Assembly (NCBI RefSeq): GCF_000565215.1
Contig: NZ_CP006934.1
Span: forward strand, 434,001-498,000
Length of the DNA: 64,000 nt
Direction of reading: 5' to 3'
Origin: Spiroplasma sabaudiense Ar-1343
Lineage (GTDB): Bacteria > Bacillota_I > Bacilli_A > Mycoplasmatales > Mycoplasmataceae
The position numbers and the translations under genes are program-made. The notes below the pieces were generated by a model. It was not told the origin of the DNA. It saw nothing but the letters and a program-made list of their open reading frames with translations, and ran no database searches. Below, one piece after another: positions 1 through 64,000 of this stretch (the stretch's first letter is position 1; the number at the start of each line of letters is the position of its first letter).

Positions 1-825
1 ACTTTCGTAAGTGAAGTACGCATTAGTATATTCACCAGCATTACTTTGATCTTGGAATCAATATCAATTTGAATATCCTTCATCTTCAACGATTCAGTGG
101 TCATTTGTATCTGGATAAGAAACAGCTCATTTAGGTGTTTTAAATTGATCTTTTTCAATTTTGTTATCCTTAATAAATTCACTTACTTCATTTAGTCAAT
201 CCACCATCTCATCAAACTTGGTGGAATGTGAAGTTGCGTCCAATTCGGTTTGCAATTTAAAAGTTACTTTTTTTGAAGAATCTTTTAGCTCTATTGAATA
301 TGAAGATGTGAAATTACTTGATATAGCCATTCCATCTAGTTTTTGACCTTGGTAACCGCTCAAGTCAATTGTAAGTTCTTCTCCATCAACTACGACGTCT
401 GCAAAATAGTTAAATTCATATCTAGCTTTAGGTGGATCGTTTGAAATTACTGTATAGGCTTTTTTAATTTCATAGTTGTCAGAATTCAAAAGCTTTTCTA
501 GTTTATCTAAGTCTTTGATTTTAGCCTGATGAGCACCGACTCTAAATTTGATATATCCGCTTAAGATATAAGCTTCATCACATCCTGTAGCTTTCATTTG
601 ACTTTTAACATCATTTACAAAATTAACAAAACTTTCAGTTTCATCATAGGTCCCAGGAATAAGTTGATGTCAGTTTCCAGGCACTGCATATCTGGAAGTA
701 TCAACAAATTGACTTACTTGAATGATGTTTCTAGCAAACTCAACATTTGAAGTCATTGCCATCACTGGGGCTGCCCCTGAAACAATTAGTGACATTGCGC
801 CAAGAGTACTTAATAATTTTTTCAT
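1..825 (-). CDS. Secreted protein, C-terminus beyond window (partial)
   Basis: Reads from ATG at 825 and runs off the left edge, so 275 codons are visible and the C-terminus is missing. UGA must be Trp at several sites, for example 670-672 and 196-198. The first 23 residues are a signal peptide (MKKLLSTLGAMS start, hydrophobic core, VMA end) without a lipobox cysteine, unlike the two lipoprotein genes beside it, so the product is probably exported rather than lipidated. The last visible part is rich in Trp and Tyr. The start is supported by AAAGGAG a few bases upstream. No family recognised. Orientation matches the lipoproteins to its right, but a terminator near 1119-1150 separates them. Confidence 0.75.
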
Positions 826-900
826 ATTTTCTCCTTTTCTTCCCGCCCACCCAACCTTATTTATATAATAAACTCTATTTAGTATATATTCCACACATTA
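826..900 (-). promoter_or_regulatory. Promoter and G-rich 5' leader of the secreted protein gene
   Basis: On the minus strand an AT-rich -10-like block (TATTATATAAAT, about 858-870) is followed by four closely spaced G tracts at 842-856 (GGTTGGGTGGGCGGG), then AAAGGAG and ATG at 825. The G tracts stand out in this AT-rich DNA and match a short-loop G-quadruplex pattern. The promoter assignment is inferred from spacing. Confidence 0.5.
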
Positions 901-1118
901 TAAGTTTAAATGGAAATTTTACTGATTATTATTTAAATATTTTTGGAGGATTAATCAGATACATTTAAAGATAGTTATACTTAGGCTCTACCTCTGTATT
1001 ATTTGCTTTTGTCTCAAAAAATTAAGTTTGAAAGCAGGGCAGGGCTTAAAAGATTTTATAATTATTGTTGGGTTTATCTTTAAATATAAGACAAAATGCA
1101 AAATCTTATTAAATTAAA

Positions 1119-1150
1119 AAAGACCTTACCAGAATTTCTGGAAAGGTCTT
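1119..1150 (-). terminator. Rho-independent terminator of the 1187-2968 lipoprotein gene
   Basis: Inverted arms AAGACCTT and AAGGTCTT, extended by CCAG/CTGG across an A-A mismatch. On the minus strand the hairpin is followed by a T run. It lies just past the stop codon at 1187. Confidence 0.8.
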
Positions 1151-1186
1151 AGATAATGCTATTATCTTGATTTCATATTTTTAAAT

Positions 1187-2968
1187 TTATTCTAGGATAA
1201 ATTGCACTTTAGTAGGTCCAGTTTCTGCGAAAGCCACTGTTGCAAAAAATGCTTTGGCTCCAAACACATCTCCACCTCCTGGTAAATTCGAGCTAGTATT
1301 AATTCAAAGAAATGCTAGATTTGCTTTTTCTCACATTGCATTATTGTGATAAAAGCGAATATATCCTTGTTCATTAACTTCAAATTCAGTTCCAAATCCA
1401 GTATAACCGTTTATATAGTCTTCAACTTTGCTTTCCGGGTTTTTATTTTTAAATTTTAAAATTTCTTGATAAATAAGTTCATCAAAATAATCTTTATTTT
1501 TATATCTTTTGTTGAACTGCAAATCAGCAAGACTTAGGTTTGGTGGTAAATTTAGTTTAAAAATGTAATCTTCATTGTCATCTTCAAAATTGTATAGTTG
1601 TTTATTAAATTCTAGTGAAACTTTAATAAAATCATTAAATAAGTCTTGGGTATTTGCAAAACTAGTTTTTTGACGACTAAAGACATAATTCTCTGGTAGG
1701 GCAAAACTAATTGTTTTATCAGGGAAATTTGGGTTTTGATAGTTAACAAATAAATTATTTACTTTCATTCCAAAAACACCAACAACTCTTTTTTCTTCAT
1801 TGTCGTTAGCGTCGATTTCAAATTGCGAACCGGTTTGAGCTAGCATATTTTTGAACCGTGCGCTTATACTCATTGAATAAAGAGTTCGATAGACACTCAT
1901 AGCTATTGAAGATGTTGTATCTCCGGTATTGGGAAAATCTTTGGGTTGGGATTCTTTAACATATCCCGAATAATTCGCTGCAATTATTTTTGACAGTTCA
2001 TCAGATGAAATTTTGTTGCGAATGAAATAGTCTTTGATGTTAGTGACTCTGCTATCAGAATCATTACTTCACTCATGAGTTCCTATATAACCACTAGTTG
2101 AGTCAGTCACGTTATTCGCCAAATATTGTGAACTAATAGTCAATTGAGAAACATCTGTTGTTAAATTGTTATCAATTGAGGGCAGATTTGTCAGTAATTC
2201 ATTAAAAACTTCGCCAACATTAGAATTAGTTTGTGAAAATTGAGCTGTTTTTAGAGCATCTCCTGAATCACTAATAAATTCAAACTTGTTAGCAAATTGT
2301 GAACTGGCCAATTCTGTTTGAATTTTATCAGAAAGCTCGCTCAACTCAGTGGCAAGGTCGGGGATTCTAATAAAATTCATTTCAAAATTACTAGCAATAT
2401 GGGTAATTTCTTTTTCAAATGCTTGATCTCGTAAGGTAACAGGAGTGCTAATTTGATAAGATAGTTTAATTGCACCCTCATCTAATAAACTTAATTTGGC
2501 ATTTCTAATATCATAGAAATTTTGTAATGGGTTTTGTTTTTCATAGAGTACTCCAGCCAAATTAATATCACTGGAAATAGCAGTGTTAACTTCGCGACTA
2601 ATTGTGTTTCATTCAATTATGCTTTGGATATCTTCACTCAATCCTTTATAAGCTTCGCTGCCTTCGCTGATGTTAACATCACCAGTTCCACCATTGGTGG
2701 CAATTAGTTCATCCAAGTTTTGAAAACTTAGAAATTCAAATCCCAAATTGGGTTCGTCTTCTTCATCGATAAAGTAGTATTTAGATAAGTTAGTATTTAG
2801 ATATGAGGAGGTAATAGTTGATATTAAACTAAGAGCGTCGCGTTTGGCAACTTCAAAGTCAAATTCATCGGTAGTATCTGGTTTTTTATTGTTATTACAA
2901 GCCACAACACTTAATGGTGCTGACACAGCTAAACTAGAAGTGGCTAAAATCGTTAATAACTTTTTCAT
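1187..2968 (-). CDS. Lipoprotein, paralogue of 3218-4996
   Basis: 593 codons including stop, from ATG at 2968, reading UGA as Trp at 2609, 2069, 1331 and 1304. The signal peptide ends in a lipobox (SVVAC, Cys24), so the protein should be anchored on the outer face of the membrane. The mature part begins with Asn/Lys-rich linker residues. It aligns along its whole length with the neighbour at 3218-4996, sharing a conserved middle (QFSQTNSN region), a glycine/phenylalanine-rich block and the same last residues (QFILE). No enzyme motif recognised; a surface antigen or adhesin-like role is a guess. It has its own promoter and terminator. Confidence 0.85.
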
Positions 2969-2984
2969 AAAAATTCTCCTTTTT

Positions 2985-3075
2985 TATACTAATAACTTAG
3001 TATGCCTTCATTATAAAGTGTTTTAAGTTAAAAACAACTATAAGTGTTCTAAACATTTATTTGTTTTGTATAAGT
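2985..3075 (-). promoter_or_regulatory. Promoter and leader hairpin of the 1187-2968 gene
   Basis: On the minus strand: a conserved upstream block (rc of AACAACTATAAGTGTT near 3032), a -10 TATAAT at about 3011-3016, then a leader dyad ATACTAA-gtta-TTAGTAT and the Shine-Dalgarno AAAGGAG. The same order is kept upstream of the paralogue at 4996, so the block was duplicated with the gene and is likely functional. The dyad could be an operator or a leader hairpin. Confidence 0.6.
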
Positions 3076-3168
3076 TTTATATAAAGATTTTGATAAATTA
3101 TCATATCAACAACCTCTTTAAAAATTAACACTGACTTTTAATGATTTGAAGAGTGGTTTGATTCAAAA

Positions 3169-3198
3169 AAACCTTATTGAAATATTTCAATAAGGTTT
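3169..3198 (-). terminator. Terminator of the 3218-4996 lipoprotein gene
   Basis: Perfect palindrome with AAACCTTATTGAA arms, ending in a T run on the minus strand, placed about 20 bases past the stop at 3218. Confidence 0.85.
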
Positions 3199-3217
3199 TC
3201 ATCTATCATTGCTTTTA

Positions 3218-4996
3218 TTATTCTAGGATAAATTGCATTTTAGTGGGTCCAGTTAGGGAATTGTTACTGACTGTTCCAAAATAAGATTTGGCCCCATAAA
3301 CATTACCATAACTTGAACCTTGAGAATTAGCATTAATTCAAAAGAAAGCCAATGAGTTATTTGATTGTAGTTGGTTATTGTTGTAAAAACGAATATATCC
3401 TTGTTCATTAACTTCAAATTGAGTTCCAATCCCAGCATAACCATTAATGTAATCACTAATTTTGCTATCAAGATGATTAGCTTTGAATTTTTTGATTTCC
3501 TCATAAATTAGTTCATCAAAATAGGTTGAAGAAAGATATTTTTTGTTAAATTTTAAATCTGTAATAGGAAGATTTGATGGTAAGTTAAATCTTCAAACTT
3601 CGTCTCCAGAATTGGTGGTTAAATTGTATAGTTGTTTATTAAACTCTAAAGAAACTTTAATAAAATCGTTGTAAAGTTCTTGGGTATTGGTAAAACTAGT
3701 TTTTTGACGAGTAAAGATATAACTTTCAGGCAACGCAAAAGGGATAACTTTATCAGGAAAACTAGGGTTGCGATAATTTACAAAGAAATTATTTACTTTC
3801 ATTCCAAAAACTCCAATAACACGTTTTTCAGCGCTATTTGTGGAATCGATTTTAAATTGTGACCCGGTTTGGTTTAATAAGATTTTTAGTTCAGTACTAC
3901 GATTGATGCCATGTAAAGTTCCATAAACACTAATTGAATGTGAAGTGGTGGGATCAACTATTGTTGGAAAACCAGGAGGGGAACTAACAGCAATGTAACC
4001 AGAATTATTTTTAGCAATAATTTTGGCTAGTTCTTCAGCTGAAATTTGATTGCGAATAAAATAATCTTTTAACTGAGTAACTCTAACATCAGAGTTTTGA
4101 CTTCAATCCAATAAGCCAACTCAACCACTGCTGCGATCGGTAATGCTAGCGGCCAGTGATTGGGAGCTTAAGGTAATTTTTGAAGCATCGATTGCTAAGT
4201 TATCACCAATTGGTTCAAGGGTGGTTAGTAGTTGGTTAAAGACTTCGTTGGAATTAGAATTGGTTTGTGAAAATTGGGCTGTTTTTAGAGCATCTCCTGA
4301 ATCACTTATAAACTCAAACTGGTTGGCAAAATCAGCCCCTGCTAATTTAGCTTGAACTTGTTGGTTAATGGCTGTTAATTGCGCTGCTAAATCTGGGGTT
4401 CTAATAAAATTCATTTCAAAATTATGGGTAATATGGGTGATTTCTTTATTATATGATATGTCTCTTAAAGTTACTGGAATATTAATTTGATAAGCTAATC
4501 TAATTGCTTCATCATTTAATAAAGTTAATTTAACTTTTTCTAGGGTGAAAAAATTTTGTAGGGGATTTTCTTGTTGATAAAGAACTGTTGCTAAATTAAT
4601 GTCACTTGATATCTCACGATAGACTTCTTTAGTGATTCTATTTCAATCAACAAAACCTTCAATATCTTCGCTAATTTGATTATAAGTTTCACTACCTAAA
4701 GTTATTTCTAGACTATTGGATTGCCCCAACAATCCTTGTAGAGTTTGAAAACTTAAGAATTCTAGTCCTAAATTGGGTTCTTCTTGTTCATCAATAAAGT
4801 AGTATTTTGATAAGTCGCTTCTCAGATGTGAAGAGGTGATGGTTGAGATTAAACTCAAAGCTTCGCGTTTGGCAACTTCAAAGTCAAATTCACCCCCAAC
4901 ACTTGGTTTATTATTGGTTCGTTTACAAGCCACAACACTTAATGGTGCTGAAACTATTAAGCTAGAAGTGGCGAGAATTGTAAGTAATTTTTTCAT
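3218..4996 (-). CDS. Lipoprotein, paralogue of 1187-2968
   Basis: 592 residues from ATG at 4996 with AAAGGAG upstream; UGA is Trp inside the gene (for example 4643 and 3593). The signal peptide is nearly identical to that of the neighbour and ends in lipobox SVVAC (Cys24). Full-length similarity to 1187-2968, including the SNTxxF/QFSQTNSN stretch, the INGYxGxGTxFEVNEQGYIRFY-type block near the end and the final MQFILE. The two genes sit head to tail, each with its own promoter and terminator, so this is a tandem duplication. Function unknown. Confidence 0.85.
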
Positions 4997-4999
4997 ATA

Positions 5000-5105
5000 A
5001 AATTCTCCTTTGCATACTAATAGTTTAGTACGCTATGATTATAAATATTTTCAGATAAAAAAACAACTATAAGTGTTATAAAATTTATTTATTTTGTATA
5101 AATAG
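5000..5105 (-). promoter_or_regulatory. Promoter and leader hairpin of the 3218-4996 gene
   Basis: Minus-strand -10-like TATAAT near 5038-5043, followed by dyad GTACTAA-acta-TTAGTAT and AAAGGAG. The upstream block with AACAACTATAAGTGTT (about 5062-5077) is shared with the promoter of the paralogue. Confidence 0.55.
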
Positions 5106-5215
5106 TCTACCAAAGATAGGAAGAATGAGGGTTAACAATCTTTAAAAAGCCAAATTTTGTTTGTCTAAGATAAATATTTTGCAAATCAATAAGTATCTGG
5201 AAAATAAAATCAAAG

Positions 5216-5354
5216 TTGTGTCTTTTTTTAGTCAGGTGTATATAAAATTGACAAATTACTACTTTAAAGTATTATATTTATAGAAAGACATTTGTTGTCA
5301 AGAATAGCAATATTTTATTACTAGTAAAATTTAATTTAATAAAAAAAGACACAA
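5216..5354 (+). promoter_or_regulatory. Promoter of the S66 peptidase gene, with leader dyad and bracketing inverted repeat
   Basis: Consensus-like promoter: -35 TTGACA at 5248-5253, 16-base spacer, -10 TATTAT at 5270-5275. It is followed by dyad GACA-N5-TGTC at 5287-5299 and AAGAATAGCAAT at 5300-5311. The same promoter, dyad and 12-mer occur at 61542-61607 before a secreted-protein gene. The unit is bracketed by a perfect 14-bp inverted repeat, TTGTGTCTTTTTTT at 5216-5229 and its complement at 5341-5354. About 115 bases of AT-rich leader separate this from the start codon. Confidence 0.65.
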
Positions 5355-5469
5355 GATTTATTTAAAAATAATCTTAAAATTATTTACTCAAATTTGTAAA
5401 CCAAAAATCATTAAAAAGTTATTTCATCAAAGTTGAGTAATTTATTTTAAAAAAATAAGGAGTTTTAAA

Positions 5470-6441
5470 ATGAAAATCGGAGTTTTTAGCGCAAGTGCTC
5501 CAGCCTTTCAGCAATGTCCGAATCGAGCGATGAATGCAATTAAATTTTTGCAAAATAAAGGTCATGAAGTTATTCTTGGAGAACTTTTTTATAATAAAGA
5601 TTTTTATCGATCAGGGAGTATTAAAGATCGAGCCAGTGAATTCAATAATTTATTAAAATTAAAATGCAATATTTATATCTCATCCATTGGGGGTTTTTGC
5701 AGTAATTCAATAGTGGGTTTAATTGATTTCAAACTTATAAAGAAAAACATGATATTTGCAGGAAACTCAGATGCTTCACCAATTCTAAATGCAATTTCTC
5801 AAAAAACGAAAGCACGAGTAATTTACGGTCCATCATTAATTTCTCATTTCGGTGAATGAGAGAAAATTTATTCTGATAAAACATATGCTAAATTGATGGA
5901 ATCTATAACAAGCAAAGTTAATGTCATTGAAGAATTTGACTATTGAACAGATGACTACATAAATTGAGATAAATTTGAAAAACCCAAGCGAAAGCACAAA
6001 AACAAAACTGAATTTGAAGGCAAGGTGATTGTAAAAGGGAAACTAATTGGGGGCAATTTGAATTCTTTAGCAACAACAGATTTGTTTTTAAAAACAAAAT
6101 TTTTTAAAAACAAAATTTTATTTATTGAAGATAGTCACAAAAACTTGGAGCAGATCGAAAAGTTGTTTTCATTTTTATTTATCAGCGGAGCTTTAAAAAA
6201 GATCAAAGCTATTATATTTGGCAAGTATGAGAAATATGAAGACTTTGGTTCAAAAATTAAGCCTCATATTTTAATCAAGGAAATATATAAGGCCAATCAA
6301 ATTAAGATTCCAAATTTAGTTTATTACATTGATTGTGGCCACACCCATCCCACAAATAGTCTTTTATTGAGAAAAAAAATGAAAATTGACTTTAATAACA
6401 AGGAAATCACTCAATATATTAAGATGAGGGGTGTCATATAA
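5470..6441 (+). CDS. S66 family peptidase (LD-carboxypeptidase / MccF-like)
   Basis: 323 residues, close to the usual length of S66 serine peptidases. These cut LD-peptide bonds in murein peptides (LdcA) or acyl-amide bonds in peptide-nucleotide antibiotics such as microcin C (MccF). Visible family marks: nucleophile motif GNSD (Ser100), GGNL motif (194-197), the FIEDSHKNLEQ segment, and a C-terminal GHTHP with the catalytic His291. No signal peptide, so cytoplasmic. SD AAGGAG stands just before ATG 5470. Its host presumably lacks a wall, which favours peptide recycling or toxin detoxification over wall turnover; that is inference. The gene stands alone behind a regulated-looking promoter. 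Confidence 0.85.
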
Positions 6442-6541
6442 GTTATTGACTATCAAAAATTACTTATTAATGCCAATCATACAAGAATTAGATAGATTGT
6501 CAGTTAGTAAATATTAATTGTAAATTTCTTTTTAATAAGAA

Positions 6542-6612
6542 GATATATAATATATATAAGAAACTTTTTAAATTAAAAAGTTCTCGTATTAACTTTGGAA
6601 AGAAGGGTTTTA
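6542..6612 (+). promoter_or_regulatory. Promoter and leader hairpin of the cysteine peptidase gene
   Basis: -10 TATAAT at 6546-6551, then a 9-bp-arm hairpin at 6562-6582 (AACTTTTTA/TAAAAAGTT) in the leader, then AGAAGG at 6601-6606. The hairpin lacks a following T run, so it is more likely a stabilising leader or operator than a terminator. Confidence 0.5.
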
Positions 6613-7476
6613 ATGAAAAACAAATATTCAAATAAAATATCACAGGCAACAAATAGTGCAACAAAAATTGGCCGATACGCCACAGACGAGGAAATAAAAA
6701 AATTCTCGTACTTAGTACCCAACTATGAATGGTTTACCAAACTAGAGTCAATGCAGTCATTTGGTTATACTGATGCTGAAAATCTTAAAGGAGAAAGCGG
6801 AATAGGGCTTTGTGAGTATGTTTCCCTGGCGATGCTTATTAAATATCAAGAACTCTTTTACAATTATGGGTACTTTACTGATAAGGAATATGATAACTAT
6901 TTTGAACTACAAAAAAATAATTCAAGAGAAATTAATATGCCAATTCACAAATATTATGAGTTCAATGATAAAAGTGATTCTTTCGTTGCTAGACTGTGAG
7001 AGTTAAATAATAGAAAAATTGACCTTTGGTGAGGAGTAAATGTTGACGACACTTTAAGGAAATGAATTAAAGGTAAAGAAATTAAAAAAAGAATTGCAAT
7101 TAAATCTTGTTTATCAATTGGTCACACTTCACAGCCCGAAGCCAAAATGATGAAACACAATGTGCCTGTGATGTTATCTTTTGTTGCATATGGCTTAGCT
7201 CATAATGTGGTAATTTATGGTTATGATAAAAAAACCAAAAGTTACTTGGTGCATTTTGGTTGATCATCAGATTGAAGAAAGCGCAATTGTGCAGTAATCA
7301 TTGAGAAAAGTAAAGTTTGACATTATTATTCACGTGGTTTTTGAAATGCTTTTTATCCAAAAACTAGTAAAAAAATAATAGCACCAAAACCAAGATTCGA
7401 GTATGATGGTAAAATGCATACCTGGGATGAAATCAAGAAAAAAGGTTTGAGCTTTAAAGATGTTAAACCATATTAG
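6613..7476 (+). CDS. Papain/C39-like cysteine peptidase
   Basis: 287 residues. The ATG at 6613 is chosen because AGAAGG lies 6 bases upstream; a TTG at 6595 in frame is less likely. The segment GxGLCEYVSLAMLIKY (Cys67) matches the nucleophile helix of papain-fold peptidases (CGPTALAMLL-type). Further on, AHNVVIYGY (His197) followed by a Trp-containing HFGWSSD strand supplies the expected His and polar residue. No signal peptide or membrane segment is seen. The stop codon TAG lies 8 bases before the first of three lipoprotein genes, so they are probably co-transcribed. Substrate unknown; processing of a surface protein or host peptide is possible. Confidence 0.65.
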
Positions 7477-7484
7477 GAGAAAAA

Positions 7485-8114
7485 ATGAAAAAAATAATTA
7501 AAACACTGGCTGTAATCAGCCCATCAATAATGTTAGCAAATCAAGTGGTTGCATGTGCTGATAAGCGAATCGATATTCATGAATATGTTGATGTCACAGA
7601 TTTAGGTATGCTTGAAAATTTGAAAACTGACACAATAATAGAAGGGTTTGTAAATCAAAACCCCCGATTTAAGGAATTAGAAATTAGTTTAAGTGCCTCG
7701 GATTCTTGAAGTTATGGAGCATTTATTAGACCTGAGCCAATTGTTAGTTCGGGTAAATACAAGGGAAGAGTTGAGATAAGTTTTTCTTCAAAGTTAGGCT
7801 ACAAAACAACTAAACAAGACCAAAATCAAACTTGTTTGTTATCACATGATAACAAGAGTTGTGATATAGACATTGATATTTTAGATTCAGGATACAACCC
7901 AACTCCTGAAGGAGATGAAGATATTAGAGTTGGCTCTTTTGGTTTTCCCGACCCAATTACCCAACATAAAATTATTAGTGATGGTGATAAAAAAATTTAT
8001 CGAGTAACAATTCAAATGCCTGAAAATCCAGAAACTAATGAATCTCATTCAATCGGAGTCGATGTGGATTGATATGATGTAACGTTAGTGAGGTGTAATA
8101 TCAAATTTGTTTAA
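7485..8114 (+). CDS. Lipoprotein, tandem copy 1 of 3
   Basis: 209 residues. Signal peptide with lipobox VVAC (Cys24), so surface anchored. The mature chain starts ADKRIDIHEYVDVTDLG, carries a TIIxxFVNQNP block, and has a Cys pair in TCLLSHDNKSC plus another Cys near the end (RCNIKFV). The small, beta-rich composition suggests one compact extracellular domain; no named family recognised. AGGAG overlaps the stop of the peptidase gene, so translation may be coupled. The first 140 bases are identical to those of copy 3. Confidence 0.85.
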
Positions 8115-8165
8115 AATAATTAATTGCTAATAATTTAATAGAGTCAAACCATATTAGGAGAAAAA

Positions 8166-8795
8166 ATGAAAAAAATAATTAAAACACTGGCTGTAATCAG
8201 CCCATCAATAATGTTAGCAAATCAAGTGGTTGCATGTGCTGATAAGCGAATCGATATTCGTGAATATGTTGACGTCACGGATTTAGGTATGCTAGAAAAT
8301 TTGAAAAACGACACAATAATCGAAGGGTTTGTAAATCAAAACCCTCGATTTGAGGAATTAGAAATTAGTTTAGCGGTATCGGATTCGTGAAGCCACGGTG
8401 CATTTATTAAACCTTTGTCCATAGTTAGTACGGGTAAATATAAAGGAATAGTTGAGATAAGTTTTTCTTCAAAGTTAGGCTACAAAAAAACTAGACAAGA
8501 CCAAGATCAAATTTGTTTGTTATCACATGATAACAAAAGTTGTAATGTCGACATTGATATTTTAGATCCAGAATACAGCCCAACTTCTGAAGGAGAGGAA
8601 GATAATAGAATTGGTTCCCAAGGACTTCCCAGTCCTATTACAGAAAAGGCAATTATTAACGAGGATAATAAAATTATTTATCGAGTAACAATTAAAATGC
8701 CTGAAAGTGAAGAAATTGATAATTCTTGAAGATACAGTGCTACTGTTTATTGATATGATGTAAGGTTAGCGAGGAGCAATATCAAATTTGTTTAA
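8166..8795 (+). CDS. Lipoprotein, tandem copy 2 of 3
   Basis: 209 residues, same architecture: lipobox VVAC, VDVTDLG block, paired Cys in CLLSHDNKSC. It is the most diverged of the three: the Cys near the C-terminus found in copies 1 and 3 is Ser here (RSNIKFV), and several exposed-looking segments differ. It has the copied peptidase tail plus SD as its upstream region and no separate promoter that I can see, so it probably depends on read-through from copy 1. Confidence 0.85.
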
Positions 8796-8847
8796 AATAA
8801 TTAATAACTAAGAAATTTAATAGAGTCAAACCATATTAGGAGAAAAA

Positions 8848-9477
8848 ATGAAAAAAATAATTAAAACACTGGCTGTAATCAGCCCATCAATAATGTTAGC
8901 AAATCAAGTGGTTGCATGTGCTGATAAGCGAATCGATATTCATGAATATGTTGATGTCACAGATTTAGGTATGCTTGAAAATTTGAAAACCGAAACAATA
9001 ATAGAGAGTTTTGTAGATCAAAACCCTCGATTTAAGGAATTAGAAATTAGTTTAGCGGTATCAGACTCTTGAAGTCACGGTGCATTTATTAGACCTGAAC
9101 CAATAGTTAGTTCAGGTAAATACAAGGGAAGATTTGAGATAAGTTTTTCTTCAAAGTTAGGCTACAAAAAAACTAAACAAGACCAAAATCAAACTTGTTT
9201 GTTATCACAGGATAACAAAAGTTGTGATATAGACATTCATATTTTAGATCCAGAATACAACCCAACTTCTGAAGGAGAGGAAGACATTAGAATTGGTTCC
9301 CAAGGACTTCCCCGTCCTATTACAGAAAAGGCAATTATTAACGAGGGTGATAAAAAAATTTATCGAGTAACAATTCAAATGCCTGAAAGTGAAGAAATTG
9401 ATAAATCTAGAAGATATAGTGTTGATTTAGATTGACACGATGTAACATTAGTAGAATGTAATATCAAATTTGTTTAA
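8848..9477 (+). CDS. Lipoprotein, tandem copy 3 of 3
   Basis: 209 residues. The N-terminal 50 codons match copy 1 at the DNA level, whereas the middle (GSQGLPRPITEKAIINE) matches copy 2, and the end (DVTLVECNIKFV) again resembles copy 1. The gene is therefore a mosaic, as expected from gene conversion or unequal exchange inside the array. Lipobox VVAC and the paired Cys are intact. Last gene of the peptidase-lipoprotein operon; no clear terminator hairpin follows. Confidence 0.85.
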
Positions 9478-9675
9478 AATATAAAATTAGCAAATTAAAA
9501 TGTGCGTAATAATTATTTGAACAAATATATAGAAATTCTGAAAAATTAAATTTAACTAAAACACTAAATTCTCCAATAAAGTTTAAAAAATTTGTTCAAA
9601 CCGGGTTATTTATTTTTTTAAAAATGTTTTTTAGATAGAATCTAATCATATATATAACATTTTTTACCTTAATGA

Positions 9676-9706
9676 TATAATATATTTATAATTAAAAGGA
9701 GATTTT
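9676..9706 (+). promoter_or_regulatory. Promoter and SD of the GHKL-methyltransferase operon
   Basis: -10 TATAAT at 9676-9681, followed by AAAAGGAG ending 6 bases before ATG 9707. The preceding 9478-9675 is AT-rich and holds no gene. Confidence 0.55.
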
Positions 9707-11518
9707 ATGGAAGAAAGAAAAATGTCATCATCGGTAAAGATTTTATTAGATCAAGCAAATGAGAGCATAGAATCTAAATCACAAGCGATTTTGGAACTTG
9801 TAAAAAATTCTTTCGATGCAGATGCTAAAAATTGCAAAATAAATTTAGATTTAGAAGCAAAAGAGCTAGTTATTTCCGATAATGGAGAAGGTTTTTCAGA
9901 ATCAGCTTTTGATAGTTTTTTGATCGTTTCTAAATCAAATAAGAAAAGAAACGGATTAACTAGAAGTGGCAGAAATATAACAGGAATGAAAGGTAGTGGA
10001 TCATACTCTACAATACGTCTTGGAAATAATTTAGAAATAGTTTCAAACTGTTTTGACGGATATGAACTGTCGGTTAAAACCAGCTGAAATATTCTTGATG
10101 ATTCAAATAAAAAAATTGAGGATATAGAATTTGAAAAGACAAATAAAAAACTTCAAAATAAAGGCACTAAGATAAAAATTTCTGAACTAAGTCCTTTTAG
10201 TGAACAAGACTTAGAAGAATTAGAATCACTAATTAATTTTATGACACTTAATGATGAATTTAACATTGATTTTAATTGTGAAGATAGAAATATTTATTCA
10301 GTAAGTCCAGTTTCTAAAATGTTGAAAATTGGTAACAATCCAAATCAAAAAGATTTATTTAGGTATTATTTAAAGGTCAAATGCAACTCTAAAAGTACTG
10401 AAATAAGTATTTTTGATAGAAATATGAATGAAAAAAAATTTTCAGAAGACTTTAAACTTGATAAAATTGAAGGAGAAATAATTTTCGAGTATATATTACT
10501 AGATCTTTCACCCAAGGGTAAAAAACAAATAACAGAATCGGATTTAAATATTTTTAAAAACCCTATTAAAAAACAGAATCCTAGAAATCTTTTTTATTTT
10601 AATGACATGATTGTTTATTCCAAAAATACTTTAGGGTTAGACCTTTCTAAATACGGAAAAAATACTAGCAATTCCTTGCCTTTTAATCAACCATTTGGTT
10701 ACACTTCGATAAAAAATAGTAATTTAAACTTTAATGCGTCAAGAACTGATTTTGTAAACGATGATTATGGCATATATAATGAATATAAGGAATTACTAAA
10801 AAAAATTCCCTCTATATTAAAAAAGAAATTTGAGCAAATCGAAATCGAAATTGATAATAATTCTGTTGAAGCAAAAATGCATTCAATCCAAATGGAAAAT
10901 AATGAAAACAATAATTTGACTGGAGAAAAAAATAATTCAAAATTTCCGTACGCCGAGTCAAAAATAATTCAAAAGCTTGAATCACCATCAGATCCATGAG
11001 AATCTTTATATGAGAAAATTATTCATTGTGCAGACACCGTTAAAGAAAATGATCGATTCTACGGAGGCTTAAATCAATGTATTTCTGAATTTAAATCCTT
11101 TAAGGATTTTACAAAAGGCGATGTTTTTTCGCATTTCTACATTTCGTTTTATTCCTTGATTAGGGTTTTTTCTGAATTAGTTTTAATAAGATTTATTAAA
11201 AAAAACTGAAACAAAACAAATGACTCTGATATAAGAAGTTCTTATTCAAGAATTTTCCAAAAAAAAATTAATGGAGATACTCAAGTTGATAAATCAATCG
11301 AGTCTCTGCTAAGAGTATTTTTTAATAAATCTTCATTTGAATTTTCAGAATATATTGAAAAAGTCAGAGAAAAAATTGAATCAAAATCAGGTGTGAAAAT
11401 TGATTATCTAACTGATTTTGTGAGATCTCTCAATTCTAATATTCATTTTCCTAAAGATGCAGATAGGCATCAGGATGAAATAATAGGTTTTTTAAACGCC
11501 GTAATAAAACTAATTTAA
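9707..11518 (+). CDS. GHKL (Bergerat-fold) ATPase of a restriction-type pair
   Basis: 603 residues with UGA as Trp (for example 10085 and 10997). The N-terminal Bergerat fold is clear: N box ELVKNSFDADA (Glu30, Asn34, Asp37), G1 box DNGEGF (58-63) and G2 box GMKGSG (93-98). This is the MutL/MORC/Hsp90 type of GHKL domain rather than a histidine kinase, because no H box or receiver lies nearby. The remaining 450 residues are unlike any family I recognise and could hold a nuclease or DNA-binding part. It is followed after 19 bases by an SPPY DNA methyltransferase; MutL/MORC-like GHKL ATPases paired with methylases are known in bacterial restriction-like operons. The restriction role is inference. 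Confidence 0.7.
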
Positions 11519-11537
11519 ATAAAAAGGGGGCATTACT

Positions 11538-12818
11538 GTGAGTATCCTAAATGATTTCTTAATTTCTAAGAGAAACAATTACTGAGATTTTGAGAAAAGG
11601 AAAAAAACCTTGCTTGAGAAAAATATTAAATATCCTGCAAAAATGGTCTCTTCGATGCAATTGGAAATTCTAGATTTTTTTTCAAAAAATATAAATTTTA
11701 AAATTGATTCAGTTCTGGACCCATTCATGGGTTCTGGAACAATAATAGATGTTGCAGCATCTTTGGGAATTAAAAAAATATTTGGAAATGATTTGAACCC
11801 TTATTCGTTTATAATTAATAAACTTAAATATTCTAGCTATAAATTTGACTCAAAAATTTTAAAAGAAGAGCTTTCTTTATTTAAAATGTTATTTAATAAT
11901 TTAAAAGATTTTAAAATACATAAATTTAATAAAATTGATAAATGATATAAAATTGAGGTAATTAAAGAAGTAAGTAAAATTAGGCATATAATATATTCTA
12001 ATGAATGAAAATATTCAAATGTTTACGAAATAGCCTTAATTAATATCGCTAAGGAATTCTCCAATGACAGAAATTCTACTTCAAAACTTCACATAAAAAA
12101 AGAAGAAGCGATTTCAAAGATTAGCGAAGATAAAATTCTTCAATCCTTTTTAAGCTATTCATTAAAAATTGCAATTGCTATAAAAGAAGAAATTGAACCC
12201 TTTCTTTCTAAAACACAGATAAATTTATATAACAAAAATTCAATTAGCTTAGATAAATTTATAAAAAATAAAAAAATAGATTTAATAATGACATCTCCCC
12301 CTTATGGTGACAATAAAACAACGATTTCATATGGACAATTCTCTATATTACCATTGCTTTGGTTAAAGAACGCAGTAAGTGTTGAATATGAAAATAATTT
12401 TTCAAAAATAGATAACGATTCTTTAGGGGGTAAATTAAGAAAAAAAAGTGAATTTAGTGAAATTATTGAAAATTCACAAACATTGAAAACTTTATTTCTG
12501 AAATTAAAAAATGACAAAAGGGTTACTAAGGTATTGTCATTTTTAGAAGATTACTTTAATTTTTTGAAATCTGCTGATAGAATATTAAACAGTAATGGTT
12601 TTTTAATTATGACCTTAGGAAATCGTAGAGTAGCGGATGAAATTATTTACTTAGATAAAATAACTTTTGAGTTTCTTGGAAGTATTGGTAATTATAGATT
12701 AGTAGATTCAATAAATAGAAATATTATTCAAAAAACCATACCTAGAATAATTAAATCAAATAATGGAATTATAAAAAGCATCAATGAAGAGACTATTATT
12801 TTTGTGCAAAAAAAGTAA
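11538..12818 (+). CDS. DNA methyltransferase, SPPY class (m4C or m6A)
   Basis: 426 residues from GTG 11538, chosen because AAAGGGGG lies 8 bases upstream and the reading frame is open through UGA at 11583. AdoMet-binding motif I is DPFMGSGTI (from Asp61) followed by an acidic GNDLNPYS turn; catalytic motif IV is TSPPYGD (from Ser253). Motif I precedes motif IV by about 190 residues, with a long insertion between them. SPPY favours cytosine-N4 or adenine-N6 methylation. It should protect host DNA from whatever activity the upstream GHKL protein controls. No separate endonuclease is seen next to it. Confidence 0.8.
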
Positions 12819-12866
12819 TTACTTGTTTTTTAATTTTTTGAAATAGTTAAAACACTCTTATAAGTA

Positions 12867-13500
12867 TTAACCTAACTCCTTATCAACACAATAAATATAA
12901 AAACTTTTCATGGCGCGAGTCATTAAGGTTTTATAAGTATTTTTAATAATTTTATCACCGATAAATTGAGCCTCTAATGGCTTAATTTTTTTACTTTTTA
13001 ACCCTTTAACACTAGAATCGTTTTTTGAACGTTTATTAAAATCAGTCTTTAATTTATTATTTTCATAAAACATGTCATCATCAATTATCACCCCAACATA
13101 ATCAAACTCGATTCCTTGAGAAGTATGAATACATCCAACTTGTTCAAAGGAATCTTTTGAAATAGCCAAGTATCATCTTTAGCTAGTTTTCAGCGTTTTT
13201 AAAATCTTTAATTTCAATATCAAAAACTTAATGATTATTTTTTGATTTTGAATCAAAAGTATAACCAGCTATCATTCTAGCTTTGTTATCAGTATTTTTT
13301 TCTTTTAACTGCTCATACATTTCATTAATATCATCAAATATTTGAATATCATAATTTAATTTTTGATTGTAATCTAACTCTAAGTCCTTTTTGATTTCTA
13401 AAGTTTTATCCAATCAATCAGTATAAGCTTTACTTCCATTAGTTCTAAAATGAAATTATAATTCTATAATACAAATATTTTATTCATTAATGTCTGACTT
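12867..13500 (-). pseudogene. DUF2075 helicase remnant (copy A)
   Basis: Minus-strand pieces of the C-terminal part of a DUF2075-type ATPase/helicase: VGCIHTSQGIEFDYVGV, then GDKIIKNTYKTLMTRAMK and YIYCVDKELG. The upstream piece at 13228-13413 is in another frame after a stop near 13226, and no N-terminal Walker motif is present. Homologous fragments lie at 23426, 25803 and 34075, always on the minus strand. Not functional. Confidence 0.8.
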
Positions 13501-13529
13501 GGAAACTATCAAGCTTTATAGAATTAGTT

Positions 13530-13650
13530 CTATTTATATCGCTAAAATTAGTCCATCCATAACGATTATCACAATCATCTCACATGTAGTTAAAGTGATT
13601 GTCTAATATCTATGCTTTGCTATTTTTAACAAAAAAATTTGATAAACATG
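13530..13650 (-). pseudogene. Short remnant of the PLD-helicase gene seen at 42928-44065
   Basis: The stretch translates on the minus strand to a segment containing NYMWDDCDNRYGW and is nearly the same DNA as 43575-43665 inside the decayed PLD-helicase gene. A stop interrupts it. It directly adjoins DUF2075 remnant A. Confidence 0.65.
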
Positions 13651-14074
13651 TATTCAAAAATTTAACTAATTATAAAAAAAATGTTTCCAATTGAATATCA
13701 TTTGACTTTTTAAAGTGTAAGTAATAAAAATCATAAATATATCAAGTAGCATAATTATAATTTAAGATTTAAATTTTTTATATACAATTTTATTTATAAT
13801 CATTAAACTAGTTTAATGATCACATTTTCATCAAACTCTAAATAATAGAATTCAAAAACCTAGTTGACCAACCTGACTATGTCAATTTTGATGATATCAA
13901 CTGAATTAGACATAATTAATTTTAATCGCTTTTAAAATGACTAATTTTTATTTTTACTTGCCAATAAATAAAATTTCGTGCTTAAAAATGTTTTAAATAA
14001 GGACTAAATGATATTTCCAAATTAAGACCTTCATATTTGGGGTATAATAACTTTAAATAAAAAGAGGTTTTTAG
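13651..14074 (+). other. Gene-free AT-rich stretch with the rpiR promoter
   Basis: No open frame of note. The part near 13852-13885 resembles a worn copy of the terminator at 47933-47963 (AAAAACCTAGTTGACC). At the right end a TATAAT at 14043-14048 and AAAGAGG serve the gene at 14075. Confidence 0.5.
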
Positions 14075-14887
14075 ATGGACACAATTACTAAAATCAGAAA
14101 AATGAGAAATAATCAAAATTCAAGTTACTCAGCAATTTCAGATTACATAATTAAAAATCTTGGATCAATTGAAAAACTTTCAATTTTAAAACTTGCTAAA
14201 AGATCAAATACATCTCCATCAACAATTACTAGATATTGTAAGGAACTGGGATTCGATGGTTTTAAACAATTAGTACCAAATATTGTTTCAGAAATTAATT
14301 TTTTGAGTGAGGGGAATGAGATTTTTGTCCAAGAAGATAAAAATCAAGTTCTAAAATTATTAGATACCCATAAAAATAATGTAATCAAGGCAATTGAAAA
14401 AAGTTATTCTAAAAATATTTCAAAAATCGAGAAAGTTGTAGAAATTTTGACCAAATCTCAAAATGTCTATTTGTTTGCAGTAGGGGGCAATTGTGCCTTG
14501 TTACTGCACCTTGAAAATCTCTTATCAAGACTTGGAATATCATCTTTTTTCTCTAGTGATATCGACCAACAACAAGCTTTCATGAGTAATGTCACTAATA
14601 ATGATGCTGTTTTCATTTTAGACTACAATTTGCACAAAAGACAAATTGAAAATATAATTTTAAACGTAAATAAAGTTGATTGCAAAAAAATAGTTTTAAC
14701 TAAAAATATTTTTGATAATTCAATAAAAAAATTTGATATTATTTTAGACCTTTGTAAAAACGAGTCAGTTTTTCAGGGTCGCACTGTAGCAGATGTGGGA
14801 ACACTTTTCACATTAGAACAAATTAATAATGCTATTTTAATTCTTACAGAAAAAGTTAAAAACTATAAAAACCAGGATCGAATATAG
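14075..14887 (+). CDS. RpiR/MurR-family sugar-phosphate regulator
   Basis: 270 residues. The N-terminal helix-turn-helix domain has the family pattern SILKLAKRSNTSPSTITRY followed by CKELGFDGFKQL; the C-terminal half is a SIS sugar-isomerase domain (NVYLFAVGGNCALLLHLENLL). Such proteins bind an amino-sugar or sugar phosphate and control nearby uptake genes. The SIS domain looks somewhat degenerate in the middle. It stands 370 bases before the PTS operon, separated by a small gene on the other strand, and is the natural candidate regulator of that operon. Ends in a strong terminator. Confidence 0.85.
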   Translation: MDTITKIRKMRNNQNSSYSAISDYIIKNLGSIEKLSILKLAKRSNTSPSTITRYCKELGFDGFKQLVPNIVSEINFLSEGNEIFVQEDKNQVLKLLDTHKNNVIKAIEKSYSKNISKIEKVVEILTKSQNVYLFAVGGNCALLLHLENLLSRLGISSFFSSDIDQQQAFMSNVTNNDAVFILDYNLHKRQIENIILNVNKVDCKKIVLTKNIFDNSIKKFDIILDLCKNESVFQGRTVADVGTLFTLEQINNAILILTEKVKNYKNQDRI

Positions 14888-14920
14888 AAAAAGAGTTTTA
14901 TCTAGATAAAACTCTTTTTC
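14887..14920. terminator. Bidirectional terminator between rpiR gene and small membrane gene
   Basis: Perfect palindrome GAAAAAGAGTTTTATC-TAGA-type, with T runs on both strands. It separates two convergent genes and overlaps the stop of the minus-strand one. Confidence 0.85.
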
Positions 14921-15108
14921 TATATAAATAGCGTTCCAACAATAAACAAAATAGTTGCTATTACCCAAAAAACAGCAAATGTAGTGATGATAATGACTCA
15001 TTTTCGCGGAATATATTTTTTAAGGCCATAAGTATACCATTGAACAGCCCCACTAAAAAAAATAGGAATAACAAACAAAATAGTTGCTAAAATTTGCAGT
15101 CAATTCAA
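14920..15108 (-). CDS. Small two-helix membrane protein
   Basis: 62 residues if translation starts at TTG 15108; ATT at 15114 or CTG at 15117 are alternatives, given AGGAAAG at about 15122-15128. UGA encodes Trp. Two hydrophobic helices (LQILATILFVIPIFF and VIIITTFAVFWVIATILFIVG) flank a short basic loop (LKKYIPRK). No family recognised. Stop at 14920 lies within the terminator. Coding is supported by the clean two-helix pattern over the whole open frame, but start choice is uncertain. Confidence 0.55.
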
Positions 15109-15139
15109 AATAATCAGTCACTTTCCTAATTAATTTAAT

Positions 15140-15257
15140 TATAAGACTAAATAACTGAAAATTTTTTCATATAATGAAATTAATTTTGGAGTTTTTTATG
15201 AAAAAATAAAAATAGAAGTAAAAATTTCGGTTTAAACTTCAAAAAGGAGGAAAAATT
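15140..15257 (+). promoter_or_regulatory. Promoter and possible operator of the PTS operon
   Basis: -10 TATAAT at 15170-15175 lies inside a dyad TTTCAT-ATA-ATGAAA (about 15165-15179). A dyad of this kind over the -10 is where an RpiR-type repressor could bind. SD AAGGAGG lies 8 bases before ATG 15258. Operator role is inference. Confidence 0.45.
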
Positions 15258-15569
15258 ATGAAAATAATGTTAGTCTGCAACGCTGGAGTTTCAACCTCAA
15301 TTGTTGTTAAGAAAATGCAGGATTTTGCTGCTAAGCAAAATATTGAAGCAACAATTGAAGCTGTTCCAACAGCTGATGCAATCAATCGCACCGCTGACTG
15401 AGATGTAATATTATTAGGACCGCAAGTGGCATTTTATCTAGATCGTTATAAAGAAGCTGTTAATAATCAAAAACCGGTTGCTGCAATAAATACTCGCGAT
15501 TATGGTATGGCCAATGGTGAAGCTATTTTAAATATTGCTATAAAATTGATAGAAAACTTTGGAAAATAA
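15258..15569 (+). CDS. PTS lactose/cellobiose-type IIB component
   Basis: 103 residues, normal for IIB. The N-terminal MKIMLVCNAGVSTSIVV is the phosphorylation loop, with Cys7 as the phosphocysteine. It takes phosphate from IIA and hands it to the sugar passing through IIC (17216). No IIA gene is in this operon, so IIA must be supplied from elsewhere. First gene of a tightly packed operon, 2 bases before the GH1 gene. Confidence 0.9.
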
Positions 15570-15571
15570 AG

Positions 15572-16999
15572 ATGCAAGAAATAAATTTTACTAAAGATTT
15601 TCTTTTCGGCGCTTCATTTTCTGGACCACAAACGGAAGGTAATTATTCCAAAGTCAATCAATCAAATTGAGATAAATGGTTCATGAAAAGTCCCGAGAAG
15701 TTTTTCAATGAATATGGTCCTGAAAAACTACACGATTTGAAAAATAATTTTAAAAATGACGTTGCTTTAATGAAAGCAACTAACTTAAGTTCGGTTAGAA
15801 CCAGTATTCAATGATCTCGATTAATAAGAGATTTTGATAAAAATGAAATTGATCCTGAAGGATTAAAATTTTACTTAGATTATTTTAAAGAAATCAAAAA
15901 TCAAGGAATTGAATTGCATTTGTGCTTGCATCATTTTGATATGCCAGCAGCCTTAGAAGCAATTGGAGGATGAAAATCACAAGTTGTTATTGATAAATTT
16001 GTAGAATTTGCAAAGATTTGTTTTTCTCACTTTAAAAATTTTGTTGACAAGTGAATCACCTTTAACGAACCGCTTGTAATTGTTGATTCGGGTTATGTTT
16101 ATGGTTATCATTTACCTTTAATTAATGATTTTCAAATATCAATGAATGTTGCTTTAAATTTAATGTATGCCAACGCTTTGGTTATTGAATCCTTTAGAAA
16201 ACTAAATATTGATTCTGAAATTGGAATTTGTTTAAATTTAACCCCAGCTTATCCAATGGATAAAACAAACCCTCTGGATGTTAAGGCCTGTGAATTTGAG
16301 CATACAATTACCAACAATATCTTTTTGTATCCTGCTATAAAGGGAATTATAGATCCAAAGTTAATTAAAATGCTCAATGACTTTCAAATTTCTTTTGAAG
16401 CTAGTCAATCAATGTTGCTAACAATAAAAAATAATACTGTTGATTTTTTGGGAGTGAATTATTATGCTCCTGTAAGATTAACAGGAAAATCAATGATTGG
16501 TAAAGCAACAAGCAGGGATTTCTATTTTAAACAAGAAATTCATCCAGATTCAAATATAAATCAACATCGCGGTTGAGAAATTTATGGCAAGGGTCTTTAC
16601 GAAATTGCTCAATGGATTAAAGAAGATTTTAACAATATTAGGTGAATGGTTCAAGAAAATGGTATTGGTGTTGGAGAAGAAGAACGATTTATGAATAGCG
16701 GTCTTGAAGTTCAAGATGATTATCGAATCAATTTTTATAAGGAACACTTATATTGACTAAATCAAGCAATTAATCAAGGGGCCAACTGCTTTGGCTACCA
16801 TGTATGAACTTTTATTGATAATTGAAGTTGATTAAACGCATTTAAAAATCGATACGGCTTGTACACTTTCGATTTAAAAACCAACAAAAGAACAATGAAA
16901 TCTTCGGGTAAATGGTTTAAACAATTAAGTCAAGAAAAAAAATTAAGTTATTCAAAAGATGAAATTGATTCATACAAAAAGCATATTTTAAAATTTTAG
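15572..16999 (+). CDS. GH1 6-phospho-beta-glucosidase/galactosidase
   Basis: 475 residues, full length for GH1. The acid/base is Glu166 in TFNEP and the nucleophile is Glu362 in QENGIG. The N-terminus DFLFGASFSGPQTEG is a slight departure from the usual LWGGAxAAxQxEG. Its place between PTS IIB and IIC indicates that it splits the phosphorylated beta-disaccharide made by this PTS in the cytoplasm. UGA as Trp occurs at many sites. Substrate (cellobiose-P, chitobiose-P or other) cannot be told from sequence. Confidence 0.88.
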
Positions 17000-17009
17000 G
17001 AGAACGAAA

Positions 17010-17204
17010 ATGGAAAATAAATTAACGATTTCTCCAGGAGATTATGGAGGATTTAAAATTAAATTCTCTGGAAATTCAATTGGAGCCTTACCAAAAATTG
17101 AAGTAGCAAAAGAACGTTGTCTCACCTTAGCTAAGACTTATAAAGTAGACAGATATTATATTTTGGATAAAGAATCACAAATTGTTGAGGAAATTATCAT
17201 TTAG
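17010..17204 (+). CDS. Small protein of the PTS operon, unknown
   Basis: 64 residues starting MENKLTISPGDYGGFKIKF, with AGGAG overlapping the GH1 stop. Soluble, mixed alpha/beta character, one Cys, no membrane segment. It sits 10 bases after the GH1 gene and 11 before the IIC gene, so it is expressed with them. I do not recognise a family. Confidence 0.7.
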   Translation: MENKLTISPGDYGGFKIKFSGNSIGALPKIEVAKERCLTLAKTYKVDRYYILDKESQIVEEIII

Positions 17205-17215
17205 AAAGGATAGAA

Positions 17216-18802
17216 ATGAAACAAGAACTTGAAAAAAAAGAGCCTTCAAAAACTTTCAAAGAAAAATGAAAAAGTTTTTCGCAAAAAACTAGTAATGGTT
17301 TTGTAAAGTTTGGTTCAAAAATTGGCTCAAATAAAATTTTAGCAGCTATTAGAGACGGTTTTGCAGTGTCTTCTGTTCCTTTATTGGGAGCAGCATTCCC
17401 TGTAATTATTGGATTAATATTTTTCCAAAATGATGTGTTGTTTGGTAAAATACCTGGTATTAAGGATAGTTCATATATTTTATGAACTGATAAATATTTA
17501 GCACAATGATTTTGATCAATTTGAAGTGCAGCAACCGTACCGTTCACATTATATTTTGTTATTGCCATAGGATATTTTGTATCTAAATCATATTTAAAAA
17601 ATGGTTCTCCATTAACTGGGGCGATTGTAACGGTTGCTGCATTCATGACGTTAATGCCCTTTGGAATTAATTTTGATGAGGGTCCCAAATTTATTGGAAC
17701 CGACGGAATCCTACTTGGGGTATTTGTTGGGTTACTTGCCCCGTATTTATTTGCCAAGTTAATGAATATTAAAAAACTAAGATTTAAATTACCCGATAGT
17801 GTCCCACCAGTAATTTCTGAGGTATTTGCCTCAATTATTTCTATAACAATTGTCATGGCTTCGTTCTCGTTAATGGGAAAGGGATGAAGTTGAATTGCTG
17901 AGGGCGCTCATATTGTTGATGAGAATGGAGTATTACAAAACACTTTATTTAAGGCTGTCACCTATGGTTTAGGAAAACCGTTTGGAGCATTAGGAACTAG
18001 TGTTTGATCTACTGGAATTATTGTTTTCTTCATTGCATTCTTTTGATTCTTTGGTCTTCACGGATCAAACATCTTATCACCAGTTACAAGTATTATTTGA
18101 ACTCCATTAATGTATGAAAATGCTAGTTATTGAAAACTTTATTTACAAAATCCACTAAATAATGGAATAGGAGCTGGAGGAAATTATTGAACTTTACCAA
18201 TAACTTTAGAGAGTGGTAAAGTTATGGACGGACTCCATCCGCTTTTTAACCAAATGATGACTTACATCGGAGGAACTGGGGCCACTCTTGGGTTAATTAT
18301 TGCAATATTATGTTTTAGTAAATATAAACCATATCGTGAAATATCAAAACTTAGTGCTGGTCCTGGGGTATTTGGAATAAATGAACCGATGACTTTTGGA
18401 ATTCCGATGATCTTTAATGTCAGCTACTTTATCCCTTATGTAATTGGCTTTACATTTATGGGAGTAATGACACACTTGTTTGTAATTTGACATTGAGTTC
18501 GACCTGTCGTTATACCTTTGGGATGAACACCATTCATTCTTCAAAATCTACTAATGACAGGACTAGATTGACGATCGGTTGTATTTGATATTATTGGTTT
18601 AGCCTTTGCATTTGGAATGTGATCATTGTTCTTACCAATTGGTGAGCGTGTTCAAAAAAACCTAGATGCTCAACAACTTGGTCTCTCACTTGAGGATTAC
18701 AATAAACAACTAGTATTAGAGTTAGCAGAAGATAAAGAAGCTAAGCGACTAAAAAAACTAAATAAATCTAAAAAAACAAAAGAAATCAAAAAAGAAGCTT
18801 AA
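17216..18802 (+). CDS. PTS lactose/cellobiose-type IIC permease
   Basis: 528 residues, UGA as Trp many times. After a basic cytoplasmic N-terminus there are about ten hydrophobic segments. The family stretch GLHGSNILSPV and the FGINEPMTFGIP motif, which forms part of the sugar site, are intact. A highly charged Lys/Glu tail of about 40 residues extends the C-terminus. It transports and, with the IIB at 15258, phosphorylates the sugar. AAAGGA lies before ATG 17216. Confidence 0.9.
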
Positions 18803-18814
18803 TAAATAAATTTA

Positions 18815-18842
18815 AAACACCTCTATTTTAATAGAGTGTTTT
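18815..18842 (+). terminator. Weak terminator or attenuator after PTS IIC
   Basis: Hairpin AAACAC-C-TCTATT / AATAGA-GTGTTT with one bulged C, then a short T run. It lies between the IIC stop and an SD for the next gene, so it may lower rather than stop expression of 18858 onward. Confidence 0.55.
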
Positions 18843-18857
18843 TAGCAAGGAGTCAAT

Positions 18858-19463
18858 ATGACAGAATTACTAAAAAATGAAAAGTTGGAAAGTTGATCAC
18901 GAAAAGCCTTGGATTTTAATGCTCAGTTAGAAACTCTAAAGCAACAAACTCATGCCTCAATGATAGATCATATTAAAAGAAATTATTTTATGTCCAAGAC
19001 TTTGAAGAAGCGAGGCCTTTTAACTTTACAAGCTTTTGCCCTTGGGGTTAACAATTTGGCAGGAAATTTATTTAGAAACTTTGAATTTAACATTGACGAT
19101 TCAGAGCCGCAGTATTACTCCTTAAAAAAATTAGATGGCCAAGTAATAAAAATTGAATTTGAAAAAGATAAAAAAATTACGCTTACTTTAATAAAGCAAG
19201 AAAATATTTTTACAACTACTTTAAAAATAAAAAACATTTTAGGTTTTAAAAAAATTAAATATCAAGTTCATGTTTTTGGTAAGGAACCAATTTCAATTTT
19301 CTCATTAAACACTTTCATGCGTAAGGTTTTTTTAAAAAAAGATTTTAAACAAACTTTTAATAGTCTTGATATTGGCTATAAAAATAAAAAAGAAGAAGTT
19401 AAAAATATTAATTCTAATGAGTTATATTTATATAGATTGGACCAATTTAAAAATGAAAAATAA
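18858..19463 (+). CDS. Protein of unknown function in the sugar operon
   Basis: 201 residues from ATG 18858 (AAGGAG 5 bases upstream); UGA is Trp at residue 13. The chain begins with a charged helical part, has a short hydrophobic stretch (LLTLQAFALGVNNLAGNLF) and a Lys-rich beta-type C-terminal half. No signal peptide, no recognised motif. Its 3' end overlaps the ROK kinase start by 11 bases, so the two are translationally coupled. Confidence 0.75.
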
Positions 19464-20361
19464 TTTAATACTTTGTTTTGATATTGGGGGACTTGGTTTA
19501 AAGGTGAGTCTCTATGATTTAGACATGAATGAGAAATTTAGAACAAAATTTACTTATAAACTATTAGAAAAAAAGACTATTTTCGATTTGATTAAAAATA
19601 CATATCAAGAGGTTGGTAAAGATTTTGATATTACAGCAATCGCTATATCAGCGTCGGGAATTATAGATGCTAAAAATAAGTTAATGTATTCTTTAAAAGA
19701 TAGCAACTCAAAACTAATTCAAGATGACTTACACGGTTATATGAAATGATGCACCATTCCCTGATTTATAGAAAATGATGCAAATTGTGCTTTGCTTGCT
19801 GAAAAATATTTTGGTGCTGCTCAGAGTAAAAAAAATATTTGTTTGATCACAATTGGCACAGCACTTGGTGGAGCGCTAATGATTAATGAAAAAATTTATG
19901 TAGGTTCGCACTTTATGGCCAATGAAATTGGTTGTGGAATTTTAGATAATAATTTCACAAACTTTAAAAACATTTCTGTGCAAACTGGAATGAATGGTTT
20001 GGTTGAAGAATACAATAGTGTTTATAATAAAAATTTAGAGGGAATTGATATTTTAAAACTGGCTGAAAAAGACTCTTTGTCAAAAGAATATCAAATTGTC
20101 AAATCTCGACTTGTTAAAATTGCTCAAGTGATTATAAATATGTATTTCACAGTAGACCCTGAACTAATTTTAATTGGAGGCGGGGTTTCTGCCAATAGTT
20201 GATATTTAGAAGAACTAAAAAAGACAATCAAGGAAATTGAAGCTATTGTTGGTGTTCCAATTTTGGCTGAAATTAAATCATGCCAATTTCAAAACGATGC
20301 TGGTAAAATTGGGGCCCTAGCATTGTATTTAGATGACAAAGGAATTAAAACTTATGAATAA
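19453..20361 (+). CDS. ROK-family sugar kinase
   Basis: 302 residues, usual length. ATP-binding DIGG at the N-terminus (LILCFDIGGLGLKVSLYD), sugar-site ENDANCALLAE, and GTALGGALMINEKIYVGSHFMANEIG are typical of ROK glucokinases and amino-sugar kinases. The Cys-rich zinc motif of many ROK proteins is absent. It probably phosphorylates the free sugar released by the glycosidases of this operon. Overlaps both neighbours, by 11 and 8 bases. Confidence 0.88.
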
Positions 20362-21583
20362 GAGAATTGAAAACTATCAAAATTTAAAATACGGTTTATT
20401 TATTCACTACGGCCTTTATTCTTTTTTTGAAGAGGGAGAATGGTATTGAAATATGAATAAATTAAGCAAATCTGATTTTTTAGAAAAGCTTGGTAATTTG
20501 AAGAATTTAGAATTACAAGTTGACTTTGATTCATTAATTTTCAAAGCAAAAAAATGAGGATTTAAATATGTCGTTTTAACAACTCGTCATCACGAAGGTT
20601 TCTCACTATACGACACAAAAGGACTCTCTGATTTTGATATTAAATCTTTGAAAAATCAAACTGATTTAGTCAAAGATTTTGTTCAAGCTTGTCGTAAATA
20701 TGATATCAAACCTGTTTTATATCACACAACCTTAGATTGATATGACGATAGATTTGAGAAAGACTTTAATGCTTACTTGGATTACCTGTATAAATCTGTG
20801 GAAATTCTAACAAAGAACTATGGAGAGATCGCTGGATTCTGATTTGATGGTAATTGAAGTAAACCTGATGCAGATTGAAATGAAACCAAACTTTATCAAA
20901 TGATTCGTCAGAATCAACCCAATGCAGTGATAGTTAATAATTCTGGGTTAAATGCCAAAGGAGCTGCTGGAAATGAATTTCTGGAAGTGGTAACTTATGA
21001 ACAAGGAGCCTTATTAGAACAGCTAGTTGAAGTCCAAGAAAATTTAGCTCGTGAAGTATGTGAAACGATAAATGACCATTGGGGGGTGGCAAAACTTGAT
21101 TACAATTTTAAATCAATTCAACAAGTTATTACTCACCTAGTCAATGTCGTTGCAAACAAAGCAAATTACCTTTTAAATATTGGCTTAGATAAAAATGGAA
21201 TTGTCGGCAATGTTGAATCTCAAATTTTAAATATGGTTGGTGATTGAATTGATAAATTTGGAAAAAAACTATTTGAGAATTTTAACCTAGTTGATAGGGT
21301 AGGAGAAAACTATTTGATTGAAACCAGGGATCATTATACAATTTTTCTGGCAAATATTAAATCAGGAGGTCATGTTGATGAAATCGCTTACGGTTCAAAA
21401 GAGTTAAAATCGATTGTCTTTAATAATGTGACAAAAAAAATAAAAACAATGCAAGGACTTGATGATAAAGAAATATATGAGTTTGATCAAAAAAGTCAAA
21501 AATTGAGTTTTATCCCCAAATCATTTAAGTATGGAAACAACACTATTTATAAAGTTATTATTTGTGAAAAGGAAGGTGATTAA
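20354..21583 (+). CDS. GH29 alpha-L-fucosidase-like glycosidase
   Basis: 409 residues. Family features: KYGLFIHYGLYSFF near the start, TTRHHEGFSLYDTK (catalytic-site His pair) and GFWFDGNW with Asp165 in the position of the GH29 nucleophile. No signal peptide, so it acts in the cytoplasm on an imported substrate, which is unusual since most GH29 enzymes are exported. Length and the missing C-terminal domain fit the compact members. Fucose specificity is not certain. Overlaps ROK by 8 bases and abuts the next gene. Confidence 0.8.
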
Positions 21584-22675
21584 ATGCGTGAAATTGGAAT
21601 TTCAATTTATCCAGAGCAATCAAGTTTTAAAAACAATCTAGATTATTTAAAAAAGTCCGCAAACTTAGGATTTAAAATTTTGTTTCTATCAGTTTTACAA
21701 TTTGATGAAAATAATTTTTTAAAATATCAAGAAAATTACTTTCAATTAATAGAAGAAGCTAAAAAATTAGGCTTTTACATAATTTTGGATGTAGCTGATG
21801 GTGCGTTTAAACTTTTTAAATGTGATATTAATAACTTAGAACCATTTGCAAAATTGGGAGTTAATTGTTTGCGTTTAGACGCACCCTTATTACCATCACA
21901 AGTGGCACTAGCAACATACAATGAGTTTAAAATCGACATTCAAATTAACATGTCAAATAATGATAGTTTCATTAATAATATTTTAGATTTTAAACCAATT
22001 AAAAACAAACTTTCAGGATCTCATAATTTTTACCCTTTAGAGGATAGTGGTCTGCCATTAGCTTTTTTTATAGACTCAAGTAAAAGATATAAAAAATTTA
22101 ATTTAACAACAATGGCATTTGTCGGCTCAAAAAATGATAATCAAGGTCCGGTCCCAGAAGCACAAAAATTAGTTACTTTAGAAAATCACCGAAAATTAGA
22201 AATAGAAATTCAAGCTAAGCATCTATTTGCTACAAATTTAATTGATTGAGTTATAATCGGAAATGCATTTGCAAGTGATGAAGAGCTTATCGCATTGAGC
22301 CAATTACAAAGAGAATATATTTCGTTTAAAATTGATTTACCTAAAAATCAACTTTTTGAAATTGAAAACAAAATTTTATTTGATAATCTGCATTTCCGTA
22401 GGGGGGACATTAGTGAATTTGTGATACGTTCAACAAGTGTTAGACCAAAGTATAAAGACTTTAAAATACAACCAACGAGATTAAAAAAAGTTTTTCAAAG
22501 AGGTGATGTTGTTATTCTCAATGATAATGCTAATCATTACAAAGGCGAATTGCAAATTATTTTGAAAGATAATTATCTTGATAAGGATCAAAAATTTAAT
22601 TTTATAGAAAATTTGGCAGATCAAGTAGCAATACTAGATTATATTGAACCATGAACAAAATTTATATTCTATTAA
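21584..22675 (+). CDS. DUF871 / MupG-like phospho-glycosidase
   Basis: 363 residues. The start REIGISIYPEQSSFKNNLDYL and the following FKILFLSVLQ are hallmark strands of the DUF871 TIM barrel, and the C-terminal beta domain (SVRPKYKDF to GDVVILNDNANHYKGELQI) is also present. The characterised member MupG cleaves MurNAc-6P-GlcNAc from peptidoglycan turnover. In a wall-less cell the substrate is more likely another 6-phospho-disaccharide brought in by the PTS. Start ATG directly follows the GH29 stop; last gene of the main operon. Confidence 0.8.
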
Positions 22676-22702
22676 TTCAATTTTTATAGAAAAGGTTAAT
22701 TT

Positions 22703-22975
22703 ATGAATCTTGCCACAGAAATAATAGGATGACTTGCTTTTGCAACAAGTTCGCTAATGCTAGTTCCTCAAGTCTATAAAGTTATTAAAACCAAAAAAAC
22801 AGAATCAGTTTCGATGGTTATGTTTATCTTTGCTGTAACCAATTACACTCTTTGAACAGTCTATGGATTCTTGAAAAACTCACCACAAATTTATATCGCT
22901 AACATCTTAGCGTTTATTTGTAGTGTAATCATCTTAGGATTTGTCATTTACAATATTGCTAAAAAGAAAAATTAA
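22703..22975 (+). CDS. SemiSWEET sugar transporter (MtN3/PQ-loop)
   Basis: 90 residues, exactly the size of bacterial SemiSWEETs, with three hydrophobic helices. The PQ loop is plain: MLVPQVYKVIKTKKTESVSM. These proteins work as dimers moving sugars down a gradient. Two UGA Trp codons. SD AAAGG lies about 10 bases upstream. It follows the sugar operon by 27 bases and ends in a strong terminator, so it probably exports or imports the free sugar of the same pathway. Confidence 0.88.
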
Positions 22976-22990
22976 CTAGTTTTAAAATTA

Positions 22991-23018
22991 AAAAAAATGC
23001 TTTTACAAGCATTTTTTT
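22991..23018 (+). terminator. Terminator of the sugar operon
   Basis: AAAAAAATGCTT and its complement around a TTAC loop, ending in seven T. Confidence 0.9.
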
Positions 23019-23055
23019 GTGTCAATTTTTTCATATTGAAAGATTTTAGTCTAAA

Positions 23056-23382
23056 ATGTATTTAAAAGTGAGAAAACGTGAAATCAATCAAAATCAATAC
23101 GCCAATTTAACAAATGATTTTTTTATTAGAAAAATTAAAAAATTTGATAAAAATTTTAACTTCAACAAGGATTTTTACAAAAATACTTTTAAAAAAATTT
23201 CAATTCAAACATCAATCAGAGTTTGAATTAAGAAAAAACTAATTTCTTTTAAAGTTATGATGAACATTAATTTTCATTTAAAAAATCAAATAACACCGTT
23301 TGAAGTTTGTGCTTCTATAACTGATTTAGAATTTAAAAGAAATATTTTGGAAATAAAAAAAATGTTTACAAAGACAGAATAA
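23056..23382 (+). CDS. Hypothetical basic protein
   Basis: 108 residues, UGA as Trp once, very rich in Lys, Phe, Ile and Asn (MYLKVRKREINQNQYANL start). No motif, signal or helix pair recognised. No good Shine-Dalgarno before ATG 23056, so expression is doubtful, although the frame stays open well beyond chance for this composition. It lies between the sugar operon and the defence region. Confidence 0.4.
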
Positions 23383-23425
23383 TTCATTCTTAAGCTTTAT
23401 GTTAAAACTCGGTTTATTTAAAGAT

Positions 23426-23640
23426 TTATTTAGTATTAAATTTTTGCAAATCATTTTTTAAGTATTCTCCCAACTCTTTATCAATACAATAAATATAACA
23501 ACCTTTCATGGCTTGAGTCATTAAGGTTTTATAAGTATTTTTAATAATTTTATCACCAATAAATTGAGTCTCTAATGGCTCAATTTTTTTACTTTTTAAC
23601 CCTTTTACACTAGAATCAGTTTTTGAAATCAATGACTAAA
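23426..23640 (-). pseudogene. DUF2075 helicase remnant (copy B)
   Basis: Last 65 or so codons of the same gene as copy A: VKGLKSKKIEPLETQFIGD, NTYKTLMTQAMK, YIYCIDKELGEYLKNDL. The upstream part is gone. It keeps the natural C-terminal stop, which copy A has lost. Confidence 0.8.
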
Positions 23641-23679
23641 ATTAAATAGTTAAATTGTGTGATCATAACTATTTTAGGA

Positions 23680-25338
23680 CTATAGGAGGCTAAAAAGTTT
23701 TTCTAGAAATTTAAACATTAACACAACATTTTCATTTATAGTTGTGTTATTAAATAAATCTATTTTCGTTGTTTGGTTTAAAAAATCCACAAAAGATTTA
23801 TCAAGATTATTTGGAAATTCACAGAATTTATTTATCAAGGTCACTTTTGGCTTAATGTAGAAAATATCTATATCATTTTTTAAAATGTCTTTTTCTGAAA
23901 AATTATCAAATTCATAAGTTTTAACATTTTCATAGCGTGTTTTTTTGTCTTGGGTTCTTGAAATTATTTCGCTTTTTACTCATTTAATTGATTTTTCAAT
24001 TACTTCTCAGTCTATTAAATTCACAGAATTATCCAAAAAAGTTCTCGAATTAATGGTATCGTATTCGTAATCACAAATTAATAATTTATAAAGTTCAAAC
24101 TTACCCCAGTCATCATTTATTTGAACTAATGAATTAATTTTTCCTACGGGTCCTCTTATATATGTAATTGTTTTATCCAAAACCTTTATTTTAGCATTTG
24201 GTGATATACTTTCATATTTTTTTGTAATTTCATCATAGATATTGCTTACAATTCGGTCATTTTGGTTTTTTACAGCATGAACATCTCCAAAATTCATTTC
24301 AAAAATTCTGATACTTTGCCAGTAGTCGCGGTTAGTGAAGTTTAAAGTTGCAATTTTATTTTTCGCCTCATTAATTGTTTCTATAAGACTTTGATATTTT
24401 TTTGAACCAGAAAAGCTTTGGAATTTCCAGTTTATAAAAACAAAATATAAAATAATATTTTTTCAAGCGAGTGGTTACCTTACGAATTTGGCATCTTCTT
24501 CTTCGATTAATTCTTTGTATAAGTCATTTACTTTATTTAGTATTGTCATTCTCGTTCTTGGCATAATGTTTTCTTTCACTAATTCTTCAAAAATACTTTC
24601 ATCAATTCAATAATCTAAATCATTATTTACTCGGTGCATTTTCAAAAATTCTTCAATATTAAAAGTGTCACAAATAATTTTCTCAAAAAATAAGTCTTTA
24701 TTTTTAGAGTCTGCTTTATCTCCAAATAGTGTATCCATAGTAAATTTATAGTCCAAAACAATTGCTGTTTTTATATTATTGGATAAACAAGATACAATAT
24801 GCTTTATAAAATTCAGATACTCCTCAATTTTTGATTTTTTACACCTGTCAATTTCGTCAAAAATAATCAAGACTTTTTTGTCAAGGGTTTTATCTTTTAA
24901 TAATTTAAGAAATTTATATTCTTCATCATTTTTTTGAAAAACCTTACTAATATTTTCTAAAATTTTTCCTGGCAAACCCAAAAAAGGCCCAAAAATTTTT
25001 GTAATGTTTAAGGCGCCGCTAATAACTTTACTTATTATTTCTTTTTTCTGATAAGGATTAGAAAATTCAAAAATTTCCTCAAAAACTCTTTTTGCTATCA
25101 TATCTAAATCATTTTGATATAACTCATATTCTCAAAGTTCAATTCTTACGATTTTTATTTTATTAGAAATATCTTTTGAAACACTGTCAATTAAAGTGCT
25201 TTTTCCAGTTCCTCATGTACCATAGATACCTAAACTTCTATCATCATTATCTTCTTTATTAACAAAAGTTTTAATTTTGTTTTTTAAAGTTTCGCTAATT
25301 TCTTTGAAATTATAAGCATTAAATTCTTTATTATTCAT
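23680..25338 (-). pseudogene. KAP-family P-loop NTPase, interrupted by one in-frame stop
   Basis: From ATG 25338 (SD AAAGAGGT) the frame gives Walker A GTWGTGKST (residues 40-48) and Walker B VLIIFDEIDRC, with a hydrophobic stretch between them as in KAP NTPases. After DAKFVR a TAA at 24475-24477 ends it, yet the same frame continues at once for 264 more codons to TAG at 23680, with several UGA Trp codons and sensible protein. The simplest reading is one point mutation (for example CAA to TAA) in a 552-codon gene. KAP NTPases occur in phage-exclusion systems; its place beside defence genes fits. The truncated 287-residue form may still be made. Confidence 0.75.
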
Positions 25339-25526
25339 AATACCTCTTTATCTATATTATAGACTATTATTTTAATAGAAAATAATTAAATATCTTAATT
25401 TTGAAATACAAATCTAAAATAAATAGAATAGATAGACAAAAAAAAGAAAATTAATAATTAAATAAATTATAGTTTCAAACTATTTTATTGTTTTAATAAT
25501 TGACAAAAATAAAAAATTTACATATT

Positions 25527-25802
25527 ATGAAATCAATAAGCAATGTTGAGGTGGCAATTTTGGATGAACAATTACAAAAATTAAAAAAATTAATTAATCA
25601 ATTTTATGATAAATGATCAAAATTTTTTAAAAAAAATTTTGATACTATCTTGGATTTACCAGATCATGTAATAAAAAAAGAAGAATTTACTATTATTTCA
25701 GAGAGATTTGATTCTGCAGAAAATCAAATTTTACGACACTATAGTATTTTTAATAATATCTTTAATCAAATTGATTTATCAAATTACGATTCCTTTCTTT
25801 AA
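25527..25802 (+). CDS. Small hypothetical protein
   Basis: 91 residues from ATG 25527, or 80 from TTG 25560, which has a better SD (GAGGTGG). One UGA Trp. Helical, charged, with heptad-like Leu/Lys spacing at the start (LDEQLQKLKKLINQF). No family recognised. It lies alone between the KAP gene and the DndC-type operon. Confidence 0.45.
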
Positions 25803-25890
25803 ATATTCACCAAATCAACTAAATAGATATAATTACCTTTCATGGAACAAGTAATTAGCGTTTTATTAGCGAAAATAATAACAAAATTTT
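25803..25890 (-). pseudogene. Very short DUF2075 remnant (copy D)
   Basis: Minus-strand reading gives KTLITCSMKGNYIYLVDLVN, aligning with KTLMTRAMKSFYIYCVDKEL of copy A. Short, so identification rests mainly on the repeated occurrence of this same gene end at other module borders. Confidence 0.45.
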
Positions 25891-25990
25891 TATACGCGAT
25901 CCGAAAACGCTATCCAGTTTAAGGAATTCAAAAATTAATTAGCAATAAAAATCTACCTAAACTCCACACCTTATAATTATTAAAATTATA

Positions 25991-26033
25991 TTTTTTTCAC
26001 CTATTAATATATAATATTCATAGGTGAAAAAAA
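25991..26033 (+). promoter_or_regulatory. Promoter inside a 14-bp inverted repeat
   Basis: TTTTTTTCACCTAT at 25991-26004 and its exact complement at 26020-26033 surround the -10 TATAAT (about 26009-26014). The right arm contains the SD AGGTGA and ends at the ATG of 26034, so the transcript leader would be very short. A repressor site or a structured switch is possible. Confidence 0.6.
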
Positions 26034-27797
26034 ATGGATAATAAAAAAATAACAGGCGAAATGGTTTTAAACGAAGCAAGCTTTACAATGCTGAGAGAAA
26101 TTGACTCATCTTCAGTCAGCATGATTTCTGAACTCGTTGATAACTCTTTAGGATCACTAGGTAATAATATTTATAAAGGAAAACACTTCATAGAAATAAT
26201 AATTAAAAGAAAAGAAAATAGGGAATATGACTTAATTATTATAGACAACTGTGGTGGAATTGATGCCAGAGAAATAGATAATGTAATGACATATGGAGAC
26301 CGAAAAGATTATAAGGAACCATTTTTTAATGTATTTGGGGTAGGATTGAAAAGAGCTGCGATTTGGTCGGGAACCGGAATGCAAATTTTTTCTAAGCATG
26401 AAAGCGGTGGTTTTGAATTGAACTTTGATTTTTATGAAGAAATAAATGGCAAAATAAATATGAACTCAGAGAACAGAGAATATTCTTATATGAGAAATGA
26501 TCCCGATATTAATTTCATCTTAAATCCTTCAAGAAAAGTTGTTTATGGAACTAAAATAGTTTTTAAAAATCTGATAAGAGATAAAGATAACAAGTATAAT
26601 GATAATAATCTATTTCACCTTGAAAATTACCTAGGTTGAAGATATTCCAAATATATAAAAAACGACAATATCGAAATTTCTTTAAGCGAGTTAAACGAGA
26701 ATAACGACGTTATCGAAGATGGGATATTAAACCATGAATCCAAAATAGTCAGACCATCAGCTCCAGCTTTTGAAAATTTTGGTATTTTCTATAATTTTTT
26801 GGAAAAAAAATATGCAAATCTGCATCTCACTAAGAATGATGTCTTGAATTTTATTAAGGATAAAACTAAAAATGAATTTGATAAAGTCGAAGACCGAGAG
26901 TTTATTTTTGATTTACTACACAATGAATTAGATTTATGTATTGAGCAAGAATTTAAATACAAAGATAAAATTTTAAAAGAAGAGGTTTCCCTTCCATTCA
27001 AGATTGGGATGACAACTTTTAAAAATATAAAATACCCCACAAGAGTTTTTAATAATTATAAAGAGGTTATGGGGATAAGTCTTTATCAAGCTGACAGAGC
27101 ACTAGAACATGGCCCTAATCTAGAAAATAATAAAAAATTTCAAAATAGATTATTGGATAATTTTCATAGGCAAAACAAGGGTAGCGGCAAGACCTGAAAT
27201 ACTAGGATTATTGGAGAAATAAATTTAGATAACTATATAAAGTTGGTCTACTCGCAGAATAAGGAAGCTGAAAGCGCTCTTGGAACAATTAAAGACCAGT
27301 TTAGGATAAAAGATGATGTGTGGATTAAATTTTCGGACAAAATGATAGAAATCTGCGATAAAGTTTATGGTAACTTTTTTAGAGAATATAATGACCTACA
27401 GAAAAATTTTGAAGTAAAGTTTAAAGAGTGAAAAAAAATCCAAAGCGGGGAAAATAGTAAACTTGATTTAGTTGTGGAATCCAAAAAAAATGAAATTAAG
27501 GCTCCTCGGTGCGAAGACAGAATAATTGAAAAATTAGATGGAGTGAATATAGTATATTTTTTTGAAGATTTTTATTCTGATAAATTGATTTCAGATTTTG
27601 ACATAAAACCCGAAAGTGACACCCTTGAGATTTATCTAAATAAACTATATTTTAACAGTAAAAACATTTCATTTTTTGAAGATTTTGTGAAACTCTTTTT
27701 TTTGAAAAATAATTTTATTTCTAATGAAATAAAGGATGAAAAGGATAAACGAGCAGATTGATTAAATAAGAAAGGAATAAAATGAAAGAAAAAATAG
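26034..27797 (+). CDS. MORC/MutL-like GHKL ATPase of the DndC-type operon
   Basis: 587 residues; UGA is Trp at 26637, 27195, 27429 and 27759. N box SELVDNS (Glu33, Asp36, Asn37), G1 box DNCGGID (71-77), G2 box FGVGLKRA (101-108). The spacing and FGVGLKxA are typical of MORC-type GHKL ATPases found in restriction-like operons beside Z1 proteins. The C-terminal 400 residues are charged and largely helical, with a tail of several Lys. Its 3' end overlaps the Z1 gene start by 16 bases. Presumed role: ATP-driven DNA clamp or remodeller in a defence complex; inference from family and neighbours. Confidence 0.8.
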
Positions 27798-29323
27798 CAT
27801 TTCGAACTTTGGATGAAATAAAGAAAATGTTTGAAGAACAACAAAATAGCAAATTTAAAACTCAAAATTATCACAATGATCATATATTTAATTTTTTTAA
27901 AGATTTGAAAAGTGACGAAAATATAGAGTTTAATTTTGAAAATATTAAAAGATCTTTAACTTTAGATAGCTTTAAAGATAACAAAAAGACAATTCTTTTA
28001 ATTGGTGAGGTTCAATCAGGAAAGACAAGGAATATGTTAAAAATGCTTGATTATGTTTTAAATGAAAAAGATTATCACGATGTTTTTTGAATCTGTGGAA
28101 CTAACAATAATTTATTATCACAGAGCATTAAAAGATTAAGAGATGAGGAAAACCTTGATTTGCACTCCTATGAAATTGGGTATTTGGAATATTTAAAATC
28201 CAAAGAAACCCCAGTTACTTTAAAGCGAGAAATTGAGTTAAGAGATAAAGTTTTGGCAGTTAGCTTGAAAAATAAACTTCAACTAGAAAATTTAAATAGA
28301 GGAATTACTTTTGCTGACACACTTTGTTCTGAAAGGAATTTATTAATAATAGATGATGAATGTGATTTTATGTCGCTTTCAAAAGATAATAATTCAAACG
28401 AGATTAAAGCTAACCATAAGTTACTTATGAGTTTATTAAATAATAAAGTATATAAAAAAACCGCATATGTCGGTGTTACGGCGACTCCTTATGGAAATTT
28501 CAATTATGAGAGAAGCAAAGACCTATTTCCTGAAGAAGTTGTCCTACTAAATCGCAGTAAAACGGAATACACGGGTTTAAATTGATTCAACGAAAGGTCT
28601 AAAGATATCTATATTAACCTAAATACTGAAAAAACTGATGAAAATCAATACACAATAGATGTCGCCATTATTAATCATGCACATGCTATATATAAAAATC
28701 CTAAAAAATTTTCTGAAATGCTAATAAATATTGATTTAGATATTTTAAACCACGATATTTACAGCTCTAAAGTTAATAAATCATTGAGAAATTGAATAAG
28801 ATTGTATGAAAATAATTTTCAAACTTTTAAAATTGAATTAAATAAGTGTTTGAAAATTCTTAATCATCCCACAAAAGATATAGATACCGAAGTTTTTTAT
28901 AAAATCATTAAAGAAATTAAAAAAGATGAGATTTTTATTTTAAATGGAGATAATAGTCAAAATGATAAGTTTCAATCTGGTAGGCAAAATGCAATTATTA
29001 TCGGAGGCGTAATGGTTTCTAGAGGTTATACTTTTGAAAATTTAAAAACGGAAATAATGATAAATGCACCAAAGGCCGAAAATAAGGTAAACATCGGTGT
29101 TCTGTTACAAAGAGCTCGTTGATTTGGTTACAGAAGGGAAAGCGAGAAATACATGAGAATTATTTTGAATTCTAAAATTATTAAATCTTATCATGAAGCA
29201 GAAATTGTTCAATCTGAGCTTTTTTCTTTTTTTGGTCAAACAGGTGTTTTTAAGAGACCTCATGAAATAACTGAACATTTGGAAGTAATATCAAGAAAAC
29301 TAAATTACTTGGAGGTAAAATAA
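27782..29323 (+). CDS. Z1-domain SF2-like ATPase
   Basis: 513 residues. Walker A GEVQSGKT (75-82), Walker B IIDDE (about 189-193), motif III GVTATPYGN, and the Z1 signature GGVMVSRGYTFENL followed by LLQRARWFGYR. Z1 proteins accompany MORC-type GHKL ATPases and are thought to act as the translocase of those systems. It is somewhat short compared with Z1 proteins of 800 or more residues, so accessory domains are missing. The stop overlaps the next ATG by one base (TAATG), meaning coupled translation. Confidence 0.85.
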
Positions 29324-30225
29324 TGAAGGAAATTTTTCACAAAAAAGATGATAATATCGAGATACTAATAAGAGGTGAAATTGGTTCAAGAGTTGAGGCC
29401 CACATAGCAATGCCCGTTACACAGACTAAAAGAAAAATATCTAAATACAGTAAGTTTTATTATATAAACTGTCTGGAAGTAAGTGATTCAAATCAAGTTC
29501 GCTATAACGAACAAATAAGTTTTATTATGGATTCTTTGACAGTTAGCGAAGTAAAAAACATTTACAACTTTATTGTTGAAAGTCTAAAAAAGCCAGAGAT
29601 AAAGACCCTTAAAGACTGCATTAAACTTGTGATGTCTACATTTGGAAGAGTTTTAGGCCTTACTTATGAAAAAATAGTGGGATTGGCGGGAGAGCTGCTT
29701 TTGGTTGACACACTATTTAAAAAAGGGATTGATATAAGTGCCTTTTTTCACGAAAGAGATAACATGCTCTACGATTTTTATTTTGAAAAAAGTTCCTCAT
29801 ATTTGGAAGTAAAATCTACAACAAACCTTAATGAAACACATTCAATTAAGCTAGATCAATTAAGTAAAAATTCTAAAAAGACATCATTTATCACTGTTAA
29901 ATTTAATGAAGATAGTAATGGGGAAAAATTAATAGAAATTATTGATAGAATTTTAGAAAATAAAAATTTCGATTATGAATTCTTAAATAAACTTGGCGAT
30001 TTAAGAACCACAGTCGAACCAGACTTAATTGCGCAAGAACATTGCTTTGATACAAAGAACATAGATTTTAAGTTATATGTACCCGAAGTAATTCAGAAAA
30101 ACATTTCTATACTAAGCCTTTTGTCAGAAAATAAAAACTGAAATCACATTGAAAAAATAACCCTAGACTTAAATTTATCAGGAATTATATCAAATGAAAT
30201 AGAAGATATCAAAGAGATGATCTAA
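29323..30225 (+). CDS. DUF4420, PD-(D/E)XK nuclease-fold protein
   Basis: 300 residues. The second half carries GLAGELLLVDTLF (conserved Glu helix) and DFYFEKSSSYLEVKSTT, that is D-x(n)-ExK of a PD-(D/E)XK nuclease with the usual hydrophobic strands. DUF4420 proteins are regular partners of Z1 and GHKL genes. It is the likely DNA-cutting subunit of this operon. Start overlaps the Z1 stop; the DndC-like gene starts directly after its stop codon. Confidence 0.8.
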
Positions 30226-31635
30226 GTGAAACAATCAACTAAGGAAAAGTCTGAAAAAGCTATTCAGGAAATAAAAAGAATCTACAAAAGAGACGATTCT
30301 CCATTCCTTATAGGGTACTCGGGTGGTAAAGACTCCACCCTAACTTTAGAGCTTGTTCTAAACGCTTTAAATCAAATTTATATTTCTGACAGTAATCTTA
30401 TAAACAAAGTAACTTATGTCATCTCTTCAGATACATTAATTGAAAATCCTTTTGTTGTAAATAGAATAAAGGAATTTGAAATTTTTTCAAATTCTCCAGA
30501 AGCAAAAAAGCTAAAAATTGAATTTATAAGCGTTAAACCTGAAGTAGATGAAACCTTTTGAACGCTTTTAATAGGTAGAGGATATCCCTTACCACTCAAT
30601 AGATTTAGATGGTGCACCAGACACTTAAAAATAAATCCTATTGAAAATAACACCTATAAAATTCAAGAAAAGCATCCCACGGTAATCAATGTACTAGGAA
30701 TTAGAAGAAATGAATCAGCAGTAAGAAGATCAAGAATCGAAAAATCTCAAATCGATAATGAATATTATTTGTTTCAAAATTTTGAAGAGGAGAGAAATAT
30801 TATTTTTGCACCTATAATTGATTTTGAAATTCATGATTTGTGAAATTATTTGCGTTTTATAGAAAAAAGCTTTTGAGGATCGAACCTGAACATTTTATAT
30901 CAAATGTATCAAGACTCTTCAAAGGAATGCCTAAACTCTTTTGATATGAAGCAAGTTGATAATAAAGGGGATTCGTGTGGAAACTCAAGATGAGGGTGTT
31001 GAGTCTGCCCACTCTCAAATAAAATTTGAATTGATAACATGCACAGTAATGGTATTCAAAATTTAGAACCCGTTGTCAAGTTTCGAAAGCTATTGTTATC
31101 GGAGAGGGATAAACAAATAAATAGATACGCAGGCAAACATGTAAGACGTTCCAATGGTACTTACTCGCTTGGAATAAGAGGTTGACAAAAACTTAAATTT
31201 GATGAAGAAAATAATGCTCACTTTATTCCAAAAAAAGGAATTCATAGGGAAAGGGTTGATGTAGTTATAAATGATGTGCTGCAAAAAAAATATAAAATTT
31301 TAGAATCTACGGAATTAAATAAGAATCTTGCCAAAAAAATTTACAATGATGAAAAGGGATTAACTTCTGCTCACTTTGTAAAAAAAGTGGAAAATGAATA
31401 CTTTGTTCTAGCGCCGGGACCATACACTATTAAATATAGGGCTAACATCTTAAGAAGACTCATTGAATTAAGGGAAACTTACAAAGATTTAGAAATAAAT
31501 TCAGGAATCGAATATGCAAAAATTTCAATTATCTCAGATTCTGAGATATCAAGAATTAAAGAATTACTTTTGTTAAATGCTAAAGCTATTTCAGAAGAAA
31601 AACTGAACAAGTTAAAAATCTGGTTGGAGGGGTAG
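30226..31635 (+). CDS. DndC/SspD-like DNA-sulfuration (PAPS reductase-fold) enzyme
   Basis: 469 residues from GTG 30226. The ATP-pyrophosphatase loop SGGKDST is at 32-38. The family Cys are all present: WCTRH (Cys130), KEC (Cys235), and the C-terminal CGNSRWGCWVC (Cys251, 258, 261), which is the Fe-S cluster motif of DndC; GIRRNESAVRR also matches. DndC and SspD activate the DNA backbone for sulfur insertion in phosphorothioate modification. The usual partners DndA, DndB, DndD and DndE are not in this window. Embedded as gene 4 in the GHKL-Z1-DUF4420 operon. A sulfur-related DNA modification, or a changed role of the fold, is inference. Confidence 0.85.
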
Positions 31636-31639
31636 AATT

Positions 31640-32521
31640 TTGAATTTATTAGAAATATTACAAAAAATTAAATTACTAAAAAAAATTGATTTTTTTTGTC
31701 AAATTTCACTAGAGAATTTCGAAAAATTAACTCTTGTGTTTAAATGGAAAGATAATCCTACAGAGGTCGAAGAATTTAAAAACCTTTTGATTGATTTAAA
31801 CATTATATATTTAAATAATGATGACGACGACGAATTATGGAAATATTTGGAAATAAATAATTTTAAAAAATTTTTGATAGGGATTTTGAGAGATGATTAT
31901 GAACAATTTATTCATAAGGAAATAATTATAAATTCCATTGAAAAAAAATATGACAGTAGTTTAGAAAAAACGACAGTTACAGAAAATTTCGATCTAAGTC
32001 TAGATTGTGATAAACGATTGGAAGATATTTTTGATCGCGAGATTGACAGGGTAGAATCTATGGAATGGTTGTCAAACAGCAATTCTGAGATGAAAGATGA
32101 AAATAAAATTGTTGGTGAGGCTCTATGGAAAATTGAAAATAATTTTGTCGAAATTGCAATAATTCCTGAGTACATGAACCTTATATATATAGAGAACTTT
32201 GAACAACTCATTGAATTTGTAAAAGGTTATGTTTGAACTATTTATCCATACTTTAATCTTGAGGAATTGATGTATTTTATGAATTATAATGTATTTTTAT
32301 ATGATAATAAAGAAAAAATTAAAAAATTGAAGAAATGCCTTGCTAATTGGGCCAGAAAAAATGATTTAATTTTAATTGATGAAAATTGCTTCTCTAATAT
32401 CAGTTTTGATTCAGAATACAACTATATAAATAACCAAAAAACACACGCAGGAAGTTTTAGTTGCTCAAGGCTAAATAAGATTAGAAAAGCTTTCACACAA
32501 GGAGACTATTTATGAAGTTAG
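31640..32521 (+). CDS. Unknown protein of the DndC-type operon
   Basis: 293 residues from TTG 31640, chosen because GGAGGGG stands 7 bases upstream. UGA is Trp at 32234 and 32513. Acidic, with a run of Asp/Glu near residue 58 (NNDDDDELW); no signal peptide, transmembrane helix or nuclease motif recognised. It overlaps the DUF262 gene start by 10 bases. A small winged-helix or adaptor subunit is possible but nothing in the sequence proves it. Confidence 0.7.
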
Positions 32522-34065
32522 AAAATTTTTACAAATTAAGAATCAGAGATTTTATTTCTATAGAAAAAAAGCACGATTTTTTTGATAAATTTGGTTCGGC
32601 TTTTGAAATTCCTGAATTTCAACGAGACTATAGCTGGGGAAATAGTCAGTTGGAGGAATTTTTTGATGACATCATTGAAGCCAAAAATAAACGTGATAAT
32701 CCAGATTTTTCGTGCCTCGGAATAATCTACTTGTATTATAATAAACATTCTGTCTCTTTTGAAGTTATAGATGGTCAACAAAGATTAACCAGCATTATTT
32801 TGTTAGTTGAGGTTTTCAGAAAAATTTTGTTAGAGGAAGAAATAAAACACTCCCTATTTAATAAAAAAACAAAAAGAAGAATAATTAACGGTTATTCAAA
32901 AGATTGCGTACTTGAGAAAAAATATGTAAAATTCATGGATAAATATTTAAACAATGAAATAAGTGATGATGAGGAAATTAAATCCGATGATGTGTGCAAA
33001 AAGTTTCTATTTACTTATAACTTCTTCTATTCTAAAATAAACGAAACTCATAAGACTAAACAAGAAAAATTAGAACTTTATGAGTTTATTTTGGAAAAAA
33101 TATTTTTTATTTTTTATGTCGAGAGAGATAATGAGGTCAAATATAACTTGTTTATAAAATTAAACAGCAGAGGATCTGAATTACAATTCACAACACTTCT
33201 TAAAAGTCATTTGTATTCAATTGATAATTTCGAAGTTATTGATTCCGAAACAGGAGAAAAGTTTACTCGCCATTTTGCAAGTAAATACGAGAACATGGAA
33301 ACAAAATGATTTTGTCTCATTTCAAAATTAAAAAATAAAGAGCAAAAGTATAGCAAAATTAAGGAAATGTGTGGTTTTTTTGCTCAAAACTACGGGGCTT
33401 ACTTTTATTCCAAACTATCAAAACCTTTTCTGAATGAAGCTAATGATAAAAAACTTTTTGCTAAATATAGAGAAATAGTTAAACATTTGTTTGAAGAATA
33501 CAAAAACGAACTAATAAATAAAAGTATAAGTAAAAATGATTATCAAATAAAACAATTCTTTGAAAAAATGGATACCTATGTTAGAAGGTTTATTAAATAT
33601 TGCATCGAGGAAGAAAAAGATGAATGTATATTTATGCTAAAAAAAATGGCTATAAAAAAATATTTATCATTAATAATTTATATGGATATTGAATATCCTA
33701 AATTTTCAGAGGAATTTAAAGAAAATGTTTTCATGTACTGTTATTTAAGAAAATTAAAAAATTTAGTTGAAAATAACAGATTACCCAGTGGTACAAAAAA
33801 TGAACAAATAAGCCCTAGAAATCTTCATTTTGAGGAGTCTTTAAAAATTATCGTATCAAAAAGTGAAGATAACTGTAAGAAGGTAATTCAACTCATTCAG
33901 GATAAAATAGAGGGTGAAAATTTTGGTGTTTTTGTATCAGAGTTTATTAATAAAAAGGATGAAATTATTGACAATGAAAAATTGAAAAAGGAATTCTTGG
34001 TTGTTGATGAATATCACGAAATTTTTGAAAATCTTATGAAAAAATATGGACTTAATTTAAATTAG
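32512..34065 (+). CDS. DUF262 (GmrS/SspE N-terminal-like) protein
   Basis: 517 residues. DUF262 marks: IPEFQRDYSWGNSQLEEF, VIDGQQRLTSIILL (ParB-like NTP site) and YNLFIKLNSRGSELQ. The helical second half lacks the HxxP motif of DUF1524, so the nuclease half seen in GmrSD and SspE is missing. SspE uses its DUF262 part to sense phosphorothioate DNA. Its position directly after the DndC-like gene suggests a modification-sensing role here. No terminator is evident after it. Confidence 0.8.
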
Positions 34066-34074
34066 TTTGCAATT

Positions 34075-34740
34075 TAGAAAGCAATCCTTTTAAATACTCT
34101 CCCAACTCTTTATCAACACAATATATTTAACAACCTTTCATGGCTCGAGTCATTAAGGTTTTATAAGTATTTTTAATAATTTTATCACCAATAAATTGAT
34201 CCCATAATGGTTCAATTTATTTACTTTTTAACCCTTTAGTGCTAGAATCATTTTTTGAACGTTTCTTAAAGTCAGTCTTTAATTTATTATTTTCATAAAA
34301 CATGTCATCACCAATTATCACCCCAACATAATCAAACTCAATTCCTTAAGAAGTGTGAATACATCCAACTTGCTCAAAGGAATCTTTTTAAATAGCTCAA
34401 GTATCATCTCTAGCTAAGTTTCAGCGTTTTTTAAAAGCTCCAATTTCAATATCAAAAACTTGATCATTATTTTTGATTGTAATCTAACTCTAAGTCTTTT
34501 TTGATTTCTAAAGTTTTGTCCAACCAATCAATATAAGCATTACTTCCATTAGTTCTAAACTGTGATTCCAATTCTAGAACAAAATATTTTCTTCATTAAT
34601 ACCGGACTTATTATAAAAATTGAGAATATTAGCAAATTCACCAATATCTTTGGTTGTGAGAATTTATTTATCATCAAAGTTATTTAACATTTCTGACTTC
34701 GATTTTAGCTACCAACATTGCATTAATTAATCTGAGTAAT
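34075..34740 (-). pseudogene. DUF2075 helicase remnant (copy C)
   Basis: Longest of the four copies; nearly colinear with copy A at DNA level (34083-34560 against 12870-13460) but with several stops and frame changes, for example TTAAGAAG in place of the SQG codons. It directly adjoins the DUF262 gene on its left and the type I restriction operon on its right. The last 165 bases before the hsdR start hold no gene. Confidence 0.8.
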
Positions 34741-34907
34741 ATTTAGTCTTAAACCTTGTAGATTAATTACTAAATTGTTTGCTTTAAATATTTCAATTTT
34801 CTAGAAATATTATGGTAAAGATAAAATACTTATTTTTTTACAATACACAAAATCAGCATTTATTGATATAATTATATTAATCTTAATGGCTAGAAAGTAC
34901 TTAAAAT

Positions 34908-37900
34908 ATGAGTAAAACAAACGTTATATCAGAGGAATTATTTGAAAATGAAGTTCAAGAGGAACTGGAATTTTTGGGATGAGAAAAAGCAAATTTTAAT
35001 AGACCCGATTTTAGAGAATTTATTGATTTTAATACTTTAAATGACAAAATTATAGAAATAAATCAAACTAGCCCAGAAATTGCCCAAAATGCGATTAATG
35101 AAATAAGGAAACACTTTGAAAATGACTTTTTAAGTTCGAATTTAAACGGTTTCAAAATTTTACTAGAAGGAATTAAAATCTATGATAAAAATAGCGATCT
35201 ATATTTAACAATTAATTTAATTTCTTCAAACTATAAAGAAAATAAGTATGAATTTGCTAGGCAAATGCAATTTTCAAATGGTAATGAACTGAGAATCCCA
35301 GATATTACTTTATTTATTAATGGATTGCCCATTGCTATTATGGAGTTAAAAAATTCTTTAGCAGTTGAAGGGCTTGAAGACGCCTTTAATCAAAATGAAT
35401 CTTTAAAAAGACATAGTCCAAATTTATGAATGTTTAATGCAATAAATTTTGTTTCTAACAGAGTTAGCAGTAAATATGGTTCAACCAATGCCAACTTTAA
35501 ACATTTTTATGGCTGAAATTCTTGAGATATTAGTGGATCAAATCCGATTAAGTATTTATTTGACCGTGAATCAATTATTGAAATCATAAAAAACTACACT
35601 TTTTACACAAATGAGCAGAAACCCGTTAAATATTTAGCAGCACCTCACCAAATTGAAGCAGTTAAAAATACTATAAAAAACTTGAAGGAATCCCAAGATA
35701 ACCGGGGTGGGGTTATTTGACACACTCAAGGTTCAGGAAAATCAGTGACGATGGTATTTTTAGCGCGAGCAATTATGAATAATTTTGCAAAATCAACAAT
35801 TTTAATGGTAACTGATAGAAATGTATTAGACCAACAATTATTTTTAAGATTTTTAAATGCTGAAAATTATTTAAGAAACAAATCGGTTAATATCGGTTCT
35901 AGAAAAGAATTAATTAGTGAATTAAACGATAAAAAACACTTCGGAATTTATTTTACAACAGTTCAAAAATTTGCCGAAGAAACTGGAGTCCTTTCTAATC
36001 GTGATGATATTTTCATGCTAGTTGATGAAGCGCATCGATCACAAAATAACTTAGATGGAGAAAAAACCCTTTCCAAAGTAACTGAAGAATTTATTGTTAA
36101 ATTTGGTTATGGCCGTTATATGAGAGATGCATTTCCCAATGCCAAAATTATTGGTTTTACTGGAACCCCACTAATGAAAATGGACAAGGATACTAGATCT
36201 ATATTTGGTGATTTCACTCATATCTATTCAATGGAAAATGCTGTTCGAGACGGAGCAACTGTTCCTATAAACTATGAAATGCGTCGTACAAAAATCAGTT
36301 TGGACAATAAGTACACCGATTTAATGGATCAACTACAATTTGACTATATTAAGACTTTAGACCAAGATGACATTTTATCTGATCAAAAAGTTGATAATCT
36401 GATTAAAAATATTAATCACTCACTGATTCTTGAAAATGATGACATTATTAAAGCTAAAGTAATTGATTTAATTCAACATTTTAAGAAACGAGCCAATCTT
36501 TTAAATAATAAGGCAATGATTGTTGCAAATAGTCGAAAAGCAGCATTTAAATATTATAAAAACATATTAGCACTCTACCCCGAATACAAGGATAAAGTAA
36601 TTTTGGTAATGACAGAATCAAATAAAGATACTGATCCAGAAATGACTGAAGCTATTGTTAAAAAAAGTGATGTAAATAATGCTGCCAACGAATTTCGAAA
36701 ACCCAATTCTAAATACAAAATAGCTATTGTTGTGGATATGTGATTGACTGGTTTTGACGTTCCTGATTTAGATGTCATGTACCTTGATAAGGTTATTAAG
36801 TGACATAACTTAATGCAGGCGATTGCTCGAGTTAATCGAACATTTGAAGATCGTGAAACCAGAAAAACAAAAGAATCTGGTTTAATTGTTGATTACATCG
36901 GAATTTGAAAACATCTAGCTGATGCCTTGATTCAGTATTCATCGGGAACAGACAATAAATTAGATATTAATATTGAAGATGTTGTAAAAGCCAAAGAGAA
37001 GCTAGAAGAAATCTTTCAAATTTTAGATGATAATTATATTAAAGGAATTACCAACTTTTCTAACCTAGATTCAAAAGCTAAGTATAACTTTGTTATCAAG
37101 AAAACAGATGAACTGCTAGCTCTTTCAAATGAGGAAAGAAATAAGTTTATTAAGATTGCTCGAAAAGCGAATCGTTTTTTCAAGATTGCTTACTCAAGTA
37201 TTACTGAAGAAGAATCTACCATTTGCAAGGGTATTCAAATTATTAATTCTTTAATTTTAACAACGTCATTGCAACGCGATGAAAACCTCGTATTAACTAT
37301 TGATGCAATCAAAAGAGCTGCTGAACAAGCAATCAATGCTAATGCCTCGCAAGTTGAAATTTTAGAATCAAAAATTTCCAAAAATATAAACGATGTTGCC
37401 AGAATTCTTCAAACCGAAGCTGAAGGATTGATAAATAGTGCCCCTCGGGTTGCTGCTGAGCTATTTAGACACTCGATTGAAGCCTTAATTAAGGAAACTG
37501 AAAGAATTAGACCAGTTTTTGCAAAAAAAGCTTCGGAAAAACTTAAAAAAATAATTCTAAGGTTGCAAGAAAATGAAGATATTGAAAGAGTTATTGAAAT
37601 GCTAAGACAACTCTCAAAAGAAATTATTAATGAAAATAATAAAGAATTAGAATTTGAAGATATTCAACTACAAGCGTTCTTTGAAGTAGTTGCTGATGAT
37701 AATTATTTGGGATATAACAACAACTCAGAGACTTTAAGAAGAATTGCAATTGATTTAATGGATAAAGTTAAAGATCATGTCACTGGTCAATTTAATACCA
37801 ATCCCAAAGTACAAAGCCATGTACTTTTTGAACTTAAAAAATTATTAAAAAATAAATATGGCTATCCCCCTGATGCCCTTGGGGGAGTTTCGGGAATTTT

Positions 37901-37961
37901 ATTTGACAAAATTAAAAATGAAATCAGAATAAATCCAGATTACTTTAGAAAGGATGATTAA
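34908..37961 (+). CDS. hsdR: Type I restriction endonuclease subunit R
   Basis: 1017 residues, standard HsdR size, UGA as Trp. N-terminal PD-(D/E)XK nuclease: PDITLFINGLPIAIMELKN. SF2 motor: Walker A HTQGSGKS, VTDRNVLDQQ, DEAH box VDEAHRSQ, motif III GFTGTP, and the lobe 2 motif around VDMWLTGFDVPDLD. The C-terminal helical part that contacts the MTase follows. It cuts and translocates unmethylated DNA as R2M2S1. Two bases separate its stop from hsdM. SD before ATG 34908 is poor (AGAAAG, 11 bases). Confidence 0.93.
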
Positions 37962-37963
37962 AA

Positions 37964-39481
37964 ATGGCAAAGTCAATTAATGATATAGAATCAAAATTAT
38001 GAGCTGCAGCTGATACCCTAAGAGGAAATATGTCAGCGGAAGAATATATGCATACAATTTTAGGAATTCTATCACTTAAATATATTTCAGACCGTAATCT
38101 ATTTGGAATTAAAAAATTATCAGAGGAGGGGTTGTCTTTAGACTTTGTAGAACCCGAAGAATTTTATTATAGATATAATGCTTTTATAGTTCCTGAAAAA
38201 GCTTCTTGAAATTATGTTATGAAATTTGCAAATTCCCCATCCCTTGGAGAAGTAATTGATAACGCTTTTATTGAACTAGAAGATAATAACGAAATGTTAA
38301 GAGGAATTTTCAATAAAAACTTCAACAAAGAAGGGGTCGACCAAATTAAACTTGGTGGAGTTATAAAGATATTTTCAGATGAGGATTTTTCTCACCAAGA
38401 AGACGAAGATATTATTGGAAGAATTTATGAATATTTTCTAGGGAAATTCTTTAGAGACAGAGGACAGAGTGGGGGAGAATTCTATACTCCAACTTCAATT
38501 GTTAAACTAATGGTTAATTTAATTAAACCTGTTAGAGGAACGATTTACGATCCAGCTTGTGGATCTGGAGGAATTCTTGTTCAATCGAAAAGATATATTG
38601 AATCTCATGGTGGAAAAATGGAAGACATAACAGCCTATGGTCAAGAATATAATAATGTTACTTGAAAATTGGCAAAATTAAATTTAGTATTAAATGGTTT
38701 TCCAATTGTTGACACTGAGGGTAATGGGGTGATTGGTCAAAGATCTGCGGATACTTTTGCTGATGATCAACACAAAAACAAAAAATTTGATTTTGTTATG
38801 GCCAATCCACCTTTTAATGTAAAAAAATGGGGCGCTGAAAATCTTCAAGAAGACCCAAGGTTTAAATGAGGAATTCCTCCCCAAGGTAATGCTAACTATG
38901 CTTGACTATCACACATGGTATCTAAATTATCAACAAAAGGTAAAGCTGCCATTGTTTTAGCTAATGGTTCGCTTTCTTCATCAAATCAAGAAAAACTAAT
39001 GCGAGAAGCATTTGTGAATGATAATAAAGTTGACGCTATTATAGAGTTGCCAGATAAGTTATTTTACACAACAGGAATTCCAGCGTGTATTTGAATTTTT
39101 AACAATAGCAAAGTGAATGAAAACATTTTGATGATTAATGCCTCTAAAATGGAGGGCAATATGATTTCTAAAAAACTTAGGGAGTTAAAAGATGAAGACA
39201 TTGATATCCTCTCTAAGTTCTATGAAAAACACCAAAAAGGAGAACAAGTAAATCAACTTGGGGTAGCTAAAACTATAACAAAAAATGACTTAAAAGACAA
39301 TGACTTTTCTTTTGTTCCGGGAAGATATGTCGGTTCTGAAGAGGAAATCATTGATAAAGCAGAATTAAAAGAGGAAATCAAAAAGATAGCAGAAGAATTA
39401 ACTGGACTTCTAAAAGAGTTTAGTGATATGATTCCTGAAGTGGAATCTTCAATAAAAAAAGCCTTAGAATACGAAGAATAA
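37964..39481 (+). CDS. hsdM: Type I restriction methyltransferase subunit M
   Basis: 505 residues. N-terminal HsdM helical domain (ESKLWAAADTLRGNMSAEEY), then GGEFYTPTSIVKLMVNLI, AdoMet motif I DPACGSGGIL and catalytic NPPF (FVMANPPFNVKKW), diagnostic of adenine-N6 type I methylases. Co-transcribed with hsdR. A terminator follows directly, so no hsdS is co-transcribed; specificity must come from one of the two hsdS genes of the inverting block downstream. Confidence 0.93.
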
Positions 39482-39502
39482 AAAGATGCTAGCGCATCTT
39501 TT
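39481..39502. terminator. Bidirectional terminator between hsdM and hsdS1
   Basis: AAAAGATGC-TAGC-GCATCTTTT, T run on both strands, between two convergent stop codons. Confidence 0.88.
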
Positions 39503-39503
39503 T

Positions 39504-40679
39504 CTATTTTATAAGCAATTTTATTAATCTTTCCTTAAGTAAGTTTAATTTGTTTTTAATTGAAATCAACTTTTCGATTTTGTCTACAATATTTTGTTCA
39601 TTATATTGAAGGGGTTTTTTCATTTTAATTAGTTTTAAATTAGATAAATTTATTGCTTGCATTGTTGTGCCTGAAGAAAGCTTTTCTTTTTGCTCTTTGA
39701 AGTGTTTTGACATTAAAAATCCAGCTATTTGATCATTATATAAGGTCTGAAAGTTAAAAAAACCTGTTGAGAATACTTCCTCGGGAGCTTTAGAAAAATA
39801 AAACACCTTATTTTCACCGAGTAACTTAGAAATAATAAAACTGTTATTGGCGGGTGAAACATCAGCCCTGGAAGGTTTGATTGAATTAATATCAATAATT
39901 TTATTTAAGTCAATTGAAAATTCGCCAATCGCATTAGTTGCTATATATTCACTTTGTTCATTTCACTTATTATTTTGTAAAGTGATAATATCATAGAAAA
40001 ACACTTCTTCGGTATTTATTGAATTATAATAACTAACTAAATAGTTTTTGATTAAATTAATAATTTTAATTATATAAGATTCAATTTTTTCAATTGGTTC
40101 AATAATGTCAATTATATTTTTTAAATCTTTTTTTGTATTATCAAAAGTATCAATTCTAACGCATTGTGAGAATTTTAAAAATAAACTTTCAATTGGTTCA
40201 ATAATGTCAATTATATTTTGTTGTTCCTCTAGTGAAGGTACATTAAAAATAATTTCCCTTATATCTACAATTTTTATTCTAAAAACTTTTAATCCAGTTG
40301 CATATTTATGAAATTTGTTTTTATTTTTTTTAATCAAATAAAATAGGAATTTATCGATAATAAAATTTTCGATACCTTTTATCGATATTTGCTCACCCCC
40401 CAATATTCCATATATACTGGAGTTTATAAAATATGAGTGTCCTAAATCTTTAATTGTCTCGGACGTAGAAACTAAAACCGTTGATTGATTAATGACAGAT
40501 TTTTCATGATAAAATTTTTTATCTACCTTATGAGGGAAGCTTTCATCAACTAATTCACATTTGTATGTCTTGCCATAGTGAAGAGCTAGAAACTCACCGG
40601 TCTTTTTAAGGTCTTTTTTTTGAAATTTTCCTCCGCCCCTGCACATTATAGAAATTTCACCAAGTTTATAAATAGCCAT
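39504..40679 (-). CDS. hsdS: Type I specificity subunit, probably silent copy (hsdS1)
   Basis: 391 residues, MAIYKLGEI start. First recognition domain about 1-145; a central conserved helix SLEEQQNIIDIIEPIE (147-164) that repeats as NIIDIIEPIEKIE about 34 residues later; then the second domain and a C-terminal helix ending LLIK. Upstream of its ATG there is no Shine-Dalgarno and no promoter, only the terminator hairpin of the recombinase gene at 40687-40713. It therefore appears unexpressed in this orientation and would gain a promoter on inversion. Confidence 0.85.
40080..40119 (-). repeat. Extra copy of the hsdS central repeat inside hsdS1
   Basis: About 39 bases (rc ending ATTGAAAAAATTGAA) repeat part of 40187-40241 within the same gene, and match the 3' side of the hsdS2 central repeat better than that copy does. 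Confidence 0.8.
40187..40241 (-). repeat. 55-bp central inverted repeat, hsdS1 side
   Basis: Identical over 55 bases to 41905-41959 in opposite orientation; encodes the SLEEQQNIIDIIEPIE helix between recognition domains. Recombination here would exchange the first recognition domains. Confidence 0.9.
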
Positions 40680-40684
40680 TAAAA
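40652..40684 (-). repeat. 33-bp inverted repeat at the hsdS1 start
   Basis: Identical to 41486-41518 in opposite orientation, covering TTTTA plus the first nine codons of both hsdS genes. Inversion here flips the recombinase gene and the promoter region between the two hsdS starts. Confidence 0.92.
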
Positions 40685-40686
40685 AA

Positions 40687-40713
40687 CAGTGGTTACATTA
40701 AATGTAACCACTG
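40687..40713 (-). terminator. Terminator of the recombinase gene
   Basis: 12-bp stem CAGTGGTTACAT / ATGTAACCACTG with a TAA loop, followed by TTTTTT on the minus strand. It overlaps the recombinase stop and insulates hsdS1. Confidence 0.85.
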
Positions 40714-41420
40714 TAAATTTTTCAATTATCTTCTACCGATAGATTAAGATATCTAAAAGTTGTTTCTATTTTTTCATGACCAAGTTGCAACATAACCATT
40801 TTTGGACTGGCACCATGAGTAAGTAAATGTGTCGCATGGGATCTTCTTATTGAATGTGGGGTAAACTCACTACCCAAAATTTCTTTGACCCAAGCCCTTA
40901 ATGTTTTAGTTGTTAGAGTAAACTTCTCAAGTTTTTCGGTTGTTTCAAAACAGTGAAATATTTCTCTAATTTTATTTCCCTTTCCAATAATTACGATTGT
41001 TTTACGATTTATTTCAATGATTTTTTTAAGTTCTTCAGCTCTGATGCCTGTCTCAAACAAAAATTTCATTAAAAGTTTTTTTTGAACTAAACTTTTTGAA
41101 TCAAATTCGTTAATTAATGTTTTTTTTAATAAAAATTCCTTATTAAAAACCGCCCTATATATTTTTGGAATCCTTGGTAATTTAAATTGTTTAAGTTCCT
41201 TTATCCGTTTGTCCTTCGATCAATTCATATAAGAGCAAATTATATTAAAGTGTGTTCATGCTGTATTGGGTGAATTAAAATAATTTGAAATGATATGTTT
41301 TATTTTTTTCACGTCATTAAATACGTAAAGATACCTATTTAAAACACTTGTATAAGTTTTTACAGTATTTTTACTGTACATATTTAAAATTAAGAAATTC
41401 AAGAAATTTTCTATTTTCAT
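40698..41420 (-). CDS. Tyrosine recombinase (XerC/D-like) of the hsdS switch
   Basis: 240 residues from ATG 41420 with a perfect SD (AGGAGGTG). N-terminal SAM-like domain (SKNTVKTYTSVLNRYL), then catalytic region: ETGIRAEEL (Arg I), HSIRRSHATHLL (H-x-x-R), LGHEKIETTFRYL (His and nucleophile Tyr). Two UGA Trp codons. Somewhat shorter than chromosomal XerC/D (about 300). Sitting between two inverted hsdS genes, it is the expected enzyme for their inversion, as in other phase-variable type I loci. Its gene flips with the segment. Confidence 0.88.
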
Positions 41421-41490
41421 ATTTTCACCTCCTTTATTTAAGTATTTTACTTAAATATAGTAAAATAGATATAAAGAAAGAGGTGTTTTA
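41421..41490. promoter_or_regulatory. Divergent promoter region for recombinase and hsdS2
   Basis: Seventy bases holding a perfect dyad ATTTAAGTA-TTT-TACTTAAAT (41436-41456), a -10-like TATAGTAAAAT and SD AAAGAGGTG for hsdS2, and AGGAGG for the recombinase. The dyad may be an operator or the recombinase core site. This is the only promoter-like region for either hsdS. Confidence 0.6.
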
Positions 41491-41518
41491 ATGGCTATTT
41501 ATAAACTTGGTGAAATTT
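41486..41518 (+). repeat. 33-bp inverted repeat at the hsdS2 start
   Basis: Partner of 40652-40684; identical in opposite orientation. Confidence 0.92.
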
Positions 41519-42528
41519 GTTTTTCAGTAAGCGAAACTTCAAAAGCAGAATTACCAATTTACACTTTAAATACATCGGACTTACTTAGAAATGAAGTGAA
41601 TCCTGTATTTGAAAATGAGAAAATTCTAGGTCAATTTAAGAAAACTGCGAAAAAGTCTGACATACTTTTTTCCGAAATAAGACCAGGCAATGGGAGATGA
41701 GCTTTACTAAATGAGGATTTAAAAAATTGTTTAATATCTACTAAAATTTTAGTTTTAAGGTGTATTTCTAAAATCATTTTACCTAAATTTCTTTATTTAT
41801 TAATTACTTGTAAAATAAATAAAGAAATTGTTAAAATAGCAGAGAATAGAAGTGGAACTTTTCCTCAAATAACTTTTACAGAGATTTCTAGAATTGAATT
41901 AGAAGTACCTTCACTAGAGGAACAACAAAATATAATTGACATTATTGAACCAATTGAAAAAATTGAACGTTTAATTTTGGAAATTAATGAAAAGTTAATT
42001 AGTTTAATTAAAAATATGAGAGAGAAAAATGATTTCGAATTAATAAATAATCTAGTAGTGAAAGAGAAAAATGCTAAAAAAAATATAAATCAAATTTCTG
42101 CGAAGATTCTAAAAAAACAAAATCCAGTCATAAGTGGTTTTGAGCAACCTAATACATATAAAACTAATAGTTTTTATGCACCGCAAGGAACTTTTTTATT
42201 TTGTTCAATAAGAACTTATCAAAAAAAATTTGGAATTATGCCATATGAAGCCGATTATAATGGAACATTATTTGCATATAAGGTAATAAAAAATCAAACC
42301 TCATTGCTCCATTCTCTATTAAATAATAAAATTTGACTTGATTTTGATAGTTTATCAAAAGGAACAAAAATGCCGGTTCTCTCTGAAGAAGACTTCCTCA
42401 AAAAAATAAAAATACCTCTAGTAGAGTTTGAAATTAAAAATATTTTTGATTTTTTTATTAAAATAAATAGAACACTATTAAAGATTGAATATTTAAAAAA
42501 TAATCTAATAAAAATTCTTATAAAATAA
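41491..42528 (+). CDS. hsdS: Type I specificity subunit, expressed copy (hsdS2)
   Basis: 345 residues, MAIYKLGEI start identical to hsdS1, then a different first recognition domain (ICFSVSETSKAELPIYTLN), the shared central helix SLEEQQNIIDIIEPIEKIE (about 139-157), a second recognition domain and a C-terminal helix ending ILIK. SD AAAGAGGTG and the divergent promoter support expression. It sets the target sequence of HsdM and HsdR in the present orientation. Shorter than hsdS1 mainly because it lacks the duplicated central segment and has a shorter second domain. Confidence 0.88.
41905..41959 (+). repeat. 55-bp central inverted repeat, hsdS2 side
   Basis: Partner of 40187-40241 in opposite orientation, identical over 55 bases. 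Confidence 0.9.
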
Positions 42529-42927
42529 ATTTTAATTATATTAATGGAGCATTGCAATAAATTAAAAATAATATATTTTTTTAATTATATTATATTTTCA
42601 ATTGTAATAGCATATTTAATTGATATGAAAATTTGAATGATTAAAAATATTATATTTAAAAATTATAAAACTTTGATAATGAGGAAATTGATTTAAGCTC
42701 ACTCAATTTATTTTTTGTAGTATTTAACTAGTAAATTTAGTCGGTAAATCAATAAAATGTTGAGTAAGATATTATGCCATTAAATCGGTAAAGTCAATTT
42801 ATAAATGAGCAAGTTTTAAAAATGAATGAAGATTAAAAAAAGCTATTTCAATAATAAAATGCTAAATTCCTAACTTGAAAAAATAATGCAGTAAGCTTCC
42901 TAATTTATGAATTTAGTATGATTACAC
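42529..42927. other. Gene-free AT-rich stretch
   Basis: About 400 bases with stops in every frame even under code 4; no hairpin with T run, tRNA or repeat noticed. Confidence 0.6.
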
Positions 42928-44065
42928 TTAGAAATTGTTTTTTAAAAAATTAATAGGAGATACTGCATTATGTTTTAAAGCGTAGTTTAAACGCATCTCA
43001 TAAATTGGTTTACCAAATATTGTGGTAATGTCAAATTTATCCATACGTTCAGGAGTTGCTGTCAAAGCTATTTTGTATTGAGCTTTAAAGTAGTTTTCGA
43101 TTTTGGCCATAATATTTGTCTCACTTTTACCATCTAAATGATGAGCTTCATCAAAATAAATTACTCCAAAATCATTTGGTTCTAACTTTTTTTGGTCAAT
43201 AAGATTATTTAAACTTTTATCAACCACAAATAAATGGTTACTTTTTAATTCCTTTGGATTCGGAGTTAAGCCTCCCTTAATTAAAGTGGTATTTGTTAAT
43301 TTCAAGATTTTTTCAAAAGTAGCTTTAGCATTAATAACAATTTCTTGACGATGAGAAATAAATAAGATCCTTTGATTAGCCAATTTTTTTATAATTTCTT
43401 GGTACATGAAGGCTGCTAAATAAGTCTTGCCAGTCCCGGTTGGTAAGACAATCAAGTTTTCGGGCTGATTAAGTTTTTTAAAAACATCAATAACCTCTTC
43501 TTGATAGGGGAGTGGTTTAAATACCTCAGCTTTAATGACTTGATGATTATCTAATTTCATAAAATCAGTTGGGTCTAATTCGCTAAAATTAATCCATCCA
43601 TAACGATTATCACAATCATCTCACATGTAGTCAAAGTGATTGTTTAATACCTGAGCTTCCTTATTTTTAACAAAAGAAAAGTTAATTTTTCCGCTTGTTA
43701 GTCCTTTGTTGGTCATGTTACTAGAACCTGAAAATTGCATAGATGCCTTCTTTAGTATTAAAGACATAAACTTTCATATGAATCGGGCTTTGGTTATTGA
43801 TTACTTGAACCTTGATATGGGTATTATTAAATTTATTAATTTGATATAAATCATCAATATTAAAAGAGCTAGCCGCTTTATTACAGGTAGTTGTTAAAAT
43901 TTGTAACTTTCCATTATTGGCAAAGAAACTTTCAAATTCTTCATAAAAGAGGTTAAAAGCTTGTTTGGTAATAAAGGGTGAAATTATCTTCATTTCGTGG
44001 CTTTTTGTAATTAAATCCTTAAAAGTTTTAATTAATTCTTTATGTTCTAAATCTGTAAATATCAT
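42928..44065 (-). pseudogene. PLD-domain SF2 helicase, frameshifted and truncated
   Basis: From ATG 44065 the first frame gives a phospholipase D-like domain ending HMKVYVFNTKEGIYA; the frame then breaks near 43742, and the other frame continues with FSGSSNMTNKG, NYRYGW-type residues and a DEAD-type helicase start: LPTGTGKTYLAA (Walker A), FDEAHHLDG, ALTATPERMD. It stops at 42928 shortly after motif III, so the second helicase lobe and C-terminal domain are gone. Intact relatives combine PLD nuclease, SF2 helicase and DUF3427. A 90-base piece of it is found again at 13.5 kb. Confidence 0.75.
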
Positions 44066-44209
44066 AATAATTCCTCTATGGATATTATACTATTAATATA
44101 TAAATTAAGGTTTTTATATTTCGCGAATATATTGCTTTTTTTATAAAAAAATAATAAAATAAATTTATTAATAAACCAATTTGAATAAAATTTCTAGAGG
44201 AAAATAAAA

Positions 44210-45271
44210 ATGAAGAAAAATGAATTAGGTCAATTCTTTACAGTTAAAAGTAGTTGAATTACTAAGCCGGTACTAGATTTTATTAAGGAAAATACAAAAA
44301 AAAGAAATATAATTTTAGATCCTTTTGCGGGACAAGGTGATTTATTTGAGTCATTAAGAGGCAGATTAAAAAGAGAGGATTTATATTTTTTAGGTTTTGA
44401 CATAGATAAAGACCTTAAATGAACTATTAACGACAGTCTTGAAAGAATACCTTTAACACAAGAGGAGAATACTTTTATTGTGACCAATCCACCTTATTTG
44501 GCAAAGAATAGCTGTAAAAGAAATGGTTATGAAAGAACATATGAAAATTACTTTGAAAAGTCCGAATGAACAGACCTCTATTTAATAGCAATGCAAAGAA
44601 TGGTGGATTTAAAAATTCCGGGAGTTGCGATTGTTCCAGAAACTTTTATTAATTCAAAATTTTCTAAGGAATTTATAAATAGAATTGTAATTATTGAACC
44701 AAATCCTTTTAATGATACCGAGGTTCCTATATGCATTGTTTGTTTTGATGGATCAAAAAGGCAGGATTGCGTAATTTTTAAAAACAATTCTAAAATAGAT
44801 TCACTAGAGAACTTAAAATTATTAAATCCAAAAAATGAATCACTAAATTTAAATGACCTTAGATTTAATGATATAGCCGGAAGTATTGCATTAAGGGGGG
44901 TAGATTCAACAAACCCTTCTGATAAAATAAGGTTTTTAGATAAAAATGAATTAGGATTAAGTATATTAAAAATAAAGAACTCTTCAAGAGCCATCACCGT
45001 ACTCAACAGTAGCAAACTATCAAATCTGGATGAAAATCAAATCAAAAAAATCATTGATTTTTCAAATAAATACCTGAATGATTATAGAGAAAGCACTTGT
45101 GATGTCTTATTAACTCCATTTAAGGGAAATAACAAGGAAAATATACGTAGAAGGAGATTAGATTTTAAATTGGCCAAAGCAATTATTGAAAAGGCCTATA
45201 AAAATATAATATTAGGAGATAACAATGGAACCAAATTACGACTTAAATCTCAAAATGCAGTTGAAAAATAA
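44210..45271 (+). CDS. Type II DNA adenine-N6 methyltransferase
   Basis: 353 residues; SD AGAGG 9 bases upstream. Begins KNELGQFFT, typical of gamma-class adenine methylases, then AdoMet motif I DPFAGQGD (from Asp37) and catalytic NPPYLAK (from Asn93). The C-terminal half is the target recognition part. Its last 47 bases overlap the start of the next gene, which has its own SD, so the two are a tightly coupled modification and restriction pair. Confidence 0.85.
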
Positions 45272-45899
45272 TTTAGAAAATTTTGACATTAATTCAGAAA
45301 GTGAAAGATTAAAAATTGAAAAATTTTGTGAAAAATTTAATTTTAAACTAGACGAAGTTTATGATGAAATTAAGAAAAGTAAATTCTTAAAAGCGTTTTT
45401 CATAAAAAATCCAACGAAGCAAAATATATACGAAAAAACTGCTTTTGAATTTATATCTTCAATAGAGGGTGTGCATGATGCTGAAAATCTTCCAAACGGA
45501 AGTAAAACAAATTCGGTTTATATTTCTGATCAGGAGGTAAGAAAAGGTAGAGACGTACCTATTTCAATAAGAAAAAAAGCAAAATCAATTGATTTTAAAT
45601 TTATGTATAAAGATTTAAAGACAGAATTTTATGTTTTCCACAAATATACCGGCGAATCTGGCGGCGCTCAAGATAATCAGAAAAACGACATTATTAATTC
45701 TATGAATGCTGCAAAAAGCGCTCACCCATGTGACAAGGATTTTGTGTTATTCTATATTTGTGACGGCGCTTACTATAATAAGGAAAAAATGATTGAATTG
45801 GGGAACAATATAACCGGGATATCAAATTTCTATCTTTTAAAATCAGGCGATCTTGAAAATAAATTAAAGTCAATTTTTGATGGCTATAAATGTATATAA
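45225..45899 (+). CDS. Probable type II restriction endonuclease
   Basis: 224 residues from ATG 45225 (AGGAG upstream). Position directly after and overlapping a methyltransferase is the main argument. The segment KSIDFKFMYKDLKTEFYVF followed by HKYTGESGGAQDNQ resembles the core of PD-(D/E)XK restriction enzymes (acidic residue, strand, Lys, then a Gly-Gly-x-Gln-Asp-Asn turn), but the metal-binding triad is not certain. Recognition site unknown. Confidence 0.65.
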   Translation: MEPNYDLNLKMQLKNNLENFDINSESERLKIEKFCEKFNFKLDEVYDEIKKSKFLKAFFIKNPTKQNIYEKTAFEFISSIEGVHDAENLPNGSKTNSVYISDQEVRKGRDVPISIRKKAKSIDFKFMYKDLKTEFYVFHKYTGESGGAQDNQKNDIINSMNAAKSAHPCDKDFVLFYICDGAYYNKEKMIELGNNITGISNFYLLKSGDLENKLKSIFDGYKCI

Positions 45900-45928
45900 A
45901 AATTATTAAATATTAAAGAGGTAAAATT

Positions 45929-47698
45929 ATGAATAAAAAATATAATCTTGATTTCTTAAAAATATCCGACTTCTTAAAAAGAGAAAATGCTATATTTAAA
46001 ATACCAGTTTATCAAAGAAATTATTCTTGAAACAAACAAGTCAACACGCTACTTAATGATATTTATGATTCAACTTTAGATTCCGGTTTTTTCATAGGAG
46101 TTATTTTTTGTTCAGAAGGCAAGAACGAAGAAATTTTAATTGTAGATGGGCAGCAAAGGTTGGTTACAATCTCTATTATTTTGAGTACAATTTTAAAAAT
46201 TTTAGATAGAAACCTTAAAGAGGAAGCAAAAAATGAAACGGAAGAAAATAAATCAAAAACAAAATTATTAATGGAAGATATTGAAGAATGCATTTTTAAA
46301 AATCAAAAAATAAAAAATAAACTTAAATTACAAACATACAAAGATAAAAATATTTTAGGTAAAGTCTTGGATAAGGATTATTCCCCTAAAAATTTAAGTA
46401 ATGATGAGAAAAAACACAAACTTGTAGATAGTTCAAAAAAAATTAATGATTTTTTTAAGGACAAAGATACTTCGGATATAATAGAATTTGCTAAAAAATT
46501 ATTGAAAACAAATTTAGTTTGCTTAAATTTAAGTGAATTTGAAGTAAATAGAAATGAACTTTTTGAAGCCTTCAATTCGAAGAACGAGCCTCTAAAAAAT
46601 TTTGATTTAATAACAAATTTGATTTTTATGAAAATTGAAAACGAAGAACTTCAAGAAAAAATTTATCGTGAAGAATGGGAAAATCAATTTCAAGATGAAA
46701 ATGGTGAAGTTTCAGAAAAATTTCTTAGAGATTTTATATCTATGAAAACGCTTAATAAGGCGGTGGACAAAGGTTATGATATTTATGAGCGTTTTAAAAA
46801 TATGATCTCAAAGTTTGAAGCGAAGAACAATGAAAAGTTGATAGATGAAATAAAAAAATTAATTAGAGAAATGAAGAAATTTTATGAGATTTACAATTTT
46901 ATAAAGACTGACTCAAGAATTAAAAAAACATATGGAAAATTAGACATTGATGAGCAAAGACTTTTTGAATATAAATTTTTAGGCGTTGATTCCGCTGACT
47001 CATTCATAATGTATCTTATCGACAGATTGATAGATAAAAAACTAATTCCAGGACATTTCGATTTGTTAATCAAACACATTACAAATTATCTCTATAAGAA
47101 AAAAATTATGGGTCCTACTGCTCAAAATAGAATTTTGTTTATTGAAATTCTTAAAAAATGCAAAGAAGAAGAAAACAATGAAAAAAATAATAGAAACTGA
47201 ATTTTTGACATATTTACTTCGACTATAAAAAATCACACAGATAAAGGAGATAATTTTAGAAATAATACTAATAAAGAATTTATGGACAGCGTAAAAATCG
47301 GTTTTAAGAAACATGAAGATTCCAAACTTTTTTTTGTTTTACTAAATGATAATTTAAAAACAGGCTTCAAACCTAAAACTATAGACGAATTTAAAAATAT
47401 TACAGTAGAACACATAGTTCCTCAAGCATTTAAAAAAATCCCCGAATGAACCGAATTAATGGCATCAGAAAAAGACACTTTTAATTTAAATAAAATTTCC
47501 AATTTAACAATACTTAGTGAGCCCGAAAACTCTAAAACGGGTAGTAAAATTTTTGATAAAAAAATGAAAATAATCCCCACGTCTATCTTTAAAATAAATT
47601 TAGAAATGGCTAGTTATAAAAATATTAGTGATCTTGATGAAAAATGATTTAAATATTTAAAAGAAAGATATAGCAAAACTATTTCGGAAATAACATAA
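45929..47698 (+). CDS. DUF262-DUF1524 protein (GmrSD / SspE-like)
   Basis: 589 residues, SD AAAGAGGT. N-terminal DUF262: FKIPVYQRNYSWNKQ and VDGQQRLVTISIIL (Asp73 onward). C-terminal DUF1524 His-Me nuclease: TVEHIVPQAF with His495, followed by the Asn-rich LNKISNLTILS typical of the family. These proteins act as type IV, modification-dependent restriction (GmrSD on glucosylated DNA, SspE on phosphorothioate DNA). It lies 29 bases after the REase gene and may belong to that operon. Complete, unlike the DUF262-only gene at 32512. Confidence 0.85.
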
Positions 47699-47932
47699 TA
47701 TATTTTTAAAATTTTGAAATATTTTTTCCTAATATAAATAAAATATTTTTTTTGATAGAAATTGAGCTTATTGAGCAGTTGCGAAAAATGCGTTTTCGTA
47801 ATAAATTTATTAATAAAAAGCGATTCGCTCTAAATTTCTAGAAATTATATTTAAAATATTTTTTGACAATCATCAATAAATAAATCACTACAAAAATAAT
47901 TTACAACCATCCCAACCCCAAACTAAAATCCA
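47699..47932. other. Gene-free AT-rich stretch
   Basis: No gene seen; separates convergent genes. The minus-strand GH1 terminator begins at 47933. Confidence 0.5.
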
Positions 47933-47963
47933 AAAACCCAGTTGACCAATCAACTGGGTTTTT
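47933..47963 (-). terminator. Terminator of the GH1 gene fragment
   Basis: AAAAACCCAGTTGA / TCAACTGGGTTTTT around a CCAA loop, directly after the GH1 stop at 47965 on the minus strand. Confidence 0.88.
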
Positions 47964-47964
47964 G

Positions 47965-48675
<711 letters not shown>

Positions 48676-48813
48676 TTACTTTTAATTTATCATTTTTAGT
48701 CCATTGTTTAGTCTTAACTCTTTTTGATAAAATCGATAATCCAAATTAAATTTCCATTTCCAAATATTAATATTTTATGTAATAATTAAATTATAGATAA
48801 AAGAGAAAAAAAT

Positions 48814-51800
48814 ATGGAAATTAAATATAAAGAAATTTTAAAGGATATGCAAAACAGATTAGTATCAAATAATACAAGAACTAATACTTTTTTTTCAAGC
48901 AAAACAAGCTCAGTTGACTTCTTAGATTTATTTAAATATTATTTGATTGAAATACCAGTTAATGAGAACATTTCATATTCAATTGAAAATTTGTTATTAA
49001 AATTTTTGGAAATTGGTAAATTCATTGTCAGCTCTAATAAAGAACTAATTCCACTTAACATTAGAAAGACGCAGTGAACAGAGGCTCAAGATAAAACTCG
49101 TCTAAGCATTTTTAAGAGATTGAAAAACATATTGAAAGAATGTACAAATGACCGTCAACAATTTTCGATTGAATCCTTGCGAATTGGCTACCCCTTTATA
49201 AAGGGAACAATAAACTCATCCAATGAAGCAGCAAACTTTAGAGCACCATTGTTTTTTTATGATTTAAAAGCAGTCAAAGTTACAACCGATCGATTTCAAT
49301 TTGATATTTCAAAAGATTTTGTAGTTAACTCTTCAATAATTTCCAATGCAGCAGTTTATAATAAAGTTAGCGATTTTAAGTTGGATTTTGAGCAAGTTGA
49401 AGTTTTAGATGATGAAAAAAATCTCTATTTAGAAAATTTTAATTTTAATGCCAATTTAAAAGATGAAGATATTATAAAGTTTATTAAGACTAATAAACTT
49501 TATAAAAGTAGTGGGATGAGTTTTAGTGAAAGGAATGAAATTTTCAAATTTTTTTCAAATCCAATAAAGATTGAACCACTAAAATTAGTTAACAAAAGAG
49601 ATTTTAATCTTGAAAATAAATTTACCTTTGATGCCCTGGGAGAATGTGTTTCTAGAATTATGCCAAACGTTGCTATTGGAAGGTATAATTTAACTTCAAC
49701 TGGAATTTTTGCCAATTATGAAGAATTAAAAAATTTAAGCGATGAAGAACTAGAGGATTTCTTTGCAACTTCAACGAGTTTGGGTTTGAGTCAAAAAGAA
49801 GATGAATTTCTTGAAAGTGACATCGAATTAATTTCTAAACTAGATTATTTTCAAAAGTTAGCCATTAGAAAATCACAAAAATCAGATTTAGTTATTGAAG
49901 GGCCACCGGGTACTGGAAAATCTCAAACGATTTCCAATATTATTGCCAATATTTTAAATAATAATCAATCTGCGCTATTTCTAACTGAGAAAAAGGTTGC
50001 GTCAGAAGTTGTATTTCAAAGAATTGGCCAACTTTCAAATTTGGCATTATGAATTCACAATGTTAACAAAGATAAAGACAGTATCTATCAGCAATTAAAA
50101 ATTATTACAAAGGATTTGGATGAATATATAAACATTCAAAAGCAGTTTGATTTAAAAAATCATGGTGAAACTATTGATGAAATTTTTTCAAGTATTTCAG
50201 ATTTTAAAAGGTTAATTAATAGTGAAATTGGTATTAAGTATTTAGAATTTAAAAAGGAATTTAAAAAAATTCTAACAACTAAAAAAGGTGATGAAAACAC
50301 TTATTTAAAAAATTTTGAACAATTTCAAAAAATGGTTGCTCAACTAAAAGAATTTTCAATTTTAAGTGATATCTCAACTCTTGACAATCCCAATCTGATT
50401 AATATAGTTTTTAATTCTCTTGATGATCGCCAAAGTTTTCAAGAAAATTGTCCACTAATATCATCCAGTGATAGACTTCAAAAAGTAATAGCTAGTCAAA
50501 AAGATATTGATCAAGATTTATTTGATGTATATTTATTTAATCATCTCTACAAGTCAAAGACTAGTTTAAGAATTGGTATTTTTTCAAAACGAAAATTTAA
50601 GAAATTTTTAGAAACCCAATCAAGACAAAAATATAAACTAGAGCTATTATTTTTTAAGGAGAATATTGATTTTGAAAGTTTTCAATTTTTGTTTGAACGT
50701 CGCGATGAAAAATCTGTCATTCAGTTACTAAAAATTGCAGATTTGGGAATTGTTGATTTTCAAACCATTGAATTAGTAATTAAATACAATTGATCGAATA
50801 AATTTGAGAGCGATAATTTAAAAGTGTTTAAAATAATTGAATCAGACTGATTTTCTAAAATTTCTGAGGCAAACCATAAACAAGTTGATAACACAATTAG
50901 TCGAATTTATTGACAATTAATTGACAAAATTTATTCAAAAATTGCCAACGATGAAGTATTAAATGACAAGTATGGAAAATTAAAAAATATTATTAGTAAA
51001 GAAAAGGGTCGTCACAATATTCCGCGACTATTTAAGGTTTATCAAGAAATTTTAGAAATCTTATTTCCGATCAAAATCTCTTCTCCAGACACAAGTTCAA
51101 ATCGATTAATTTTTCCGTGAAAAGAAAAAGATTATGACTTTGTGATTTTTGATGAGGCTTCACAAATTTTTACTGAAAATGCTTTGCCAAGCTTATTTAG
51201 AGCTAAAAAATCGATTATTGCTGGGGACTCTAAGCAACTTCGCCCTTCAAATTACTTTGCTTCCAAACGGTTAGGTGCAGAAATTGACGAAGAAGAGTAC
51301 AATGAAATTCTAGAAGATGAAAATTATGAAGTGATTGAAGAAAAACTTTCGACCCTTCAAGATGAAAGTTTGTTGGATTTTGCTTTGAGTCGATTTCCAA
51401 AAACAATGTTAAAGTTTCATTACCGTAGTAATCATAAGGAACTTATCTCGTATTCAAGTGCGGCTTTTTATGATAATGAACTTTACGTTTCAGATAAACC
51501 TAATTCTGTGGAATTACCTCTTGAACAAGTTTTGGTTGAGAACGGGATTAAATTACGAAAAGAGGGGATCAATCCAAAAGAAGCTGAGATGGTTGTTCAA
51601 CTAGTTTTAAAACATATTAAAAGAGGTGAAACCTCAATCGGAGTTATTACCACAAATTCGCAGCAAATGAAATTTATTGAAGATTTAATTGAAGATGAAG
51701 CCTTACAAAACCAGAAGTTAGCATTAGCGCTAAATAATAACTCATTATTTATTAAGAATATTGAAAATGTTCAAGGTGATGAACGTGATATTATAATTTT

Positions 51801-52461
51801 TTCAGTTGCTTTTGCCCCCGATCAAACCGGAAAATTTATTAATGCTTTTGGGCCAATTGGTCAGGCCGGAGGACCCAATCGTTTAAATGTTGCCATTACT
51901 AGGTCTAAAATTAAAATGTATGTTGTTAAATCAATTAATTCTGCAATCATTAATAGCCAAAATCAAAATACATTAATTTTCAAAAAATATTTAGAATATG
52001 TTGAAAAATTGCAAGAGCACGAATTAGACTCGAAGCTAATTAATGCTGTTCTATCTAGTGTTAATCCAACTGTTAGAGAAAGCAGCCAAGATAGTGGATG
52101 AAGTGATTCAGAATTTGAATTAGAAGTTTTTGAGCAAGTAAATAAGTTATTATTTCATTTGCAAGATCGCTTCGAAATTCACCGCCAAGTACAGCAGGCT
52201 GGTTATAGAATCGATATGACCGTTTTTGATAAGCAAGAAAAAATTCATATTTTAGCAATTGAAGCAGACGGAGCCCAATTTCATATATCAACTCGAGAAC
52301 AAAAAATGAATGACTACTACCGTCAAGAGTATTTAGAAAACCAAGGCTGAAAATTTAAACGAATTTTATCAACCCATTGATGAGATTTAGATGGAGTAAA
52401 GAGAAAGCAATTTTTAAACGAAGTGCTGGAATTTGTTAATGATTATCTTGAAGATCATTAA
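48814..52461 (+). CDS. SF1 DNA/RNA helicase with C-terminal MTES_1575/Vsr-like nuclease
   Basis: 1215 residues in one frame with UGA as Trp. Helical N-terminal region; Walker A EGPPGTGKSQTISN (from Gly363); then a roughly 400-residue insertion; DEAD-like VIFDEASQIF (near 779), motif III AGDSKQLRPSNYF, motif IV FHYRSNHKELISYS, motif VI NVAITRSK. The last 130 residues form a Vsr-like endonuclease: HRQVQQAGYRIDM, LAIEADGAQFH, DYYRQEYLENQGWKF, RILSTHWWDL. Such helicase-nuclease fusions are common in defence islands and in Mollicutes. The gene is single, flanked by GH1 direct repeats, which marks it as an insertion. Confidence 0.88.
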
Positions 52462-52561
52462 AAACCATTAATTAATAAAAAAACATATTCCAAAAGATAG
52501 GAATACTAAAAATCTTAAGTATACTTTTGCAATTATAAAATCATTTTTTAAAAAATTATTA

Positions 52562-52585
52562 AAACCGACCTTAATGGGTCGGTTT
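52562..52585 (-). terminator. Terminator at the end of the middle GH1 fragment
   Basis: AAACCGACC / GGTCGGTTT around a six-base loop; T-rich on the minus-strand side. It overlaps the end of the fragment's open frame. Confidence 0.75.
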
Positions 52586-53043
52586 CTCTATGTCAATATA
52601 TCTTGCAACATAAGCTCCTTTGTTTTTAAGCATTATACTTTCAAACATTCCTGGAACATCAAATCCAGTTTGTTGATCAAAACTTTTTTTATTTTGGTAT
52701 TCAAAGTTGGGTTCAACATACTTAACAGTAAAAGTTGAGTAGTAGTTGAAAGCAATAAAGTCGGGTTTTGCATTACTTAAAATTTCACTATCTTGTTCTC
52801 TAAAATCAATATCTATTTTAGCTTGCTTAAAGTAATTTAAAGCAAATGAGTTATATTTACCAGTGACACAAACATCAGTGTACAACCAGTTTCTCATAAC
52901 ATTAGCATTAAAAGCTGCAATAATATCTTCGGGTTTAGAACTAGCTGGATAGGCCATAGAAACGTTAGGAGCTGGACCAATTTTACCTTTTTGTTTAACA
53001 AAGTTTTTGTGATACATTTTAATAACCAAAGCTCATAAAGCAA
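52571..53043 (-). pseudogene. GH1 6-phospho-beta-glucosidase, middle fragment
   Basis: Frame open from just inside a TAA near 53046 to 52571. Carries SIALWALVIKMYHKNF, GPAPNVSMAYPAS and KPDFIAFNYYSTFTVKYVEP, the centre of GH1 between the NEP and ENG motifs, then switches after VPGMFES to an unrelated tail (IMLKNKGAYVARYIDI) and a terminator. Neither catalytic Glu is present. Together with 47965-48675 it represents one broken gene. Confidence 0.82.
52637..52925. repeat. Direct repeat, right copy (GH1 sequence)
   Basis: Partner of 48388-48675, offset 4249-4250 bases, same orientation, only scattered differences. Confidence 0.88.
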
Positions 53044-53208
53044 TGCTTATTTAAAGTAAACACAATTTTAAAAATGCATTTTTTATAATGCATTTTTATA
53101 TTTTGTGCAATTGTAGTATATTTAATTTCAATATCTTAATTTAAAAGTTTGCAATTTATATGTTAGAATTATTATTAATAATATTTAATATAAAAGGACT
53201 GTTTTAAA

Positions 53209-54444
53209 ATGAAAAAAAATTTTTATGTAATTTTAACAAAAAAACACAAGGGAATATTTAAGGGTCCTTGGGAAGAACATATGTCAAAAATTAAAGATAC
53301 ACCATTTCCTTTTTACAGAGGTTTTATTAAAGAAGATGATGCAAAGGAGTGGCTCGAGAGAATAACATACTTGCTTGAAGTTATTGAAAAAGAAAATATT
53401 GAATTGGACTTTGATTTAGTCAACTTAATAAAAAAATGCGCAGACTTAAAAAATGATTTTTCTAACATGAAATCCACTCTCTTAAATTTAATTGAATCAA
53501 AAATAGACTCTGAACATTTCGAAACCATTTCGTTTAGCCAGGATGATTTTTGATCAAATAAAGATGATAATCAAAAAAACACTTGGGAAAATTTTAAATC
53601 ACTTTTAGTAAAATGCTTTGATTTTTATTTCTATGAAAATAAGAATAGCGAAATTACGGGTCATATAACTTATTGAAAAACTATATTAGTACAACAAAAA
53701 AAACAAATTTTATTTACCTTACCTCTTGAATGAAAAGAGGTTTGGGATAAATGTTTATATAAATCAACCAATCAAAATATAATTGATTTTAATAATTTTT
53801 CGTTAAAATACTGTAGTAAATTAATAAATGAAATATGTAAAAATCAAAATCCATCCATTGAAAAAAATTTGCTAATTTTATTAATTTTATTAGATTCGAT
53901 AAATTTCATGGAAATAAATTATGAAAAAAAATATTCACAAGATTTGAGATTTAAAGATTTTAAAAAGTTAAAATTGTGTATTATTAAAATACTTGAAACA
54001 AAATATGAAGTATCAATTTTATCTAAAGATTATCGAACAAGAATTAGAAATATTGAAAAAAATTTCATTTTTAAAAAAAATTTCAAATCAACCTGGTATC
54101 TAAATAAGATAGCCATCGCTATTCTTCAACCATATGATAGAATTTCTGAAGAACAATGAGTATCATTGCTTTCAGGTACATATCATCTTTTTGATAGTGT
54201 TGAATTTAAGAGTAAATTCAAAGAAAGTGCCTTTTTTGAAACAATTTGAAAAAGTTGTAATAATATTTTAAATCGATATAAAATTAGACACTCGAAGGAA
54301 AAAAATATTTTAAATTATAAAAAATTAAGCGAAAAAGATAAAAGAGAGATTTATGAATTTATTTCATGCAGTTTTCTGTATTTTTATGCTCTCCATGGAT
54401 TAGATATTGATTTTTCAAACATATCCTCTATTTGCAAGGGTTAG
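53209..54444 (+). CDS. Viroplasmin/RNase H1 N-terminal-like domain protein, otherwise unknown
   Basis: 411 residues with UGA as Trp. Residues 4-50 (FYVILTKKHKGIFKGPWEEH through YRGFIKEDDAKEWLE) fit the Cauli_VI/viroplasmin fold that caps RNase H1 and binds RNA-DNA hybrids: aromatic YV, K-G-I-F, W, and the F-x-x-x-x-x-A-x-x-W/F end. No RNase H catalytic domain follows; instead there are about 350 residues of charged helical protein. Nucleic-acid sensing in a defence setting is a guess. Monocistronic. Confidence 0.65.
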
Positions 54445-54900
54445 TAAATCAATTTGATTTCCCAGAATATAAACTTTAAGTATACTTACTAAAGATATAA
54501 AATATTATTTAAAATAACTTTTAACCATACATGTGAAATATTTAATTAAATTTGAAAGAGATAATTTTTAAAAAAAGTTTATTTAAAAATAAGGAAATAT
54601 AATAATTAATAAAGGTTCAAAAAAATTTAACTATATAAATTAACTTATTTTTTATTTTCATTTATTTTTCGTATATTCAAATTTCCAAAAAAACTAATTT
54701 AAATATATTTAAAGTTTAAAAGTTTAAAAAATAAACATATATTATATAAATTTTGTGGAACTAAAATTTGAGCAAATAATTTGCAATGCGCAGTCTGTAA
54801 TACTACAATTAATTCACAACTCACCAATTAAAAAATCAATATTAATTCAATTTCTTATGATATTCTTTGTTTTTATTATAAAATATATCTGAGGTGTAAT
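54445..54900. other. Gene-free AT-rich stretch
   Basis: About 450 bases with no supported gene, hairpin terminator or repeat. The right end provides the promoter and SD (GAGGTG) for 54901. Confidence 0.55.
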
Positions 54901-55314
54901 ATGAAAAATATTAAATATGTAGCAATTCCAACAAAATATGAGTTTAAACCTCAAAGATTTTATATTGGGATTCTTTACGAAGATGCAGATAATTACTTTT
55001 TTATGAGTCGTCAAGCTTGTAAAAAACCAGAAAAAGATAGTGATTTTTATATTGCCAGACTTGATATGAGAAACCATCAAAATCATAAGTTGATTGATTT
55101 AGAAACCGAAGAAGAGGTTGGTAAAATATCAGATGCTGATATTTTAACGATTTTTTCAGTTTGTGAAGATAAGAAACTAATTCAGCTAGCTTTTGGTGAT
55201 GATGACAAGGAAGAAACCAATAATGATGAATTACTAGATCGCATTACTATTCTAGAAAAAGAGCTTGATTTAATGAGGTTAAAATTAGCAACTTTAGAAA
55301 AAAAGCTCAAGTAA
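54901..55314 (+). CDS. Hypothetical protein with C-terminal coiled coil
   Basis: 137 residues, SD GAGGTG. A globular N-terminal part (MKNIKYVAIPTKYEFKPQRF, aromatic and beta-like) and a heptad-patterned helix at the end (LLDRITILEKELDLMRLKL). No family recognised. 20 bases before an exonuclease gene, likely one operon. Confidence 0.75.
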   Translation: MKNIKYVAIPTKYEFKPQRFYIGILYEDADNYFFMSRQACKKPEKDSDFYIARLDMRNHQNHKLIDLETEEEVGKISDADILTIFSVCEDKKLIQLAFGDDDKEETNNDELLDRITILEKELDLMRLKLATLEKKLK

Positions 55315-55334
55315 CATTATTGGTGGGAGATAAG

Positions 55335-55895
55335 ATGAAATCATTGATAAATACGAATAGTGAAAAAACTATCGATCTTGATAGGGAAATTGACTTAGAA
55401 AGATATGTCTTTTTAGACTTAGAAACAACAGGGTTTAGTTGTGAACGTGATGAAATTATTGAATTTGGGGCTTTAACCTTTGAAGATAATCACTTCATCG
55501 AACACAATATCTTAATAAAACCCAAATCACCAATTCCGTTAATGATTTCTAAAATTAATAATATTGATGATGAGACAGTAAAAAATGCCAAATCAATCGA
55601 AGAAGAGTTTGAAAGAATCGTTAAGATAATTTCAAATAAAGTAATAGTTGCTCATAATAAAGATTTTGATTTGCGTTTCTTAAATGCAAATGCCAAAAGA
55701 TTGGGATACTCTGAATTTGACAATTTAAGTTACTGTACTCTGAAAAGAGCGAAGAAAAAACTACCACGTTTAAAATGTCATAAACTTGATTTTTTAGCTA
55801 AGCATTTTAAGATTCCATTTGATGAAACTCAATCACATCGTGCCACTTATGATGCCTGGGTTTTAAAAGAGTTGTTTTTAAAAATGGTGTTTTAA
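55335..55895 (+). CDS. DnaQ-like DEDDh 3'-5' exonuclease
   Basis: 186 residues from ATG 55335 (GGGAGA just upstream; TTG 55320 is an alternative). ExoI FLDLETTG (Asp28, Glu30), ExoII VIVAHNKDFDLRFL (Asp), ExoIII SHRATYDAW (His and Asp) make it a DEDDh exonuclease. Size fits stand-alone epsilon-like or repair exonucleases. Could be proofreading or mRNA/DNA trimming; context with defence genes is suggestive only. Confidence 0.85.
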   Translation: MKSLINTNSEKTIDLDREIDLERYVFLDLETTGFSCERDEIIEFGALTFEDNHFIEHNILIKPKSPIPLMISKINNIDDETVKNAKSIEEEFERIVKIISNKVIVAHNKDFDLRFLNANAKRLGYSEFDNLSYCTLKRAKKKLPRLKCHKLDFLAKHFKIPFDETQSHRATYDAWVLKELFLKMVF

Positions 55896-55956
55896 ATAAT
55901 TTTATTTATAAATTTAAAATCACACTAGAAATAGTATAATTATATTGAGGTACAAA

Positions 55957-57768
55957 ATGAAAGATTTATTTGAATCAGAAATAATTGGAGAAATAGTTAA
56001 AAAATTATCTAATCAGGTAAATTTCTTTTTTGGTTTTTCTGATTTAGATAGTAAAATAAGTGAAGAAGAATTTCATTTGCTTTTATTTGCAATTAGATCG
56101 GAATTAGTTATTTTAGAAAATAACAAGTATGAGAGAAACCTAAAAGTTTACAAAAAAATTAACACTATATTTTCATACATTTTAGAGCTTAAGTTAATAG
56201 AAAAATTTTATGAAAATAATAAAGATGAATTAAATAAAATAGTGTTTGAACTCTATTTAAAATTGAGAAATTTTCCCTTTTTGATTTCAAAAAAATTAAT
56301 TAAATTTATTGAAAATGATAAAAATTATTCAAAATACTTGCTGGATGAAGAATGATTAATTCCTGAGCAAAAAAAGCTTTTGAAAAAATTTTAGAGGAAG
56401 ACATATGGGCACCAATATGAAGTTTTAAGTTTTTTGAATAAGGGGATAGGAATACACAAATCAGAAACCGACGATTTTACAAGAAACATAATTGAATCAG
56501 AATTTAAAAATAAAAATATAAAATATTTATTTTGTAGTTCAACGCTTCTACAAGGAGTAAATCTAAATACAAAATATTTATTTATTATTGCCCAAGCCAT
56601 GCCTAACACAGTTAATAAAAATTTCCAACAATTAGATTCAAAAAATCTCTTAGGAAGAATAGGACGTATTGATACATACCCTCATGGATTTGGTTTCTAT
56701 ATAAACAATAAAATGAATAATCCTCTAAAAGAAGCTGCGATAAATGATGATTTTAAAGCTAACGAGACACTTAATAGGGAATTTTTTTTGAAAAACGAAA
56801 AAAAATATCATGATAAATTGAAGTTGGTAGATAATTTTATACAAAAAATAACAAATGATAATAACTTCAATTCGGAGAACACACTTTTTGATAAAAGATT
56901 GGTTAATAAAGAAGTGAATACAAATGTTATTGACTACTTCATAACGAATAAAGTGGATTCAAAATTAAATGCAAAAATAAAAGATTTAGGAGAATTACTT
57001 AATAATGCAATTCAATGATTATTTTCGAATTTTAAAAATATTGATGATTTAATTTTTAATTCGTGGTTAGAGCAGGTAAAAAAAATTTATATTCAAGATA
57101 AATTTAATTCTGAATTTTCATCACCTTATATACAAGATAAAAAATATTTTGTTATATTATTTTTGTTGTATTCAATTAATGAAATATATGAAGTCTGAAA
57201 TCAAAATTATGTTAAACCTCTTTCTATAACTCTTTTTAATTATATTAGTGGTTTTTCAGTAAAAACTATGTCGATCAAAAAAGCGGACTATTTTGAATGA
57301 TTCAATAATAATAATTCGGATGAAAAATATGTAATACAAGGCAATAAAATTATTAGGAGTAATAAAAAAGATAACCTGCCCTCATTTAATAAAGAAAATA
57401 ATTCACATATGACAAAGGTAATCGACAGCATTACAAATGAAATATCTAATGAAATTGAATACAAATTTAAAAGCTATATCACTCATATTGCATATAAAGT
57501 TATGTCTGAAAAAGAAATTGAAGAGATTTTTAAAAAAATTCAAACCTTAACTGGAAATGAAAAATTAATTTTTTTGATTGAAAATGGAGTTTCAAAACAG
57601 TTTGCAAAAAATGTGTCCACAGATAATTTTGATGAATGTTTTTACAATGAAAAAAATGAAATTTTAAGTTTCCACGCCGTCATAAAAAATATCGTTAATA
57701 AAAAAGATAATTCTAAAGGCAAGGAATACATAAATAAATATTTAAGGGGTTTTTTAAATAATGAATAA
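55957..57768 (+). pseudogene. HamB/AbpB-like helicase with internal deletion
   Basis: From ATG 55957 (SD TTGAGGT) 145 residues read to TAG 56392-56394; the same frame then continues without a stop, UGA as Trp, to TAA 57766. The first part is the helical N-terminus (ending LRNFPFLISKKLI). The second part starts directly in lobe 2: KYLFCSSTLLQGVNLNTKYLF and NLLGRIGRID, motifs V and VI of the DEAD helicase of Hachiman/Abp systems. Walker A, the DEAD box and motif III are all absent, so lobe 1 was deleted and the TAG lies at the join. It overlaps the partner nuclease gene by 8 bases. Confidence 0.7.
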
Positions 57769-58591
57769 GACACATTTTGAAAGTAATATATTAAATTATG
57801 AAGAAGTCAAAAAAGCTCTAAAAGTTTTAATAAAACACAGCTTAGAAAATAATAATTTTCTTTCTGTTCCTAAAGTTAAAAATACTAAGGAAATTGATAA
57901 ATTAACATCATATATTTCTGAAATTTACTTTTTTCAGAAAATAATTTTTGAAAAAGCGATGGAAAAATTTAATAAGACAAACATAATTACTCTTCTCGAT
58001 TTAATTTACGACGTTCCAAATAGAAGAGGCTTCGACTTGCTTTTTCTCGAAAAAAACACAGGTCATTTGATAATAGGGGAAGTAAAATCAACATCAATTT
58101 TAGATAAAAATGAGGCATATACAAAAACTATACAAAGAGCTAGACTTTCGTTTTTAGATAATGATAAAACATCTGTTAGGGAAGGGATTGCAAAAAAATT
58201 AAGACCTGAGACAGTAGATAAAGAAATTAAAGTGAAAAGTTTAGATAAATGCAGGTTTATTGATCACGGCTCTTTAGGTCTTGACGAGGATTCCATAAAT
58301 AACTATAGAGATGCCATAAATTCTATCATACAAACCTCATATCAGGAAAATAAAAAGACCGATTTAAGTAAATATAAAAATATTACTTTATTGGTTGCTT
58401 CATGAATAAAAACGAACTCAAATTTTAATGAAGATGAAATAGACAAACTTAAAAAATATTTTTTAGATAATTTTGTTAATAAAATATATGAGAATTCACT
58501 GAGTCTAACATTTGGCGTTTCGATCACAGAATCTGAATACAAAAATTTATATAATTTTTTTTACGGAGAATATATTAAAAATAGAGAATAA
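57761..58591 (+). CDS. HamA/AbpA-like DUF1837 nuclease
   Basis: 276 residues, one UGA Trp. Contains RRGFDLLFLEKNTGHLIIGEVKST, with Asp92, Glu107 and Lys109 as the D-ExK core of a DUF1837-type nuclease, followed by basic helical regions. In Hachiman and AbpAB this protein cuts DNA under control of the helicase partner. Here the partner has lost its ATPase lobe, so regulation should be impaired. Gene order is helicase then nuclease, the reverse of the usual HamA-HamB order. Confidence 0.65.
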
Positions 58592-58617
58592 AAATAGAAA
58601 ATAAAGCAACAGAAATT

Positions 58618-58656
58618 AAAAACAACTAGTTCCCACTTGGGCAATTAGTTGTTTTT
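58618..58656 (+). terminator. Terminator after the HamA-like gene
   Basis: AAAAACAACTA and TAGTTGTTTTT arms with an inner CCC/GGG pairing; T run on the plus strand. Confidence 0.85.
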
Positions 58657-58716
58657 ACTTTTCAATTAACTTATTATTTTACCCAAAATTATATAATTAA
58701 TTTAGCGGGGGTTATC

Positions 58717-59472
58717 ATGGCAAATTGGGATGTTTATTTTTTAAGTGAATTTGTTGGTAGTTTCTTACTGGTAGCTATTGGTAACGGAATTATGGCCAAT
58801 ACTTTTTTAAAAGATTCATATGGTCGCAATGTTAAATCAAACTTATTGCAAGTTGCTTTTGGATGGGCGTGTGGGATTACAATTGGAATTGTTGTTGGTT
58901 TAATGCTGGGTGGAGTCAGTCATCTAAACTTCGCCATTACGTTTGCTTTTATTTTTATGGACTGATTAAAATACTTTCCCTCTTATTGGTTGATCCCAAT
59001 ATTTTTAGTGGCCCAAATTTTGGGATATATTCTTGGACAATTAGTAGTGATAATGATCTATTGAGTTAATATGACTATAACTGCTAAATCTGAAGAATCA
59101 TTTTACTTAAAAATGAGTTTTTGTTCAGCTGCTAAAAACAATAATAGCTTCTTTAGTTTTGCCTCGGAGTTTTTAGCTACAATAATTTTTTTAATTGTTT
59201 ATGTCTTTATCATTTTTAATTTCAATGATGTTTTAAATCCTCAAACATCATTTATTTTTACCTTTATCGCTATTTTAGCAATTGGATTGTCGTTTTCAGG
59301 AACAACTGGTTCAGCTATTTCTCCAACCCGAGATTTAACAATGCGAGTAATGTATCATTTATTACCAATTAAAGGTAAAATAAAAGCAGATTGAAAATAT
59401 TCATGAATTCCCGTAGCAGCTCCATTATTGGCAGCAATTATTATGGGTACAATATTTTTACTAATTTTATAA
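58717..59472 (+). CDS. MIP-family channel (glycerol facilitator-like) with altered NPA motifs
   Basis: 251 residues with six hydrophobic segments, normal for GlpF. UGA is Trp four times. The two pore motifs, usually NPA, read NFA in GVSHLNFAIT and SPT in GSAISPTRDLTMR; the DL-x-x-R after the second motif is kept. The changed loops should alter selectivity or conduction. Normally it lets glycerol or water cross the membrane. Followed 12 bases later by an RpiR-type regulator, so co-transcribed. Confidence 0.82.
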
Positions 59473-59484
59473 AGGAATGAGTAT

Positions 59485-60288
59485 ATGCGACAAGTTTTAG
59501 AAGATTTAAATAAATACAAAAACCTAGATAAAAATACGCTCTATAAAACCGTGGCGATTTTTTTACTACAAAATGTTCATCAAGTTGGAGACATGAGTAT
59601 TTCAGATGTAGCTTCTGGTTGTTTTACAAACAAGTCTTCGATAACTAGATTTTGTCAAAGTCTTGGATTTTCAGGATATAAAGATTTTATTATTGTCTTA
59701 AAATTAGAAGTTGAAAAAATTACTTTAAATCAAAATAGTATTATCACACCAACAACAAGCGATGAAATATTTAAAGAGTTTCATAAAACTTTTATCGAAC
59801 AAATCCAAAACATTAACCACCAAATAAATAAAATTGTTAATTTAGCAGAAGCTGTAATTAAAGCCCAAGATATTTATTTACTATCAAGTTATGAAAATAT
59901 TAATGTCAGTGAAGGTTTGAACGAGTATTTGCTTTCAATTGACAAACCTTGTTGGAATCCCAAAAACAAAAAAACTTTTTCTTTTGTAATAGAAAAAATG
60001 AAAGTCAATGACATAATGATTATTTATGTATCGGGAGTTGACAACGAGTATTTAATGAAAGTGTTTGTTAACGTTTATTGACCAGAAAATGTTTATGTGA
60101 TTTGTTCACTATCACAATCAAAAAAGTTTGAAAACATTGCTCGTGATAAAATTATTATCATTGATCCTGTGGATTCACGATTTGATAGCAACTACAAAGA
60201 AATTTACTTTAACTACATTAATCAACAAATAATAAATATCATTAATTCAAAAATAACTAGAGGGAATGAACCAACATTCTTACTCTAG
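59485..60288 (+). CDS. RpiR-family regulator
   Basis: 267 residues. Helix-turn-helix MSISDVASGCFTNKSSITRFCQSLGFSGYKDF is characteristic; the C-terminal SIS-like domain is present (AQDIYLLSSYENINVSE) but lacks the usual glycine-rich sugar-phosphate loop, so effector binding may be lost or changed. SD AAAGGA lies upstream. It follows the channel gene and precedes a GH1 remnant, whose intact ancestor it may once have regulated. Confidence 0.82.
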
Positions 60289-60292
60289 TTTT
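60254..60292 (+). terminator. Terminator overlapping the rpiR 3' end
   Basis: AACTAGAG...CTCTAGTT with inner AAT/ATT, then seven T. Confidence 0.8.
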
Positions 60293-60387
60293 TTTGACAA
60301 CAAGTTGCAATAAGCAAAACTTTTTCCCAATAAAATCTTTTTAAATTTTAAAACAATTTTGGAGTAATAATTTAATTGGGTGATGAA

Positions 60388-60738
60388 ATGAAAGAATTAA
60401 AAAAAGATTTTTTATGAGGAGCTGGAATTGCTGCCAATCAAGCAGAGGGTTATACCAACGTTGATGGTAAAGGAATTTCAACTGCTGACGCTTGACCAAT
60501 TGATAAAAATTTTGATGTTAATAATGTCATCGAAGGAATTACAATGACTCAAGAAAAAATAGCTAAGTACTTAGAGGCAACAACCTATCAAATTCCAAAA
60601 CTTAAAATCCAGCAAGTCGAAAAATATCCTAATAGCAATAAATTATTTAGTAAGATTGGATATGAAATGTTTTTACTGATTTTTTCAATTATCTTAATAG
60701 GGTTTTCTTATTTTATCTTCGCTAAAAAATTAAAATAG
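60388..60738 (+). pseudogene. GH1 N-terminal fragment joined to a membrane-helix tail
   Basis: 116 codons in one frame. Residues 1-36 (FLWGAGIAANQAEGYTNVDGK, GISTADAWP) are a textbook GH1 start. The next 45 residues only loosely follow GH1, and the end is a strong membrane helix (MFLLIFSIILIGFSYFIFA) with a basic tail, which no GH1 enzyme has. It looks like a deletion fusion between a phospho-glucosidase and a membrane protein gene. No catalytic residue remains. Whether the fusion is translated cannot be told. Confidence 0.65.
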
Positions 60739-60780
60739 TTATTATTTAAATTAATAATTTTGAAAAATACTAATAAATTT

Positions 60781-60812
60781 AAAAACCCTTGAAAATTATT
60801 TCAAGGGTTTTT
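60781..60812. terminator. Bidirectional terminator between convergent genes
   Basis: AAAAACCCTTGAAA-ATTA-TTTCAAGGGTTTTT, perfect stem, usable from both sides. Confidence 0.9.
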
Positions 60813-60857
60813 AATGTCTAAATAATTTAAAGAAACGCTTTTAAAAAATGTTAAAAA

Positions 60858-61427
60858 TTAAATTGAAATTTTGCTTTTTGTTGATTGGTATGTAAAAAAA
60901 TAAATTCACCCAAAAAAAGGCATCAAAAGAAATGCGAATCTTGCATCTTTATAAAACTCAAAAGATTTTCGAAAGATTACTATTATTCAAATAGAACCAG
61001 TGATGAAAAGCGCTAAATTTACTAATCCAAGTACTAATAACATATAAATTGTTAAATTGCTTATAGCGACTTGATATATTAAATCAAAAGTCAAATATAA
61101 AGTGAATGAAGAAGATCACATCATGACTAAACCAGAAATAATTCACGTTGATATAAAAAATATTTTTTGATTTATTTTAAATTTACCAATATTTATGAAA
61201 AAAAAGTTATAGATTTTATTAATTGACTTAGGACACTTGATAGCGTTATTTCTAAAAAAATAAAGAATTGTCATCAATAATAATATTGCCAAAGTAATTA
61301 AAATAATCACTATTGACTCCAATCTAAAATTTTCTTGCAATGCAAAAGTTCATCCCAGAGTTAGATTGAATAAAAATATTTGTAAAATTAAGGATATTAT
61401 AATACTTGAAAATAATTTATTTCTCAT
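60858..61427 (-). CDS. Multi-helix membrane protein, unknown
   Basis: 189 residues from ATG 61427 with SD AAAGGAG; UGA as Trp several times. Four or five hydrophobic helices (for example SIIISLILQIFLFNLTL, VIILITLAILLLMTILYFF, YMLLVLGLVNLALFI). No signature recognised. Divergent from the secreted-protein gene at 61657, so the two share a 230-base promoter region; a functional link is only suggested by this. Confidence 0.72.
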
Positions 61428-61519
61428 ATTGTTTTTTCTCCTTTCTTGATTCTTTCTCAAATCTTGAATTAAATTAATTATAATTATAAAAATTAAGTTG
61501 TAAATGATATTTCAAAATA

Positions 61520-61656
61520 AATTAAAAATTTTATTTTTAATTTGACAAATTATAATTTAGTAGTATTCTCTTTTTAGAGAGACATGTGATATGTCAAGAA
61601 TAGCAATGTCTGCTAAATTTGTTTATTTTAAATTTAGCTAAGAAAAGAGGTATTTA
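61520..61656 (+). promoter_or_regulatory. Promoter and structured leader, twin of 5248-5311
   Basis: -35 TTGACA at 61542-61547, 16-base spacer, -10 TATTCT at 61564-61569, dyad GACAT-N5-ATGTC at 61581-61595, AAGAATAGCAAT at 61596-61607. A second hairpin GCTAAATTT / AAATTTAGC (61612-61638) precedes SD AAAGAGG. An 11-bp-arm AT dyad lies just before the -35. Confidence 0.65.
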
Positions 61657-62304
61657 ATGAAATTATTACTGCCGTTAGTATTTGTTGCTACGTCTACAAT
61701 TCATCCAGTTATTAATCTAAATAACATAGCTGAAAAAACCAAGATTATTACGGATGCTGATATTTTTAGTAAAAATATCGTACAATTACAAAAAATAACA
61801 AAAGAGGAAATAAAGAGAACTCTTCATTTTGATAAAAAAAACACCGTTTTTAAAATAGATAAAATTTTTGACTTAATGAAATTCAAGGGTGTAATTTACA
61901 CAGAAAAAATTTTAAAATTTTTTAAAAATTTTACTTTTGAAAATTTAAATATCGAAGAGTCCTTGGAAAAAATGTTTACAGATAAAAAACTTAGATTAAG
62001 AGGCCAATTTAGACCAATAACATTTTGATATACATATATTACGGGATATTGAATAGCAAACTTTGATAACGAAATGTCAAAGGAAATTGCCGGAGGAACA
62101 GAAATAGGTTCAGACCAAATGGGTATAATATCAGAAGCCACCTCTGCAATTCCCGGAATAGGAGGGGCAAGTTTTTTAACTTCCGCATTTTTATCAGGAT
62201 TATCTAGTATATTTTCACAAAATAATCAGGGTAATGGTGTATATATAAACTTTCTTATTGCAGTTCCTGTGGGTTGGGGACCATCAACAGAAAGTTGAAG
62301 TTAA
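61657..62304 (+). CDS. Secreted protein with glycine-rich hydrophobic C-terminus
   Basis: 215 residues, UGA as Trp three times. The N-terminus MKLLLPLVFVATSTIHPV is a signal peptide without lipobox Cys. A charged middle part (Lys/Glu-rich, about 30-120) is followed by a distinct C-terminal domain: ITFWYTYITGYW, IPGIGGASFLTSAFLSGL, and the end GVYINFLIAVPVGWGPSTES plus WS. The Gly/Ala/Trp-rich, amphipathic end resembles exported toxins or bacteriocin precursors in style only; no family is recognised. Followed by an integral membrane gene at 62479 that could be a partner. Confidence 0.72.
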
Positions 62305-62374
62305 AAACACCAACTTTTTTAAAAGTAATTATAATTTTTAAGTATAATATCGCTTTTTTCAAAATTTACTAAAG

Positions 62375-62438
62375 TTGAATAAATATGGTCGACTTCTTTA
62401 TGTAAAAATATTTTTATTCAACGACCATAATTTATTTA
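62375..62438 (+). repeat. Inverted repeat between secreted and membrane genes
   Basis: GTTGAATAAATATGGTCG near 62374-62391 and TTATTCAACGACCAT near 62422-62436: two short words, each repeated inverted, about 30 bases apart. Could be a hairpin or a protein-binding site. Confidence 0.5.
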
Positions 62439-62478
62439 AAATTTTAAATTTTTGTGACTCTTTTAAATAAAATGCTTT

Positions 62479-63129
62479 ATGAATATTTTGGCATTAATAA
62501 GTTTTATTTTTGGATTTGCCTCAGATATTAATTCCCAAAATGAATTAGACTTTATACTTTCTGATTTATGGATAAAAAATTCCTTTGAAAACACAAATTT
62601 TTGAATTTTATTTATAAAATCTATCTACGACATACTAAAAACCCTTATTTTATGGGGTTTCATAATAATAATTGAAGAAAAAATTGCCAGTTTTAAGACA
62701 AAAACCTGCTCTAATCAACCTAAAATTATTGAAACTAAGGGGGTTCTCAAGGAGTTTTTTAAAATAATAGCAATGGAATCAAGGTTTTGAGGAGTTAAAA
62801 TGGTAAAGATAGATTCACAAAACCAAGACAGTAGAGTAATCATTAAGCAAAATTTCTTATTGGAAAGCGCCGAATCGTTATTTAAAAGTATAAATCCATT
62901 TGGCATCTTTAACGTTTTTGTAATATCTTTAATCGCACAAAACTTAGAAATTAACTTTTTGCAAATGGTTTTGTCACTTTTTAAGTTTAATTGAATTATT
63001 TACTTTTTAGTATTTACCATGATATTCTTGAATTTAATTGGAAGGTGATCAGATTTTTTATTTAAAAACTGAGAAATTGATTATTCAAAACTAAAAAATT
63101 TTAAAAGAGCCAAAATTCAAGTGAGGTAG
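62479..63129 (+). CDS. Membrane protein, unknown
   Basis: 216 residues from ATG 62479, reading UGA as Trp at five places. Hydrophobic helices at about 1-14, 40-65 (FWILFIKSIYDILKTLILW), 150-175 and 180-200 surround a charged cytoplasmic loop with KMVKIDSQNQDSRVIIKQN. No SD seen close to the ATG. No family recognised. Placement behind the secreted protein suggests an immunity or export partner, but this is only a guess. Confidence 0.6.
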
Positions 63130-63789
63130 CAATCAACAGCGAATTTGCAATTTCGATAGTATAATTAAAATAAAATAATTCAAAATAGTTATCTATATCA
63201 AAAATTTACGCTGCTTTTGTAGCGTTTTTATTATTATATTACAAATTAAATATGCAAAAAATCTAAATAATTAAAAATTTTTATCAAAATAATTTATTTA
63301 AATTGGTTCTGCTTATGTTATTTATTTTATTGTATTTTTTGCTTTAGTTATTTTATTAATTATTATACTTTTAGCAATATTTTAAGATTAACAAATAATT
63401 AATTATCATTAAATAAATATTTGCGGCATAAACTTTATTAAATTTTTAAACAAATCAATTATACTAATAGGTTTTATTTTGCATTTAATTATCAAAGAAA
63501 ATTTATGATTTCAATTTGATAACCGTAAACTAAGATTCAATCTTTTAGCAAATGAATAATTAAATTGATATGTTTTGATAAATTGTTTTACTTTTACTAC
63601 GTTTTTATTTGTCTAAGTCATAAATAATTTTTATTTTTAATTTAGTTTTGCTATTGTAATTAAGCAAATTGGTGTAATAATCTTTTTGAGCAATTTAATT
63701 TTTTAATTTTTATAAGATAGTAGAACATAACTAAGTAAACGATAACTTTGCTTTATTAATTATTTTCATTCCAAAGGAGGTAAAAATAA
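63130..63789. other. Gene-free AT-rich stretch
   Basis: About 660 bases, unusually long for this genome, with no open frame of note, no tRNA-like fold and no repeat recognised. The right end carries the promoter and the strong SD AAAGGAGGT of the lipoprotein at 63790. Confidence 0.55.
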
Positions 63790-64000
63790 ATGAAAAAAAT
63801 TTTAAAAATTGCAGTTGCAATTTTTCCTATAATATCTGTTACTTCAATAACGGCATCTTGTGCTAAAAGTGATTTAAATACAAATCAAGTACATTTTGTC
63901 TTTGATAATAAAGTTTTTACAAATAGATCAGCTGCTCAAAATTATGCAAGAAGCTTAGTTAAACCGTATAAAGAAAACGATACAGAATTCTTAAGTTATA
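63790..64000 (+). CDS. Lipoprotein, N-terminal part (runs off the window)
   Basis: 70 codons visible. Signal peptide MKKILKIAVAIFPIISV ends in lipobox ITASC (Cys24), then AKSDLNTNQVHFVFDNKVF. SD AAAGGAGGT stands 8 bases before the ATG. Not clearly related to the other lipoproteins of the window beyond the signal peptide. Confidence 0.8.
   Translation, partial: MKKILKIAVAIFPIISVTSITASCAKSDLNTNQVHFVFDNKVFTNRSAAQNYARSLVKPYKENDTEFLSY

Follow-up and report, generated by a model that had tools for sequence, protein, structure and literature searches.

How might a bacterium tell its own DNA from foreign DNA if a restriction-type operon includes no methyltransferase and carries instead a relative of the DNA phosphorothioation enzyme DndC? 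This question is raised by six same-strand genes that span positions 26034-34065 of a 64-kb stretch (the window; Table 1) from the genome of Spiroplasma sabaudiense, a small bacterium that lacks a cell wall. ORF and Pfam searches found no methyltransferase among the six genes. The genome comprises 1.076 Mb in a single contig and reads TGA as tryptophan, a point on which the original prediction, made from the sequence alone, was silent. All six open reading frames are complete under genetic code 4, and we rejected a table 11 reading, which fragments every one of them.

Consecutive junctions along the operon measure -16, -1, 0, +4 and -10 bases. The original prediction described six same-strand genes that overlap or abut and gave these junction sizes correctly, except that its value of 4 is a gap and not an overlap. 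Its family calls and motifs have stood: SGGKDST, CGNSRWGCWVC and GGVMVSRGYTF are all present, and the key residues are invariant in eight genomes. The same set of genes is found again in other genomes, which places the operon far beyond chance. A type I restriction-modification (R-M) system with a complete HsdR-HsdM-HsdS set lies directly downstream. The 64-kb window contains no Rfam match or tRNA, and a promoter scan of the window found 60 candidates versus 60.3 expected.

Table 1. Genes of the operon, with positions counted within the window.
Gene	Product	Position	Strand	Length and start	Domain match
1	GHKL ATPase (MORC/SMCHD1-like)	26034..27797	+	587 aa	Pfam HATPase_c_3, 5.9e-11
2	Z1-type superfamily II ATPase, short form	27782..29323	+	513 aa	Pfam Z1, 2.8e-19
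3	DUF4420 PD-(D/E)XK nuclease-like protein	29323..30225	+	300 aa	Pfam DUF4420, 6.2e-8
4	DndC-like PP-loop Fe-S sulfurtransferase	30226..31635	+	469 aa, GTG start	PAPS_reduct, 6.7e-8
5	Unknown protein of the six-gene variant	31640..32521	+	293 aa, TTG start	no Pfam match
6	DUF262 (GmrSD_N) protein without HNH domain	32512..34065	+	517 aa	GmrSD_N, 1.4e-27

A conserved core that includes a DndC-like enzyme

The survey for co-occurrence covered 320 genomes of the order, with genomes outside the order only sampled. A full-length DndC-like gene is present in eight of the 320, including that of the window, and in all eight the genes for GHKL, Z1 and DUF4420 proteins reside in the same tight operon. 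The linkage that the original prediction had left to be checked in relatives is therefore found throughout. The order GHKL-Z1-DUF4420-DndC-gene 5-DUF262 occurs in the window and at loci L010 (genome G049) and L011 (G051), whereas L012, L013, L015 and L016 carry only DndC-GHKL-Z1-DUF4420; L014 adds a DUF262 gene to the latter arrangement, and its last two genes are apparently broken. Thus, the linkage of DndC is kept despite two different gene orders, the conserved core consists of the four genes DndC-GHKL-Z1-DUF4420, and gene 5 and the DUF262 gene are add-ons.

This arrangement differs from the surroundings of DndC genes elsewhere. Among the 80 closest DndC genes from named genomes, DndD is nearby in 79 and both DndD and DndE in 73, and neither Z1 nor DUF4420 is found within 9 kb of any of them. 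Likewise, the combination of DndC with Z1 and DUF4420 is absent from these 80 loci and from 77 viral loci. In 395 Bacilli genomes, all strong Z1 matches outside the order are long forms. No annotated DndC or PAPS reductase accompanies Z1 in the 7 of 17 plasmid Z1 loci that were inspected, and a viral Z1 scan found no relatives.

The residues expected of active proteins are retained across the eight loci. In the GHKL protein, whose best sequence matches among solved structures are SMCHD1 and MORC2, the residues of the N, G1 and G2 boxes are invariant in the eight homologues. The same is true of the Z1 motifs GEVQSGKT (Walker A), DDE.D and QRARWFGYR, and of G120, E124, D151, E162-x-K164 and Q179 in the DUF4420 protein (G-x3-E...D...E-x-K). 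The DndC-like enzymes all retain the PP-loop SGGKDS and cysteines 130, 235, 251, 258 and 261, which are present in 79-80 of the 80 named DndC proteins. Furthermore, the spacing of Cys251-258-261 equals that of Cys273-280-283 in E. coli DndC, which together with Cys146 are predicted ligands of a 4Fe-4S cluster (PMC12193691).

The window enzyme scores 263 bits against the DndC model TIGR03183, under the equivalog cut-off of 290.4 bits that its relatives at L012, L014 and L015 exceed (325-340 bits). PADLOC models assign it far more readily to DndC (291 bits) than to SspD (39 bits) or BrxP (41.8 bits). In a maximum-likelihood tree of 107 DndC proteins, the eight linked to Z1 form one clade (SH-aLRT 99). 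Trees also suggested that two lineages of the GHKL-Z1-DUF4420 chassis had gained DndC independently, but an AU test does not reject a single clade (p 0.095, 0.265, 0.161), and we make no such claim.

Enzymes that accompany GHKL and Z1

If the DndC-like protein makes a self mark, which enzymes occupy its position in related operons? Seventy-odd Z1 loci of the order were classified by script, with methyltransferases called by motif on contigs that are often short; Z1 proteins under 560 aa were counted as short, and the slot was defined as the operon or a directly adjacent gene. In short-Z1 loci, the slot is occupied by DndC in 8 cases (counting the window), by a second PAPS-reductase-like protein in 15, by a DNA methyltransferase in 7 and by nothing recognised in 10. 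Most of these last ten loci lie on truncated contigs. Pfam searches of six slot methyltransferases returned two C5, three D12 and one N4/N6 enzyme, and the seventh (L236) was called by motif only. The second PAPS-reductase-like family is divergent and carries SGGKDST and invariant CC...CxxC cysteines; no Z1, GHKL or DUF4420 gene is found near its 64 viral relatives. Long-Z1 loci with GHKL have a C5 methyltransferase in 14 of 17 cases by motif and, outside mollicutes, a Rathayibacter plasmid is annotated with the series dcm, ATP-binding protein, Z1 and PD-(D/E)XK protein.

The alternation of DndC, methyltransferases and PAPS-reductase-like proteins in one slot is our main evidence that the DndC-like protein holds the mark-making position. 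No short-Z1 operon combines two kinds of slot enzyme, save for the neighbours at two loci: L010 has a D12 methyltransferase and a DpnII-like protein directly upstream, which look like an R-M pair of their own, and at L013 a divergent methyltransferase lies just past the operon. Separate methyltransferase cassettes occur no more than a few kb from the operons at L010, L012, L013 and L015.

Such D12 or other cassettes, and the type I system adjoining the window operon, would suit an arrangement in which a neighbouring or unlinked methyltransferase protects the host, with the DndC-like enzyme adding a second, accessory layer. We consider this improbable, as no methyltransferase is found by motif beside the operons at L011, L014 and L016, and both the window HsdM, as part of its HsdR-HsdM-HsdS set, and the D12/DpnII-like pair at L010 look like components of independent R-M systems.

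Taken together, these observations lead us to propose, with a probability of roughly 60%, that the operon is a restriction-modification-like defence system whose self mark is made by the DndC-like sulfur-type enzyme and not by a methyltransferase. That such a mark replaces methylation as the self signal, as originally predicted, is the natural reading of a DndC gene linked in eight of eight loci and of methyltransferases in the slot of related loci. The backbone-sulfur mark of the same prediction would most likely be a phosphorothioate, since membership in the DndC family makes phosphorothioation the default guess. The undetected DndD and DndE, the window DndC score below the cut-off, the nearby methyltransferase cassettes and the adjoining type I system count against the proposal.

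Proposed roles in marking and restriction, and the accessory genes

The sulfur for such a mark would probably come from a housekeeping cysteine desulfurase; each of the eight genomes encodes one (PF00266, 337-388 bits), outside the operon. The DndC-like enzyme, using ATP and its Fe-S cluster, would then place the mark at a short motif in host DNA. The GHKL and Z1 proteins might assemble into an ATP-driven clamp or translocase, which would assume the DNA-handling role of DndD and DndE and also inspect incoming DNA, and the DUF4420 protein would cleave DNA that is unmarked. In the six-gene variant, the DUF262 protein and gene 5 probably tune the system, either by sensing the mark or by regulating the nuclease.

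A difficulty for the proposed mark is that, in the view of Rakesh et al., Dnd modification could not proceed without the ABC-ATPase and DndE (PMC10853773). In the eight genomes, no DndD scored above its cut-off, nor did any DndE (best 14 bits), in searches whose controls were themselves weak and below cut-off, and no DndB, DndD or DndE homologue was found within the loci. We tentatively suggest, at somewhat short of an even chance, that the operon represents a new type of phosphorothioation machine, in which GHKL and Z1 proteins guide DndC in place of DndD/DndE or SspB/SspC and also restrict unmarked DNA. Within this tentative reading, the presence of the second PAPS-reductase-like family in the slot of another mollicute family would mean that sulfur-type enzymes entered the chassis at least twice.

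PP-loop enzymes act on many substrates, and the DndC-like protein could belong to the system yet leave host DNA unmarked. It might serve as an ATP pyrophosphatase or as a sulfur-transfer effector, for instance by damaging invader DNA or producing a signal, with self-recognition residing elsewhere. The undetected DndD and DndE favour this alternative, as do a few GHKL-Z1 loci (L142 and L146) whose operons have no recognisable mark enzyme. We nevertheless judge it unlikely, because the same slot of the chassis alternates with methyltransferases and because all DndC cysteines are kept, including the predicted 4Fe-4S ligands (PMC12193691).

The positional homologues of gene 5 at L010 and L011 are only 15-22% identical, and a structure model built from three sequences reached a pLDDT of 38.7, too low to be of use. 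When the DUF262 protein was searched as a single sequence against solved structures, the one significant match was DndI, a phosphorothioate-sensing nickase (1.3e-7), and a structure search lists both DndI and SspE. The mean confidence of the model used is low (57.5), so the resemblance rests mainly on sequence. With DndI and SspE, the protein shares the DUF262 N-terminal domain with an invariant DGQQR motif, and two of its residues, Pro34 and Gln37, agree with those of the sensing patch; in the alignment, the phosphorothioate-sensing Tyr25 of DndI corresponds to Phe36. Moreover, DndI and SspE join DUF262 to a DUF1524 HNH domain, whereas Pfam and motif searches of the C-terminus here found no EHxxP or HxxP (HNH) motif and no GmrSD_C. 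The HNH motif is present, by contrast, in another GmrSD protein encoded at 45929-47698 of the window.

The predicted DUF262 sensor resembles DndI and SspE, but a sensing role is weakened by the change of tyrosine to phenylalanine and the missing HNH motif, by the absence of this protein and gene 5 from the four-gene variant, and by the DUF262 genes that precede GHKL-Z1 without DndC at L142 and L146. It may be a reader or a regulator. Its best matches to phosphorothioate readers also raise the prospect of a type-IV-like system that attacks sulfur-marked DNA, with DUF262 reading the mark and DndC regulating. This we regard as very unlikely, given that the four-gene variant has no DUF262 protein, that the protein here has no HNH motif, and that the host would be put at risk by an active mark-making enzyme encoded in the operon itself.

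These findings suggest that the operon is a new form of modification-dependent restriction, a bacterial system for telling self from foreign DNA by an unusual mark on its own DNA, and that DNA sulfur marking occurs in mollicutes. If true, Dnd, Ssp and type-4 BREX would be joined by a further independent case in which a restriction machine is paired with a sulfur-type DNA-marking enzyme. We know of no earlier pairing of such an enzyme with MORC-like ATPases. The combinations of one GHKL-Z1-DUF4420 chassis with methyltransferases (C5 or adenine), with DndC or with a different PAPS-reductase-like enzyme form a natural series in which it is directly testable how one machine reads very different marks. 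The series also bears on whether DndC can function without DndD and DndE.

Comparison with known systems

The composition described here was not found in PADLOC, NCBIfam or the open-access literature searched, in agreement with the original prediction, which knew of no named system of this make-up. Generic PADLOC models apply to two of the proteins (‘Helicase_II’ matches Z1 and ‘MTase_II’ matches DndC). The main text of the Dnd-system surveys examined makes no mention of mollicutes; one of them also does not mention GHKL, MORC, DUF4420 or DUF262 (PMC10853773), and the account of MORC operons does not mention DndC or phosphosulfate (PMC2292703).

The operon closely resembles the MORC/paraMORC-Z1 R-M operons (Iyer 2008, PMC2292703) and MZA-like systems, with which it shares GHKL, Z1 and a PD-(D/E)XK DUF4420 protein in a same-strand operon. 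Those systems carry a DNA methyltransferase and/or AIPR, whereas this one carries a DndC-like enzyme and a short Z1. Scores against the MZA models fall far under the curated cut-offs (Z1 against NCBIfam MzaC, 1.8e-14 and 52.7 bits versus 1500 bits; MzaD, 24.9 versus 420 bits), and a Pfam search of the operon found no AIPR (MzaE).

With Dnd systems (DndABCDE with DndFGH, DndI or Pbe), the operon shares the DndC PP-loop and five conserved cysteines and a desulfurase supplied by the host genome; it differs in having no DndD or DndE above cut-off, no DndB in the loci, and other ATPases and another nuclease. Type-4 BREX, in which a phosphorothioation apparatus replaces methylation, is a precedent for the proposed exchange (PMC12839542). 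In both, an enzyme of the PAPS-reductase type stands where a larger ATPase-based defence system would otherwise have its methyltransferase (PMC12839542). A search for DUF4007, run without a positive control, gave no match. Type-4 BREX and Ssp systems are built from BrxP/SspD, BrxC/SspC, DUF4007/SspB, PglZ and BrxL, whereas the operon described here joins a DndC-type enzyme to GHKL, Z1 and DUF4420 proteins.

GHKL-Z1 operons and their putative mark enzymes

At 15 loci from another mollicute family (L132, L133, L134, L136, L137 and ten others), GHKL-Z1-DUF4420 is linked to a divergent second PAPS-reductase-like family that carries the motifs SGGKDST and CC...CxxC and is, apparently, undescribed. 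No mark enzyme, the putative maker of the self-mark, was recognised inside the DUF262-GHKL-Z1-(DUF4420-like) operons of the Mycoplasmatales loci L142 and L146, which may represent a mark-independent or modification-dependent branch. An HNH_2 protein adjoins the L142 operon. At the variant C locus L014, both the DUF4420 gene and the DUF262 gene are broken into a pair of ORFs, and thus the nuclease arm may have decayed, with DndC, GHKL and Z1 still intact.

Coordinates of the features discussed
Feature	Location	Remark
Long defence island	window about 23700-58600	
DUF262-GHKL-Z1-(DUF4420-like) operon	L142:8151-14496	
DUF262-GHKL-Z1-(DUF4420-like) operon	L146:2925-8905	
Second PAPS-reductase-like gene	L132:7050-8429	
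Second PAPS-reductase-like gene	L133:9697-11037	
Second PAPS-reductase-like gene	L134:10574-12031	
Second PAPS-reductase-like gene	L136:7972-9375	
Second PAPS-reductase-like gene	L137:5648-7027	
Split DUF4420 and DUF262 genes	L014:3687-6130	
Type I R-M locus, hsdS/recombinase part	window 39504-42528	downstream of six-gene operon
Similar gene layout	L010 719-3735	adjoins L010 six-gene operon
DndC-like gene	window 30226-31635	
Kroppenstedtia guangzhouensis DndC gene	L079:8962-10224	

The surrounding defence island

The island comprises a KAP NTPase, the six-gene operon, a type I R-M system, GmrSD, an N6-methyltransferase and a helicase with an MTES_1575 nuclease. A congener's island (L138, genome G002) resembles it and differs in content, carrying a Z1 of 855 aa without GHKL. 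Within the type I R-M locus, a tyrosine recombinase lies between two oppositely oriented hsdS genes. Inverted repeats 36-68 nt long (87-97%) are also present, and the arrangement suggests that specificity is phase-variable through inversion. The gene layout of this part is similar at L010, another locus with the six-gene operon.

Comparison with known DndC proteins

Among the 80 named loci used for comparison, the DndC of Kroppenstedtia guangzhouensis was the only one for which no DndB, DndD or DndE homologue was found nearby. The window's DndC-like protein matches PADLOC model PDLC03333, labelled 'Type II methyltransferase', at 178 bits, and therefore this model may be mislabelled or may have been built from DndC-type proteins.
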